The notes under the pieces: generated by a model
Seen by the model: the letters and a program-made list of their open reading frames with translations, nothing else
What the model was told of the DNA's origin: nothing
The model's database searches: none
Shown: positions 1-64,000 of the stretch, in pieces
How the letters are laid out: each line of letters opens with the position of its first letter
Numbering within the stretch: position 1 is the first letter of the stretch
Translations under genes and position numbers: made by a program
Assembly (NCBI GenBank): GCA_950295325.1
Contig: OX485803.1
Coordinates: forward strand, 58,853,554 to 58,917,553
Length of the DNA: 64,000 bases
Reading direction: 5' to 3'
DNA from: Polytrichum commune
Lineage: Eukaryota > Streptophyta > Polytrichopsida > Polytrichales > Polytrichaceae

Positions 1-555
1 GTGAGACAAGTATGCCTTGGCCCTAAGTATGTTGTTACTTTATCTTAATCATACACTTACAAGTGGTAGATGGCGAGGGCTTATAAATAAGATTGAACAT
101 CAAGGGTGTTTGTAGTATAAATAATTTTGATGAAACCCTTGATGAAGGCAACTAAAGTATAAGCTTTCTGACCAAATGTTACTCTTTTGCATTGCCCCTT
201 TGCATAGCAAGAATATCGAAACCCTAAGTAAGCCCCTCCATGGCTCTTTTAAGATAAACAATGTACATATTTCTAAATAGTTCCCATGCATGTTCATGGA
301 ACACTTGCAACCAACATGTTTCGATGAGGGTTGTAATTAATTAGAAATTGAAGAAATTTACATTGGATTGAACAACATATTTCTCATACATCTATACATA
401 CATATTCTTACATTCTTTTTTGGGTAATTTTACTCATACAAGCAACTTAAAATCCTTAGTATATGTATTTACTTCATTTCAATATACATATAGCTATATA
501 GCTATGATAACTGAAAAAGTGTGTGATGTAAAAACGTTTCCCTGAGGCCACAACT
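1..555. other. AT-rich stretch without a recognised gene
   Basis: No coding region or repeat family is recognised. The last 70 bases hold short TATA-like runs (around 484-505) and a CAA triplet at 551-553 just before the tRNA gene; both are usual upstream of plant tRNA genes. Confidence 0.5.
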
Positions 556-628
556 GCCGACCTAGCTCAGTTGGTAGAGCGCGTGGCTTTTAACCACGTG
601 GTCGTGGGTTCGAATCCCACGGTCGGCG
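556..628 (+). tRNA. tRNA-Lys (anticodon UUU)
   Basis: A complete 73-nt cloverleaf is readable. The acceptor stem is 556-562 with 621-627, all seven pairs formed, and G628 is the discriminator base. The D arm is 565-580, the anticodon stem 582-586 with 594-598, and the loop 587-593 places TTT at 589-591. The T arm is 604-620 with a TTCGAAT loop and a good B box. There is no intron and the 3' CCA is not encoded, as in nuclear eukaryotic tRNA genes. The nearest T-run that could end Pol III transcription is weak and lies near 688. It looks functional: there are no stem mismatches. Confidence 0.96.
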
Positions 629-1784
629 GACCAAATGACTTGACTTTCCTGAACTTGAAATCGTACTGATTGAATATGATCTACCTAATTTTTGTTTCAA
701 TATGTGCCCTCTCTTTTCACAAAAATTTAAGAATGAATCAGATTAAATTAGAATCTTATTTTAAGTTCAAATTTATAATGACAAAGGTCCTTTCAAACGG
801 TGAATCACAAAATTACCAACTCATTGTTAATAACGGATTTTTATATCTTTGACTTCCGAGTTAATTACATACTTGATTGATGGTTTCACTTCAGGAAAGA
901 ATCCCAATCAATTTCTTTTTTACTATTTTGAAGTGACCATATATATGTGTGTGTGGTGTGTGTGTGGTGTGTGTGTGTGTGAAATCATATTAGCCTTTCT
1001 TTTTTAAACATAGGTATAAAGAAATAAGAAAATATTTGTAGCCTCAATTATATATGTGATGACTATTCAAAGTCAAAACCACTAGCTTCCTTAAACCGAA
1101 ATATAGGTCCCGTCTTCATTGCCTAGAACCAACACAACATACTTGGGTTCTAGAACCCAAGCTAGATCAGAGACCAACAAGTAACAGTGCGCAAAGCCAC
1201 ATGGCCACCTTCATGATCCCACGTAGTTCGCTTGCAACACCATCACCTTGCATCCTGGGTATCAACCCCTTTTGTGCTTTGTGTGCCTGCCTCCGTGACT
1301 TTGTGAACAGTATGGCTATAACCCCTCCCCCATGCAGTGTATAGAATGGCTAGAATAGGCATTGACAAGCCACCCTAAACCCACCTTGAACCAACCCAAG
1401 ATAGAGTGGAGCCCGTTATCTACCCTACATGGAGGTAGTGGAGGTCGCTATGAGGTGGCGCCACTAATGGCACCTGAAAGGGTCACTCCGTGGGTCCATA
1501 CACTCCTACACCATGGGGAACGCTTCAAGGTAGTAGAGTGTCGGTGATTGGGAGGCGTTTACAGGTGTTGGTTTTGGATGAGGTATTGGTCTTAGTACCC
1601 TCTACCTTATGGGTTTTGTGGACCACATGTATAACATTACTTAGCATTCAACTCTCATTCCGTGGGCCCTCATAATATAAGTTCCAGTTATGCTGGGAAA
1701 ATCATAATCAAAGCTATATCATGAACTCCCAACATCTTAGTGGTATATTCTAAGGGCTCTCATGTCGTTGAGCTTCAAGAACAC
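629..1784. other. Intergenic stretch with a (TG)n microsatellite
   Basis: No gene is recognised. A TG/GTGTGG microsatellite lies at about 946-981. The rest, up to the LINE insertion site, has only short open frames without recognisable motifs. Confidence 0.5.
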
Positions 1785-1799
1785 AAAAGCAACCTTTTT
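1785..1799. repeat. LINE target-site duplication, 5' copy
   Basis: The 15-mer AAAAGCAACCTTTTT is repeated without mismatch at 5243-5257, right after the poly(A) tail. The two copies bracket the LINE insertion. The bottom-strand TTTT at the AAAA side fits the TTTT/R nick preference of L1-type endonucleases. Confidence 0.9.
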
Positions 1800-1876
1800 C
1801 TAGGGTCAAATGGCAACAAGTAGGGGATAGATGCTCCAAAGAGTTCTTTAAGTCCGTACGTCAAAAAAACACACAT

Positions 1877-4800
1877 ATGGTAATTACGGAACTTAAAGAC
1901 AAGAATGGAAGGAGCTTTACCAAGAAAGAGGACCTAAACCGAATTTGTCACGACTTCTACCAAGACCTATATAGACATAAGGACATTGATGAGGAGGCGC
2001 TTATAGAAGTTATGGAGGGGGTACCGGCTACATTTACCCCCGCCATGAACGAGGTGCTAGTTAAGGAGGTCACGGAAAGGGAGCTTCGGGGAGCTGTCAA
2101 TTCAATGGCAAAAGGCAAGGCGCCGGGACATGACGGCATCCCGGTGGAGTTTTACCAAAAAATGTGGCCAACCATAGGTACGGATTTTCATAGAATGATT
2201 ATGCTAAGCATGGAAGAGGAGAAATTACACGAGGGAGTTACGAGAGGGTTGATTTGCCTAATACCTAAGGAGGGGGATGCCAAAGACCTCAACTATTGGA
2301 GGCCAATCACCCTCCTCACGGTAATCTACAAAATCTTTGCCAAAACTCTACAAATTAGACTTCAACCCATGTTGAGGGACGTAATTAGCCCGGAGCAAAC
2401 GGCTTTCTTACCTCTTAGGTTTATTCTAGATAATATAGTGCTTACCCAAGAGACCCTTCATTGGGCGAGAGCGTCTAGGCAACCTACAATCTTTCTTAAA
2501 CTAGACTTCTCTAAAGCGTATGACAAGGTGTCTTGGCGCTTCCTTTTTTGTGCAATGAAGGCTATGAATATTGATGAGGTGTTTATAAAGTGGGTAAAAC
2601 TACTTTTTACCCATGCATCCGCGGCGGTTAACCTTAATGGTAACCCCGGCGGGAACTTCAAAATTGAAAGGGGAGTAAGGCAAGGGTGCCCACTAGCCCC
2701 CTACCTATTCCTAATAGTGGGTGAGATTCTTACCCACGTAATTAAAAAGGCGGTGGCGGAGGGTAGGCTCAAAGGAGTTTACTTACCCGGGGGGAAGAAA
2801 CAACAAAGTATCTCCCAATATGCGGACGATTCTTCATTCATGGTAAGGGGTACCAAGGAGGACGTCGACGAACTTGTGAGGTTGCTTGAAACATTTAGCA
2901 AGGCATCCGGGATGGAGATCAATTGGGAGAAATCGAGCGCATATTGGTTCGACAAATACACCCACAAGCCGGATTGGCTCTTAGGCTACAATTGGAAGTG
3001 GGCGGAGGAAGGCGACCTCTCCAAGCTTCTAGGTACCCCCTTTGGCCTAAATCTCAACACAAGAGATATTGACCAATTCCTTTATAATAAAATAAAAAAG
3101 AAGCTAGAGTATTGGAGTGGCATGAAGTTAACCCTAGCCGGTAGAATTGTAATATGTAACCAAGTGTTACTTTCAACACTATGGTTTTTCATTACGGTTT
3201 GGGGAGGTTCTAACAAGATCTTAAGGAAAATACGGGGAGCAATTAGAAATTACATGTGGTCCGGTAAGGAGCAACTAACCCGGACTAGAGTTAGTTGGCA
3301 AGAGTGTTGTAGAAAGAAGAAGTATGGAGGGTTAGGTCTTGTAGACCCGGAGGAGGCTAAAACTAGCCTTTTGTGCAAGTGGATAGTCAAAGCAATGGAA
3401 CCCGGAGAGTCCAATCTCCAAATTATGCTAAGGTATAGGCTTGCAAGATTTAACCCACAAAGAGGACGGAGTTGGGGAGTGGACCTTGAATGGTTCACTA
3501 GCAAACAACATCAAGGGTTCTCCGGGTCTAAAGTCTGGGGTCACATAAGTAAGGCATGGAAATGCATGGCAAAAAGTATTTACCAACTCCCGCCACGCAC
3601 AAGGATGGAACTTCTTCACTCCAACCTATGGTGGTCGGATGGGGTAGAGCTACTCAAAAAGGGCTTCACGTACACCAAGGGCTTGGAGTTCTACCGCAAA
3701 GGCATTCGGAGAGTGGACGATGTGTGGGACAACGATAGAAAAGACTTCCTTACGTGGGCCGAAGCACAAGAGAAATTCCAACTTAAACCAACCGAGGAGC
3801 GAGATTGGGTGGGAATTACGAGTAAAATATCGGAGGAGTGGAGAGGGAAGCTTGAAGAGGATTCGGACGACACCCACCCCGGAATGTGGCTTGGACTATA
3901 TGAGATAGGCAAGGAGGACCCCACGTTAGTAGTAAGATGCGAGTCGGAATTTACTCCCCCTTGCTTCCAACTCTATACTTTGACATTACCCACTCCGCCC
4001 AAATGTTATACCGTAGGCACTTACTCTAGATGTCTTAGAGAATGGGAACGTCCGGAAGGAGAGATTGAAGGTTACTTTCATGAGGTCAAAATCATTTACA
4101 CCAATAGAGGCGCTAAGAAAGAAGAAGAAGAAGAGAGGGAAGAGGTCATTTTCTTTTATGGAAAAGTGGCCACTCTTTCTTGGGACCCGGATAGGTGGAG
4201 GTGGGGAGATGGAGGCCGGTTTCTTGATTACACCACAAAGAAAGGAAGAGACATTCTTACTAGTAGAAGTCAAGGCTCCTCAAGGGCGGCGGATAAGTGG
4301 CAAGGTTATCTACCGGGCAATTATAGATTCCCATGGTCTCAAGTGTGGGATCCGAACCGTTCCGGCAAGGAAGCGGCCTTCATTTGGTCGATTTGGCATA
4401 AGGCGGTAGCAGTTAATGAGTGGAGGGCAAGGATTGCCCCGGCATCCATTTCAAAACAATGTATCTTTTGCCTTCCCAATACTAGTGAATCGGTTAAACA
4501 CAAGTTTTGGGATTGCATTCAAGCTAGGAGAGCATGGAGGTGGGCCACCTACATTATGCAAGAGCTTTGTGGAGTGAGATCGGGCAACTATGATTGTTTT
4601 AATTGGAAACAAGCTCTCTTTGGGGAAAGACTTCCCAAGAAGTACGGGCCCAAAATTAAAATTTGGCACCTCCTTAGGGGCATCACGCTATGGGCCATTT
4701 GGATCGAGCGGAATGATAGGGTCTTCAACCACGAGCAATGGCATGAAACACGACTCAAACACCATGTTTGGGACGAACTTATCCTCTATGCCAAGACGGC

Positions 4801-4957
4801 TTGGGAACGGGTGCTCAAGAATATCAAGATTAGTGCTTTCTCGGCTTTGGCGTTGCTTCAAGGTTTTGACAAAACTTGGGGGGCTAGAAATGTTCTTTGT
4901 AGAAGAAACAATCTCCACATTGAGTGGAATTGGAAGAAAAGTAGGTTTTTTAGGTAG
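1877..4957 (+). CDS. LINE ORF2 C-terminal part: reverse transcriptase with zf-RVT domain
   Basis: This 1026-residue open frame encodes a non-LTR retrotransposon reverse transcriptase. The fingers region has LIPKEGDAKDLNYWRPIT near residue 133; motif A is LKLDFSKAYD with the catalytic Asp at about 210; motif B is RQGCPLAPYLF; motif C is YADD at 315-318; then come GMEINWEKS and LGTPFG blocks and the thumb/connection region (YWSGMKLTLAGRIVICNQ). A zf-RVT zinc-binding block, CIFC then H and C, sits at about 862-886. No RNase H domain is seen. ATG 1877 is simply the first Met: the same frame is open back to 1802 and encodes a typical LINE block there (VKWQQVGDRCSKEFFKS), so the true ORF2 began upstream and was lost on insertion. 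The frame has no internal stop. It would act in cis on its own RNA to copy it into the genome. Confidence 0.93.
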   Translation: MVITELKDKNGRSFTKKEDLNRICHDFYQDLYRHKDIDEEALIEVMEGVPATFTPAMNEVLVKEVTERELRGAVNSMAKGKAPGHDGIPVEFYQKMWPTIGTDFHRMIMLSMEEEKLHEGVTRGLICLIPKEGDAKDLNYWRPITLLTVIYKIFAKTLQIRLQPMLRDVISPEQTAFLPLRFILDNIVLTQETLHWARASRQPTIFLKLDFSKAYDKVSWRFLFCAMKAMNIDEVFIKWVKLLFTHASAAVNLNGNPGGNFKIERGVRQGCPLAPYLFLIVGEILTHVIKKAVAEGRLKGVYLPGGKKQQSISQYADDSSFMVRGTKEDVDELVRLLETFSKASGMEINWEKSSAYWFDKYTHKPDWLLGYNWKWAEEGDLSKLLGTPFGLNLNTRDIDQFLYNKIKKKLEYWSGMKLTLAGRIVICNQVLLSTLWFFITVWGGSNKILRKIRGAIRNYMWSGKEQLTRTRVSWQECCRKKKYGGLGLVDPEEAKTSLLCKWIVKAMEPGESNLQIMLRYRLARFNPQRGRSWGVDLEWFTSKQHQGFSGSKVWGHISKAWKCMAKSIYQLPPRTRMELLHSNLWWSDGVELLKKGFTYTKGLEFYRKGIRRVDDVWDNDRKDFLTWAEAQEKFQLKPTEERDWVGITSKISEEWRGKLEEDSDDTHPGMWLGLYEIGKEDPTLVVRCESEFTPPCFQLYTLTLPTPPKCYTVGTYSRCLREWERPEGEIEGYFHEVKIIYTNRGAKKEEEEEREEVIFFYGKVATLSWDPDRWRWGDGGRFLDYTTKKGRDILTSRSQGSSRAADKWQGYLPGNYRFPWSQVWDPNRSGKEAAFIWSIWHKAVAVNEWRARIAPASISKQCIFCLPNTSESVKHKFWDCIQARRAWRWATYIMQELCGVRSGNYDCFNWKQALFGERLPKKYGPKIKIWHLLRGITLWAIWIERNDRVFNHEQWHETRLKHHVWDELILYAKTAWERVLKNIKISAFSALALLQGFDKTWGARNVLCRRNNLHIEWNWKKSRFFR

Positions 4958-5220
4958 GGGGTAGGGGGCCGCTCCGCGTGTGGCGGTGGCCTTCTTTGGT
5001 GTCTTTCAAGTGGTTTGGGGGTTGTCCTTGGCCGGTGGGGTGGGGGTGGTCCTTGGCTGGGTGGGTTAGGGGGTTGTCCTTGGTGGTTCGTTGTGTGGGT
5101 CGTGGTCTCGGTCGTGGCGGTGTTCTCACGCCCGAGGGGCCCGCTCCCCCTCGGTGTGGGCGTGGGGGTTCTTTCTCTTTGGTTTTTTCATTTTGGCGTT
5201 GGCGGTTGGCCTTCTGTCTC
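4958..5220 (+). other. G/T-rich LINE 3' UTR with G-runs
   Basis: Between the ORF2 stop and the poly(A) tail the strand is strongly G+T rich, with many GGG to GGGGG runs between about 5017 and 5070. Spacing of these runs is compatible with a G-quadruplex in the element's RNA. Open frames crossing this region are low-complexity artefacts. Confidence 0.6.
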
Positions 5221-5242
5221 AAAAAAAAAAAAAAAAAAAAAA

Positions 5243-5257
5243 AAAAGCAACCTTTTT
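5243..5257. repeat. LINE target-site duplication, 3' copy
   Basis: Identical to 1785-1799; its first four A residues merge with the poly(A) tail. Confidence 0.9.
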
Positions 5258-5716
5258 TTGAAGTCAAACAGGACATGCAACATTCTTTGATGAAGTTCAT
5301 GATAATTGTTCCGGGGTTGCCTGAGGGTTGTAGGCCATGGGCCCCAGCCCATTGACCCCTCCCCAAAAAAGCTCAATAAGGATGCTTTAGCGTGCTGCAT
5401 TGGTATGTGGGGTTGGAACTTGGAAGTTCCTACAATAGGCATATCTGCCTTCTAAACAGTAAGTCATCTTGAATCAACAATAAAATGAAGTTATGTTCAC
5501 GACTTAACTTATTTATATGTATAAATTAGGTTTGTATTTAAATTGCAGATTCTGCCACTGCCCGCAAAGTCAATGTAGAGAAAGCATGTGAAAATGCTAT
5601 ACATGGTAATGCTTTCACCAAAAGCCTCTCGTGAGTCCCCTACTGCCAGCTCTCTTTGAATTGATCATCCAGCTGTTTACGAGCAAGGGAGACTCGGTCA
5701 GCAGTGTTTGGAGATA
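5258..5716. other. Intergenic stretch
   Basis: This is the host sequence that continues the one interrupted by the LINE. No coding motif is recognised. Confidence 0.4.
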
Positions 5717-6105
5717 CACTCTAAACTCCGTGATATCACGCTTTGTGGCAACCAAAGGTGCATGTGATATCAAGGAGGTTTGTAGTGTTAATATGGATGG
5801 ATGGATGGATGGATGGATGGATGCATGAGATAAAAAGAGGATTAGTGTAGCATGTGACATTATGGAATAACATGAAAAACAACATTGCATTAATGACAAT
5901 ATCTATAATGATGACAACGTGATGCGTGTGAGCATGTGGTTTGAATTCTTTTTTACTCTGTTTTAGTGTCAAAATCCATGATATATGAGAGGGAAACTTG
6001 ACAACAAGGAGTGAAATTTAAATTGAGAACATCCGTTCCCTAGGGTTTTGGGATATAAGAGACAAAGTGACATTACGGAGAGTTGATATTATAGAGTTTA
6101 GAGTG
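5717..6105 (+). mobile_element. MITE family C, copy 1 (Tc1/mariner-like, TA target)
   Basis: The left end CACTCTAAACTCCGTGATA and right end TATAGAGTTTAGAGTG form a terminal inverted repeat, flanked by TA at 5715-5716 and 6106-6107. The 389-bp element matches copy 2 (37627-38099) along most of its length. A (GGAT)n tract at about 5793-5824 lies inside it. It has no coding capacity. Confidence 0.8.
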
Positions 6106-6107
6106 TA

Positions 6108-9100
6108 CGTACTCCATCATGTGTTATATTTTAAAGGATTCAACGCTTGTCAAATGCAATGTTGCCCTACAAAAGGCTAGGGCTAGACACCCACCTCCTT
6201 GACTACGAACCCCAACCAACATTACCAATGTAAAGGGGTCTATTAAGAACATGATCCCCATAGATTTGTGGTTAATCCATCTCAAGTGGGACCCTTCAAA
6301 TTTACTCAAGGTCATTGTGCTAATTCTAGGTCAAAAAATGTATGCAAAAAAACCATGCAAAAATTATATGCCCGACTTTTGTAAAACCCACCGAGAGGGT
6401 AATAGTAACAACTTACCCCTATAAGTTGGTTGATGTTTTATTCCCAGTTTAAGCTATTAAGTTATTTTGAGGCCCCTAGTCCTAAACCAAGGGTTCATTT
6501 TGCTAAAGATATGAATTATTGGGCTTTGAAATAGGAATCAACATTTAACCCTTCTCCTATCCCACTTCACCCTCCCCCTCAGTAGGTGTTGTGAACATTC
6601 ACCCCAAGGTTTTCCACGAGAGTGTCACAATGAAAACCGCAAAATGCCCTTCATAATTTCATAGTGACAAGATATTATCACATACGAGCAAGCCTATCAT
6701 CCATCCATGCTAACAATATATGTCTTCTAAGGTTTCCAATGAATTCATTTCAAATGTTTTCCATCAAACTAATTTGGAATGTTTGAAACTAAAAGTCTCA
6801 AAGAATTTGTCATTAAGTTATTAAATTATAGCAATTATTGATCGATTGAAGATTGCTATATTTTGCCTTTGGTGATCATAAGGCATCTGACCTTCACAAC
6901 ATCTTTGAAGTTCAATCTACTTTATCTCCTCTAAGTTTATACTCTTGCAAGCAAAGGACATTAAACTAACCCTCTAGCCATAATTGATGCCATGGACGTT
7001 GGTTGAGAGAAAATGTAGCTTCATAGAAAGGACATGAGAGTTGGGAAGGATGTTACTTGTGCCATTTCCACTCACATTTTTGAATGAAGACATGCTAAAA
7101 ATGTTCCACAAGTCAAAGAATGATGCCACTTCTCCATCTTGTTGAGTCTTCCTCCATGTCGAGGATTTCATTATGCGAACATTTGTCACCTTAGGATAAC
7201 CATTCCGCACACTTCCTTCCACGAGGATAGACTCCACACTCCCAAAGCTTTGCTTGACACAAGTTGTTGTGTTGCAATGCTCAGAGTCAACACTTTCTAC
7301 TTTGGGCCTACGAAAGAACATGGGGAAGGAGAACATGCACCACTAGAGAGGACGAAGCTGAAAGATTGTCCAAAGCATCAACAAACTCCTCAAACTCTTC
7401 ATTCATCTTTGTTCCAATGTGTTTCAAACTAAACAAGGATATATCATCTTGGTGAAACCTGAGAGGAAGAGAAGGTTGAAAGATGACAAATACAACCCCA
7501 TTGGGAGTTGATGGCACTAACTCCGTAGTTGCGTCCTCAATCTAGTGATACATGTTAACAATGATGTTAACCACTTCATGAATTTGACTCTCTAAAAGAA
7601 ATGACTGTTGTGATGCCAACTCTCTCTCTCTCTCTCTCCCTCCTTCCTTGGGAGTCACCAACATAGGGGCCTCAAATGGAAGAATGTTTATTGGCCAAAT
7701 GGAACAATTGCAAGTTCCACTCAAGGAACACCTCTTCCTCCTCAAATCCAATGTATGTTGGGCCTATCTTCACTCATGTCATCTTGCAAAGACCAATGCA
7801 TTCCCATGGGACTAATCTTTGAGCACATTTCTCCCTCGTTGGAGGAGGAGTCAATGGTAATCAAACTTAAGAACATAGGAGGTTGGGGTGGTGTGGAGTG
7901 ATTTTTGGTAATCCTTTCATGGACATTGGCTTATTGGTCCCTTAGTTTGCCTTGAGGGGATTGAATATATTGTATTAAACAGGCATTCCAATCACGCTGA
8001 TCGCAGGGTTAGCGTTTCTTCTTTTTCTCTCTATAGAGGTAGAGAATCCCACGGATATGGTGAGAGGTGTTGGAGTAATTGGCTTAGAAGTCACTAAGGT
8101 AATTCGCCCCATCCTTCAACATAATGTTAATGTTTTTGACACAACATGTTTTTCTTATGTTAGCCCTTCATGTTGCAACCAATGTGAACATGTTTCATCA
8201 ACTTGACCAATGATGGATTCAAGTTGTACATGAGGATTGACTTAGATTGTACATGTTGAATGCCTTTGTATTGTCCTTGACTTTGACTTCCCTCAATTGT
8301 ATGTGTAGGACCTCTTCAATTGAACTTGGAGTTTGTGAGCTTGTGGATTGTTTGCCTTGGGTTGGAGGCAGACGTTTGCATTGCTTCACTGAATGACCTT
8401 GATATTGAGGAATAGATGGTCCGGGCCTTGAGAAGGACCAAGCCAAGCTTCAACAGATGCTAAGGAGTTTCCAAAGTTAACAAGTTCCCCAACATTTTAG
8501 CGTTGATATATAGTGGAATATGTCTTTTAAATTGGAATATCAAGGCATCCCAAATCAGGTGCTATGTTTAGAGATCCTTGTAGTTTATTAAAGCTTGAAT
8601 GCTTTCTCCTAGAGTTAGAGTAGTAATCTCAAATTCTTAACAGCCATACCCTCTTCAAGTCTGTAGAAACACAATACATGGGATCCTTTAGTATTGATAG
8701 GATAGATCGCATCCAAGGATTGAGCCGGACTTCTATACAACAAGATGTGCTAAGTGCAAATACTCAAGAGGCAAAAGTTTTATGGTGATCCATACGGGGA
8801 GCTTTAGGCCACTAGGGTTTAAAGATGGCACCCATGATGGAATACAAATGTGCCAAAATTAGTGCGGACATACGCCTTCAAGATGACATTCTTGGTAGCG
8901 GCAGGATCATCACATTTTAAGTGAAACAAACTATGGCCACCTTCGTGTTTAAAAAGTACACTACCCCTTTGCAATTCAACATTAAGTTGATACAACCATG
9001 GAACGAGGAATCCCATACATGGCTTAGGCCCCACAAAATTGTCATTTAGGAGATGCTCAAAACAATAACAAATTTCAGCTTGCAAATGTGAATGTCAAAT

Positions 9101-9283
9101 TGTCTCACATATGGCCCAAGCTGAAGTAAGTAGTCATTAGACGCTCTATGAGAACATGTTGGCAAATATTATGCATCCATAGCCGGGAAAAAAATCAATT
9201 ATAAATGTTGGCAAGGTTGGTAATCCGCCTCAAAGCTCTCAACATCCGCCATTGCTTCATCACCAAATTGACATGTTTCTTCA
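6108..9283. other. Long stretch without a recognised gene
   Basis: Short open frames occur, most on the minus strand between 6974 and 9085, but none carries a recognisable domain and they are broken by stops and frame changes. They could be relics of an old retroelement; I cannot show it. A (CT)n microsatellite is at about 7620-7638. Confidence 0.4.
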
Positions 9284-9667
9284 AGAGCCATGTATCCGTG
9301 TAGGCCACTCGCCCACTAGATTCTAGATAATAGTAGCTTGGAGGTATTATCATGTAGATAAGCACAAGCCGCAAACCAACCACATTCTAGTGGCTTGCTA
9401 GAATGTGGAGGGTTGTGAACATGGGCTGCTAGATTTTCGTACGTCCATTAAAGCACTTTTCAACCTACAAGTGGTTGGCCACTAAAGGATTGAAGACCAA
9501 TTTTGGGAGGAGGAGGAGGTTAGTAGGTGGGCTTGTATTTGAGAAGATGAGAGTAGCAAGTTGGCACATACAAACCAGAGCCCACCGGATTCCATCTACA
9601 TTTGTGCAAGTTTGTCCTCGTTCCCACTAGAATCTAGTGGGTGAGCAACCTACCTGGAAACTCAACC
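9284..9667 (+). mobile_element. MITE family B copy (Harbinger/Tourist-like)
   Basis: Matches the intact family B element at 38542-38940, including the inner blocks around GCCCACTAGATTCTAG, the GGAGGAGGAGG tract and GAGAAGATGAGAGTAGC. The left terminus is degraded. The right end GGAAACTCAACC is followed by TAA. Confidence 0.7.
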
Positions 9668-9670
9668 TAA

Positions 9671-11358
9671 TTGGTCCTATTAGTGTGGGTGAGAAATCAA
9701 TGTAGAAATAATTAACGATAGCCACTCTAATTTTCTAGTTGGGGTGTAAACATGGGTCAAAGACCATGAGTCTTCCCCTCGTTGTTCAATGAGACTTATA
9801 ACTAACAATTCATATAAAATAGAACAATGACCTTGCATGAAAAAATGCCATAAAATAAAACATTCACCCACATCAAATTCATAGGAAAACAATTAGTATG
9901 GTCCACACTAATTTGAAACTAGAGATATAGGAGGGGTGGAAAACTACCATGTTCCACATTTATTCACATCACATATATATATTCTTGTTTTTAATGCATT
10001 ATATAGACACAAAACTCAAGCATCACAATGCATCATACTAATCTTATTTTACACTTAGAAGTTGGTACAATAGCTATAGCACCATGTCTATGAAATATAA
10101 ATTGCTAGCACACGAGGATAAACAATCCACAATTCCACATCCACATTGAATGACGTGGATGCGCCCAATTTTTTCATTTTTTTTCATTTGAATCAACACT
10201 TATAATCCGTGGTTCAATAGTAACTTCTAAAATATAGTTAATTCTCCTTCTTGCTTGAAGCGCTACATTATTATAAAAGGTAGAGCATACATACATGGGA
10301 CGTTTAGGTAGACCTACCCCATTTATACAATTCACCTCACATGAATAAACGGCAACCTATTTTTTATCGCATGGCGTTCCTTGCATGGGGGGATTCTTCA
10401 TACCACATACAAAATAACACGACTATAAAAAAAAAGGAGTATTATTATAGGCATTAACATACACAGTATACATAAGGGAGAGGTCTTGTTTTGTTACTAG
10501 TGTGTGCATTAAAAAAAACTTATTAAGAATTATGATGTAAGTGTAGATTGAACAAACGGGGCTCTAAGGTTCAGAGGAAGACAAAAATTGACAAAAAAAA
10601 ATTTAGTTTCATTCAATTCAAATTTCACATTCACTTTTCGATGGGAAATTCTTTGAACAAATCTCTTCCCTTTCACTTTCACTCTCACTTTCTGCCACGT
10701 GCATGCCACCATTTTGCTATGGAGGAGGTAGCATTGCCATATTGTCGATTGATCAATAACTTGATTGAACACGCTATGGATAATGATGGTAGAGAGTGTA
10801 GGGGGATTATCATGACAACTCTTGAACATAGGCATGGTAGAATGTGTGGTGGGAATTTGGGTTTACACTTAGGGCTCGTGACCTCCAAACGACTTTGGGC
10901 TATAGTCCATGGACTTCTCCATGATCTCATCCTGAAAACAGGGTTCCATGGTCATTTAAGAACCATGACCTAATGCCTTTGGTGTAAACATGCCACGAGG
11001 GCCACTTTGCTTGAAGAGTCAAGGCCTAACCCAATTCACGTAAAACATTGACTCATGCCAAGAAGGGAGGAAGCAATTTGGCTTTCCATGGTGGTCCGAC
11101 CCGATTATCTTTCCTTGGGCCATGTCATATTTTGTCTTATTGCATGTAAAATATACCTTCATCTCATTCAAATATGAATTTAAGGGAATGGCCTTCACTT
11201 TGTCAAATAAAAGCCTTGAAGTTGATTTTGTGGATTAGACTAATCACATGGAAGGATTTAAACATGTCAAAGCCCCAAATTGGCCTCAATCCCTCAAGTA
11301 AAAACGGCCCTACTTCTCCTCAATAGGTGATGCAAGCGATGTGACCATGGTTAGAGTT
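9671..11358. other. Intergenic stretch without a recognised gene
   Basis: No supported gene. A 141-codon open frame at 10548-10973 begins at TTG and has no recognised domain; its 3' part around 10860-10990 resembles MITE ends (TTACACTTAGGGC and later GGTGTAAAC). Confidence 0.4.
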
Positions 11359-11360
11359 TA

Positions 11361-11721
11361 CTGCAGTAAATTTTGTATTTAGTGTCACCGATTTCTATTC
11401 GTCTTGCTCAATATTGATTGTACACCTGGCATTATTTGTCACTTCTTGTCTAAAATTTAGGAGATCATGAATTTACAATGTTGCAATTACAGTCACTTCC
11501 TAAGTGATTTTTCATCTGAGTTTCAATCCTCCATGGAAATATTTCACTCTATAATCGTTGGGAAGCATAACATACCAAACTTTGTTTCAAAATTAACATG
11601 GACCTCATCCAAATTCCAACCATCCATGACAATACTCGTAAGCTTATTCATAAGACGTGTCACCACAAAAATTATCACAATGACATGAAATACCATGTTA
11701 CACTAAATACAACATTTATTG
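11361..11721 (+). mobile_element. MITE family A, copy 1 (diverged)
   Basis: Shares with the other family A copies the blocks TTTAGTGTCACC, GTCTTGCTCAATA, CATTATTTGTCA, GTGATTTTTCATC, CATCCATGACAATA and the right end CACTAAATAC...TTATTG followed by TA. It is diverged and carries small replacements. Confidence 0.7.
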
Positions 11722-11970
11722 TAGCATTTTGGGTAGCTAATCCTCACTAACTCATAATTCCCCTACACTAAATGTGAATTTTGGTGTCACCAATTCAAAT
11801 TGTCTTGCTCGATACCAACTGTAAACCGCGGTATAGTGTCACCAACACTAAATGCTAACCAACATTGTTTGTCATTCCTTGTGAATTTTCGGGGGGGGGG
11901 TCATAGATTAACAATGTTGCAATTACTGGCACTTACCAAGTGATTTTTCATCCAAATTTCAATCATCCAT

Positions 11971-12270
11971 GACAAAATACCATCGCAAGTTGTTCACAAG
12001 AGAAGGTAGGGTTTTGGCCAACGGATGAACTCATCCATCATCCATGACAAAATACCATCGCAAGTTGTTCACAAGAGAAGGTAGGGTTTCGGCCAATGGA
12101 TGAACTCATCCATCATCCATGACAAAATACCATCGCAAGGTGTTGACAAGAGAAGGTAGGGTTTCGGCCAATGGATGAACTCATCCATCATCCATGACAA
12201 AATACCATCGCAAGGTGTTGACAAGAGAAGGTAGGGTTTCGGCCAATGGATGAACACATCCATTATCCAT
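11971..12270. repeat. Four-copy 75-bp tandem repeat inside a MITE
   Basis: Units begin at 11971, 12046, 12121 and 12196 with GACAAAATACCATCGCAAG, and a diverged fifth start is at 12271. The period is exactly 75 bp. Other family A copies have this segment once, so it expanded locally. Because 75 is a multiple of 3, the repeat reads as a 25-residue repeat on the minus strand; that frame is not a gene. Confidence 0.93.
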
Positions 12271-12332
12271 GACAGTATTTGTGCACTAATCCACAAGAAG
12301 CGTCACCCGGAAAGTTACCATGGTGGTGTTAA

Positions 12333-12565
12333 CCCTTAAAGGACATATGCTTTCCCGATACCACACCCAAAATATCTTTTAAAATTAATTTTAAGCATGA
12401 TTAACCAATTAATTTACTTAGGCTCTATTCTAAAGAAGTATAGATCTTGCTAAGGTGCTCGATTTGGCATTCTAAAAACCCCATTTGGTGCAATGGAGTA
12501 GAAGTTTTGAACAAGATTCTCCCAAAATAATGCCAAGCCCGTGGGGCAGCATTGTCCTTTAAGGG
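12333..12565. mobile_element. Family I copy 1: TTAA-flanked, piggyBac-like small element
   Basis: The ends are CCCTTAAAGGACA and, inverted, TGTCCTTTAAGGG (13-bp perfect inverted repeat). TTAA flanks both sides (12329-12332, 12566-12569). The disrupted family A element lets the empty site be inferred: GTG-TTAA-ACAGC lines up base for base with G/ACA-TAAA-ATACC in other copies. TTAA duplication plus CCC ends are the hallmarks of piggyBac elements. There is no coding capacity. Confidence 0.72.
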
Positions 12566-12601
12566 TTAAACAGCATATGACAGTAAACATCATATTTAGT
12601 G

Positions 12602-13138
12602 GAATTCTCTTAACTAGGTGGACCCAAGATGCCTGGAGATCACGGGACCTGGCTTAGGACGTGGAAAGCGTTGGGCTGCTATTGTTAGTGCGGAGCTCCA
12701 ATTTCCAAATGGGAATTCCAATTTCCATATGGTGTACCTATTTAGCCCAATGGACTCTATTTGTGCACCAGAGTGGAGTGATTGAAGAGACCCGGATTAG
12801 CAAAGGAGGAATACAGGCCTGCGTTGGCGGCTTCTGTTGAGCCTCAGTCCCTCTACTAACTTTAGGAAATAGAGTTTTCCACAAAAAAAGGACCTACCCC
12901 TATATCATGCGTGCATCTATTATTATTCAAGTCATTTCCAAGTGAGTGCGCATGCAGTTGGGTATTAATTAATTACTACAGTAAGCAAGCACAGTGTGTG
13001 TGGAATGGAGGTTGGCTCTGTGTCGCCTTGCCATAGCCAGTGGAAGACCAGTGCTTTCACTGTTGGCCACAAGCAAAAGAGATTGACTTGCACATGCCTA
13101 ACTTGAGAGAGAGATTGATTGCATTTGAGCTTGCCTCA
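12602..13138. other. Intergenic stretch
   Basis: No recognised gene or repeat family. Confidence 0.4.
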
Positions 13139-13400
13139 GGGCCACTTCACACATGAGACTGAGAGCCCGTGACCATTTCATTTCAAGCACTCTCATTGGT
13201 GGAAGAGGTGAAGCCGGTCCAAGTTCGCTTCACACTACGTTTGAGGGACCAATGGAGTCATTGAACACAAGATGGATGTTGAGTCTACATGGATTCCTAG
13301 ATGGCATCAAATGGCTTGTGTTTCGTGGTCACTTGGGCTATTTTCAATAACCATCTCTTGGAGGTAGGCCTATCACAAAACTGGGAGATCATGGCAACTC
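13139..13400 (+). mobile_element. Partial MITE family E (Harbinger-like)
   Basis: Starts GGGCCACTTCACACATGAG and follows the left half of the family E copy at 58270, including CCATTTCATTT, ACTCTCATTGGT, GTCCAAGTTCGCTTCACAC and the GGAGGTAGGCC block. The right end is not found. Confidence 0.6.
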
Positions 13401-15394
13401 TAAAATCTCACAACCGTTGGTCTATTGTATTTCATCATGTGTGAGGACCCTGTATGGATATGAATTCATTGAAATAGCAGTTGGTTGAGGTCCCAATCAC
13501 ATATGTCTTGACACTAGACTTGAGGGTCAATGATCACGCTACATGAGTTTGGATGTGTACTGGGCTCTCACAATTTCAGGGTTAGGGCTCTTAACTCGTT
13601 TTATCCCATATGAGAGTACCTCTCGTTCATCCAACGTTTTTTTTAAAAACCTTTAAGTAGTGTGAAATATATCTATTTTATTTTATTTTACATCATAATT
13701 AGTTTCAAAGACCCCAAAATAATGTGCTCGAGGTTATTTGAGGTGCATTGGCAATTAACTTGTGAGGGTGGAAGTTTGTGTGTTCGATGGATGAGAGGTA
13801 TGCTTGTATACAATAACTCCCTCTCTCCATGTCTAAGGGTTTTGTCCACTTGCTACGTCGAATGTGGAGGTAGAGGATGTTAATTCCAACTCCTTCCTAA
13901 AAACACACCCTATGCAATGTGCACGCCTCCCAATCATGTACCCAAACCACACCTTAAACCATATGAGTGTATCCAGCGCAAAGCATGTTCTGGTTTGGTG
14001 TAAAAAAGGGGGAGGTTTTGGGAAAATATGGGGTTGGTGTTGGGCCAAAATCCTGATTGGATTTGGACAAGTGTTGGGACATAGCTATGGGTGGGATACT
14101 TCTATGTTTTCATTGTGACCCGCATTTAAAAGTTTGAAGGGCTCAAGTTGTTATTCATTTGGTAGAGCATTGGTTTTAGTACGGGGCAAATTGGGGATAA
14201 AATGGGGTTAGTTTTGGACAAAAAGGAGGGTAGTTTTGGGCAAGTGTCATGGTGAATTTGAGAATTTTTACTATGGACAAAATGTAGGGAGGGATCCAAG
14301 AAACTAGGGGTAAGTGAATTCACAATTTAGAGTATATTCATGTGATGTGCATTTTTATTTCTATTCAATTATTGTTTCTACCATGTCTAAGCTAATTTGC
14401 TAAGCCAGACATTCATACCACTAATCCAAGTGTAGTCCATAGGGTCCATTTAAGCACCTTGTACCTTGGGTGTATGGCCTTGAGTGGTGGAACATATCAG
14501 GAATCATGGTTCACGTTGATCTTATAGGTGCACAAAATCAAGGAACTCTTGAGGTTGAGTTCGTTACTTAGTCACTTAGTTGGGATGTGGTAAACAAGTG
14601 AGTGCTTAGTTCATGCAACTTCGTTCACGTTGATAAGAAGTTGCTCCCCCCTTCTCCACCAACAAGTACAATTTCCAACCTAGGGAACCATACGAGGCAG
14701 TTGGTCTTCTCTTTGGTTTCAAAGTTTCACTTAGACTCTTTCCCAATACTATTTCTAACCTAAGAACCATATGGGGGAATGTTAATCTCCTTTTTGGTTA
14801 TATGAATTCACTTGCACGTTTTCCCAATGAATTTCTTTCAAAGAAATACTTACACATGTATAAGAGTTCCGTCCATAGGCTAAGTTGAATGCGACCGTAG
14901 TGTAGGGACTCTCAACCTCTACATGCAATTTTGGTAGTTGGATCAAATTCGAAATTGGCTCTACCAATTAGCAATTGTGAATGACACACACTGGCATTTC
15001 AAGTTGCAACATTGTACTTGAGATGCAAAGAAACCATGCGTGCAAAACTATATACGTCTCTTTGTCATTCTTCAACACCCTTCTTTTTATGTAAGTTTAT
15101 TAAAAAAAAAATCCTTCTTCTTTGGTTGCTATAGATAAATGTTGAATTTTTCCCTGGATGAATGAGATGTACGCTCATGTATGCAATAAGACACACGAGC
15201 TAGGAACTTCTCGTAACACTCATCGCAAACCACGGAGACAACAAATAACCCTGCACATGAGGTTCCCAAGGAGCACGTCACCCTAATCTACACCCTAATA
15301 CATTCACCTGCATTCAATCAGACCCACCATCAATGCTGAAAGTCGGGAGCTGCTGAAGTGGAGTGTTTGCTGAATCGAAGCCGCTCACATTCGC
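13401..15394. other. Stretch with a dispersed repeat (family M) and no gene
   Basis: A repeat at about 13655-13875 (TTTACATCATAATTAGTTTC then TGGATGAGAGGTATGCT) recurs at about 17535-17735 and 59830-59995, with the GGATGAGAGGTACGCTCATA core alone near 42135 and 15160. The nature of the element is unknown. The rest shows no coding motif. Confidence 0.45.
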
Positions 15395-15625
15395 AGTGTC
15401 CGGGGAGATAATTTGTGGGCATAAACAATAATCGAGGTCCTATTGTTTCCAAGTCCAACTGCTTAACTTACATGTTGTGATCTTTCAGTTTGTGTCTTTA
15501 TCAACTTAAGTTACGTTCCATGGATTCCTCAGAAACGATCAGTAATTTCCCTGACGTCTTGAGCGTCACCCAGTTCCTCTGTAACTAACTCTAGTGGTCG
15601 ATTCTCCCTGTTCACGGTGACACAT
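15395..15625 (+). repeat. Dispersed repeat family G, copy 1
   Basis: Shares the blocks CAGTGTCCGGGGAGAT, TTTCCAAGTCCAAC, ACATGTTGTGATCTTTCAG, TCCATGGATTCC, ACGATCAGTAATTT and the final TGTAACTA..CTGGTCGATTCTC with copies near 16668, 25058, 48720 (inverted) and 53717. No terminal repeats or tail are seen, so the class is unknown. Confidence 0.6.
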
Positions 15626-15958
15626 CATCCTCCTGCACGGACCCACTAACGGACTCCTTGTGAACCTGGATATAAAACCAGTTTCCGAACGATAAGTTAT
15701 ATGTTACCGTAAGGCAACGGCAGGCCAAACTCCCCTGTAGGTTAGTATATATGTATATGTTAACGTTGGGGAAATCCATCTTCCTGACTGGACGTCCATG
15801 TCAACCCCCGATCACTTGTCAGCTTTTCCTTTCGCATTCGCCATTTGCGTGGCAGAGCGAATTGATGGTGCTTGGGTGGCGGTTTGTGCCACACCAAGCA
15901 CTGGCTGGGTGGAGATTCAGTTGGCAGAATTAACAGGGACAACAAATAGGTTGACTTA
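15626..15958. other. Intergenic stretch
   Basis: No recognised gene. Open frames on both strands overlap each other and carry no motif. Confidence 0.35.
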
Positions 15959-16475
15959 GGGTGGGGTTCCATGTAGGCCGTTCGCCTACCATATTCTGGT
16001 GTGAATATGGACACACACGTCCAAATGTAGAGGGAATATGGTGGGGGTAGGTTCGTAGGTGCCAACTAGCTACTCCCATCTTCTCAAATCCAGGCTCATG
16101 TACTAACGATTTCGGCAAACCAAGCCATACACTCTTCTTGTCCTTGTTGGATGCCTAAACCCTTGCCTCCAAGGAACCAATGTACAGGTCGGTTCGCCCC
16201 AGCCATGTATTAGCCTCTTCTTCCCGGTTATCAAGGACGGAGTTCTAGATCGACATTGGTTCTCTTGAGTGTTGAACCGGTCCTAATCCTTCGGTGATTG
16301 ACACTTGTGAGTTAAAGATTCTCTTGTGGGCGCATGGAAGTCCAGCGGCATGTGTCCACGGCCCTCCACATTCTAGCATACCACTAGAATGTGGTTGGAT
16401 GGTGGCTTATGCATAATTACATGCAAACACATCCGACCCACTATAATATTGAATCTAGTGGGCAAACGGCATAAG
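15959..16475 (-). mobile_element. MITE family B copy, inverted
   Basis: Left end GGGTGGGGTTCCATGTAGG follows TTA. The sequence matches the reverse complement of family B, including the inner junction that reads GGGAGTAGCTAGTTGGCAC on the minus strand. This is the exact undisturbed form of the site where two MITEs inserted in the copy at 37360. The right terminus is eroded. Confidence 0.7.
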
Positions 16476-16664
16476 TGGTGATTGGTTTTGAATGCCTACT
16501 AGTAGGAAAAGGGGGCAGCAAGACACCGCGAGATGACACCAAGCGGAACGTAGTGGTGGTGGATGACAACGGCGGATGCACTCATGGCCCGTGTCATCAA
16601 AATGACACCAAGAGGGATAATTAAATCCTTGTGTGGTGCAAGGTTGATGCAAGAGTTCCATGAC

Positions 16665-17200
16665 ATTAGTGTCCGGCGAGAATTTTCAGCATAATCTATC
16701 AAAATCCTATAGTTTCCAAATCCAACTACACTAAATACGTACACATACACTAAATATCAACAACCCTATGAAAATAAGTAACCTTAAATGTAAACTCAAA
16801 CACTAAATATCAACTATGGTAATATGTGAAAGTTACATGTTTGAATTTAGTTTTAGTAAGGATATGAAATATATATATATATATATATATATAATAAGGG
16901 AGGTGGCAGTAGGGAAGGTAGCATCACATTTATGTCTAACACTAATTGTCAAGGAATTGAAAATTAGTGTTGAGCATGGTAGGGTGGTAACAACATTAAA
17001 TGTAATCAAACACACAATATCCTATTTAGTGTAGTTACATGTTGTGAACTTTCAAATTTTCTTTACTAATTGTAGGTTTATTCCATATATTCCCCTACAA
17101 CAAAGGGTAATTTTCCTGAAATCTTTAACTTAAATTGATTCTTTCTCAATTTCAACCGGTTCATATGTAACCACTGGTTGGTTCCCCCTGTATATTGTTT
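16665..17200 (+). repeat. Dispersed repeat family G, copy 2, split by a MITE
   Basis: Family G sequence runs 16665-16728, is interrupted by a TA-flanked element (16729-17031), then resumes with TACATGTTGTGAACTTTCAA and continues to the CAACCGGTTCAT and TGTAACCACTGGT blocks. Confidence 0.62.
16729..17031. mobile_element. MITE family K (TA target, CACTAAATA ends) with an (AT)n tract
   Basis: Ends CACTAAATAC and CTATTTAGTG are inverted and flanked by TA (16727-16728, 17032-17033). Removing the element joins the two halves of a family G repeat. The interior holds an AT microsatellite at 16868-16893. The termini resemble family A but the interior differs. Confidence 0.75.
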
Positions 17201-18860
17201 GACATGCCCACACTTATGATCCAATTAGTGTATGTTACTATCCAAAGTTACACGATGCAATACCGTCTTACACAAGAGTTCAACTTTTAGTAACGAAAGT
17301 TCAGTAGGTTGTTTGGACATTATAGAACATAAATGACTTTGCTTGGTAGAATGTTACATTCTCATTGAAGAGTCAGTGTCATTATGGCCACTTCGTGTTA
17401 GATGGTCGTGTCATTTCATACCTTGTTTCTAGCAGTGTAAAAGACCAACCCGTTCTTCTTGGGTGGGGTGGGGGGGGAGGGGAGGTGGGAGAGAGGGAGA
17501 AGGCCCCTAATTCATCCAAATATAAGAGGCCCTAAAATGGTATGCAACATGGAGGTTATTATTTTTAGTTGATTTGACATCATAATTAGTTCTAAAGACT
17601 CAAAATTAGTCAAGTCCAAATCATTGAGATGAATAAGTCACAAACCTATAGGGAGTAAAGTTTTTATGTTGGATGGGTGAGAGGTACGCTCACATGCGAT
17701 ATTCCTCCCACAACACCTACCATGGGTTGATGAAAATGTCAATTCGTATGTAAAGAGAAAAAAATACTACAATAAAGAAGTAAAGAAGACACACTCACGC
17801 AACTCCACATGTCATAAAGTGGAATTGATGTTATCTTAGTAACTTGGAACCATAAGTCAATCCAATAAGTCATTCTATTCAAAAAGGTCACATCAATGAC
17901 CTTATTTGGTGTAGAGCATGGTTGTTCATGGTTCTAGTAAATTTAACACCTAAATCGAGGTCAAAAACCCATGACTAGTTCATTGAGGTTAAAGCTAGAA
18001 TCAATAGACAATAAATTTATTTGGAGCGGTTTTTTATTACATCCCGATGGTAGGTATTGGTAAATGGGACTCATCCTTCTATGTTGGTGATTCACTACAT
18101 GATTATGGGTGGGTGTCAAGGTTAGATCACACATTTTTCAACAAGTAAATGACTTTAAATACCGTAAATGATAATTTGAAGTATTGACAGCCCACCACAT
18201 GGGTGGTGGGATCTTTAGGGTGAGGTCATCATTTGGATTATCATCTTATGTAAATGCCTACTTAACTCCTAACTTCTCAAGCAACCCATTTTCGGTCGAT
18301 GGATGTTTTTTTGCCTACATTAACCCCACCTATTTTGTTTATCCACAATTAGAATAACTATAAACATCAAGCCAACTTGATTCCATCCATAAGCACATGA
18401 GCTATGTAATTTCAAAATTATTAGAATGTGAAAAAAATCTCAAATTAGAAAACGATAATGTTTTGTTGTGTTGGAAGCTTGTATAAAGATGTCATAGGCT
18501 TGAGAAATTAGAGATTAACAATGAAATTTAGAACATATAGACCTTCTAGTTGTCACCTTTCCCCTTCTCATGGGCAGCCTTTCAAACACAATTGCATCAC
18601 ACCCCAAGCACGACGAGAGTCATCCACACCTATGAATCTCAAGGAGATTGGCCTTATCTACTCGCTAAGAACAATTTCACATGGTGACACAATGACCATC
18701 TTTGTCCACTTGTGATAGTATGATATTTCTTGAGAACATCTACTTGTATTGTAAACCATTACGCTAATACATGTGATTGATGTGGATTACTGTATAAGAT
18801 TTCACATAGAACTCTCTCCCTCTCTCTATATATATATATTACTACACACATAGTACACTA
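17201..18860. other. Stretch with repeat fragments and no gene
   Basis: One end of a family H MITE is at about 17214-17380 (CCAATTAGTGTATGTTACTA) and a family M repeat at about 17535-17735. A run of G is near 17466-17476. No coding motif is recognised. Confidence 0.4.
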
Positions 18861-19062
18861 TTATCCCAACTAGTGCATGTTAATGTTTGGAGTTACGCAA
18901 TGCTATAAATATTTAATGAGAATGTAATATACTACCAAGCAAATCCATTTGTGTTCTATAATGTGTGAAGAATCTATTGAAGTTTTGTTAGTAAAATTAT
19001 AACTTATGAGTAAGATGTTATTGCATTGTGTAACTCCGAATAGTAACACGCAGTAATTGGAT
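18861..19062. mobile_element. MITE family H copy
   Basis: About 200 bp with an imperfect terminal inverted repeat: left ATCCCAACTAGTGCATGTTA then GGAGTTACGCAATG, right CATTGTGTAACTCC then TAACACGCAGTAATTGGAT. The interior shares TGAAGTTTTGTTAGTAAAA with other copies. The target duplication is not clear. Confidence 0.6.
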
Positions 19063-19866
19063 AATCAATGCACCTATCTTTGTCATACTTGTTTGATTTC
19101 ACACCATTAGTGTTAAAAACAAACGTGGCATTGTAAAACTCTAGTTGGCATTCCACATTAATCACACGTTTTAGTGTATATCTTGCCAAACATGAATTTT
19201 CACGATTTGAAAAATTTGCATCTCTCACACCTATCATTATTGTGGGTTCAAAGTTAGCGTGGGTAAAAATATCATGGACAACTACATTTTATGTGCAGGT
19301 TGAAATGAAGGTGGCCTATAAATTGTGTTATCCATATTAAAAAGAATTGCATGTTAACAAAACATAAATATTATATTTCTTAACCCTCAACAATTCATGT
19401 TATGTAAAACGAATATTTATATTATATTAGTATTTTTGAATATATGATATTGTGTGTTGGAATATAGCGTGGCTGAGAAATGCCACATTGACCAATATTA
19501 ATGTGGTACATCGAATTTATAGTGAGCCACAATAATAAGGAAGACAACCCTTATTCAATCACTTTTCTTACTACGACACATGTGTTTGGGTGGTATGCAA
19601 TTGGGTGTGGTTCTAAGAACAAATACCAGAGAGACATGTGTTTAGTATAGATTGGGATTGTGTGCTCACGATATGATATTCATGTGATTGGGGGGAACCT
19701 ACATGACTATACAATGAGCACATAAACCGTCACTTTGATAATATGAGATTTTCATAGGTGCTCCAAAAATCATGAGAATAATGGCAATGGTGGCCATTTG
19801 GATTTGCTAACCATCTTATACTAATAGACTTGTTGAAAATCAACCATTGAAAACCCATCGACCTTA
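19063..19866. other. Intergenic stretch
   Basis: AT-rich; no recognised gene or repeat. Confidence 0.4.
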
Positions 19867-20239
19867 GGTGCACTTCACACACACGAGCCAAGAGCTGTGA
19901 CCATGTAATTTGTGAGGGCCATTGACTCTCACCCAAAGGTCGTACTATGAGAAATGGGAAATTCATTTTTGTAGAAATTGACATGGTCTATTGGAACCTA
20001 CGTCAAGCGTACCTCTCAGAGGTGGGCCTGACACAAATTTCAACGTACCATGAAACATCATCCACAATCTATGTTGTGTAAGAATCCATGTAGATTTCTC
20101 ATCCATGATAAGTTCCACATGCCCTTAGCCCTTCACCTTCTAGTGTGAAGTGAACTTGGAGGGTCTTGGCCTTTTCAAGCAAAGAGAGAGCTTAGAATGA
20201 AACGGTCACAAACCTTCAGTCTCGTGTGTGAAGTGGCCC
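19867..20239. mobile_element. MITE family E copy (TTA target)
   Basis: Starts GGTGCACTTCACACACACGA after TTA (19864-19866) and ends TCGTGTGTGAAGTGGCCC before TTA (20240-20242). The 373-bp interior shares AGGTGGGCCTGACACAAAT and the CATGAAAC block with the copy at 58270. Confidence 0.78.
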
Positions 20240-20404
20240 TTAGGTGTGAAATGTGTACTTTTGACTTTTTCATTACATTTTGAGTACACTACCTCCGCCT
20301 CGAGGATTTTCTTAAGTACGAATGTGAGTTGTGCTTGAAGCAACCATTGACTCCACCACAATGCAAGATCATTGTTGCCTACTGCACCTCGAACCATGGA
20401 CTTG

Positions 20405-20800
20405 CGATTGAAATTGGATGATGGACGAGTACCCCTATCTCTAGAGACATTGGACTATGCCATTTTCGTTCCTATAATGTAGTCGAGAATGAGGCACATT
20501 TTGTATTGGAATGTCCCCCCTACACAACCCCATTGAGAATAAGTTTCCATCGTTATTTGAGAACGCGTTTTCAGGGAGCCTCTGGTCTTTCTTTCAGTTA
20601 GACCAACATTACCCTCTATCTCACGGAAGCTACCACTTTAAAGAATTAACCGGTTTGAAACCATCGTGGTGTACTTTCAGTCCCATTAGCCTTTTTTCGG
20701 CTTCCCGGACTTTAAAATCAATTTCATTTCATGGACACGTGTGGAGCAAGCAGGAGGATAAGAACATTTACATTGGCTGCTTTTACCATTTATCGCTCCA
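20405..20800 (+). pseudogene. Retroelement C-terminal relic (LINE-like zinc-knuckle region)
   Basis: Translating across one stop and at least one frameshift gives a run resembling the C-terminal end of non-LTR retrotransposon proteins: RDIGLCHF, then VVENEAHFVLECPPY, then NPIENKFPSLFENAFSG with SFFQLDQHY and GLKPSWCTFSPISLF. The E.E.HF..EC pattern is the usual zinc-binding end of such proteins. One of the expected cysteines reads as Arg (CHFR). It is clearly dead. The family assignment is from pattern memory and is moderate. Confidence 0.5.
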
Positions 20801-23448
20801 CTAGATCGATCATGCAGTAGTGGTCATATGCTTTTTGCCCAAATAGGCTGTGAACTTATTTAACTCAGTGTAACAAAACCAAGTGAATCCCAAAATCCTT
20901 TTGAAAAAGAGTTCCAGCCGGGCGCCTTGCTAACAAGCACGCCCAAGAAAGGAGTGGGATTAGAATACTCGACTCGTGACCCCCCAAGCCTGCCGGCTGT
21001 GAGCGGGAAGGGCTGCAGCATAATGTGAGGTCCCGATCGAGGTTCCCAAACGAGGTTCCAAAACGCGGATAGGCGTCGGTAGCTAGGCACCCACCAAGGG
21101 CCGCGCCGAGGTCTTGAGTCGAAGATGCCGTGAATCGACACTTGGTTTGATTTGACGAAGGACTAACTTATGCTAAGGTACTACGGTGCTAATTTAAGGG
21201 CTAGGTACATTTGAAAAACATTTGAATATATTTCTTGGGTTGAGGTAATATTGTTGTTGTTGTTGATGAGACTCGTGGAGTGTGTGGGTTTCGAGGTCTT
21301 TCGATACTCCTTAGTTTTCTAATGTGGCGGAGGGAAGGAGGGGCAACAAGGAATCGTTTTGGGAAATTTGAAATCCAATAATGTGGTTCCCCACTTGTGT
21401 TGGGGAAGTGGAAAGTCTCCTCGAAGACCACATGTCATGTTTTGGAACCCTACCGATCGAGCCTCTTATCACTTTTATGGAAGGTGGTTCTCATGTTAAC
21501 AAAAGAAGCGACATGGATAGTTTTACATGGACAAAGTGTGTTGGTCGAGTTTATGTGTATTTTAATGTGAAGAACACAAACTTCTTTCGAGAAAAATGTC
21601 GGGCTAAGGAAGAGGGTGCTTCCACCAACAAGTCAGGTGATTTAGTCTATTTTTAAAGTCCATCTAGAATAGTAGTATGCATGATTGACTTAGCAAATTG
21701 GCTTAGGCATAGTAGAAATAAAATTGGAATAAATTGCATATCGTATGAATATCTTCTAAAAGTTTGACAACATTTCTTCCCTAGCTTCCTATATCTTTTC
21801 CAAGACCCACACTTTTTCCCACTACAAATGGCTCCCAAAATTATGTAGGCACTCACCTTAAATCACCCCCATTTTTATCCATAACCAACCCCCCTTATGA
21901 GTTGATACAACTAATTACATAATATCTAACTTTCATCAACACGTGTCAAGGCAAACACAATGAAATAAACAAAGTAATATGACCATAAAACTGCGATAAG
22001 AATGCAACCAACAGGTCGTGGACCTTTGGTATTACAATACCAATGCACTTTACCTTGACACCCGTTATTAATAATGTGTAATCAATGTTCATATTATGGA
22101 TATCATCTCCAGAATTGTCTTCTAAATGAGCTTCTCTATTGGTAGGATGTTGACTTGGAACTCACGTTTCTCCCAACCATGCATTTTGAACTTAGATTAC
22201 TTCCAATTAATAAGATCACATCAAGTATGAGTAAACCACAAACCAAGTCGCCCAACGTCTAAAAAGAAGGAATAAAACCAAAATAGTCAACTTTTGTTGA
22301 AATAGTTGCCTTGCATCTATTTAGAAGCCAAAAAACCTAGTTTTTTTTTTTATGAATTTAGGATGCAAAGGCCGTTTTTTATTTATAAAACGGCCCTTTG
22401 AAGTTTGCACCCGATGAATGATGATACTTTAATCCTCACCATGACATTCTCAATTGATCTAACTTACAGAAGAATCACCCTTGTGAATATCTACATAGAT
22501 CCAACGGCTTCAAAGTCCTATACCTTAGTTTGTGATGCAATCATACCGTTGCAAGCATATGATCATGGGTAATTGATAGGTGTCATTTGAAAATTTGCAA
22601 ATCTATCACAATGATAGATTTGCATTTTTTTTCTCTAGAGACACAAGATTTTTATCGAGGACTCACATACTAATAGTGGTTGTTGAACTACTCGGTAGCA
22701 CTGATTTTAAACAATATATATTGATGCTATTTTTATCCAACGTATTGTCATATGAAAAGTAAAATTTGGGTGCTACATTGGTTCATGTATTTAACCTTTA
22801 AAGGAGCAAGGGTGTTTCCTCTCCCCCCCCAAGATACATGACACTTTGTACAAACCTGTCACAAACCCTAAAAGTAATATTGCATATGACATAAGATATT
22901 TGATCCATATTTAGCCCGACCTTTTAAAAAATGAGCAAAAATAAAGTCATATGTGAAAATGATAGTTAGATCTACGTGATATGCTTTTGAGTCTAACTCG
23001 TTTAATATGAACTCAAATTTCTCTATATATTTCCGACTAGGTTTGACTCAAAGTCTGGATGTAGGATTGAGATGTCGTCTCCATAGCAAATGTCTAGAAA
23101 TGAAAGTTCAATGTATTAGAATAGTTCACTGTATTTTCACCTTCCTAATGTACGAGTATACACAAGCGCCACGATATATTTAGTTCATGCCATATCCACC
23201 AACCTTGTGCAATTGTTGAGTGGAACTTCATGGTGTGTACATCATAAATGGAGGAACCCAAATAAAAGTAAACCTCGTGATGGTTGAAGGCATATTGATT
23301 TCCGAGAAGGTCACTAGGCTTTCTTCGAATCTTTGAATGCAATTCATGGAGTCAAACCATCTTTATTTATTTTTTAATAAATAGAATGATTTACATGGTC
23401 CATGACAAGTCAATGTGTTTTGACCTTCCCAATGAATGACTTTACTTA
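20801..23448. other. Stretch without a recognised gene
   Basis: Around 20890-21140 the sequence is GC-richer; its minus strand has a TTCTAATCCC stretch that only loosely recalls a tRNA-derived B box. The rest is AT-rich with short unremarkable frames. Confidence 0.35.
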
Positions 23449-24040
23449 TATGCCACTTCACACGCAAGATTGGAAGGCCCATGACCATTTCATTTAGCGA
23501 GCTCTCTTTGGTCGTAAAGACCAAGACCCTCCAAGACCACTTCACACTAGAAGGTGAAGGCACGAAGGGCCCAAAGAAATTATCATGGATGAAAAATCTA
23601 CATGAAATCCTACATGGTAAACTATGGGTAATGTTTCATGGTCTTCTAGGATTTGCATTAGACTCACCTTCAAGAGGTAGGCTTGACACAAACTACGACA
23701 TACCATGTCAGAGGCCTAGGCGCATGGTCAGAAAATGGTTGTTTTAGTTGCTTGGGAGGTTAGACAACGATACTATGCAATTAAAATAATGTTGCAGCCA
23801 AGGCATACCACTGCACAAGCTGCAAAATGCAATAAAAACACACTGTATGTGTGTATACCCAATGGTAAAAAACATGTATTTTATCACACACTTTTCTAAT
23901 TACGTTCATATTGTTTATTTTTTATTGATGCGGCCCACTTCCTCCAAGAACCACATTGGCCATGGAAGCCTTGAGGTGACAATCAAGGGCCCTCACAATT
24001 ACATGAGTGACGGTGCTTGGGTCATGTGTCAAGTGGCCAT
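23449..24040. mobile_element. MITE family E copy, about 590 bp
   Basis: Left end TGCCACTTCACACGCAAGA and right end TGTGTCAAGTGGCCA are inverted. The interior matches the 58270 copy (AAGGTGAAGGC, AAAAATCTACATG, TTTCATGGTCT, AGAGGTAGGCTTGACACAAA, TCAAGGGCCCTCAC). The target duplication is eroded. Confidence 0.72.
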
Positions 24041-24067
24041 AAGCACCAAGAACATGCAATTGGTCTA

Positions 24068-24622
24068 AATGGTTGTTACACCATGGACCACGAAGTCGTC
24101 CCAAGGCCATGTAAAACATGTGATTGGCTATTAAACTCGTCTCGGGAGCACTTCGGTTTACACCAATGAAGAAATGTGAGGATGACCATGGAGTTTAGGT
24201 CCCCAAAAGACATATTTTAAGGCTTGCATTATCCATTGACATGGCCCAATGGATTTTGCAGTGGGAGAGGCAAAAAATGTGGTCTAGTAGGCAAAAGGCA
24301 AGGGCCCATGGCAAAGAAATGTTGTTACACTACATTTTTGATGAATTTTTTTTCGGGGAAGAAAAGATGAAGAGAAAAGAAGACAAGAGAATGGTCAAAC
24401 TCAATTATAATTAATTTCTTTCAAGATTGTCCTTTTTGGACATATATTAAAAAAAAATCACCACATTCACTTTTGGGTGCATGGTCATTCCTCTTGGTCC
24501 ACATTCGATTTAAAACTAGTGAGGGACCCAAACGCTTTGTAAATTGATTTTTTAAGAAAGCGAACCACGAAAAAGGTCATCTTCCATGATCTGACTTCAT
24601 GATCCATGGTGTAACCTAGCCC
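24068..24622 (-). mobile_element. MITE family D copy, inverted (TAA target)
   Basis: Flanked by TAA at 24065-24067 and 24623-24625. It matches the reverse complement of the copies at 50028 and 57598, including CCATGGACCACGAAGTC, CGGTTTACACCAA, AAGACATATTTTAAGG and the inner GACAATCTTG-like AT-rich part. About 555 bp, as for the 57598 copy. Confidence 0.75.
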
Positions 24623-24625
24623 TAA

Positions 24626-25057
24626 CCCACTCCCATAGTTGCTTGCAACAACAACGACATCAACCACCTTCTCCTCCTCCTTCCATCGGAACCCACATCA
24701 CTTTGAGGGATGCACCTGTAAGTGAGGCTAACTATAGAAGGCCTTGAAGGCACACTCTTCCCTGCACGGCTGGCAAAGCTACCTATTCACCCAGCCGGCT
24801 GGCACTCCCAACGCGGCCTAGAAAACAATTGAAAACCTTGGCGACCAGGCTGGGCCGGGCAGGCAGGGGGAAACAAATTTACGAAAGCTCCGTGTGGCCG
24901 CGCGGTCCGCCGCCCAAGTCAAGCTGCCGAGCTGGTCCGCTGCCCGCATTGCCCGGCCCCACGCCAAGCATCCCCAAGGGCGCCGCTGCCGGCCTCGACC
25001 GGCCGCAGACGTCGACGCGCGGCGGCGGAGTTGGGCCCGCGAGCAAGCGGACCAGTG
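24626..25057. other. GC-rich intergenic stretch
   Basis: From about 24740 the base composition turns GC-rich. Several overlapping frames on both strands reach about 100 codons only because GC-rich sequence has few stops; no motif supports any of them. Confidence 0.4.
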
Positions 25058-25250
25058 TCTGGGGAGGAGTTTGGGCATAATCGGTCGACATCCTGGTGTT
25101 TCCAAGTCCAACCGGTTGCGCGCTGACATCTTTCACCTTTTCTTTATGATTTGGAGGCATATTCTGTGGATTTCCTTAAAACGATCGGTAATGTTGCTGA
25201 AGCCTTCACCTTCAACCGGTTCATTTGTAACCAGCTGTCGGTTCTCCCCC
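25058..25250 (+). repeat. Dispersed repeat family G, copy 3
   Basis: Shares GTGTCTGGGGAGGAGTTTGG, TCGGTCGACATCCTGGTGTT, TTTCCAAGTCCAACCGGTTG, ACGATCGGTAAT and CAACCGGTTCATTTGTAACC with the other family G copies. Confidence 0.62.
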
Positions 25251-26250
25251 GTTCATTGAAGCGGAGCTTCGAAGCAGGGGGATGGGCCCTCCCTCCTGCT
25301 GCGGCGCTACCTCGGGACATGCTACATGCTGGGCGCGGCGGCCACGCAGGAAATTGTAAACTAAAGGTATTCTAGTCGTGGAGCCGGAGCAGCGGTAGCG
25401 AGCTTGTCGAGACGAAGTGATGGTCTAGACATAGGTGACGAGGGAGCCTGGGAACTCAACAGGCCAGCCTCCTCTTGAAGGTGCAGGTGAAAGTGAAGGA
25501 AGAGAGCCTGGGAACTCAATAGGCCAGCCTCCTCTTGAAGGTGAAGGTGAAGGTGAAGGTGAAGAGGGGGACGGAGGGGGGAGGGCCGGAGAGCAATAGA
25601 CGACGACGGCATTGGTGTCCGGACGAGTTCCGTTGCTGGGTGCTTGTCGATCTCTTGTCAGACACGCACACATACACACATCACAAGAACCTCGACGCCT
25701 TCCTTCCTGTCTTCCGTCGTCCACGGACAGCATCCGACTCTACCACTCTCAGCTAGGCCTTCCAACAGCACTTCACTCGGGGCTCTCGGCCTAAGGAAGT
25801 ACAGGTGCCCGGCCCAATACGCCGCCTTTGGTGCTACTTGTAATCGATCTATCTGTTGTGAGCTGCCGGCAATGCTCTGAGCAGCAGGTGGGAAGAGGCG
25901 AGGCAAGCCGGCCAAGGCGCAGCTGAGTCTCGGTGCATGCGGGCGTGGCTAGAGTGAGTAGGAGAACGGCGGATAAGTTAGGTGTTTGGCTATTGGAGCT
26001 ACAGGATCTGTGTGCACATAGCGAGACGTGTGGAGGAGGCCCATGGCTTAGGGTGGCAATGGTTGGACAGGGTTGACAACAATGTGGTGCAAGTGTAAGG
26101 TGTCGAGGAGAGGCAGACGCAAGTCTGAGGGGAGTAGCATACAGGGTAGGCAGTAGGCGGACAGGGAACTATTTGTGTGGTAGATCTGGCAAGCAGCGCA
26201 GTGTGGTGTTATAGAAGGAGCAGGGCATTGCTCCTCTGAGGTCTCCGTGG
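25251..26250. promoter_or_regulatory. Upstream region of the LRX-lectin gene, with a 60-bp tandem duplication
   Basis: GC-richer than the flanking repeat blocks. A 60-bp unit is duplicated at 25441-25500 and 25501-25560 (GAGCCTGGGAACTCAA, GGCCAGCCTCCTCTTGAAGG), ending in a GGTGAA run. No convincing TATA box is found. Placement as promoter and 5' UTR is from position only. Confidence 0.35.
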
Positions 26251-29200
26251 ATGGCGCAGTTGGATGCAGGCCTCTCGGCCTGCTTTCAGCTACAACGGAT
26301 GCGCTCCTTCGCCAAGTTCGTATTGCTGCTCGTCCTCTGTTCTTATCTGTCATTCGCCTCCAGTACTGACTCAGGTAATACCCTTTCCATGGAGGTTTAT
26401 GCCAACTTCTGGTTGCAAGCAGGGTGTAGGCACGGGAGCCCTCTTAGTGATGAAAGTAGAAAGCTTGTAAGGCAATGCGGAACTGGCATGTTTCTTGATA
26501 GTTCATCGCTCGGAAGTCGTGCGAGGTGATCTCTGCTTATCTCTTCAGAGGAGCACTGGCTGACGATGTGTATCACTATTGAGGCCCACTTTCAAGTTTG
26601 CTATATTTTCGGAAAGTCATGCGCTCTTTGTGGACCCGCGCAGAACGTCAGTGTGGCTTAGGTTTCCATCAATGTGGGTCTAGATTTGGTGCATCAGGGT
26701 GTCCATGGCAGGCACTTAGTTGCTTGGACCATTCCAGTCCTACCGGATGTGAACGACACACGAATGGGGATCGTCTAATGCAGATTACGTTATGCACCTA
26801 ATAAGGAGATGCATGCTCATCTCTGTTTCTGGAATCCCAAGTGCGGCTGTCAGAGTTATTCACGCTTTGAACCTAAGCGATAAGCTTAGGTTGTGGAGTG
26901 ATTTTATCTCTGTCCATTCTATCAGTTAATCTTTGTCAACTGGAGATTCTGAATGGAAATCTTGCATTAGAATGACTTTGTGGGGACCTCTGCATAAGCT
27001 TCTTTGGGAAAATGAGTACGCCGCTGCGAACAGTAACGATAGCCGAAATAACTGTTGATAAGTTGTTTTTGGCCTGGTAATGTTTTATGTCCATATGTAA
27101 GTCAAATGGAAAACGGAATTGGAGATCTACTCAGTTTTTGGTTTGGACATGAGGCTACCGATGTCAAAGAGGTTGGATATTCCCCCTCAATTGTGGTGCT
27201 CGTTTACCGCACCATACTCATGGGAGGCATGGTTACCACATTTTCCTTGTTTACCTTGTGTGACTTGTATAGATTCGAGGGTGTTCTTAATGTCGTGAAC
27301 TTTCTGGGGATTACATCCTCATGAGAGGCATACAAATTTGATATCCACTTTAGACATGTGACAGTTTCATCTACTACAGAATTAAGATGTGTTCAGTTTG
27401 GACGGTTGAAAGATGTCTTCTTCTTGTTACCTTTGACGTATTTAACCCAAATTCCGTAGTGTCTGATATAGAATTTGGATGCATGGTTTTGTGATATTTT
27501 GAAATGAGCATTGTACTGGTACTGGTGCATAATCCTGGCCACCGTGACGCTTGATTGTGATGGTTTACCTGAACTTTTTCTGATGCGTTTTTTGCCTGCA
27601 GCTGAAGCACCCGAGGCTGCCGAAGATGGAGCCCATCATTCCGCCTTCTCGCTTGGCGGGGGCCATCATCCCCCTGGAGTTGGCCACCATCCCATTGGAG
27701 TAGGACACCATCCCATCCAGTTCAGTCAGTACAGAGCTTTCATTGCCCTCCAAGCGTGGAAGAAAGCTATCACCGATGATCCTTTGGGCATCACCAAGAC
27801 ATGGGTGGGCCCCAAGGTTTGTGATTATACGGGAGTTTTTTGCTCCGCCCCTATCGATGATCCAGATTCGGATCTCAGAGTGGTTGCGGGTATCGATTTG
27901 AATCACAGCAATCTTACAGGAGTTCTTGTGCCTGAGTTGGGGTTGCTTGCGGAGATCGGTCTGTTCCACTTGAACTCCAACTTTTTCAGCGGAGAAATCC
28001 CCGAGACATTCAGGTACATGGATACATTATTTGAGCTGGATCTGAGCAACAACAGATTCTCGGGGCTGTTTCCCGAGGTTTGCCTGGACATCAAGAACCT
28101 GATATACCTGGACATTCGATTCAACAACTTTCACGGCGAACTTCCTCCCGAACTGTTTGAGAGGCCACTCGACGCCATTTTCGTGAACAACAACAAGTTT
28201 CACAAGAGTCTACCCACGAGTCTTGGAAAGTCCCCTTGCTCTGTATTGGTGTATGCCAACAATGAGATCGATGGCGACATCCCCCATTCCATCGGCAACA
28301 TGTCGAGGACTTTGAACCAATTCCTGGGTCTAAACAACAAGCACAAAGGGAGCTTGCCATCAGCAATTGGCATGTTGGATCAACTGAACATATTCGATTT
28401 GAAGATAAACAAACTCACCGGATCTATCCCCACGTCATTCAAGAATCTGCAAAGCCTGGAGGTGCTAAACTTGGGAAACAACAGGATTTCAGGTAAGGTG
28501 CAAGCAGGATTCTGTAGGCTTCCACACTTGCAGGAGGTGCACCTGAACAACAATTTCATCAATGCAGTGGCTCCTACTTGTAATAATCTTGCAGCGCGAG
28601 GAATTGTCTTCGATGTTAGTGGAAATTGTTTGTCAGGCAATTCAAACCAGAAGTCAGGAGCAACATGTGCTGCCTTCTATCACACAACAACTTCATCTCC
28701 CCCACCTCCTTCTCCTTCACCTCCACCTCCCAGTCCTTCACCTCCTCCCCCTAGTCCATCTCCCCCTCCTCCAAGCCCATCTCCCCCACCTCCTAGTCCA
28801 TCTCCCCCACCTCCTAGCCCATCTCCTCCTCCTCCTAGTCCATCTCCTCCACCTCCAAGCCCATCTCCCCCGCCTCCTAGCCCTTCACCTCCACCTCCAA
28901 GCCCCTCACCTCCTCCTCCCAGTCCTTCTCCACCTCCTCCTAGTCCTTCACCTCCTCCTCCAAGCCCATCTCCACCACCTCCCCCTCCCCATCATCATCA
29001 TCATCACCATCACCCTCCTTCACCTGAGGCACAGCCCGAGTGTCCCGAAGGTTACAAGGCAGGGAAGGAATCAGGAACATGTTTCATGTTCGTTAAGGAG
29101 CCCCAGACATGGGCTGAAGCTGAATACTATTGCAGGCAACATGAGGATGGGCATTTGGCAGCAGCTGCAACTTGGGACGAGCTTGAAGATCTTGGACACA

Positions 29201-29673
29201 TCTGTGAGAAGGACAAACACTACGTGTATGGTGATGAAACCAACCCGAAAGGTCTGGGTTGCTACTTGGGTGGCCGCAAGCCTTACATGGTTAGTCCAGC
29301 GAATGCGTCTTGGACATGGCCAGCTTCTCCTTGCATTCCTTTCAACCAGTCTTTCTGGAATTATGGTGAGCCAAACAACAGGGGAGGGCATGAGGGCTGC
29401 ATCACGGTGAAGTTCGAGTCTGAAGAGCAGGCGCATGACGACACAAAGCTGGCGTACATGCTGAACGATTTGAGATGTGATGTGCAACTACCTTTCATCT
29501 GCTCATTGACGAGATGCACGGACGTTGGATGTGGAATGTCGGATACTTGCAAGTCACAGGGTGATTGGAAGGCTAGCTGTCACTCGAATGTGACAGAAGC
29601 AGTGGGATACACATGTGACTGCAGTTCTGGTTACTTCTCGGATGACTCTGGCACTTGTTGCAGAGGCAATTGA
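26251..29673 (+). CDS. Secreted LRR-extensin (LRX-like) protein fused to a C-type lectin domain and an EGF-like tail
   Basis: Two exons, 26251-26374 and 27602-29673, join phase 1 across a GT-AG intron (TCAG/GTAATA ... CTGCAG/CT) and give about 731 residues. Residues 17-38 form a signal peptide (MRSFAKFVLLLVLCSYLS); ATG 26299 is an alternative start. A His/Gly-rich segment (42-84) precedes the LRX cap (YRAFIALQAWKKAI; WVGPKVCDYTGVFC; GIDLNHSNLTG) and about ten LRRs to residue 400. Residues 407-504 are thirteen perfect seven-residue SPPPPSP units plus a final SPPPPPP; 505-512 are eight His. A C-type lectin domain spans about 522-675 (W..AE..C, W.W, EPN at 631-633, LND..C, PFIC). A Cys-rich EGF-like tail (YTCDCSSGYF) ends the protein. 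LRX proteins bind RALF peptides and anchor in the wall through hydroxyproline glycans. EPN in lectins usually means Ca-dependent mannose-type binding. The fusion is unusual. AATAAA at 30264 probably ends the transcript. Confidence 0.92.
26375..27601 (+). other. Intron 1 of the LRX-lectin gene
   Basis: Begins GTAATA after TCAG and ends with a pyrimidine-rich TTTTTTGCCTGCAG. It separates the signal-peptide exon from the body. A frame runs on upstream of the acceptor to a TTG at 27511, but that is intron sequence. Confidence 0.85.
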
Positions 29674-30300
29674 GGTTGGACATGACCAATTAAGGTCTGA
29701 TCAGGAGTGAGAGGATCATGCCATAGCCTTGTCTCTTGCGGCAGCGAAGCTGGAAAGGATGCGAGGAAAGTAAGGAGACGGAAGGGGTTGGTGAGTGATA
29801 TCTCAGGGAACAGGTTTGTAATAGACCGAAGAAGGCAGTGCGAGGTTTGTGCATCTGCCAGGGACTGGATAGATAGAGGAAGTTTTAGCAATGTAGCCGG
29901 AAGTAAGGAAGGAGTTGGTGGAACCTTGCTCTATCTTTCTTTTCTTCTGGCAGTTGAACAAGAGGCTTTCAAAGATTGACTCTTGGAGCTGAAATGCACT
30001 CAGCAGCAGTGCTCCGAAAATTGCCAGCTGCTTCCCTTTGCATATGGGGATAGAGCTCAGACATTGAGGAGGTTTGGTTAGCAAGAGCATTTATATGTTT
30101 ATCCATTTCACTGCTATGCTACATATATGTACTGGAGTTCAGATGTCGGGTGGGTGGCAAGCCTCAGTGCATTTCGCTATTCTGGTTTTCGTCAATCCAG
30201 TGACATCTCAGTTCCAATTCTTTTACTGAGACTTTATATTCTTTTAGGCTCTTGAGGTTTTTTAATAAAGTGTACACTTGTGCGTTCTCGCGTTTCCGTG
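29674..30300 (+). terminator. 3' UTR and poly(A) signal of the LRX-lectin gene
   Basis: About 600 bp follow the stop. AATAAA at 30264-30269 is followed by TGTACACTTGTG, a fitting near-upstream element and cleavage context. The exact 3' end cannot be set from sequence. Confidence 0.5.
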
Positions 30301-31097
30301 CTGTAGATCCAGCTTGTCAATTCGTTTTGTGCATATTGCAGCTGGTGATTAATACCAAAATGTAATTTCTTATACAAGACATAAATTACAGTCCCAATGG
30401 GGCTGTGACTCTCAGTTTAACCAGAGAGTCCAGTGTGATCGACAGCTTGTGAGAAGTTTGGCGTTATCGTTTTGTAAGATGAGTAGGTTTGGTGTGATAA
30501 GTAATCTTAATTGTGTTGTGCATTTTATTATCATAGTATGGTGGCTATCTATGTCGGTGATTGTCAATGTATGATTCTTCTGGAACTTTTGAATACTTCG
30601 CAGAGTGTACCTTCTTTGAACTGGACACACCAGTCATCGTAAAGAATCTTGCTTGTATGTATTAGGGTCTTGCATTCTGAGATGACGATTTATAAAACGG
30701 GCTAGGAAAAGCTATGACATGCTATCTGCTTGGTCCATCGCATTAATTTCTATGAGATTTTGAAGTTTGTCTTTCTCCTATGGGAAGGACCTTCTGTGGG
30801 CTTCGGTTGAAGCTCTTTTGTACACGGGAGGCAACCTTTACGCTACAGATTGGAGAAAAGCTAACTTGTAAATGAATCATGGAAATTGTTTCGCAACATG
30901 TACCATCGAGGTGCAGTCCGCAATGCTGTAGTGAACATTGTTCTCACCCTCCCCATTGCTAGGTGTTGGGAACATGTACGCGTTCATGTTGAAGTCATTA
31001 GCTAACTGTTTAAGATGGAAACATTTGTAGTGGGATTCCAAGGACTTTTGAAAGGCGGATTGAGAGGAGCACGGGTATCGGTATTTCGAAAACATCA
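30301..31097. other. Intergenic stretch between convergent genes
   Basis: Lies between the + strand LRX gene and the - strand panB gene. No gene is recognised. Confidence 0.4.
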
Positions 31098-31508
31098 CAC
31101 TCAATGTAATAGTTAGTGTTCACAAATTCTAATTGTCTTGCTCAACACTAATTGTATAGTGTTACCAGCAGTAGATGTTAACCCGGCATTATTTATCATT
31201 CTTTGTAAAAGTTTGTGGGGGTTACTAGTCACTTACCAAGTGATGTTTCATCACTTGGATTTTTTAGGGGATTATAGATTTACAATTTTGCCATTACTGG
31301 CACTTTGCCAAGTGATTTTCAACCAAATTCCAATCATCCATGACAATATTTCATTATAAGTTGTTGAAAATAGAAGGTAGGGTTTTGGCCAATGGGATGC
31401 ACTCCATTATTCATGACAATACTTCTTCGCTTATTCATAAGAAGTGTCATCCGAAAAGTTACCATGGTTACATAAAATACCATATGACACTAAATATCAT
31501 ATGTAATG
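31098..31508 (+). mobile_element. MITE family A, copy 3
   Basis: Shares the family blocks in order: GTGTTCACAAATTCTAATTG, GTCTTGCTCAACACTAATTG, CATTATTTATCATTC, CCAATCATCCATGACAATAT, AGAAGGTAGGGTTTTGGCCA, AAGAAGTGTCATCCGAAAAG and the end CATATGACACTAAATATCAT. The outer termini have point changes. A short internal duplication repeats the CACTTACCAAGTGAT area. Confidence 0.8.
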
Positions 31509-31864
31509 TAATGTTGTCCTAAACCCCTCTTGCTTGTATAACGACTTGCGAGCAACTTGTGGGTCTCAGGGCGACTGTTAATGTGATGCACACAATACCG
31601 TGCTTCTAGAAATTATTTGAATTTCTCATTCGAGCTACATGACTGGCTTGGAAGCTGGTGTCCAAGGTCCAGCCAGCAGTTGAAGATTACACGGATTTCC
31701 GTTCCTTGTCAACATGAAAAGAATCTGAAACAATTAGAAGATTCTTATAGGTAGTAGGCAATAAGAAGTTGATTGCCTTGGAAGATTCAAAGATAACTTG
31801 CAAGAACACTTTGCTTACAAGGACTTTTGTCAAGGTGGGATATACATTTTCTTGTTGCTACTAC

Positions 31865-34800
31865 TCAATCAGCAGGGGTCTTGATTAGTGGTTCGCCGGC
31901 GTCTATATCCTTGGATGCAGCAACTGATGCAGCCTCAGCTGCGGTGTGTAAACCTCTCTTCTCCAGAGCTTCAAGAAATGCAGCAGTTTGTTCCTGATCT
32001 ATTCGGTAGGGTGTGTGCAATGCTGATGGAAAAGTTTGAGACATAACTTCATCCCGATAGGCCGAGAGAGCCTCCTCAATCACACTTCCTACGCTTGCAT
32101 ATTGCTTGCAGAACTTGGGGGTCACCTGTAACCAATACATTGTGCACCATTCCAACATCCCTTTTAGTATATGCATATACATTGTGATATTAAATGCCCC
32201 TGACTCTGTATTTCAAAGAGCAAGAGAGACTTTGGGGTGGGTGCTCTGGGCAACAAAATATATGGTGATAGCCTTGAACGGAGAGGATTCCACTACGTTA
32301 TCTATCTCCACCCGAGCAGATGGGGGTGGCGAGGATACACAAAACATCATTATTCAAAAAAATGGCCTGCCTTGTGTTTTTGAACTACCCTCTTATTTCT
32401 CAGTATTGACACAATAATTCAAGCAGATGACTCAGTTGTCAGTGGCACACTGTTATCGATGTATTCCTAATTAGCTGATAACCATCAGGAACAGCTGTAC
32501 TTACTGCTTTCAAGAAAAATGGAAACCCAACAACATACCTTCCTAAAGAAAACAGGCTCCATGCTGACCGAATATTTCTTACAAGTTAATGTGATTGCCT
32601 AACCTGCTGCAAAACTAGGTAACATATGAACTTGGGTGCAGAAAGTGTACCTTCACATAATGAGGATGTTCCATCATGCCAAGAAGATCATGGTACACCA
32701 AAACCTACAATTACAGGATCATAATGAGCACCAGAGGATGGTTCAAGGCTAGCAATTGTCTTGCTCAGGCAGAGTAAAAAGTGTTAATTTGCATACAAAG
32801 ACTACCGCAACTGCATCTCTATATGGCACTTAACATGAAGGGAGCTGTAATCATTACTCAGATAACATGTACCTGACCACTACATAATGGGCCAGCACCA
32901 ATTCCAATTGTGGGTATGCTCAGTGTAGATGTAACAGCTGCTGCAATTGGTGATGGAACACATTCCAGTACTATAGCAAAGCATCCCGCAGCTTGCAAAG
33001 CCAATGCATGGTCCAGAACCTGTCCGGCACCAGATCCATAGCTAGAATTGATACTTGTATATGTCAAGGACCAGGTATGCAATGATACATGCCTTTAGAT
33101 AACAACAAACATGCACATTTGAGGAGTGAATTAGAAGGAAACCAAAGCATCAAGCCAATAGCTTGAATGGTTGGGACTCACTCTCCACCTTGTAAGTAGT
33201 GAGGGTTCCATCAATCCACCAAGCCATGCTAGTGCTACCCATTATAGTCCACCCAAACATCGTGGGGGTTGCCGGGTCAACCAGTTATCTTAAAGTTGTG
33301 GGTTTTGTGGGGCTCAGCAAGCCTAATAGGGCAGGAACAATAGACGATCGAGTTGCCCCGGTTATGGCCGTTACAAAGAGTCCACCTCCTCATCAAAGCA
33401 TTCATGCAGTTGAAGAGACTCCAAAATTAGGCAAACATAGGCGTTATCCTTTGTCATTTTTACGGAAACACACTAAAGCATATTATTTTTGTCAAATTGC
33501 ACGCATACCTTAAGTGCACTGTCTGCATTCCGGCCTTGTGGACGAAATCCACCCAACACACTAATGGCCTGAGGTGTAAGGCCTACATGACCCATGACAG
33601 CAATACCCGCCTCAGCTATAGCTTTAGCAGCTTGTACCCGAGAACCTCCTCCTCCCTCCATTTTCACAGCATCCATTCCGCCCTCTTTCAGCAAACGTGT
33701 TGCACTTGCTACTGCCTGCATAACAATTATTTTCACTTGTCATATCATAATCAGAATGTACACCAGAAGCTGGAATCAAAAACGCCCTGACAGTGGGCAT
33801 ATCATCAATAAAGGTACCCCTAAGATCTCTATTCACAGGCTCTTCACTATGTTCATCAATGTTGAGAGACGCTGAGACTCTGGTCTGGGATCTGCAATTC
33901 TGCCATCTTGCATGTCTCATCAATCTTGACCAGATGACAGTTTCAGTCTCCACATCACGTCCATATGAAATGTGGAGATCATGCATTCCAATCTTCAACT
34001 ATTTTTGGCAATGCTCAGAAGAGTAGGGCAGCACAAGTCTTTTCCTCGATAATGCACCTTATCATGAGACAGCCTGCTTACTGCTTGCTAGAGGAATGTC
34101 ACTGACGATCACACCTAGGGGATGATGCCACCATAACTTCCCCCTACAAACGAAGCAGGTGTGCATCAACCATAAATTCACTCAACCCAGCTTCTAGCAC
34201 AGGTTAATAAAATTCTGTAGAACCTGTACAGGAATAGATGAGAATGTAAAGAGGGTAGAGAACAAGCGTAGCATTTACAATGTTCACAAAGATGACGCAC
34301 CAGTTTGAATATCGCAAGCATCAGCATCTCGATAAGACGTTTCATTTGGATATTGATTTGCACCCCATGATGAGTTAGCATGCACATTCACTATCTAACA
34401 AACCCTAGACCCCTGACAAAGAATAGGCAGAGTCATCGATGCAACTTATGTATATACCTGCTGTGCACTTTGCTCATAGCTGCCAAAGGGGAGATCCCCA
34501 ATGAGAAGCGGTCGATGTGCACCCCTTGCTACAGCCTTGCAATGCAGCAGCATGTCTTCCATGGTGACCGGTAATGTTGTATCATGGCCATGAACCACCA
34601 TACCTACTGAATCCCCCACCAGACATATATCTATCCCTGCTCGGTCCACATGGACAGCTGCCAAAATTCCCAACTTCTCATTAGTGATGGTGAGTGATCT
34701 TTAGGGTTTTCACCTTGCTGCACTAAAGATTGCATGAAACCCTCAAGGTCCCATTGTCCATAGAGGAGACTGATCCCACATGCTACATCAAGGGCTCTTG

Positions 34801-35242
34801 ACAGGTCTGAGGCGATTTTCAGTAAAGATAAATACTAAGCAACTTTCTCTTGCATCAACCAAATTTGAAGGTGTAATAGTAGTTCAATGAACTACTGACG
34901 AAAATCTTCGAAAAACATACCGGGCAGTGCAAAAGTAAACAAAAAAAGGTTGATCTGCTCACCTGAGGGATAATCGTAGGCAGTAACCACTGTGATAGGC
35001 TGCTTCATTTCGTACTTGACATTCAGGTTTCGGAGAGTCACCCTCTTCCACGGAGACTTGGACTTTGGGCCCCCATAGACAGTACTCTCTGGTAAATTTG
35101 ACATACACCGGACTTGTACATGTTGGATGCCTGGTCGAGAATGACGACCGTGGGAAAACAACAAAGGGTTATGGGAGAAGGGTTTAAGCGGAGAGGTGGA
35201 GCTCAAAGACGACATCAAGCGGCACCCCGCTCGCTTCCACAT
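31865..35242 (-). CDS. panB: 3-methyl-2-oxobutanoate (ketopantoate) hydroxymethyltransferase, mitochondrial
   Basis: Six minus-strand exons: 35242-34963, 34657-34458, 33715-33509, 33019-32873, 32704-32651 and 32125-31865. All junctions are GT-AG, introns keep frame (first phase 1, others phase 0), and the total is 1149 bp, or 382 residues. The enzyme transfers a hydroxymethyl group from 5,10-methylene-THF to 2-oxoisovalerate, the first committed step to pantothenate and CoA. Conserved residues are present with the spacing of the bacterial enzyme: D109/S110 (VGDS), D148 (GDLPFG), K178 and E180 (KMEGG), H203 (GHVGLTPQ) and E248 (LECVP). Residues 1 to about 60 are Arg/Ser-rich and look like a mitochondrial presequence, followed by the plant-type [17 protein letters not shown] chose ATG 35242; the frame runs on to a GTG at 35299, and ATG 35215 is another option. 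The mature part matches plant enzymes in length. The gene looks intact. Confidence 0.95.
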
Positions 35243-36951
35243 CCTGATGATTCTTGTCACTTCAAGACCACAAAATTGGCGCCAATTTGCAGATGACACG
35301 GATGACCTTCAATTCGTGCATAGCAGAAATGGGTGCGAGCATCTGCAAGAGATAACAGGTCAGCTTCGGATATACTAATACAGGAAGAGAAATAATAGTA
35401 GCTCAAGTTTCTAAAACCTGCACTAGCTGACTAAAACCTCCGTGAAAGTGGTACTTTACCACCCTCTCTCTGTCCCTCTTGTTCTATGTACCACAGCGGC
35501 ATCCCCTGTCTCTGCCATTGCTATACCCAAAATGGGGCACGGAAAATGACAAACCCATTATACATACACACATAAAAGCCAGGAATGGGAGATTATTGCG
35601 AAATCCCACAAGGATGATATTAGGTTCAATGTTGAGTTACTGTCAGCTCAGTAACTCAAATCTAAAATCACCTTTGGAATGTGGATAGTAATGGGTCAGT
35701 AAAGAAATGGCGAGAGGGAACTGATCACTTCCACTAATAATAATGCGGAGGAATCCAACGAGAATACCAAGTCTGAAGGTAAACCCATATCCGACATACA
35801 AACGACTGCCGCGACTGGAAAACATCGATGCTTAACAAGAAAGACGGCACATGAGGAAGCACATAGCTGAATCCAAGCAACACATGTGTAGACTATACTT
35901 TCAAAATCGCCATTCACCATTGCCGCACTTGCACAAACAGGTTCCTTAAACCCTCCACATGTTTCAACTCCCGTCTCTGCAACTGCACCACCTACCTGAC
36001 TTACTGATCGAGAAATTGAAATGAGCAATCGCAACAGCCCTGCAATCTGTAAGCAAATCTCACCTCCTGCTGCTGCTGCCGCCGCCGCAGCCTGATTTCA
36101 TCTTGATACTACTTCACATGGCTGGCCACCTCATTCGTAAGTGTTAAGAATAATTACACATGATGCCTGAGACGGATGAGCAATTACTTAAGAAGAATGT
36201 CGTCGGACCTTGGTGGGGCTGATGACGATGCCGCCATCCATGTGCAAAAATTGGATCACATGTGGCGGCTCGTCTCCGAACTAAAAGGTAATGAGTAGAG
36301 TGTAGTAGCCTACCTTGGTCTTGTTAATAGATGCATTTTTTTTTGTGACCTATACATACTGTGCTGACAGCCAAAGAACAGGTTGATGTGTTGACTGGAT
36401 ACATTAATGGGCTCACATGCCCCAATCGCACCAACTTTCCATCAACTTCCGAATGTGAAATAGTTGGGGATGACACCACGGCCAGATGCCAACTTGTTCA
36501 CACCAACATCTCGGCTTGCTCAACATTTTTGCTGTGATGTACAACTGCTTGTTTGGCTGCCCTACCTCCCCATTTGCTAAAAATAGCCATGGGCAGCAAA
36601 GTTGGGCCATGTAGATAGACCACAAGTTTTGGGTAGTGGGTGTCACGATTCCGACGTACATCCAAACATGGACGTCATAGTGCAAGTTATGACCATCTCC
36701 AACACCGTCATATAGGTTGGCCGATGATGGCCCATCATGCAAGTCACCGTGGGAGACTAATTCACCTACAAAAAATGCACTTTCAATTTGGTGTGATTAG
36801 GGCAACAAGGGTTCATCACACCGGCCAATTTTGGCACCATTTGTCGGCATCTCATGATGTAATAATGTGAAAAGTGGTGGGTCAACATCTATTTCTCAAC
36901 ATAATCCCCATCAATTTCACAGCTAACACCTAATGGCAACTTTGGTGTGAT
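35243..36951. other. Upstream region of panB; no further gene recognised
   Basis: Should hold the panB promoter and 5' UTR on the minus strand. A GCTGCTGCTGCCGCCGCCGC-like triplet tract is near 36067-36090. No coding motif is supported. Confidence 0.4.
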
Positions 36952-37356
36952 TGGGATATGAGTCTCCATCTAGGCCGCTCGCCCATTAGATTCTAGTGGG
37001 AATAAGGACAAACTCACTCAAATGTAAATGGAATTTGGTGGGGTAGGGTTCATATGTGCTAACTAGGTACTCTCATCTTCTCACATTTTGGGCCCACTTA
37101 TTAACCTCCTCCTCGAGGTTACCAAGGATGGAGTTCTAGGCCATTGGTCTTCAAAACCTTTGGTGACCGGCACCTATATGTGAAAGATTCTTTAGTGGAT
37201 GCATGAAAGTCTAGCGGCCCATATCCACAACCCTCCACATTCTAATAGGCCACCAAAATGTGGTTGGTCACAAATTGTGCTTATCTACACGAGAATACCA
37301 CCACCACATTATTATCTAGAATCTAGTAGGCGAGTGGCCTACATGATAACTCACTC
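36952..37356 (-). mobile_element. MITE family B, first of three abutting copies, inverted
   Basis: Reads as the reverse complement of family B and ends CCTACATGATAACTCACTC directly before TTA (37357-37359), which also borders the next copy. The left end is eroded (GGGATATGAGTCTCC). Confidence 0.75.
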
Positions 37357-37626
37357 TTAAGGTGAGTTTCCATGCATGTCGCTTGCCCACTAGATTCTAG
37401 ATAATAATGGGTCGGTCCAACCACATTTTGGCGGAATGCTAGAATGTGGAGGGCTATGGACACGGGCCTCGAGACTTGCATGCGTCCACTAAAGAATCTT
37501 TAACTTGTAGGTGTTGATCAAGATTGGTTGGAGACTCAAGAGAACCAATGATGGTCTAGAACTCCATCCTTGATAACCAGGAGGAGGAGGTTAGTAGGTG
37601 GGCCCGGATTTGAGAAGATGGGAGTA

Positions 37627-38099
37627 CACTCTAAACTCCGTAGTATCACACCTATGGCAACCAAAGTGCACATAATATTACGGAGTTTTGTAGTATTAAC
37701 ATGGATGCATGATGCTATAGAATTAGTGTAGCGCATGACATTATGGAATAACACAAAGGAGATGTGAGGATAATTTGAATTCGTTCTCCCATCACCTACG
37801 CTAGTGTGGTCCACTCCATGGCCTTCCCGGGCGATGTGGCGGACGCATCCACCAACATTCAACAAGTGGCAGAAGAAGAAGAAGAAGAAGAAGACACTCC
37901 ACATGTTGACACATGGTGAACTGTGAGGGTGTGGGTTGACTTCTCAGATAGTTTGCATTAATGACAAATTTTGTGATATAAGGGAGAGAAATGTGACAAT
38001 AAGGAGTGAGATTTGAACTATGAAAATCCGATCCCTAGAGTTTCAAGATATTAGAGAATGTGTGACATTATGGAGGTTGATACTACGGAGTTTAGGGTG
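37627..38099 (+). mobile_element. MITE family C, copy 2, nested in family B
   Basis: Inverted ends CACTCTAAACTCCGTAGTAT and ATACTACGGAGTTTAGGGTG are flanked by TA (37625-37626, 38100-38101). It contains a (GAA)n tract at about 37871-37893. It matches copy 1 at 5717-6105. Confidence 0.88.
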
Positions 38100-38105
38100 T
38101 AGCTA

Positions 38106-38427
38106 CACTAAATATGATATTTAGTGTCATATGGTATTTTATGTCACTATAGTAAATTTTTGGATGACACTTTTATGAATAAGTTTACAAATATTGTCAT
38201 GAATGAATAATGGAGGAGTTCATCCCATTGGCCAAAACTCTACCTTCTATTCTCAACAACTTGTGATGAAATATTATCATGGATGATTGAAATTTGGATG
38301 AAAATCACTTGGTAAGTGCCAGTAATGGCAACATTGTAAATCTATAATCCCTTAAAAATGTACAAGGAATGACAAATAATGTTGGGTTAACATTTAATAT
38401 CTGTGACACTAAATATCATATTTAGTG
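38106..38427 (-). mobile_element. MITE family A, copy 4, nested in family B
   Basis: Perfect termini CACTAAATAT and ATATTTAGTG are flanked by TA (38104-38105, 38428-38429). It is inverted relative to the other copies. Each terminus is itself a palindrome (CACTAAATAT-G-ATATTTAGTG), so either end alone could fold. At 322 bp it is the cleanest copy of the family. Confidence 0.9.
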
Positions 38428-38541
38428 TAGTTGGCACATACGAACCTTACCTCACTAGATTCCCTCTACATTTGGGTGAGGTTGTCCTTATTTAAACTAA
38501 AAAATAGTAGGATGAGCAGTCTACATGGAAACTCGCCCTTA

Positions 38542-38940
38542 GGGTGAGTTTCCATGTAGATTGCTCGCCCACTAGATTCAAGAAATAATGGGTCGGAGGT
38601 GTTCACATGTAGTTAAGCACAAGCCACCATCCAACCACATCTTGGCCGTTTGCTAGAATGTGGAGGGCCATGGACACGAGCCACTAGACTTCCATGTGTC
38701 CACTAAAGAATCTTTAACCTACAAGTGTTGGTCACCAAAGGATTGAAGACCGTATTTCGAAGGAGGAGGAGGTTTTAACCTAGAGGAGGAGGTTTGTAGG
38801 TGGTTTGGGATATGAGAAGATGAGAGTGGCTAGTTGGCACATACGAACCCTACTCCACTAGATTCCTTGTACATTTGGGTGGATTTGTCCTTATCCACAC
38901 TAGAATCTCGTGGGCAAGCAACCTACATGGAAACTCACCT
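38542..38940 (+). mobile_element. MITE family B, third copy, intact
   Basis: A 399-bp element with ends GGGTGAGTTTCCATGTAG and CTACATGGAAACTCACC, TTA on both sides (38539-38541, 38941-38943). TTA target plus GGG ends fits PIF/Harbinger (Tourist) MITEs. It is the reference copy for the family here. Confidence 0.88.
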
Positions 38941-39011
38941 TTAGAACATTGATCAATTCTAAGATAGATGGGTCTTACCACCACATATTTGAACATGTGT
39001 ATTGAAACGAA

Positions 39012-39406
39012 GGGCTAGTTTAGACTATGATGAAGAGGTCCACCAATTGGTGAAGAATTTCAGCCCAAGATAAGGTTATTTGAGGCAATAGTTGGTATGG
39101 TAGACAAGATGAAAAAAAATTAAAAACTAAAAAATACCTGAAGTTGGATGTCTATGAAGGCCAAGTTTCTTGTATGAGGGTTTAAGGTTGCCCAAGAAAC
39201 TTGACCTCCAAAGAACTCCCTTAAAAATGATTGCCGTGTTGGCAATCATGTCTTATTTTCATCCATGCTTGAAGTTCTCTGCCAGAGAAGCCTTGGCCAT
39301 AGTGTAAACCCCACCCGATGAAGAACCCATTCCGTAGCCAATCATATTGCTCATTATCCCAAAATTCTTGACTGGTGCACTACTTCACTATAGTCTAAAC
39401 CAACCC
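39012..39406 (+). mobile_element. MITE family N, copy 1 (Harbinger-like)
   Basis: Ends GGGCTAGTTTAGACTATGA and TATAGTCTAAACCAACCC, followed by TAA. It matches copy 2 at 47749-48148 through most of its 395 bp (GGCCAAGTTTCTTGT, GAGAAGCCTTGGCCATA, GATGAAGAACCCATT). Confidence 0.8.
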
Positions 39407-39928
39407 TAAGGATTCAAGAGTGTGATTTTAAAACTATAGATTCAAGCGTGTGAATTGAAAACAAAGGGGTCTTTCCACCAAGTATCAGATGCAACAAGAA
39501 GCATTGTGCTCCACAATACTACCTTGTAATACGACTATACTATTTCTGGTGAGTATCACTTCTGTTTATTTCTAAAATAGAAAAATATTTTCCAATATTG
39601 CCTTGCTACTCAGATTGGGTTTCTTACATAATATTCTATATCTTTACATATTGGGTTTTTGTGTGTGTAAAGGCCTATAGCCTCAGATATTCATGAAAAT
39701 AATAATAATAATAATAATTTCCATAATCATTTGTATGTTTATTATTGATGGATTTTTAATTCATGTGACATTGATATAATGCTATTTAAATGAATTAAAA
39801 TTAAATTTAGACAAGGAAACATGACGGCAACAATTGGAAATCAGGTGTATTGATCTTACATACTTTAACTTGCTATCGAAAAGATGTGTATAATATTCGT
39901 CGTCATGTTCACGCATTTGTTGAAGTAG
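39407..39928. other. Intergenic stretch with (AAT)n tract
   Basis: No recognised gene. A trinucleotide AAT tract is at about 39698-39718. Confidence 0.4.
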
Positions 39929-39930
39929 TA

Positions 39931-40160
39931 CACTAAATATGATATCTAGTGTCACCAATTCTAATTGTCTTGCTCAATACTAATTGTAAACCGTAGTGTA
40001 GTGTCACCAACACCAAATGTTAACCCAAAAATTATTTGTCATTCCTTGTAAATTTTATTTGAGGATTATAAATTTACAGTGTTGCAGTTACTATCACTTA
40101 CCAAGTGATTCTTCATCCAAATTTCAATCGTCCGTGACAAAAATGTCATCACGAGTTGCT
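39931..40160 (+). mobile_element. MITE family A, copy 5, right part missing
   Basis: Left end CACTAAATATGATATCTAGT after TA (39929-39930). The family match stops near CATCACGAGTTGCTG; the rest of the element is absent. Confidence 0.75.
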
Positions 40161-40363
40161 GTAGATTATGAGCTGTGCACTCAACACATCACCGCTGTTG
40201 CAGAGAAAATTTTAGTGCAATGATCAAAGTCGCGTTTTAGTTGATGAGTGAATTTCTTGGAAAACCTTGCAGACAATGCATCACAGGGTATACTGCTCAC
40301 ATAGATCTGTTTTTGGGGAAGACTGTGCCTAATATTTTCCAATGACACAACATGTCATGAATG

Positions 40364-40594
40364 TCACATATTATGACAGATTTTCATTCCATGCACAACA
40401 ATGGGAGCTTGGCAGCAGCCATTGCCACAGATTCCACTATTACGCCTCACAGATGCTTGACTGAGTGACTGAAATCTAGCCTTCTGAATTCTGCTGCAAA
40501 AGGACAGTAAGTTAGACGCCACTCGATCTGCACCACTTTCTGAAACAAGATCGCCCTTAGCATCAACATGTGTTGATGAGGTCTTCGGTTCCAT
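40364..40594 (-). CDS. Small ATG-initiated open frame, doubtful
   Basis: A 76-codon frame from ATG 40592-40594 to a stop at 40364. The composition is even (MEPKTSSTHVDAKGDLVSES, later FCSRIQKARFQSLSQASV) and the area is free of the local repeat families. There is an internal CTTTTGCAG that could be a splice acceptor, so it may be part of an exon. No domain is recognised. It could be a gene relic or chance. Confidence 0.2.
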   Translation of the reverse strand: MEPKTSSTHVDAKGDLVSESGADRVASNLLSFCSRIQKARFQSLSQASVRRNSGICGNGCCQAPIVVHGMKICHNM

Positions 40595-41915
40595 GATACC
40601 TCAAGTTTCTTCATGAATCCCTTTTTTTTGCAAGCCTGTAGTTCATCTGGATATACCCAAGAATAGGCTCAACACTTTACACCGAAGCGGAGGTGACTTT
40701 TCAAGCTTGCATTACACATGTCAAAGCACATCCACAGAGTAACAAGTATTATATCAATTAGCTGGAAGAAAAAAAATGTTTTGTCATGGACTTACTCTTC
40801 GTGCTCATCAACAAGAACACAGACTTTCAAAGTCCCTGTGAACTACAAAACCCTCCGACTTGCTGCTTCTTCTAGCTCGACTAATTGCCTATCTCATCAT
40901 CCTTCTATAACTTTGCCCTGAGATGTCCTCCTAAAACCCAAAATCCCACACATTACCCCAAGAAACAGTCAATTTGCACATTGGCTTCTACTGCGATTAT
41001 TGTACACTCTACCTAGAGGAAGAGAAAATTCATTATTTCAGTCTACGTAAGCAAAGGATTTCGCAACATGAGTTTGTTATCACATCATAACATTACTCAG
41101 CTACTATCGACCGTTCCATTCTAATAATGTCGGTACACTGTTTCACCCGAGTTTTTCAACTTGAATCCGTCGGTGCAATGTTCTGTTGTGGTGTAATATT
41201 TTTGATTTTGTCTAGCCCAAAAATGACTTAGGTGAGAAACACGATTGCAATTGAACTAAAACATCACAATTGGGAAGGTCTAAATAGGCCGTTGTCTTGA
41301 GATTTTAGAAAGTAAGGATTGGAAGGACTATAGCATGATAGGAAGGGATGTGGATGTTGAAATTTGCACATGTCAATTGGAGAATATATAGGCTAGTATC
41401 CTTCTGAAGCACTGTGTGTCGTGAGCTACTTCTTGAGTTTTACATTTGACACCATTTTTTGGCTTTTGTAGAAACCTCAATTTTCTTACAAGCAAATAGA
41501 TCTATTGATTGAAGCACTAGAGGGGTGATTCCTAAGCTACAAACAATTAACAGTCAAATTCCTACTGTGATATAAGAACTTTTTAAGACCTCTAGGATTG
41601 TTCTTAATCAGTTGAGAATCAGACTAAGTTCTGGCCCATGTGAATCACTTTATCAGTCAATTGTCTGGCGTCTGAAAACTGGAAATGCATCCATGAAGAT
41701 TGAATTTGATTGCCAATGTCTTATCTTGTATGAGCAATTTGCCTCACATATATTCTGATTATTTAGGCCATCTAACTATGCTCTCTTTAGAGGTGAATTG
41801 ATACTGAGATTCTTGAAGTGTTCAACTACTACAGGAGAAGAGTATCTTACCTATCTTTACAAGATTATTTGCATGGTAAAATGCAGACCAAAGTCTTACC
41901 TTTAGGGGTTTTGTG
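40595..41915. other. Intergenic stretch
   Basis: No gene or repeat family recognised. Confidence 0.4.
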
Positions 41916-41917
41916 TA

Positions 41918-42076
41918 ATTTGTGAGTTATGCATTGCTATAACATTTTACTGAGAACATCATTTTCACCCAAATTACAGAAGAATATGATATAAATCTCT
42001 TAGTTAAAAAACAATAATGTACGTGAAAAGTTATAGCAACACGTAACTTCAAATGGTAACCCACACTAATTAGACA
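41918..42076. mobile_element. MITE family H copy, diverged
   Basis: Left GTAATTTGTGAGTTATGCA and right GCAACACGTAACTTCAAAT with CCCACACTAATTAGAC. The right end is nearly identical to the family H copy at 53933-54112. A second family H end with GCAATGCGTTACTCTGC lies at 42370-42420. Confidence 0.55.
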
Positions 42077-42588
42077 GATTAGTGTAGTGTTCGAGATGAA
42101 TCGGCAACAAACATATAATGGATAAAGTTTTTTATGTTGGATGGATGAGAGGTACGCTCATATGGGATAATAGCCTCCATGCCACACACACCTCCCTGCA
42201 CAAGCTACACTAACTATCACAAATAGCGTGTGCTAGTATTCATAGCTATGCCATGCGATAACTATATAATGAACATGTCATATTTCACCATGTAAAATCA
42301 TTCATGTTCTTTAATGTCCGAACAACCTATTGAACTTTCATAAGTAAAAACTGAACTCTTGAGTAAGACGTTATTGCAATGCGTTACTCTGCATAATAAC
42401 ACACACTAATTGGGGTAACCGATGTACTCACCCCCACAAATCCGAGCCAAACGATGTGCAGGAAAACCCCTTCCATCTCCTCAATATCCCTCTCACAACG
42501 ATGATAACTACAACTACAGGGTGCCCAATCCCATGAGCCTGATGAGGCACTAACTTATCCTCACTGCTAAAAACTGACCGAGGAAGTA

Positions 42589-42966
42589 TACTAAATATGA
42601 TAATATTTAGTGTCACCAAATTCCAATTGTCTTGCTCAATACTAATTGTAAACTGCAGTATAAGTGTCACCAACATTGAAAGTCAACCCAACATTATTTG
42701 TCATTCCTTGTGAATTTTTTGGGGGGATTATAGATGTACAGTGCTGCAATTACTGTCACTTACCGAGTGATTTTTCATTCAAATTTAAATCATCCATGAA
42801 AATATTACATCACAAGTTGTTGACAAGAGAAGGAAGGGTTTTGGCCAATGGATGAACTCATCCATCATCCATAACAATATTTGTTCAATTATTCATAAGA
42901 AGTGTCATCCGAAAAGTCGCCGTAGTGACATAAATTACCATATGACACTAAATATCATATTTAGTG
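42589..42966 (+). mobile_element. MITE family A, copy 6
   Basis: A full-length 378-bp copy: left TACTAAATATGATAATATTT (first base changed), right CACTAAATATCATATTTAGT. All inner family blocks are in order, including AGAAGGAAGGGTTTTGGCCA and a single version of the segment that is repeated four times in copy 2. Confidence 0.85.
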
Positions 42967-44053
42967 TTGTAGTAAAACGATGACAAGGGAAATAAAACAA
43001 TGACAAGGGAATAAAATCAAACAAACACACTTATGTATAAGGTGAACACCATAAAGTATCATTGGCGTGAATTGAACATGGCCTAACCCTTCTCTATTAG
43101 AAAGCCAAAGATTCTCACCTCATCATATTTGGAGATGTTGAGATTTGATTTGAAGTTTGATGAAAATAATTGGCATACAATAATGAAGCAAACACAAATA
43201 TTACATACAAGACTCTAAAACCATAGTATCATGTTCATTCTTCGTACAAGCTCGGCCACTGTGATATTTTTCTGGATGAGAATACAAATACCTCCACTTA
43301 ACTTAATTGTGCCATAGTTCAATAGCAACAACCAAAAATATGTTCAAAATTATTAGATGGTCCTTTTATAGCCATCCTTAGAACACTTTCAAGATGTTTT
43401 GTACTAGAACAGTTTTTAAAACCTTTTCTTGATCACATTTTTTTATTGAAAAAATCTTTTCATAAATACCTGTACTAACACATTGACATCTTGTAATATC
43501 AACTAAAACCAACATGTTAGCACACTTCACTTGCAAAGCAAAATTTCATATTACCATGGCCCAAAGATCTTTGAATGTTTTTCATTACAATCCACCATTC
43601 CTTTGCAATTTGAAATAAAATAAAATAAAACTCCCTCTTACATGCATACGAATTCACTAGGGGTGGGAGAATCTTATCCCCAACCTCTTTTTGCACTTTA
43701 TAATATTTCAAAAAAAGTTCTACATCAATCACATTCCATAAAACCAAGGCCACTTTCCTTGAAGGTATATTAAATGAATTAAGAACTATGAAAACAAAAA
43801 TTATATTATTGTCTTAAAAGCGTGCCTCCAAGGCTTTGATGATTGATTCTAAAAAAAAATCTATGAAGATATTCACTTTGAGGGCCATAGTTTGGAATAA
43901 CATGATATACATAATATTCATGGAAGGTATCTTGATATGAGTCAATGTTGTTCACAACATACAATATACGAATAGACTAAATATGTATTTTAACAAGTGA
44001 TCTAATATTTTCATATCTATGAATTTATATTGAGAAATCTTAGACAAGATAAT
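42967..44053. other. AT-rich intergenic stretch
   Basis: No gene is recognised. A 17-bp direct duplication (AACGATGACAAGGGAA versus AACAATGACAAGGGAA) opens it at about 42977. Confidence 0.4.
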
Positions 44054-44061
44054 GAAATTAT

Positions 44062-44310
44062 CTCGGGGGGTTCACTCCCTCTTATATTTTGCATACACGT
44101 GCGTTCGGGACCTATTTATTGGGGGGTGGGGTTATTTACCTTGCAGAAAAGATTATAAGGTGATGGTATTTTACATGTAAACATGTTTCATTATTTTAAA
44201 ATCCCCTATTTTACATGTACATTTTTTACAAAATTTATCTAGAATGAATATATTGGACCCTATTTTTTATCGCACGTTGTTCTACGATTTTCGCCAGTCA
44301 ACCCCCCGAG
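44062..44310 (+). mobile_element. MITE family F, copy 1 (hAT-like, 8-bp target duplication)
   Basis: A 249-bp element from CTCGGGGGGTTCACTCCC to GTCAACCCCCCGAG, flanked by the perfect 8-bp repeat GAAATTAT at 44054-44061 and 44311-44318. An 8-bp duplication is the hAT superfamily mark. Confidence 0.85.
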
Positions 44311-44540
44311 GAAATTATGAAGCAAATCAACCAAAATAATAATAAATATCAATTTATTTAAAATTTCTAAATTTTTCCTAAAAAAGCTATCCCATCATAT
44401 ATTTCCTTGACACATCACGAAAATACACAATTAAAAATTCCAAAGAATCGTACAATATGGACATAGGTTGAAATATAGACAACGATTTAATCTTTTGATA
44501 TATTTATATTTTTTTGTGCATAATTTAATTATTGTTTCAA

Positions 44541-44729
44541 TTAAAATACATTTTTATTTCTCAACAATTTTAGATAAGCAGCCAAAATATTAATCATAGT
44601 ATCAATTTCAGTAGACAAAGACTTGCAATCTATAGACTTTGCAGCTTCTACAGCTACTAAATTGGTCTTATGAATAATGTAATGAACTGATGTGACAAAT
44701 GGGTTGACTATCTTAAGCATGATTGCCAC
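44541..44729 (-). pseudogene. hAT transposase-like relic
   Basis: The minus-strand frame reads GVAIMLKIVNPFVTSVHYII and continues HKTNLVAVEAAK, then STEIDTMINILAAYLKLLRN. The H-x3-H-x2-NL pattern and the following helix resemble the RNase H-fold core of hAT-type transposase-derived proteins (HCxAHxxNL block). A stop codon lies shortly upstream and no ATG fits. Only one block survives. It sits between two hAT-type MITEs. Assignment is by motif pattern only. Confidence 0.45.
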
Positions 44730-45167
44730 ACCTACTCTTTATCTTAACATTTTGGTTGTCCAGCAGATACACATTTTTACATGTCCAAAGTCCACTCTTG
44801 AATTGATTTCAACAAACAACCATAGATACTTAATGCATTTTGTATTACCAAGAATCCCAAGTGTGTGTGTGTGTGTGTGTTAACAAAAATATTAAAAATC
44901 ACTACATGTTATGTTATATTAACATTAGTAGATTCATCTATCATCAAACTATATTTTTTAATTATTTTTTCATATTCAAAATTGATGTTTAAAGGACTTT
45001 GGACATGCAAAATAATTTTAGTGCAAGTCTTCTCATCATAATATATTGATTCAGTACAACTTATTTTACTTATAATTAGAAGTTTAAATAAATAAAAATA
45101 TTTGTGTGAAAATATTATCTACATTTTAAAAAAATACATATTTAAATATGGTTAGAAGAGCTCCATT

Positions 45168-45458
45168 CTCGGGGGGTTGACTGGCGAAAATCGTAGAACA
45201 ACGTGCAATAAAAAATAGGGTCCAATATATTCATTGTAGATAAATTTTGTAAAAAATGTACATGTAAAATAGGGGATTTTAAAATAATGAAACATGTTTA
45301 CATGTAAAATACCATCACATATAATATTTTTAGGCTTTTTACATGTAAAATATCATCACCTTATAATCTTTTCTGCAAGGTAAATAACCCCCCCCCCCCA
45401 ATAAATAGGTCCCGAACGCATGTGTATGCAAAATATAAGAGGGAGTGAACCCCCCGAG
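45168..45458 (-). mobile_element. MITE family F, copy 2, inverted
   Basis: A 291-bp inverted copy of 44062-44310 with about 40 bp extra (an internal partial duplication around TTTACATGTAAAATA). Flanks GCTCCATT (45160-45167) and GCTTCATT (45459-45466) match at 7 of 8 positions, so it inserted independently of copy 1. Confidence 0.83.
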
Positions 45459-45466
45459 GCTTCATT

Positions 45467-47748
45467 ACAACATTTATTAGTTTCTCTAATGTATTTATTC
45501 TATGATTTTCATATCTTGTTGTGTGATCTAACTCAATTTCTTATGGTCTTTAAAGTTCATATGATCTTGAAAAACATAAACTTTGATATTATTGATTTTT
45601 TTTTTATCATATACACTTTAAGCATCTTTATATTTACAAAGTTTGCAAAAAATATAAATATAGTCTATTATATTCAATTCAAAATTATAGTCTATCCAAC
45701 TAAATCGCACATACTTTGTATCTTTTTAAATAATGTTTGCTACTTCAACGTTGGATAGTTATTGTTTTGAGTTGGACAAGATTGATTGTGAATGTGGAGC
45801 ATATTAGTGACATAATCCTTAAAAACTTTAGAAACCAACTTTCAAAACATTCTAAAATCGAATCTTAAAACATTCTTGAAGTATTCTAAAAACTTTCTAA
45901 CTCTAGTAATTGGTGAAAGTTCTTTTAGAAGCTATCTGGTTCTTGTAAATGGTGAAAGTTCTTCTAGAACCTTTATAGTTCTAGGAGTACATATATAAGA
46001 GTCGATATGGATAATTCTTCAGTTTTATCAACGTGCCTCTTGAAGATTTAGCTCACATTTTTTGGTATTATTTATCATCTCATCTTGCTAATTTAAGTTC
46101 TTGTTAGTTTTCATCTTAAACATTTTTTTCAGTTTTCAAACCATTCATTTCATATTTTTGTATCCGTGACACAATCACCTCCACCACAACCAGATCAAAT
46201 TGTTTTTAGTTCATGAGCATTTTCCTCATAAGTATTTATTTTTTAGCATATATTTTGGTTTTTTATTATAAAACAATTCCAATGAAAAAATACCAGAAGT
46301 CTCAAATAAATAAAATCTTCATGCGAAAAAATAACATTAAAATTTAATATTTCAACCATTAAATTATTCAATCAAATACAATTATATCAACAATGTGAAA
46401 CAATCCATATAACATACATGTTATATAAATATATAAATATATAAACCCTAATGTAAAAAATAAAAATAACATTAAAAATAATTTAGAATAGAAAATAATC
46501 CACTTAATATACAAGAAATATCAAAATTTCTCATTGAACGTAGGTAAACCTGGTATGATTACAACACGAACACTTTCAACACTTATTTTTAAAAAATTGA
46601 CCAAAATTACAACTCTACATCAAACATAATTCTACATTTTTTAAATGAACATTTGTTCATGATAAATAAATAAAAAATCCATGAAGAATGTGCAAAAATA
46701 ATAAGTAAAAATGTATAAAAATAAAAATAAAATCGTAAATAAATAAAATTCATTGTCAATGATGGTTTGAGGCTGAGACGTCTTGGTTGGAATGACAACG
46801 TCGAGATCTAGGATGTCGATGCTTAAACATTGACATTAAGTATAACAAATCAGCAAGTGCAATCTACAAAAGAGAAAGCTACCGACGATCACAATTGGTG
46901 AAAGTAGACAATGAGAGCAAATAACGAAATTTCCAGTAGCAAATCTTTATTTTATTTTATTTTTTTATTTTTATTTTTTAAAAAAAAAAAAAAACATCAA
47001 GTGAACAACGAAACTTGCTTACATAAAATAATTAAATGCAAGTAGAATACTTCGAAGCAAACTCAAGAACATAACTTCAAGCGATCGATAGAAATTGAAA
47101 AGCGATTGTCAGATAGAACTTCAAAGGCAAGTGGAACTTCGAAAACGAGTGACCGTGTGACATAATTGAGCAAGACTAACTTACAAGAGGGAGAGGGCGA
47201 CAACGATCGTAAATGAGAGTCAGCTTGTCCCATAATTGAGAGTGAACTCAGAGTCTCATACTGAGTGATCAAGAGAAAAAGAGAACGAGAGTGATCATAA
47301 AAAGAAGATCACGAGAACAAACTAAAGAGGGACTAAGCCAAAACGCCAAGAGTTCAAGTCGACACCGAACATTCCCATGGTGTCTTTCCGATACAAGGCT
47401 AAGAATTGGATTTTGAATTTGAGATTCGGTTATAACTGGAGATACTCTAGGACAACTCATCTAAGAACCAATGGAAGATGGTGTGGGACGACTAATATCC
47501 ATTCAATCTTGAACGGGAAGGGATGGAAAACCGTCATTAATTTTACAAAAGCGGTTGACATCCTATACATTTATTTTTTTCTTTGGGTTATACAATCTAA
47601 AATACTAAAACTAAGCCGGAAATTGTCTAATTTCACTCGGTTGATTTCACACTAACCACCAGATCTCCTCGTTCATTGCCTTCAAGTTAAAGTCAGGTAG
47701 GGAGGGGACTTTATTCAACTCCGTCATTGATTATTAATATGATACTTA
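45467..47748. other. AT-rich stretch without a gene
   Basis: Very AT-rich, with long T and A runs near 46950-46995. Short frames only; none has a motif. Confidence 0.4.
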
Positions 47749-48148
47749 GGGTTGTCTTACAGTCCAGTGAAGAAATGCACCGGTCAGTCAAGAATTTAAG
47801 TTCAAGGCAAGGTTAGTTGAGGCAACGGTTGGTATGGTGGACGAGATGGAATAATAATAATAATAATAAAATGATTTTAAGTTGGTGTTTTCCGGAGGCC
47901 AAGTTTCTTGTCCAAGAGTTTGAGGTTGTCCAAGAACCTTTCCCTTTGCAAAATTCCCCTAGCAAAAAGTGTTACCTTCTTAGCAACCATGTCATTTTTC
48001 CATTCTTTCTTGAAGTTCCCCACCGGAGAAGCCTTGGCCATATTCTAAACCCCAGCTGATGAAGAACCCATTTCGTAGCCAATCACATTGCTCCATTTCC
48101 CTAAATTTCCTGACCAGTGCACTTCTTCACTATAATCTAAAGTGACCC
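47749..48148 (+). mobile_element. MITE family N, copy 2 (TTA target)
   Basis: A 400-bp element, flanked by TTA (47746-47748, 48149-48151). Ends GGGTTGTCTTACAGTCCAGT and ACTATAATCTAAAGTGACCC are inverted. It contains an (AAT)n tract at about 47850-47869. Confidence 0.82.
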
Positions 48149-48151
48149 TTA

Positions 48152-48719
48152 GAGGTGTAGCATTCTGCAACACATGGATTCAATTAACACACGTTAGCCC
48201 TTATTATCCCTACATTGTGGTTGTGTGGAAATGTATACAGTTGAGGCTGCCTGATGTAACAATTTGTGTGCTTATCACATAAACATTCTGGTTGCAAAAT
48301 TCGAGTGTGATAAGCACAACATAAACATTGTGGTTGAAAGAAAAGAAAAAAAGGAAAAAACAAAGTAGGGATTACTGTCCTCCTCAACAACAACAGATAC
48401 AACTTCATCGATTCCCCAACACATTCACAATTTCACATTGATTTTGCAAATGGCTTTCATGACGGTTGCTTTCCTGTACGTCCATTGCTGTCCGTGCTTT
48501 CTTCACCCTCCCCACGAGTAAGTACTTTGCAGCTGAGCTTGCAATGGTGGAAAACCCTCAACATGCATCTCATGATCGATGGGAAATCGATCTGAGCCGT
48601 GAGTGAAAATCAAAGTACTGTGGTGAACCGACTGCTATGAAGAGAGGCATTCATAAGTCACAAGTATTACCACACTTAACTTACTTCACACCGGGAAGAA
48701 CAATCAATATTGAGATGGT
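48152..48719. other. Intergenic stretch
   Basis: No gene recognised. An imperfect direct repeat around CACATAAACATTGTGGTTG and CACATAAACATTCTGGTTG spans 48275-48335. Confidence 0.35.
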
Positions 48720-48995
48720 ACTTCACTTATTTCCCGAAGAGAGTGTCAAGTTTCCATCAATGAACGGCTGCTCGTTACAGATGAACTGGTTGAGTTTGAG
48801 GAATAACTTAACCAGTTGAAGTTCAAGACTTCAGGAAAACTACCCATCATTTTAGAGGAATTTAAAGAATATACCCTGATTTAATAAAGAGAACTGAAAA
48901 TTATCAACACGGAAGTGGTTGGACTTGGAAGCACAAGGACATCGACCGATTGCACCCATAAATATCCCAGGACACTGCTCTCCAGAGAGTGTAAA
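48720..48995 (-). repeat. Dispersed repeat family G, copy 4, inverted
   Basis: The minus strand reads GTGTCCTGGGATATTTATGG, CAATCGGTCGATGTCC, TTCCAAGTCCAACCACTTCC, GGGTATATTC and CAACCAGTTCATCTGTAAC, matching family G. Confidence 0.6.
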
Positions 48996-49173
48996 GGCTG
49001 CAATACAATGCATTTCTCGAAACTCCCTTGTATGGCACAATCAATGCACAGATGTGAAATTCCGTAAAGGCTGGCTCACATCACATTCACTATTTACGTA
49101 CATAATCCAATGCTATTGGGATCAACATTCATTATGAGCACAAAGCAACGATTCCACGGGGTTTCAACTACTA

Positions 49174-49669
49174 CAACGTTTATGGGATGTGGTGTCACAT
49201 GTGTAGTAGTGCCACTTACCCTAATTTGAGGCATATATGCGAGGTTACATTAATGGTCGACAACTTCATTATGAGTGTTATTTGATGACACTTGGCGTTC
49301 AAGTGTGCTTACTGAGCTCTTGACATGAGTATTTTTAATAATGTTACGAGGTGTATGCTTATGTTGTGCAAAGGTCTACAAATTCACTGAAGTGTATACA
49401 AATGACACTCAACATTAATGTGCTCAAGAACATCATCCTCTCGCATACGAAAATGTAAATACATGACACTCGACATTAGTATGTCCAATAGCATTTCCCC
49501 CTTGCATACTAAAACGCAAAACTATCATCTCAAGTACCTCACTTAAAATAAGATACTTTTGTTGACGAATAATAGCATATTGGCAATGAGCAGACGTGAC
49601 ACTTTGAGACCTTTGGGCATTTAGGCCCTTTGCAAACAGTGTGCATGACACTAAATACCATAAATGGTG
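49174..49669 (+). mobile_element. MITE family J, copy 1 (TA target)
   Basis: Left CAACGTTTATGGGATGTGG and right ACTAAATACCATAAATGGTG are inverted and flanked by TA. The 496-bp body aligns with copy 2 at 54906-55413, including CCCTTGCATACTAAAACGCA and GACACTTTGAGACCT. Confidence 0.78.
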
Positions 49670-49671
49670 TA

Positions 49672-50024
49672 GCAGACTATGGCAACTGGAACTCAAGTAC
49701 CGATAACCCTAAATTCTCCGAATGATTAGTCCAGATATGATTGTTTTGAAACCTAAAATTGCTGGTTGATTAGTCCAGGTATGCTCATTTTGAACCCTAA
49801 AAACTCTAGATATTATGGCATTAAAATATCCACTGAAGTGCATCGAGTAATGATGTCCATATGGAGCAAAAGATGATATGAAATTGGGAGATAAATCGAT
49901 AATTTAATTCTCAAGGGTGTTGTTTGGAATGTGTCCTACAAAGAGAGGTCACCAAGAAAAACTGACAGAATCTTGCTTACACAACCATGAACATGGCTCA
50001 AACTTCTTATGCAATGTACTTTAC
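49672..50024. other. Intergenic stretch
   Basis: No gene. A short tandem repeat of GATTAGTCCAGATATGATTG-like units is at about 49721-49790. Confidence 0.35.
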
Positions 50025-50027
50025 TTA

Positions 50028-50961
50028 GGGCCGGTTTACATTATGGACCATGAAGTCGGACCATGGAAGAGGGCCTTTTTCAATGGTCCGAGTTCATGGT
50101 CCGACTTCTTAAAAAATCAGTTTTGAAAGCCTTGGGCCCCTCACCATGTGTGAACCGAATGTGGACCAAGAAGAATGACCATGCACCAAAAATTGAATGT
50201 GCTGATTTTTTTAAATATATGTCCAAAAAGGGCATTTTTGAAAACAAATCAAGTTTGCTCATTCTCTTGTCTACTCTTGGGCTTTACTTGTCTTCACTTC
50301 TTGTTAAATGTGTCGAAGACGTGGCTTGCAAATATTCTCACAACAAGTTTTACAAAAAAAATGAGCGATTTAATTTGTACATGTTCAATGTAATTTACAT
50401 GTTCAATGTACCTTGTGTTGTACATTGAGCATTTTTGCAACCCGCTTCACCATGTGTACTCAAATTCTTGAGTTCTAGATGTTTCACATTGTTTGATGGA
50501 ACATGTGGGAGCAAGTTTAAGGGGTAGGGCATGGAAGAAATGGTATGTCTCATGGGCTATGATATGATCTAGGCACATAGAGGGCAGACTTGCTTCTCAA
50601 GATTCATTACATCATATAGATGCTGAAAAGTGTGCCTTGTGAGCCTTACCTAGTGGGAAGAGTTGTATATAAGCCCCCCCCAAAAAAAAAATCAATTAAA
50701 TAAGTATTATAACAACATTTCTTTAACATGGGCCCCTTCCTTTTCCTACCACACCACCTCTCTCACCGCAAAACCCATTGGACCATGTTAGTGTATTAAT
50801 TAGGCCTTAAAATATGTCTTTTGGGGGCCTCGACCTTCATGGTCACTATGCCATTTTTTCCTTGGTGTAAACTGAAGTGGTCCCGAGATGAGTTCAATAG
50901 CCAATCAATGCTCTTAACAACGCCTTGGGACAACTTCCTGGTCCATAGTGTAAACTGGCCC
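50028..50961 (+). mobile_element. MITE family D, large copy (TTA target)
   Basis: Ends GGGCCGGTTTACATTATGG and CCATAGTGTAAACTGGCCC, flanked by TTA (50025-50027, 50962-50964). At 934 bp it is about 375 bp longer than the other two copies; the extra sequence lies at about 50285-50690 in the AT-rich middle and has no recognised origin. Confidence 0.82.
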
Positions 50962-50964
50962 TTA

Positions 50965-51672
50965 ATAAGGCCTTAAAGCATGTTTAAGTATGTTCGAGCA
51001 AAATTTAATCCAACTTCGTGATTTGACCCCTAACTTCCCAAGCAACCCATTTTGGGTTGATAGATGATTTCTTCCCAACATCGACCCCACTTGACTCATC
51101 CATCCGCAATCAAAATAACAACAAACATCAAGTCAACATAGATGTTTATTTATAAACACACGAGCCATGCAAATTGGAGATGATTAGAACATGGAAAAAA
51201 ATTCCAAGTAGGAAGTAGTCATGTTTTTGTTGCATTGGATGTTCGTGTGAGGGTGTTGACTCCAATCAATGGTTCCCACTCCAATGCAACATTTGCATGA
51301 ACATTAACGAAATTTATTTTGGTAAAAGTGGTTTAAAAAATATATATATATGTTCATGTAGAAACGCCCTTTGTGCTCACATTGATTGTTCGATTTATTT
51401 GGACATTCTCTAGCTTTTAGGGAATTCATATATGTGGCTAGAAGTATGGGATGGTTTACATATTTCAAATGCAAGGTGGCCAACCTATTATGGTTTGCAC
51501 ACTTTGACATGAGAATTTGTGGAGGTGCTCAACTATTGAGTTGTTCTCATCTAGTGGATCACACAAGCATTCTGCTCATTTTCCAGATAAATTTGGTTGG
51601 TCAAAGGTCTTTTTTGGGGGATAAAACATGGTTTTTCTTGTGCATCCCTTCCCTCAATCGTTATAATCAATT
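50965..51672. other. Intergenic stretch
   Basis: No gene recognised. Confidence 0.4.
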
Positions 51673-53196
51673 CCCGCGTTGGCCACTGGGAAAGCCACCC
51701 AGTTGCCCCAGTGTGGCAGGTTGGTTTCCCCCTAAACCAACAAAGTCACCGGCAAGGTTTGATGCCCCTGCCCATCACGAAAATTATGGTGCCCGGGCCG
51801 GTACAAAAATTATGAAGACATAAACAAATAGATAGATAGATAAATGGATGGATGGATGGATGGATGGATGGATGGATAGATAGATAGATAGATGAAGCTT
51901 ATTTGGCATATATTTATGGAATCTCACATGTTTAAAAAAAATTGAATATTTATTCTACCTCCACAAATCTAACAGTCCATCTCATTTGTTTTCACATTCT
52001 CTAACCAATACTCAAATAATGCATTTCTATTCAAGGTGCCTACATGTTGTGACGCCACCTCTCATAATCGTCTTGTTTGGATAGGAGGTTGAATTTAGAA
52101 ACTACAAGTCAAGTGTAAAAGAAACTATATTTAGGTTTTGAACTATCACATACTAAAAGTTAAAATTAAAATTGCTACAATTAAAAGGTAAAGTTAGAAA
52201 AAAAGTAAAAAACATTAAGTAAATAAGGTTGGGCACTGTCTCGTTTATTTTCGTCTAATTGTATTTGACTTTCTATGGCAAAGAATTTTTGCTTGCTTGT
52301 TTCTATTGCAATCGTCATTGATTTTACCTTGTTGTTCGTAAACAACAATGGAAGGTAGAGGAGGGGGGAGTCTAGGGAGACGTGAATGAGGAAGGAGTGC
52401 TGGAGCCTCCAACCTTCCTCCTACTACAACATTTGTGCAATGGCCAGACAATGTAATGGTAGATTTACTAGAGAAATATGAGGGAAAAAAGATAAGAGAG
52501 GAGCAATAGGTATAGGTATAGGTGTGGGTGTGGTACACTTGTTGCTCCTCTATTATCTTTTTCACTCCGGTATTTTTTTAAGTGAATCAATTTTTGATTT
52601 CACTTGCTCCGTTGAGTACGCGAATCCCAATCCACTTTCCCTACACTTTCCATTTATATGTTCCATTATCTCTTTCCACATTCTCGGTGTGAAATTTGCA
52701 TAATTCCCATCTGCCATTTTTTTTCTCCGGTATTTTTTTAAGTGAATCAACTTTTGATTTCACTTGCTCCGTTGAATACACAAATCCCAATCCACTTTCC
52801 TTGCACTTTCCATTTATATGTTTCATTATCTCTTTCCACATTCTCGGTGTGAAATTTGGGTAATTCCCAAATTTCAATAGAATGCTTGAATAGAAAAGCA
52901 TTATTTGAGTATTGGTTAGAGAATGTGAAAACAAATGAGACGGACTATTAGATTTGTGGAGGTAGAATAAATATTCAAATTTTTTAAACATGTGAGATTC
53001 CATAAATATATGCCAAATAAGCTTCAAGCATCTATCTATCTATCTATCTATCTATCTATATGTATACATTTGTTTATGTCTTCATAATTTTCGTGCCGGG
53101 CAGGGGCATCAAACCCTGTCGACGACTCTGTTGGTTTAGGGGGAAACCGACCTGTCACACCGGGACAGTTGGGTGACTTTCCCAAAGGCCAACCCA
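51673..53196. mobile_element. 1.5-kb long-inverted-repeat element with Myb/SANT-like coding relics
   Basis: The left arm (51673-52040) and right arm (about 52885-53196) are inverted copies over more than 300 bp, sharing GGTTTCCCCCTAAACCAAC, TTTGATGCCCCTGCCC, CACGAAAATTATG, TTATGAAGACATAAAC, TGGAATCTCACATGTTTAAA and CACATTCTCTAACCAATACT. Each arm carries a GATA/GGAT-type tetranucleotide tract (51830-51893; 53031-53060) that differs in length. The 840-bp middle holds two tandem Myb/SANT-like coding fragments. A target duplication is not evident. Class uncertain (Mutator-like or foldback). Confidence 0.72.
52567..52870 (-). pseudogene. Tandemly duplicated Myb/SANT-like domain fragment
   Basis: A 160-bp unit occurs at 52567-52726 and again at 52727-52870. 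Each unit on the minus strand encodes FTPRMWKEIM.HINGKC.ES, then YSTEQVKSK.DSLKKIPE. The Trp-containing helix and the EQVKSK..SLKK helix fit the C-terminal two thirds of the Myb/SANT-like domain found in plant trihelix-type proteins and in ORF1 of PIF/Harbinger transposons. The N-terminal helix is missing and the two units are out of frame with each other, so this is not a working gene. Confidence 0.5.
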
Positions 53197-53716
53197 GGCG
53201 GTTGGCTGGAGCCGGTGTGGCCAGGCTATCCGTCGGACAACCTAACTCGTTGGATGGGTGTATGCAGCCAGCCGGCCCATGCCCACGCTCGCCTTGGCGG
53301 GCCACCACGAACCTGGGGGCCCACCGAACGGGGCGGGCTAGTTGCCAGCAAGCCGGTGTGGCCACCCTATGAGAGAGCTGACCCCGGTCCCAAACTCGGT
53401 GCACATCGGCAAGGATCACAATTATCCACATTTCCTTGGGCCCACGAATTTTCTGAACTAGCAGGGCCTGTGCAGGTATCATAATGATGATGGATATGTC
53501 CACACCCAAGTGGTTGAAGGTAAGCCAAACCTTTACAAAAAGCACCAACTTATGTGGCACTTGACAGATTCTCATCAAGCCTCTCAACTCTCTCTCTCTC
53601 TCTCTCTCTCTTTTCTTTTTTGCTTTTTTTTGTTTTTTTGGGGGGGGGGGCTAAGTTGTTGTATGTTATGGGCAGGCCATGGCAGACTCGCACTCCAGCT
53701 TCCACAACTTCCCACC
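53197..53716. other. GC-rich stretch, (CT)n and G-run
   Basis: Sequence at 53197-53480 is GC-rich and gives long frames on both strands without motifs. A (CT)n tract is at about 53587-53612, followed by T-runs and a 13-base G-run near 53638-53650. Confidence 0.4.
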
Positions 53717-53930
53717 AGTGTCTGGGGAGATTTTGGGGCACGAGCGGTCAGAATCCTGGTGTTTCCAACTCCAACCGGTGACATGTTTGTGATCTTTTGG
53801 TTTTTCTTTATTAACTTGAGGCATATTCCATAGATTAATTCTAAAGCGATCGGTAATTATCCCAAAGTCTTGGATTCTCAACTGGTTATTTCTCCAACTC
53901 AACCGGTTCATCCATAACTACATGATCGTT
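53717..53930 (+). repeat. Dispersed repeat family G, copy 5
   Basis: Shares CAGTGTCTGGGGAGATTTTG, CCTGGTGTTTCCAACTCC, CAACCGGTGACATGTTTGTG, AAGCGATCGGTAATTA and CTCAACCGGTTCATCC with the other copies. A family H MITE abuts it on the right. Confidence 0.62.
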
Positions 53931-53932
53931 TC

Positions 53933-54112
53933 GTCTAATTAGTGTGGGTTGCCATTCGAAGTTACATGTTGTTATAACTTTTTACAGGCACTGTTGTTTC
54001 TTACCAACTAAGTTATATCACATTTTTCGGTGTGCATACTGACTACTCAAGTTCTTTGGGTAAAAAAGTATAGCAACACGTAACTCTGAATGGTAACCCA
54101 CACTAATCAGAC
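53933..54112. mobile_element. MITE family H, best copy
   Basis: A 180-bp element with about 44-bp inverted ends: GTCTAATTAGTGTGGGTTGC, CATTCGAAGTTACATGTTG on the left and CAACACGTAACTCTGAATG, GTAACCCACACTAATCAGAC on the right. No coding capacity; superfamily unclear. Confidence 0.75.
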
Positions 54113-54905
54113 AAAACAGTGTAGCATATATTCGTCTCTCCCCGTTCATTGTTACCCACCTCGTGACTTCTCTTAATTTCCTCACGGAAAAAGATGATGT
54201 GTTGCTCTTTGCAGGCTTTTCTCCTCCATATTTTGGCCTTCTCAGCCATCAGCTTCCGCTGCTTCTGTCACCTCTTCAAGAGCATCCTCCAAACCCGTCA
54301 GTTTTTGAAACAAAAGTAAAGTCTGGTCTCTTTGTGAATGATTGCATCAACGGTCTATTTTCTCCAAAACTCATCCTCCTCCTCACATCTGTGAAAAGAG
54401 TTTGATCTTAAAAGTCTAGGAAGCTAGAAGGCTCATTACAGACCTAGGAGTACATCAAAATGGAGGCATGAAACTGATTTCTCCTCTAGACTGACAAATG
54501 AGCTAGATGTGTGCATCTCAAGCTCTGCAAATCAAGGTAGACCACGAGTTCCTGGGGAAATTTTTAAACCTGCCCTTGTTCTTATTACAATTCTCATCAC
54601 AATTTCGTCTGCAATAGAAGCTCAAACACATCACTTCCTCCCCCGGGAGTTCCACCCTTCAAGGGTTATCGGTTTCTTTCTTCCTTTCTTTCTTTCTCTG
54701 CAACAAGTAAACTCAGCCTTGTTCTTAGGGTATTAGTCCTCACTATAGTATGATAAACATTCATCGATGACGCATTCTTGAGTCGTGCCCAACTGGAAGC
54801 ATGTGCTTTAAAATTAAGTGTTGGAATCTCCTTATTAAGCTCCAACATACTCCACATCACTCTCCGACAAGTTGCATTCTCACCTAATAACTATACCCAT
54901 CATTA
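54113..54905. other. Intergenic stretch
   Basis: No recognised gene. Confidence 0.4.
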
Positions 54906-55413
54906 CATTGTTGATGGTATTTACTATCACATGCGTAATGGCGCCACTTACCCTATTTTGAGGTGAATGTTAGGTTACATTGATGATTAACAACTTCACT
55001 ATAAGTGTCAACTCGTGGCACTTGGTGTTCAAGAGCGCTTACTAATATTTTGGCATGAGTATGTTTGATAGTGTTATGAGGTGAATGCCTATCTTACACA
55101 ATGGTCTACAAGTTGACTAAAGTGTACACAAATGACACTTCCTCTTGCATACTAAGATGTAAACATGTGACACTTGCCATTGGTTCACTCAAAATAATCT
55201 CCCCCTTGCATACTAAAACGCAAAACCATCATTTAACGTATCCCACTATGTTGCCTAAATGTCATAATATAGATATTTTTCCACTCAAGAAGTTACTTAT
55301 GTTGACGAATGGAATCATATAGGCAATTATATGCATGACACTTTGAGACCTCTAGGCATCTAATTTAGGCCCTTCGCAAATAATGTACATGACACTAAAT
55401 ACCATAAATGGTG
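54906..55413 (+). mobile_element. MITE family J, copy 2 (TA target)
   Basis: Left CATTGTTGATGGTATTTAC and right ACTAAATACCATAAATGGTG, flanked by TA (54904-54905, 55414-55415). Aligns along its length with 49174-49669. Confidence 0.76.
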
Positions 55414-55415
55414 TA

Positions 55416-57208
55416 GTAGGAAATGTGGTCTTAGGACGCGCTTCCCATATTACACATGCAAAAATTAGCACACGACTCAATATAAACAATCAAGTGAAAT
55501 CTAAGATAGTTATAGATTGGATTCAACTCTTGTCAATTGGGTCGCATTCTCATGACCGCCCGTATCAAAAGGGAACTGCATTCTAGGACCATGTTTCTCA
55601 CTAATACATTATGGGATTGAACGCACAACCTACGATTGGGGTGCTTGTCCCCAAGCTAGTTTGATAAACAATATGCGATGAAGCATTATTGAAAGCATTA
55701 TTAAGTTGTGCCCAATTGAAGGTTTGTTTACAAACAACCATCATTTCGTTAATTGATGGTTGTAGTTTACATTTAGTTAATGAGGAATAAGGAGGGGAAA
55801 GTTATATTTATGATAATAACAACCACAACTACTCTTATTACTTGCCCAACTACAATACAAGATGTACTCGGGAGTACTTGCGATGATTGTAATTTACTTT
55901 TTGGGCTTTCTTTTGTTTGTAGTTTCTATGTGGCACTAGGAGAATACTTTGATGCCAAAGCGTGGGAGAGGATTTGTAGGAGATCATTTCTCTCGTATCA
56001 CCTTCCCACTAGAATCCATGAAAGTGGTTGTATGCATTCCTTAAATTGCACCAATGGAAGAGACAATTGTTGTGGACAAATCTACTCTTCGACTATCATG
56101 ATTGGTTGTGTGATTGGAAAAAGGTAAGGTATGCAGGTGTATTTGGTTAGTTTTCTTGATCAGACACCTAAATTTGAATGGTGTGTGATCAAGTGTGGAT
56201 CTAAAAACAAGCGCCATAAAGACATGTGCTTAAAAGAGATTGGACTACATCTATAAGATTTTATTAACTGCCCCACACTCAATAATAAAGACAATTGGGA
56301 CAACCTATATATTCAATTAAGAAATCGACAAACATGCACTTCTCATAACCATAACTAATTCAGGGGAAGTTTGATTCTCAATCCAATTTTGGCTAATCCT
56401 TCATCATAGATTTGCAAATGCAACACAAGTTTCTTTGTATATATTTCATACGTGTAACTTGGAGAAGATGAGAAAATGAACCAAACAAACAACAGAAGAA
56501 GAAGAAGAAGAAGAAGAAGAACTCCAGTCTCCGAACAAACAACATACCTTAGTTGTGGTTGAAAGTGGGTTCAACCACAACTCAACCATCGTGGTGGTTG
56601 TGTGTAAGTAAATGCACCTTACTATTGACTTTTGATCATCAAGTGGTGTTTATCTTCAAAAAAAAAAGTTGTTGAGAATATTTTCCTCTATAGTTCAAAG
56701 CTTTATTTATGTAATAGATATTACTTTTGAAAGATTTGTACTACTTTTGTTACAAATATGGTGTGTGTAGCACCAAGATGATGTCGTATGCAACCTAAAG
56801 AGATAAGAACAAAACATCAACTTTGATAAACAAAATGATAAGTTTTTATTTTCATTAACAAATGTTGTTCAAACTCTACACATAAGATCATGCACCCCCA
56901 AGCATTTAAAAATAAGCCATAAGTCTTTATAAGATGAACATATTACAAAATACCTAAGCATACATAATATCATCTACTTTCAATGAAGTTTGTCCTACAT
57001 TTTTGCTTTTAAAATGCTTACACGGAGCTCCAACCCCACATATGTGTTCTTCATTTTGGTGTCCACACTTTTCCTTCTTGAAAACCCAAGAGATAATAAT
57101 ATAAGGGTTAAGAGCGAGGTGTGGTTCAAATCTAGAGGTGTGGACTTTCCTTCCTAAATGTTTTAAGAAATGGGTGAGGCCGGAGAGACATGACATTATC
57201 GAAACTAA
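55416..57208. other. Intergenic stretch
   Basis: A 115-codon frame at 55780-56127 (Thr-rich, then Cys-rich) has no recognised domain and no supporting context. A (GAA)n tract is at about 56494-56521. Confidence 0.35.
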
Positions 57209-57252
57209 GGACCCCCCCCCCAGGGCATGAGCCCGAGTGGGGGGGGGGGGGC
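57209..57252. repeat. C-run/G-run hairpin
   Basis: About ten C, then AGGGCATGAGCCCGAGT, then about thirteen G. It can form a long GC hairpin and lies just before the CDPK relic. Confidence 0.6.
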
Positions 57253-57330
57253 TTATTTCCAATGATGCCTTGTCTCGAGCGTCTCACTGCACGTAAAGAC
57301 CTAGCTGTAATTTCTAGATGCTTCCGCTTT

Positions 57331-58254
57331 ATGTTGCAACAAGAGACTAAAAATGTTCGCGATTTGTACACATTGGGAATGAAACTTGGTTGTGGTCAAT
57401 TTGGCACCGCCTACTTGTGCATTGAGAAGGCCACCGGGAGGGAGTATGCGTGCAAGTCCATTGCAAAGAGGAAGCTCAACTCGAGAGAAGATGTGGAAGC
57501 CGTGTGTTGTGAGCTCCGCATCATGCACCATTTGTCGGGGCATCCCAACATCGTGATGATCAAAGGGGTGTACGAGGGTGTCTCCTCAATGCACTTAGGG
57601 CCGGTTTACACCATGGACCATGAAGTCAGACCATGGACGATGGTCTTTTTCCATGGTCCAACTTCCATGGTCCGATTTCTCAAAAATCCAATTTACGAAG
57701 CCTTCGGGCCCCTCACTAGGTGTAAGCCAAATGTGGACCAAGAGGAATGACCATGCCCCAAAAAATGAATGTGCTAATTTTAAACATATATGACAAAAAG
57801 GTAGTTTTGAGAAGAAAAAAAAAAGTTTGATCAATCCCTTGTCTTCATCTTCTCTTCCTCAAAAAAATAAAAATAAAATCATTAAAATATTAATATAAAA
57901 ATATTTCTTTGCCATGGGCCCTTGCCTTTTTCTACTAGAGCACCTCTTTTGCCCCTCCCATTGCAAAACTCGTTGGACCATGTCAATGAATAATGTAGGC
58001 CTCAAAGTATGTCTTTTGGGGATCTCAAACTCCATGGTCACTCATACATTTTTTCCTTGGTGTAAACCGAAGTGGTCCCGGGACGAGTTTAACAACCAAT
58101 CACATATTCTATAGGGCCTTGAGACGACTTCATGGTCCATGATGTAAACAACCCCTTAGTGATGGAGCTTTGTGTAGGAGGCGAGCATTTTGACAAGATT
58201 ATTCAAGGAGGCCATTACTCCAAAGCCAAAGTGGCCAAACACACCCTTGCTTAA
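57331..58254 (+). pseudogene. Calcium-dependent protein kinase (CDPK) N-lobe fragment, split by a MITE
   Basis: Part 1 (57331-57597) encodes [20 protein letters not shown], the Gly-rich loop, [11 protein letters not shown] with the ATP-binding Lys, the alpha-C Glu region and [20 protein letters not shown]. Part 2 (58156-58254) resumes LVMELCVGGEHFDKIIQGGH, then YSKAKVAKHTLA and a stop. This covers kinase subdomains I to the start of VI; the catalytic loop, activation segment and EF-hands are absent. A family D MITE sits between the parts with a TTA duplication: joining codons ATG CAC TTA to GTG ATG GAG restores the CDPK reading MHLVMELC exactly. It is continuous genomic sequence like one exon or a captured fragment. 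Intact CDPKs phosphorylate targets in response to calcium; this one cannot. Confidence 0.88.
57598..58155 (+). mobile_element. MITE family D inserted in the CDPK fragment (TTA target)
   Basis: Ends GGGCCGGTTTACACCATGG and CCATGATGTAAACAACCCC, flanked by TTA (57595-57597, 58156-58158). 558 bp, no coding capacity. Harbinger/Tourist-like by target and ends. Confidence 0.92.
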
Positions 58255-58269
58255 TGTTGGTGTGGCTAA

Positions 58270-58883
58270 GGGCCACTTCGCACACAAGAATGAAGGCCCA
58301 TGACCATTGCAATCTAAGAACTCTCATTGGTTGAAAGGGCGGAGACCGTCCAAGTTCACTTCACACATGAAGGTGAAGGCCTAAAGGCCCAAAGAAGACT
58401 TCACGGACAAAAAGTCTACATGGAGTCCCACATGACGGACTATGGTTAAGGTTTCATGGTCTCCCAAAATTTTAATCAGACCCACCTCCAAGAGGTGGGC
58501 CTGACACAAATTCCGGGAGACCATGATTTTTTTAAATATTTTTTTAGCATGACACATTTCAGGACAAATTACAGGGCAGATTCCAAACTAGATTCCAAAA
58601 CAAATTCCAAGATAGATTCCAAGACAGACAAACACCACCAAGTAATCCTCTCAAATCGAGAGAATTGGAGACATATTATATTACACCAAACCCTCCCCTC
58701 TTTTTCCGCCAACAAAGTATGCAATGGTCCCGCAACATGGTCCATTCTCACTTCACGCTATGCTCGAGGGCCCGTGACTGCATAAAACGGCTTTCCCAAC
58801 ACCCATGGTACAACCTTTGGATGAGAGTCAAGGGTCCTCACCATTACAAGGTCACGGCTCTTGGCTCATGTGTGAAGTGGCCC
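58270..58883 (+). mobile_element. MITE family E, longest intact copy (TAA target)
   Basis: Ends GGGCCACTTCGCACACAAG and CATGTGTGAAGTGGCCC, flanked by TAA (58267-58269, 58884-58886). 614 bp. It lies 15 bp beyond the end of the CDPK relic. A run of ATTCCAA-type short repeats is at about 58580-58630. Confidence 0.88.
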
Positions 58884-58886
58884 TAA

Positions 58887-60936
58887 GACATGTCACTCAC
58901 TTGGGGTGATGCACGGACACTCGAAGCCAGAAAATTTTCTCGTCTCCACCACCCGAGAGGATGTGGATTTGAAAAAGAAAAAGAAAAACCCACCAGCTTC
59001 GGTCTCTCTATTTTCTTCAAGGCGGGTCTAGAGACCGTGTAGAGTAATCACCCATTATCAGGAGTATGCTATATATTATGCAGTTGGAAGCCCATGCAAT
59101 GTGGCATACTAAGCTTAAGATCTGAAAGAAAAAAGAAACCACTGCCTACATACGGCCCTGAAACCGATGTCTGGAGTGCGGATGTTTTGAGAAGTCAAAA
59201 CGCCCCCTGAAAAATCCTGAGGGACAGTACACAATGTGAGGTGCCCAGTAGTAACAAATAGGAAATTAGGGCAAGGACTTTCCGGGAAGAAAAAAGAAGA
59301 AGAAGAAGAAGAAGGTCTCCACCGTCCTGCAGGTGCCGCATGGTCTACACTATGTACACAAATAGTGTGGCCCACCCCTTCCTGGAGAATCAAAAGTACA
59401 TGACCATCTTTTGCTCACTCACTTGATAACACGCCTACTCCTTACCTAGTGTGTATGTTAGTGGACACCATGCTCCTCTATGGATTTGGCCGCTTGTGTG
59501 ACCCACCTAAAACTCCGTTGATCATATGGTATGTGGACCGTACCTATTATTGAGTTTGTTTCACACTAAATAAATAAATTGGGGATACTGTTGTTGGTGC
59601 ACACTATTTATCAACTTACAGTACTTTACTTTAGAAGTCCATGTTGTAGGTTAGAAAGATTTTGTTGGGTTGGAAACAATGTGTATTTAAAAGACTTCCA
59701 ACTTACGGGAGTTTTGTTCACGGAGGTGGGTGTACCACAAGGGTATGACATGTGGAGAAGATGGATGGGATTATTGTGTATGAACATATTGTACCTCGCA
59801 TCCATCCAACATTAAGAAAAGAAAAAAGGTGAAATAGTATGCAACCCGGATGTTAAATGTATATTTCATTGATTTAACACTGAGATTAGTTGTGGAGCCC
59901 CTGAATTAGTTCACGGAGTCAAACTTTTTTCTTTATTTATATCGGATGGATGAGAAGTATGCTCATGTGAGATAATACCCTCTTCTAACAAGTGTAACTA
60001 GGGTTACATACTGATTTTCATGCATGATGGATTTGTAGGGTATACTATGATCCACACACAAAAGGGTTGTCTAGGATAAGTCGCACTATACATTTGCTCA
60101 CACTATTTCTCATAATCAATTTTAGTGGGCACCAATAAGTGACATGGCACAATCTCTCATGAATGCCTATAAGTTAAGAAACCACAAGCCGATACACTAA
60201 ATAGTTATGTTAATGTGGGTGGAAACTTAACGTGAAAGCAATTAGTGCGGGCCACACTAATTATCCAGCCAAGGGGGAATCAACATGGGTCCAAGACCTT
60301 GGGTCTTGCCCTACGTCTTCATGAAGACTTGCGGCCAACACATTAATTAAATATTAGTTATAGGACAAAAATAACACAGCATAAATAATCATCCACATTA
60401 ATAATCTAGGAACTCAGTTTACTCAGTGTACTTACCTGAGTCATTACGTGCGACGGTAAGAAGCTTGTGTTTCTGAGATCTGAATCTATTGGTACGGCTG
60501 CAAATCTCTGGACTCATGTGTGGTGGTTTGAAACCTGGAGGATGATAAAGTAGCATGTAATATGTACTGTGCCTGTGCAGCTCCCGTGTAATGAGTATGT
60601 AAGTTAGTCCTGTCTTCTAGCCAGAGTGCATCGGAAATGCAATTTTCTTTCAATACCAAATTGCTCTGCACATGACACATACTGCTGCTGTGATTTAGCA
60701 CTAACTTAAGAAGTCCCTTATACGTAGAGGAGCGGTGCTTTTTGTCTGCCACCATGGAGAAAACCCCGCCCCCTCCCATGCTAATTAAGTGAACTATTTG
60801 TGAGTCCTTTCATAGGCCGTTGGTAAACAAAAACGAACCCTCTGTGTTTCAAGAGTCGACTAGCTAGGTTTGATGTCAGGTACACATGTTTGAAAATCAA
60901 CTACCGAATACGTGTTTGGCATGGGCCATCACGTAA
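58887..60936. other. Stretch with a family M repeat and (GAA)n, no gene
   Basis: A family M repeat is at about 59830-59995 and a (GAA)n tract at about 59294-59314. No coding motif. Confidence 0.4.
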
Positions 60937-61325
60937 GGCCGGTTCGCATGGGGTCCCAAGTCCCAAGACCCACTCATGTTAGCAAATCCCAACATGGAGG
61001 CAAAGTCCCGACTTTTGAGCCTCGAGAATCCATTTAAATATGATTGATTATCATCAACACCGGATCTTGATTCTATAATGTAAAAATATTCACGGGACTC
61101 GCGTCAAGAAGCTGGGTCTAGCTTCTTGCTAAACCCAACTCTCAACACAAGTCTTGAGCCTCACCTCCCCTCCCCTCCCCTCCCCAAAAATTGTTGCCAT
61201 GTAAACATCCACGTCATACAAGGGACCCCGACGTGTGACGTGGTGAGTCCCAACGTCCATGTTGTCGACGGCTGAGATTGCACGGATTGACCTCAAGTGA
61301 CTTGGGACCCGTTGTGAAGCGGCCC
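60937..61325. mobile_element. MITE family L next to a promoter (TWA target)
   Basis: Left GGCCGGTTCGCATGGGGTCC with CCAAGTCCC, right GACTTGGGACCC with GTTGTGAAGCGGCCC, bordered by TAA and TTA. A C-rich tract of four CCCC runs lies at 61167-61185, which on the minus strand could form a G-quadruplex. It ends about 110 bp before a TATA-like box. Confidence 0.75.
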
Positions 61326-61432
61326 TTAGGTATGCCCACATGGAACCGCTAAGTACAAGAAGGCACGTACCCTTGACCACCAGGAATATAGAGGCACCAC
61401 CACTGCCATATCACAGTCATAAGCCACATGCC

Positions 61433-61441
61433 AAATATAAG
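61433..61441 (+). promoter_or_regulatory. TATA-like box of the right-edge gene
   Basis: AAATATAAG, about 30 bp before a GA-rich stretch that would open the 5' UTR (GCAGAGAGAGAGAGAATC at about 61470). Placement rests on spacing and composition only. Confidence 0.4.
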
Positions 61442-61464
61442 GAGGGAGCATTAGCAAGAGGGGT

Positions 61465-61925
61465 CATGCAGAGAGAGAGAGAATCAGGGAGGATGCTGGG
61501 CCTCCTTTTCTCCACTCTAGAGGGCAGCGCCACTGCTCCCCACCCTCCTGCTCCTCCTCGGGCGAGGTGCCTTCCCACTAGCAAAAACTACTAATAGGCT
61601 ATGTGATTGCGCTCTCCCCTAGCCAACAACACCCCCCACCCACCCACCCACCAACACTTTCCAACCCAAACACCACTAAGTCCCAAACCCAACACCAACA
61701 ACGCCCACCAACAAACAGGAGAAGAAGAAGAAGAAGAAGAACAGCAAGCTCACAACCCCTCTCTCCCTCTCCCTCTCTCTCTCTTCCTCTCCTGTAGCAG
61801 CTTCGGATTCCTGCCATTCTCGCGCGCTAAGAATCGCCTTCGCACGTATAGAGAATGGCATGCTAAGGTTAAGACCTTCAAAGTCTACGCGGCGCTGTTG
61901 GCCACTTTGAAAGGGCGTGGGTGCG
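61465..61925 (+). other. Probable 5' UTR exon of the right-edge gene
   Basis: Pyrimidine- and GA-rich, with CCCACCCACC, (GAA)n at about 61719-61741 and CTCTCCCTCTCTC tracts, typical of plant 5' UTRs. A donor GTACGT follows GTGCG at 61926. The matching acceptor GGAATGCAG ends at 62791, giving an 866-bp 5' UTR intron. Inferred. Confidence 0.4.
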
Positions 61926-62796
61926 GTACGTGGCTTCTGTTTTCCCCCCTCTCTCGCTCCTTATGGGTGTTTGCCTTGCAGAGCCTGGAGTTGGGTGGGC
62001 CGGGAAGCGGGAAATGGTGAGGAATGGAGTGGGAGTGGGAGTGGGAGGTGAATGGGTGTGATGGTGGGTTTGAGGATTGTGGTGTGTTGGTCATTGACGA
62101 TGGTGTATGTGGCATCGCCGTGAGGTTCTGAGAGTTTTCAGCTGATCGTTGGGAATTAGTTTTCGTTTTGTTGTCGTTGGCACTTGTCACGGGGTTTTGC
62201 CGTGGTTTCTAGTGTTGTGCGAACAGGGAGGGTTTGGGTGAGGTTTGTGGCTTCGAATGGGTTAGGGCATATGGGAGAGGCAGGGGTTTGGTATCCTCCT
62301 GCTTCTGTTGTGTGTGGTTTGGTCGGTTTTGGTCAGTGCCACCATAACTCGGAATTTTTATGTTTGTTGAGGTTGAAATACATCGTATCGTGCCTCTGAT
62401 GAGTTTTTGCTCTGGTCGATGATCGCGACATGTTTTTGATGTTGTAGTTCTTTCAAACTTCTCAGGCAGAGTGGGATAAGGAGAGCTTGTTGTTGTTGTT
62501 GTCGTCGTCGTCGTCGTTGCTGCTGCTTCGGGGGGCGATTCTCGCGTGGCGTGTCCTTGCTCGTCTCGCTCGAATTGGAGTCCTGTTTCACACGATTTTT
62601 CTGATTACCGTACTCCGCTTTTTAGAGGTTGCAGTTTCTTGTCCCATCAATGGTCTCGTTCTGTCTGGTATTGGTGTCATCGATGTTCCCTAACGAATAG
62701 TTCATGAAAGCATAGGATGTCACTGATCAACATACAGAAATAATCAGGGTTTCTGGGGACAAGAGACCTTATCCACATTGTGGGAATGCAGATAAA

Positions 62797-63007
62797 ATGC
62801 CTAACCGCAGCCACAAGAAGCATGGGAGCAAGAAGCACCAGCCAGCGAGTCCAAGTTCTCGCCCGGATGTTGAGCTCACAGGAAGTGGTGACCTTGGGGG
62901 TTTGGAGGATCTGAACAAGTCCGATCTTGATTCACCGACCCACGAAACGAATGGAGCTTTCAGAGATGGCTCTCTATCTCCTCGAGTCACCCCTCCTCGT
63001 GCATCAG
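62797..63007 (+). CDS. First coding exon of an unidentified gene, cut by the window edge
   Basis: ATG 62797 opens 70 codons and one extra base before the donor CATCAG/GTGTGT. A splice acceptor lies 5 bp before the ATG (AATGCAG/ATAAA). The peptide starts MPNRSHKKHGSKKHQPASPS, is rich in Lys/His then Ser/Pro/Asp, and looks like a disordered N-terminus, with GDLGGLEDLNKSDLDSP in the middle. No domain is visible and I cannot name the gene. The remaining exons should lie beyond 64000. If the donor is not used the frame ends at 63072. Confidence 0.55.
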
Positions 63008-64000
63008 GTGTGTGGGTGGTCTTTCACACGCCTTCAAATGTGGGCATGTGTGTCTATCTACACCTTTGTTAAGTGAGCTCCTCGTGAGACATATTTTATT
63101 GTCTTTCTTAATGGTTGAAGAAGTTGAGAACTCTCTGGGGTTAATTTGTAATCACGAAATGTCAACCATTCATCGTGACCACATGGAGATTACTAGGCCA
63201 TTGCATGCCATGAGCCAGGTCTCAAGCGTCCAGGCTTTTCCGGCTATCTCCTCATTTGCATTTCTTAATCTCTATCATTACCTCAATATGAATTGCCAGT
63301 TAAGATTCTACGTGGCACATTTTTTCAAGTGACACCTGTGGGTGGTGTTTTTCACGCCTTCAAATGTAGCCGTGTGTATTTATCTACACCGGTGGTTGAG
63401 CTCCTCTTGAGACATATCGTATTGTCTTTAACAACTTGGGATTCGCTTAGGTTAATTGTTCTTCAGAAAATGTTAACCCTTAAGCCACTAAGAGGCCCAG
63501 CCTGGGCCTCGTCAAGCACAAAAGCATGTATTTGAGCCACATACTTCCACTTTAGCCAATTGTGTCAAAAGTGACTCATCCTAAAATTATCCCACTCTTC
63601 AAGTGCAATTTACAAATCGGATGTATACCTTAACGATACTGAAGTTTTGGGCTCAAATACACAGCCTGGGTGACCTTGGATACAAATACATACTTCGTAT
63701 TTCGATTATCAATATCACAAATAAGTACTTCTAAGTATCTCCTTGACATAAGATAACATACTGAATAAAGTTTCAAACCATTAGAATAAGACTTGGTAGG
63801 GCTCGTAGAAATTATGTATATATGTCGTACATTGAGCCCTCGCATCTTTTAAGGGTTAATCGCTGATCATGACGCCATAGAAATTACTAGGCCCATTGCC
63901 TGCCATGAGTCAGGTCTCAAGAGCTCAGGCGTTTCTGGCTATCTTCTCATTTCCATATCTAAGTCCTGATCAGGACCTCAATGTAAATTCCCTCATGCGC
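63008..64000 (+). other. Intron sequence with a direct repeat split by an inserted element
   Basis: A roughly 290-bp segment (63013-63300) is repeated at 63328-63476 and 63856 to the window end: GGGTGGT..TTTCACACGCCTT, CATGTGTGTCTATCTACACC, ATTACTAGGCC, GCCATGAGCCAGGTCTCAAG and CCTCAATAT. The second copy is interrupted by a TTAA-flanked element. Confidence 0.6.
63477..63855. mobile_element. Family I-type element, copy 2 (TTAA target)
   Basis: Starts CCCTTAAGCC and ends TTTTAAGGG, flanked by TTAA (63473-63476, 63856-63859). Comparison with the undisturbed repeat copy (AAATG-TCAA-CCATTCATCG) shows the insertion at the matching position. 379 bp, no coding capacity. The inverted repeat is short (7-8 bp). 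Confidence 0.62.

What the first reader, a model, noticed from the sequence alone, without database searches (positions are those of the whole stretch)
26251..29673. LRR-extensin fused to a C-type lectin and EGF-like domain
The N-terminal half is a standard LRX cap plus leucine-rich repeats, followed by a regular Ser-Pro extensin stalk. Instead of ending there, the protein continues into a C-type lectin domain with the EPN sugar-binding motif and a Cys-rich EGF-like tail. Plants have very few C-type lectins, and I do not recall this fusion being described. It would give one wall protein a peptide-hormone-binding head (RALF-type in known LRXs), a wall-anchoring stalk and a calcium-dependent sugar-binding head.
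Basis: partly seen in the sequence, partly recalled or inferred. Interest (0 to 1): 0.88.

Follow-up and report, generated by a model that had tools for sequence, protein, structure and literature searches.

The report
Plant LRX protein with lectin head
A gene, probably of a moss, makes a protein that joins an LRX (hormone-binding type) head, a proline-rich rod and a C-type lectin (sugar-binding type) head in one chain; the join is real and present in two copies, but what it binds is untested.

Summary
A leader exon (26299 or 26251 to 26374) is spliced to one exon (27602-29673) whose uninterrupted frame carries an LRX-type LRR head, 14 Ser-Pro(3+) motifs, a C-type lectin domain (Lectin_C above Pfam's cut-off, EPN and Ca2+ ligands intact) and a Cys-rich tail. 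The tail is EGF-like by eye and only below Pfam's cut-offs. A second intact copy (711 aa) lies about 88 kb away in inverted orientation, with the same splice sites, cysteines and Ca2+ ligands; dN/dS is 0.13 overall, 0.19 in the lectin domain. In a six-frame search of this genome these are the only two LRX-grade heads found, and both carry the lectin. Five RALF matches and 56 Malectin_like matches are present. Plastid PsaA points to a moss. My paper searches, on an open-licence library, showed no description of this fusion. Best reading: a new LRX variant, a secreted RALF-binding protein whose far end grips glycans in a Ca2+-dependent way. Architecture is shown; secretion, RALF binding, sugar binding and wall attachment are inferred. 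Other moss proteomes could not be searched, so its spread is unknown.

The parts
26299..26374 (+). exon 1: hydrophobic leader, read by eye as a signal peptide; an in-frame upstream ATG at 26251 gives 16 more residues
   Evidence: donor CAG|GTAAT kept in the paralogue
26375..27601 (+). intron, 1227 bp, GT..AG, phase 1
   Evidence: paralogue intron 1203 bp, 1050 of 1177 aligned bases identical
27602..29673 (+). exon 2: rest of the protein, one open frame to TGA
27727..28668 (+). LRX-type LRR head (residues 68-381 of the 715-aa form)
28669..29034 (+). extensin-like Ser-Pro stalk (14 motifs of Ser followed by three or more Pro, 21-nt repeat unit) with a His8 run near its end
29035..29502 (+). C-type lectin domain (residues 504-659)
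   Evidence: Pfam Lectin_C above cut-off; E-selectin and codakine alignments
29368..29376 (+). EPN motif; further expected Ca2+ ligands Glu at 29392-29394 and Asn-Asp at 29464-29469
   Evidence: sequence, aligned to E-selectin, identical in paralogue; that these are ligands is recalled
29503..29670 (+). C-terminal tail with 8 Cys, EGF-like by eye only
25632..30656 (+). extent of the segment shared with the inverted paralogue (its coding part C1:58788665-58792003), as far as the stretches compared show

Best explanation
This is an LRX protein, probably of a moss, in which the extensin-like rod does not end the protein but carries a C-type lectin domain and a small Cys-rich tail. Proposed working: the LRX head binds RALF peptides as LRX2/LRX8-type heads do; the roughly 120-residue stalk, presumably hydroxylated and arabinosylated, is a stiff spacer in the wall; the distal EPN-type lectin head binds a mannose/glucose/fucose-like glycan of the wall or of a microbe when Ca2+ is present. 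The lectin would thus supply or tune attachment of a RALF-binding head whose stalk lacks Tyr-X-Tyr cross-link motifs. Shown: gene structure from sequence, architecture, duplicate, purifying selection, RALF matches in the genome. Inferred: secretion, Pro modification, RALF binding, sugar binding, wall attachment.
For: One open frame spans all domains; Lectin_C above cut-off; LRX2 and LRX8-type chains are the top three PDB matches, each as one stretch of about 300-313 bits over the head, against 101.8 bits for the best single stretch of the next entry (GSO1, total 296.2 bits from several stretches); of 312 head positions 146 are identical to LRX2 and 141 to the LRX8-type, against 175 between those two; EPN, Glu and Asn-Asp align with E-selectin and are kept in both copies; intact paralogue, dN/dS 0.128 overall, 0.192 in the lectin domain; 2 of 2 LRX-grade heads found in the genome bear the lectin; 5 RALF matches above cut-off, each with the four Cys of the mature part; 56 Malectin_like matches, counted exon by exon.
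Against: Three Cys shared by LRX2 and LRX8 in the head are absent, and no Cys lies between residue 381 and the lectin domain, whereas LRXs have a Cys-rich tail there (recalled), so head geometry may differ. The single best PDB match of the lectin part is echicetin, a snake-venom C-type-like protein, over 44 residues only; E-selectin's aligned stretch scores an E-value of 0.0026 on its own and does not pass 0.01 on its own in the two-sequence profile search. Many C-type folds do not bind sugar (PMC5485988 passage). The Trp of WND is Leu here. The lectin part evolves faster than the head.
Confidence: 0.5

Rival explanations
1. The lectin fold is not a sugar binder but a protein-binding or dimerisation module at the end of an otherwise ordinary LRX.
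For: Many C-type folds lack sugar binding (PMC5485988 passage); several best PDB matches are snake-venom C-type-like proteins, which I recall as non-sugar-binding; 23 of 156 lectin-domain residues differ between copies, against 1 of 314 in the head.
Against: EPN, Glu and Asn-Asp are intact in both copies; since 133 of 156 residues are unchanged this is weak evidence.
Confidence: 0.3
2. An immune role: the lectin head is a bait for microbial glycans and the LRX head couples this to RALF signalling.
For: EPN-type domains commonly recognise mannose-type glycans (recalled); RALFs modulate immunity in Physcomitrium (PMC9933782, start of abstract, passages); the lectin domain diverges faster than the head.
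Against: No expression data; dN/dS 0.19, averaged over the domain, gives no sign of positive selection.
Confidence: 0.15
3. Artefact: two neighbouring genes or an assembly join read as one.
For: None found, beyond the lack of transcript data.
Against: Single uninterrupted frame; a copy with 172 of 2133 aligned coding bases different and the same join, coding indels amounting to 12 columns in the stalk; contig C1 of 77.9 Mb.
Confidence: 0.03
4. Ordinary moss LRX: mosses generally have this form and it has gone unremarked in annotation.
For: Both LRX heads found in this genome have it. Physcomitrella is reported to have five LRXs that resemble each other most (PMC4769139 passages); that paper's main text holds the word lectin 0 times.
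Against: That paper draws LRXs as ending in the extensin domain; no other moss sequence could be examined here.
Confidence: 0.45

Closest known systems
Angiosperm LRX proteins (LRX2 6qxp, LRX8-type 6qwn)
   Same: LRR head, 146 and 141 of 312 positions identical; Ser-Pro stalk after it
   Different: C-terminal lectin domain and Cys tail after the stalk; no Tyr in the repeats; three shared head Cys missing and two others present
Animal EPN-type C-type lectins (E-selectin 1esl/1g1t, codakine 2vuv)
   Same: Alignment through the EPN site; the E-selectin alignment runs on into the Cys module that follows its lectin domain
   Different: Low similarity (E 1.6e-5 and 2.2e-5), Leu for Trp in WND, tail below Pfam's EGF-type cut-offs, plant host
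Plant C-type lectin receptor kinases (71 of 83 plant C-type lectin sequences in a Pfam 31 survey, PMC5485988, passages)
   Same: C-type lectin domain in a plant protein
   Different: No kinase domain in the Pfam scan; LRX head and stalk instead
Chlamydomonas mastigoneme protein MST3 (PMC11015965, passages)
   Same: Poly-proline-rich region and putative sugar-binding C-type lectin domains in one extracellular protein
   Different: 8,572-residue mastigoneme stalk protein with Ig-like and PKD-type parts; no LRX head in the scheme quoted

Membership tests
LRX (leucine-rich repeat extensin) | N-terminal signal peptide | tested here: inconclusive
   Hydrophobic leader read by eye in exon 1; no predictor run
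LRX (leucine-rich repeat extensin) | LRX-type LRR head | tested here: met
   LRX2 and LRX8-type chains are the three best PDB matches; 113 of the 175 positions common to both are kept
LRX (leucine-rich repeat extensin) | Repeated Ser-Pro3-5 module | tested here: met
   14 motifs of Ser plus three or more Pro, 13 in the paralogue
LRX (leucine-rich repeat extensin) | Extensin domain forms the C terminus (typical scheme in PMC4769139) | tested here: not met
   212 further residues with a lectin domain follow the stalk; hence filed as a variant, not a typical member
LRX (leucine-rich repeat extensin) | RALF binding | not testable with these tools
   Five RALF matches exist in the genome; contact residues not checked (paper not held)
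LRX (leucine-rich repeat extensin) | Tight wall association | not testable with these tools
   No Tyr in the repeats, so no Tyr-X-Tyr motif
C-type lectin domain (PF00059) | Pfam gathering score | tested here: met
   29.0 and 32.5 bits against 22.6
C-type lectin domain (PF00059) | Ca2+-site residues (EPN, Glu, Asn-Asp) | tested here: met
   Aligned to E-selectin, identical in both copies; which residues are ligands is recalled
C-type lectin domain (PF00059) | Ca2+-dependent sugar binding | not testable with these tools
   No assay
EGF-like domain | Pfam EGF-type match above cut-off | tested here: not met
   Best 11.6 bits (FXa_inhibition, cut-off 33.4) and 8.9 bits (Pvs28 EGF, cut-off 26). In favour, weakly: MASP-3 and MASP-1 match at E 1.1 and 1.5 over residues that I recall as their EGF module, while the best PDB match (E 0.037) is Seizure 6-like protein
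C-type lectin receptor kinase | Kinase domain | tested here: not met
   No kinase among Pfam matches (E up to 1) to the whole 731-aa protein

The most novel reading that the evidence does not exclude
In this moss lineage the entire LRX repertoire has been rebuilt as two-headed wall sensors: a RALF-binding head and a Ca2+-dependent lectin head at the two ends of a stiff rod, so that glycan state and Ca2+ of the wall directly gate RALF capture, replacing Tyr cross-linking as the anchor.
Probability: 0.25. Interest if true: 0.8.

Novelty: new variant of a known kind. Interest (0 to 1): 0.62.

Why it matters
How RALF-binding LRX proteins grip the wall and read its state is an open question (my judgement), and no recognisable carbohydrate-binding site was found in the malectin domain structures of the partner receptors (PMC12034098 passage). 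A natural LRX with a canonical-looking sugar-binding domain would offer a testable link between wall glycans, Ca2+ and RALF signalling. C-type lectins are scarce in plants and mostly receptor kinases (PMC5485988 passages), so a version on a proline-rich rod is unusual.

Tried and rejected
Rejected: assembly or two-gene artefact. Rejected: a start at exon 2's own Met without a leader, because exon 1 and both splice sites are kept in the paralogue. Led nowhere: the genome search with Pfam family PF00059 gave 0 matches and missed even the two real genes, so other C-type lectins in this genome are not excluded; the lectin query scored only 2 candidates. Scans for relatives of the lectin part in viral contigs (56 pattern matches, 0 confirmed) and prokaryote contigs (93 pattern matches, 0 confirmed) used two short peptide patterns each, so they reach close relatives only. 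A search for a moss genome paper (10 of 182 listed) listed none on mosses. Moussu et al. 2020 on the LRX-RALF structure is not held, so RALF-contact residues were not checked. One search failed through a wrong frame and was not repeated. Script one search gave meaningless numbers because the paralogue's acceptor was not found; one search replaces it.

Full report
What is there. The ATG at 26251 (or 26299) opens a short exon that ends at 26374 with CAG|GTAAT; the acceptor is at 27601/27602; exon 2 runs to a TGA at 29671-29673. The spliced protein has 731 (or 715) residues. The frame 27508-29673 is open for 721 codons and holds LRR, stalk, lectin domain and tail together, so the fusion rests on one exon. 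The 715-residue form is preferred because its first 25 residues read as a plain signal peptide; no predictor was run. In the whole protein Pfam finds LRRNT_2, LRR_8, LRR_1 and LRR_4 above cut-off in the head, and Lectin_C at 29.0 bits (32.5 for the isolated part) against a cut-off of 22.6. The tail with 8 Cys resembles an EGF module by eye, but its Pfam matches are below cut-off (FXa_inhibition 11.6 bits against 33.4, Pvs28 EGF 8.9 against 26). In the PDB the tail alone has 8 matches at E up to 10, the best Seizure 6-like protein at E 0.037; MASP-3 and MASP-1 at E 1.1 and 1.5 match over what I recall as their EGF module.

The head is LRX-type. Against the PDB the three best matches are LRX2 (6qxp, E 1.4e-92) and two LRX8-type chains (6qwn, 6tme). 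The next, the receptor kinase GSO1, has a close total E-value (2.4e-87), but that sums several stretches of which the best scores 101.8 bits; the LRX chains match as one stretch of 302 to 313 bits along the head. Over 312 head positions the protein is identical to LRX2 at 146 and to the LRX8-type at 141, while these two share 175; of those 175, 113 are kept here. Three Cys common to LRX2 and LRX8 are missing and two others are present.

The stalk has 14 motifs of Ser plus three or more Pro (13 in the paralogue) built on a 21-nt unit. Its only Tyr lies at the boundary with the head, so the Tyr-X-Tyr cross-link motif described for extensins (PMC4769139) is absent. A run of eight His lies near its end.

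The lectin domain. The best PDB match is echicetin, a C-type-like venom protein, over 44 residues (E 7.6e-6); E-selectin (1.6e-5) and codakine (2.2e-5) match over most of the domain. In a search with a profile of the two copies E-selectin has 6.8e-5 in total but no stretch that passes 0.01 alone. EPN, the following Glu and Asn-Asp line up with E-selectin's; that these are Ca2+ and sugar ligands, and that EPN favours mannose-type sugars, is recalled. The Trp of the usual WND is Leu. The E-selectin alignment runs past the lectin domain into its Cys module. This parallels the order lectin-Cys module, without proof of common descent.

A second copy. A six-frame search of the window's own genome (407.8 Mb, 64 contigs) with lectin plus tail gave 2 matches from 2 candidates: the window gene and one at C1:58788671-58789303 on the minus strand, 88% identical. 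The paralogue has the same two exons, splice sites and architecture, 711 residues, its start 87.8 kb from that of the window gene, in inverted orientation. The shared segment spans about window 25632-30656 of the stretches compared. Coding indels come to 12 alignment columns, in the stalk.

Selection and recombination. By Nei-Gojobori counting, dN/dS is 0.128 over 711 codons; by part 0.079 (N-terminus, one replacement), 0.025 (LRX head), 0.085 (stalk, repeat alignment uncertain), 0.192 (lectin), 0.099 (tail). The 17 Cys of lectin plus tail and the Ca2+-site residues are the same in both; with 133 of 156 lectin residues identical this is weak evidence on its own. Divergence is uneven: 5' flank 0.095, intron 0.116, head dS 0.054, lectin dS 0.42, tail dS 0.39, 3' flank 0.18. 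Head against lectin plus tail at synonymous sites gives Fisher p 7e-11, but head against intron only p 0.012. Mismatches are 12 in 900 bases over 27701-28600 and 21 in the next 150. I read this as gene conversion over the 5' part, the head above all; faster or older divergence of the 3' part is not excluded.

No other LRX found. The LRX head as query gave 195 matches: the two fusion genes at 716.3 and 714.6 bits, then a drop to 106.3 bits and 30% identity, the level of ordinary LRR proteins (126 of 1324 candidates were scored, and the weakest matches were not listed). So 2 of 2 LRX-grade heads found carry the lectin. The PF00059 family search gave 0 matches and missed both true genes, so it says nothing about other C-type lectins. 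The genome has 5 RALF matches above cut-off; each translates with the four Cys of the mature part, the translation having been picked by Cys spacing, and 4 of 5 have RRML before it. Malectin_like gives 56 matches, counted exon by exon and not shown to be FERONIA-type.

The organism. The plastid PsaA (contig C8) matches best PDB entries 8htu and 6l35/7ksq/7kux/7xqp, which I recall as photosystem I of Physcomitrium patens; 9lut, whose source I do not know, is close behind. This points to a moss. Hits lie at up to 39 Mb or more on each of contigs C1 to C7, which would suit seven chromosomes; the species is not established.

Literature. PMC5485988, passages: of 83 plant C-type lectin sequences in Pfam 31, 71 are receptor kinases; Arabidopsis has one member. 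PMC4769139, passages, 12 of 23 places: 61 new LRXs in 16 genomes, five in Physcomitrella, drawn with the extensin domain at the C terminus; the word lectin occurs 0 times. [quoted passage not shown] C-type plus EGF mentioned for animals. [quoted passage not shown] PMC12034098, passages: LRX-RALF-FERONIA links. PMC9933782 and PMC6482432, passages. Other papers were seen as listings only. Nothing seen describes an LRX with a C-type lectin domain; the library lacks most subscription papers, several searches listed only part of their hits, and plant protein databases could not be searched.

Verdict. A real, duplicated and conserved fusion; a variant of LRX with a lectin head. The mechanism (RALF at one end, Ca2+-dependent glycan at the other) is inference from the two domain families.

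Noticed in passing
window 25751-30656 against C1:58787000-58796000 (L003): The two inverted copies are much closer in the LRX head (dS 0.054) than in the lectin part (dS 0.42), with a step near 28600: gene conversion over the 5' part is likely, though the head differs from the intron only at p 0.012.
   Followed up: partly
window 1772-4954 +: 1061-codon open frame with reverse transcriptase (RVT_1, 131.3 bits) and a zf-RVT match just under its cut-off: a LINE-like element with a long intact frame.
   Followed up: no
window 31868-32212 -: Open frame matching ketopantoate hydroxymethyltransferase (Pantoate_transf, 29.7 bits), downstream of the finding.
   Followed up: no
window 57178-57747 +: Open frame with the first part of a protein kinase domain (53.7 bits).
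   Followed up: no
window 555-629 +: tRNA-Lys(TTT) gene.
   Followed up: no
window 28990-29013: Run of eight His near the end of the stalk, five in a row in the paralogue; a His-rich stretch also lies before the LRR head. Possible metal binding, untested.
   Followed up: no
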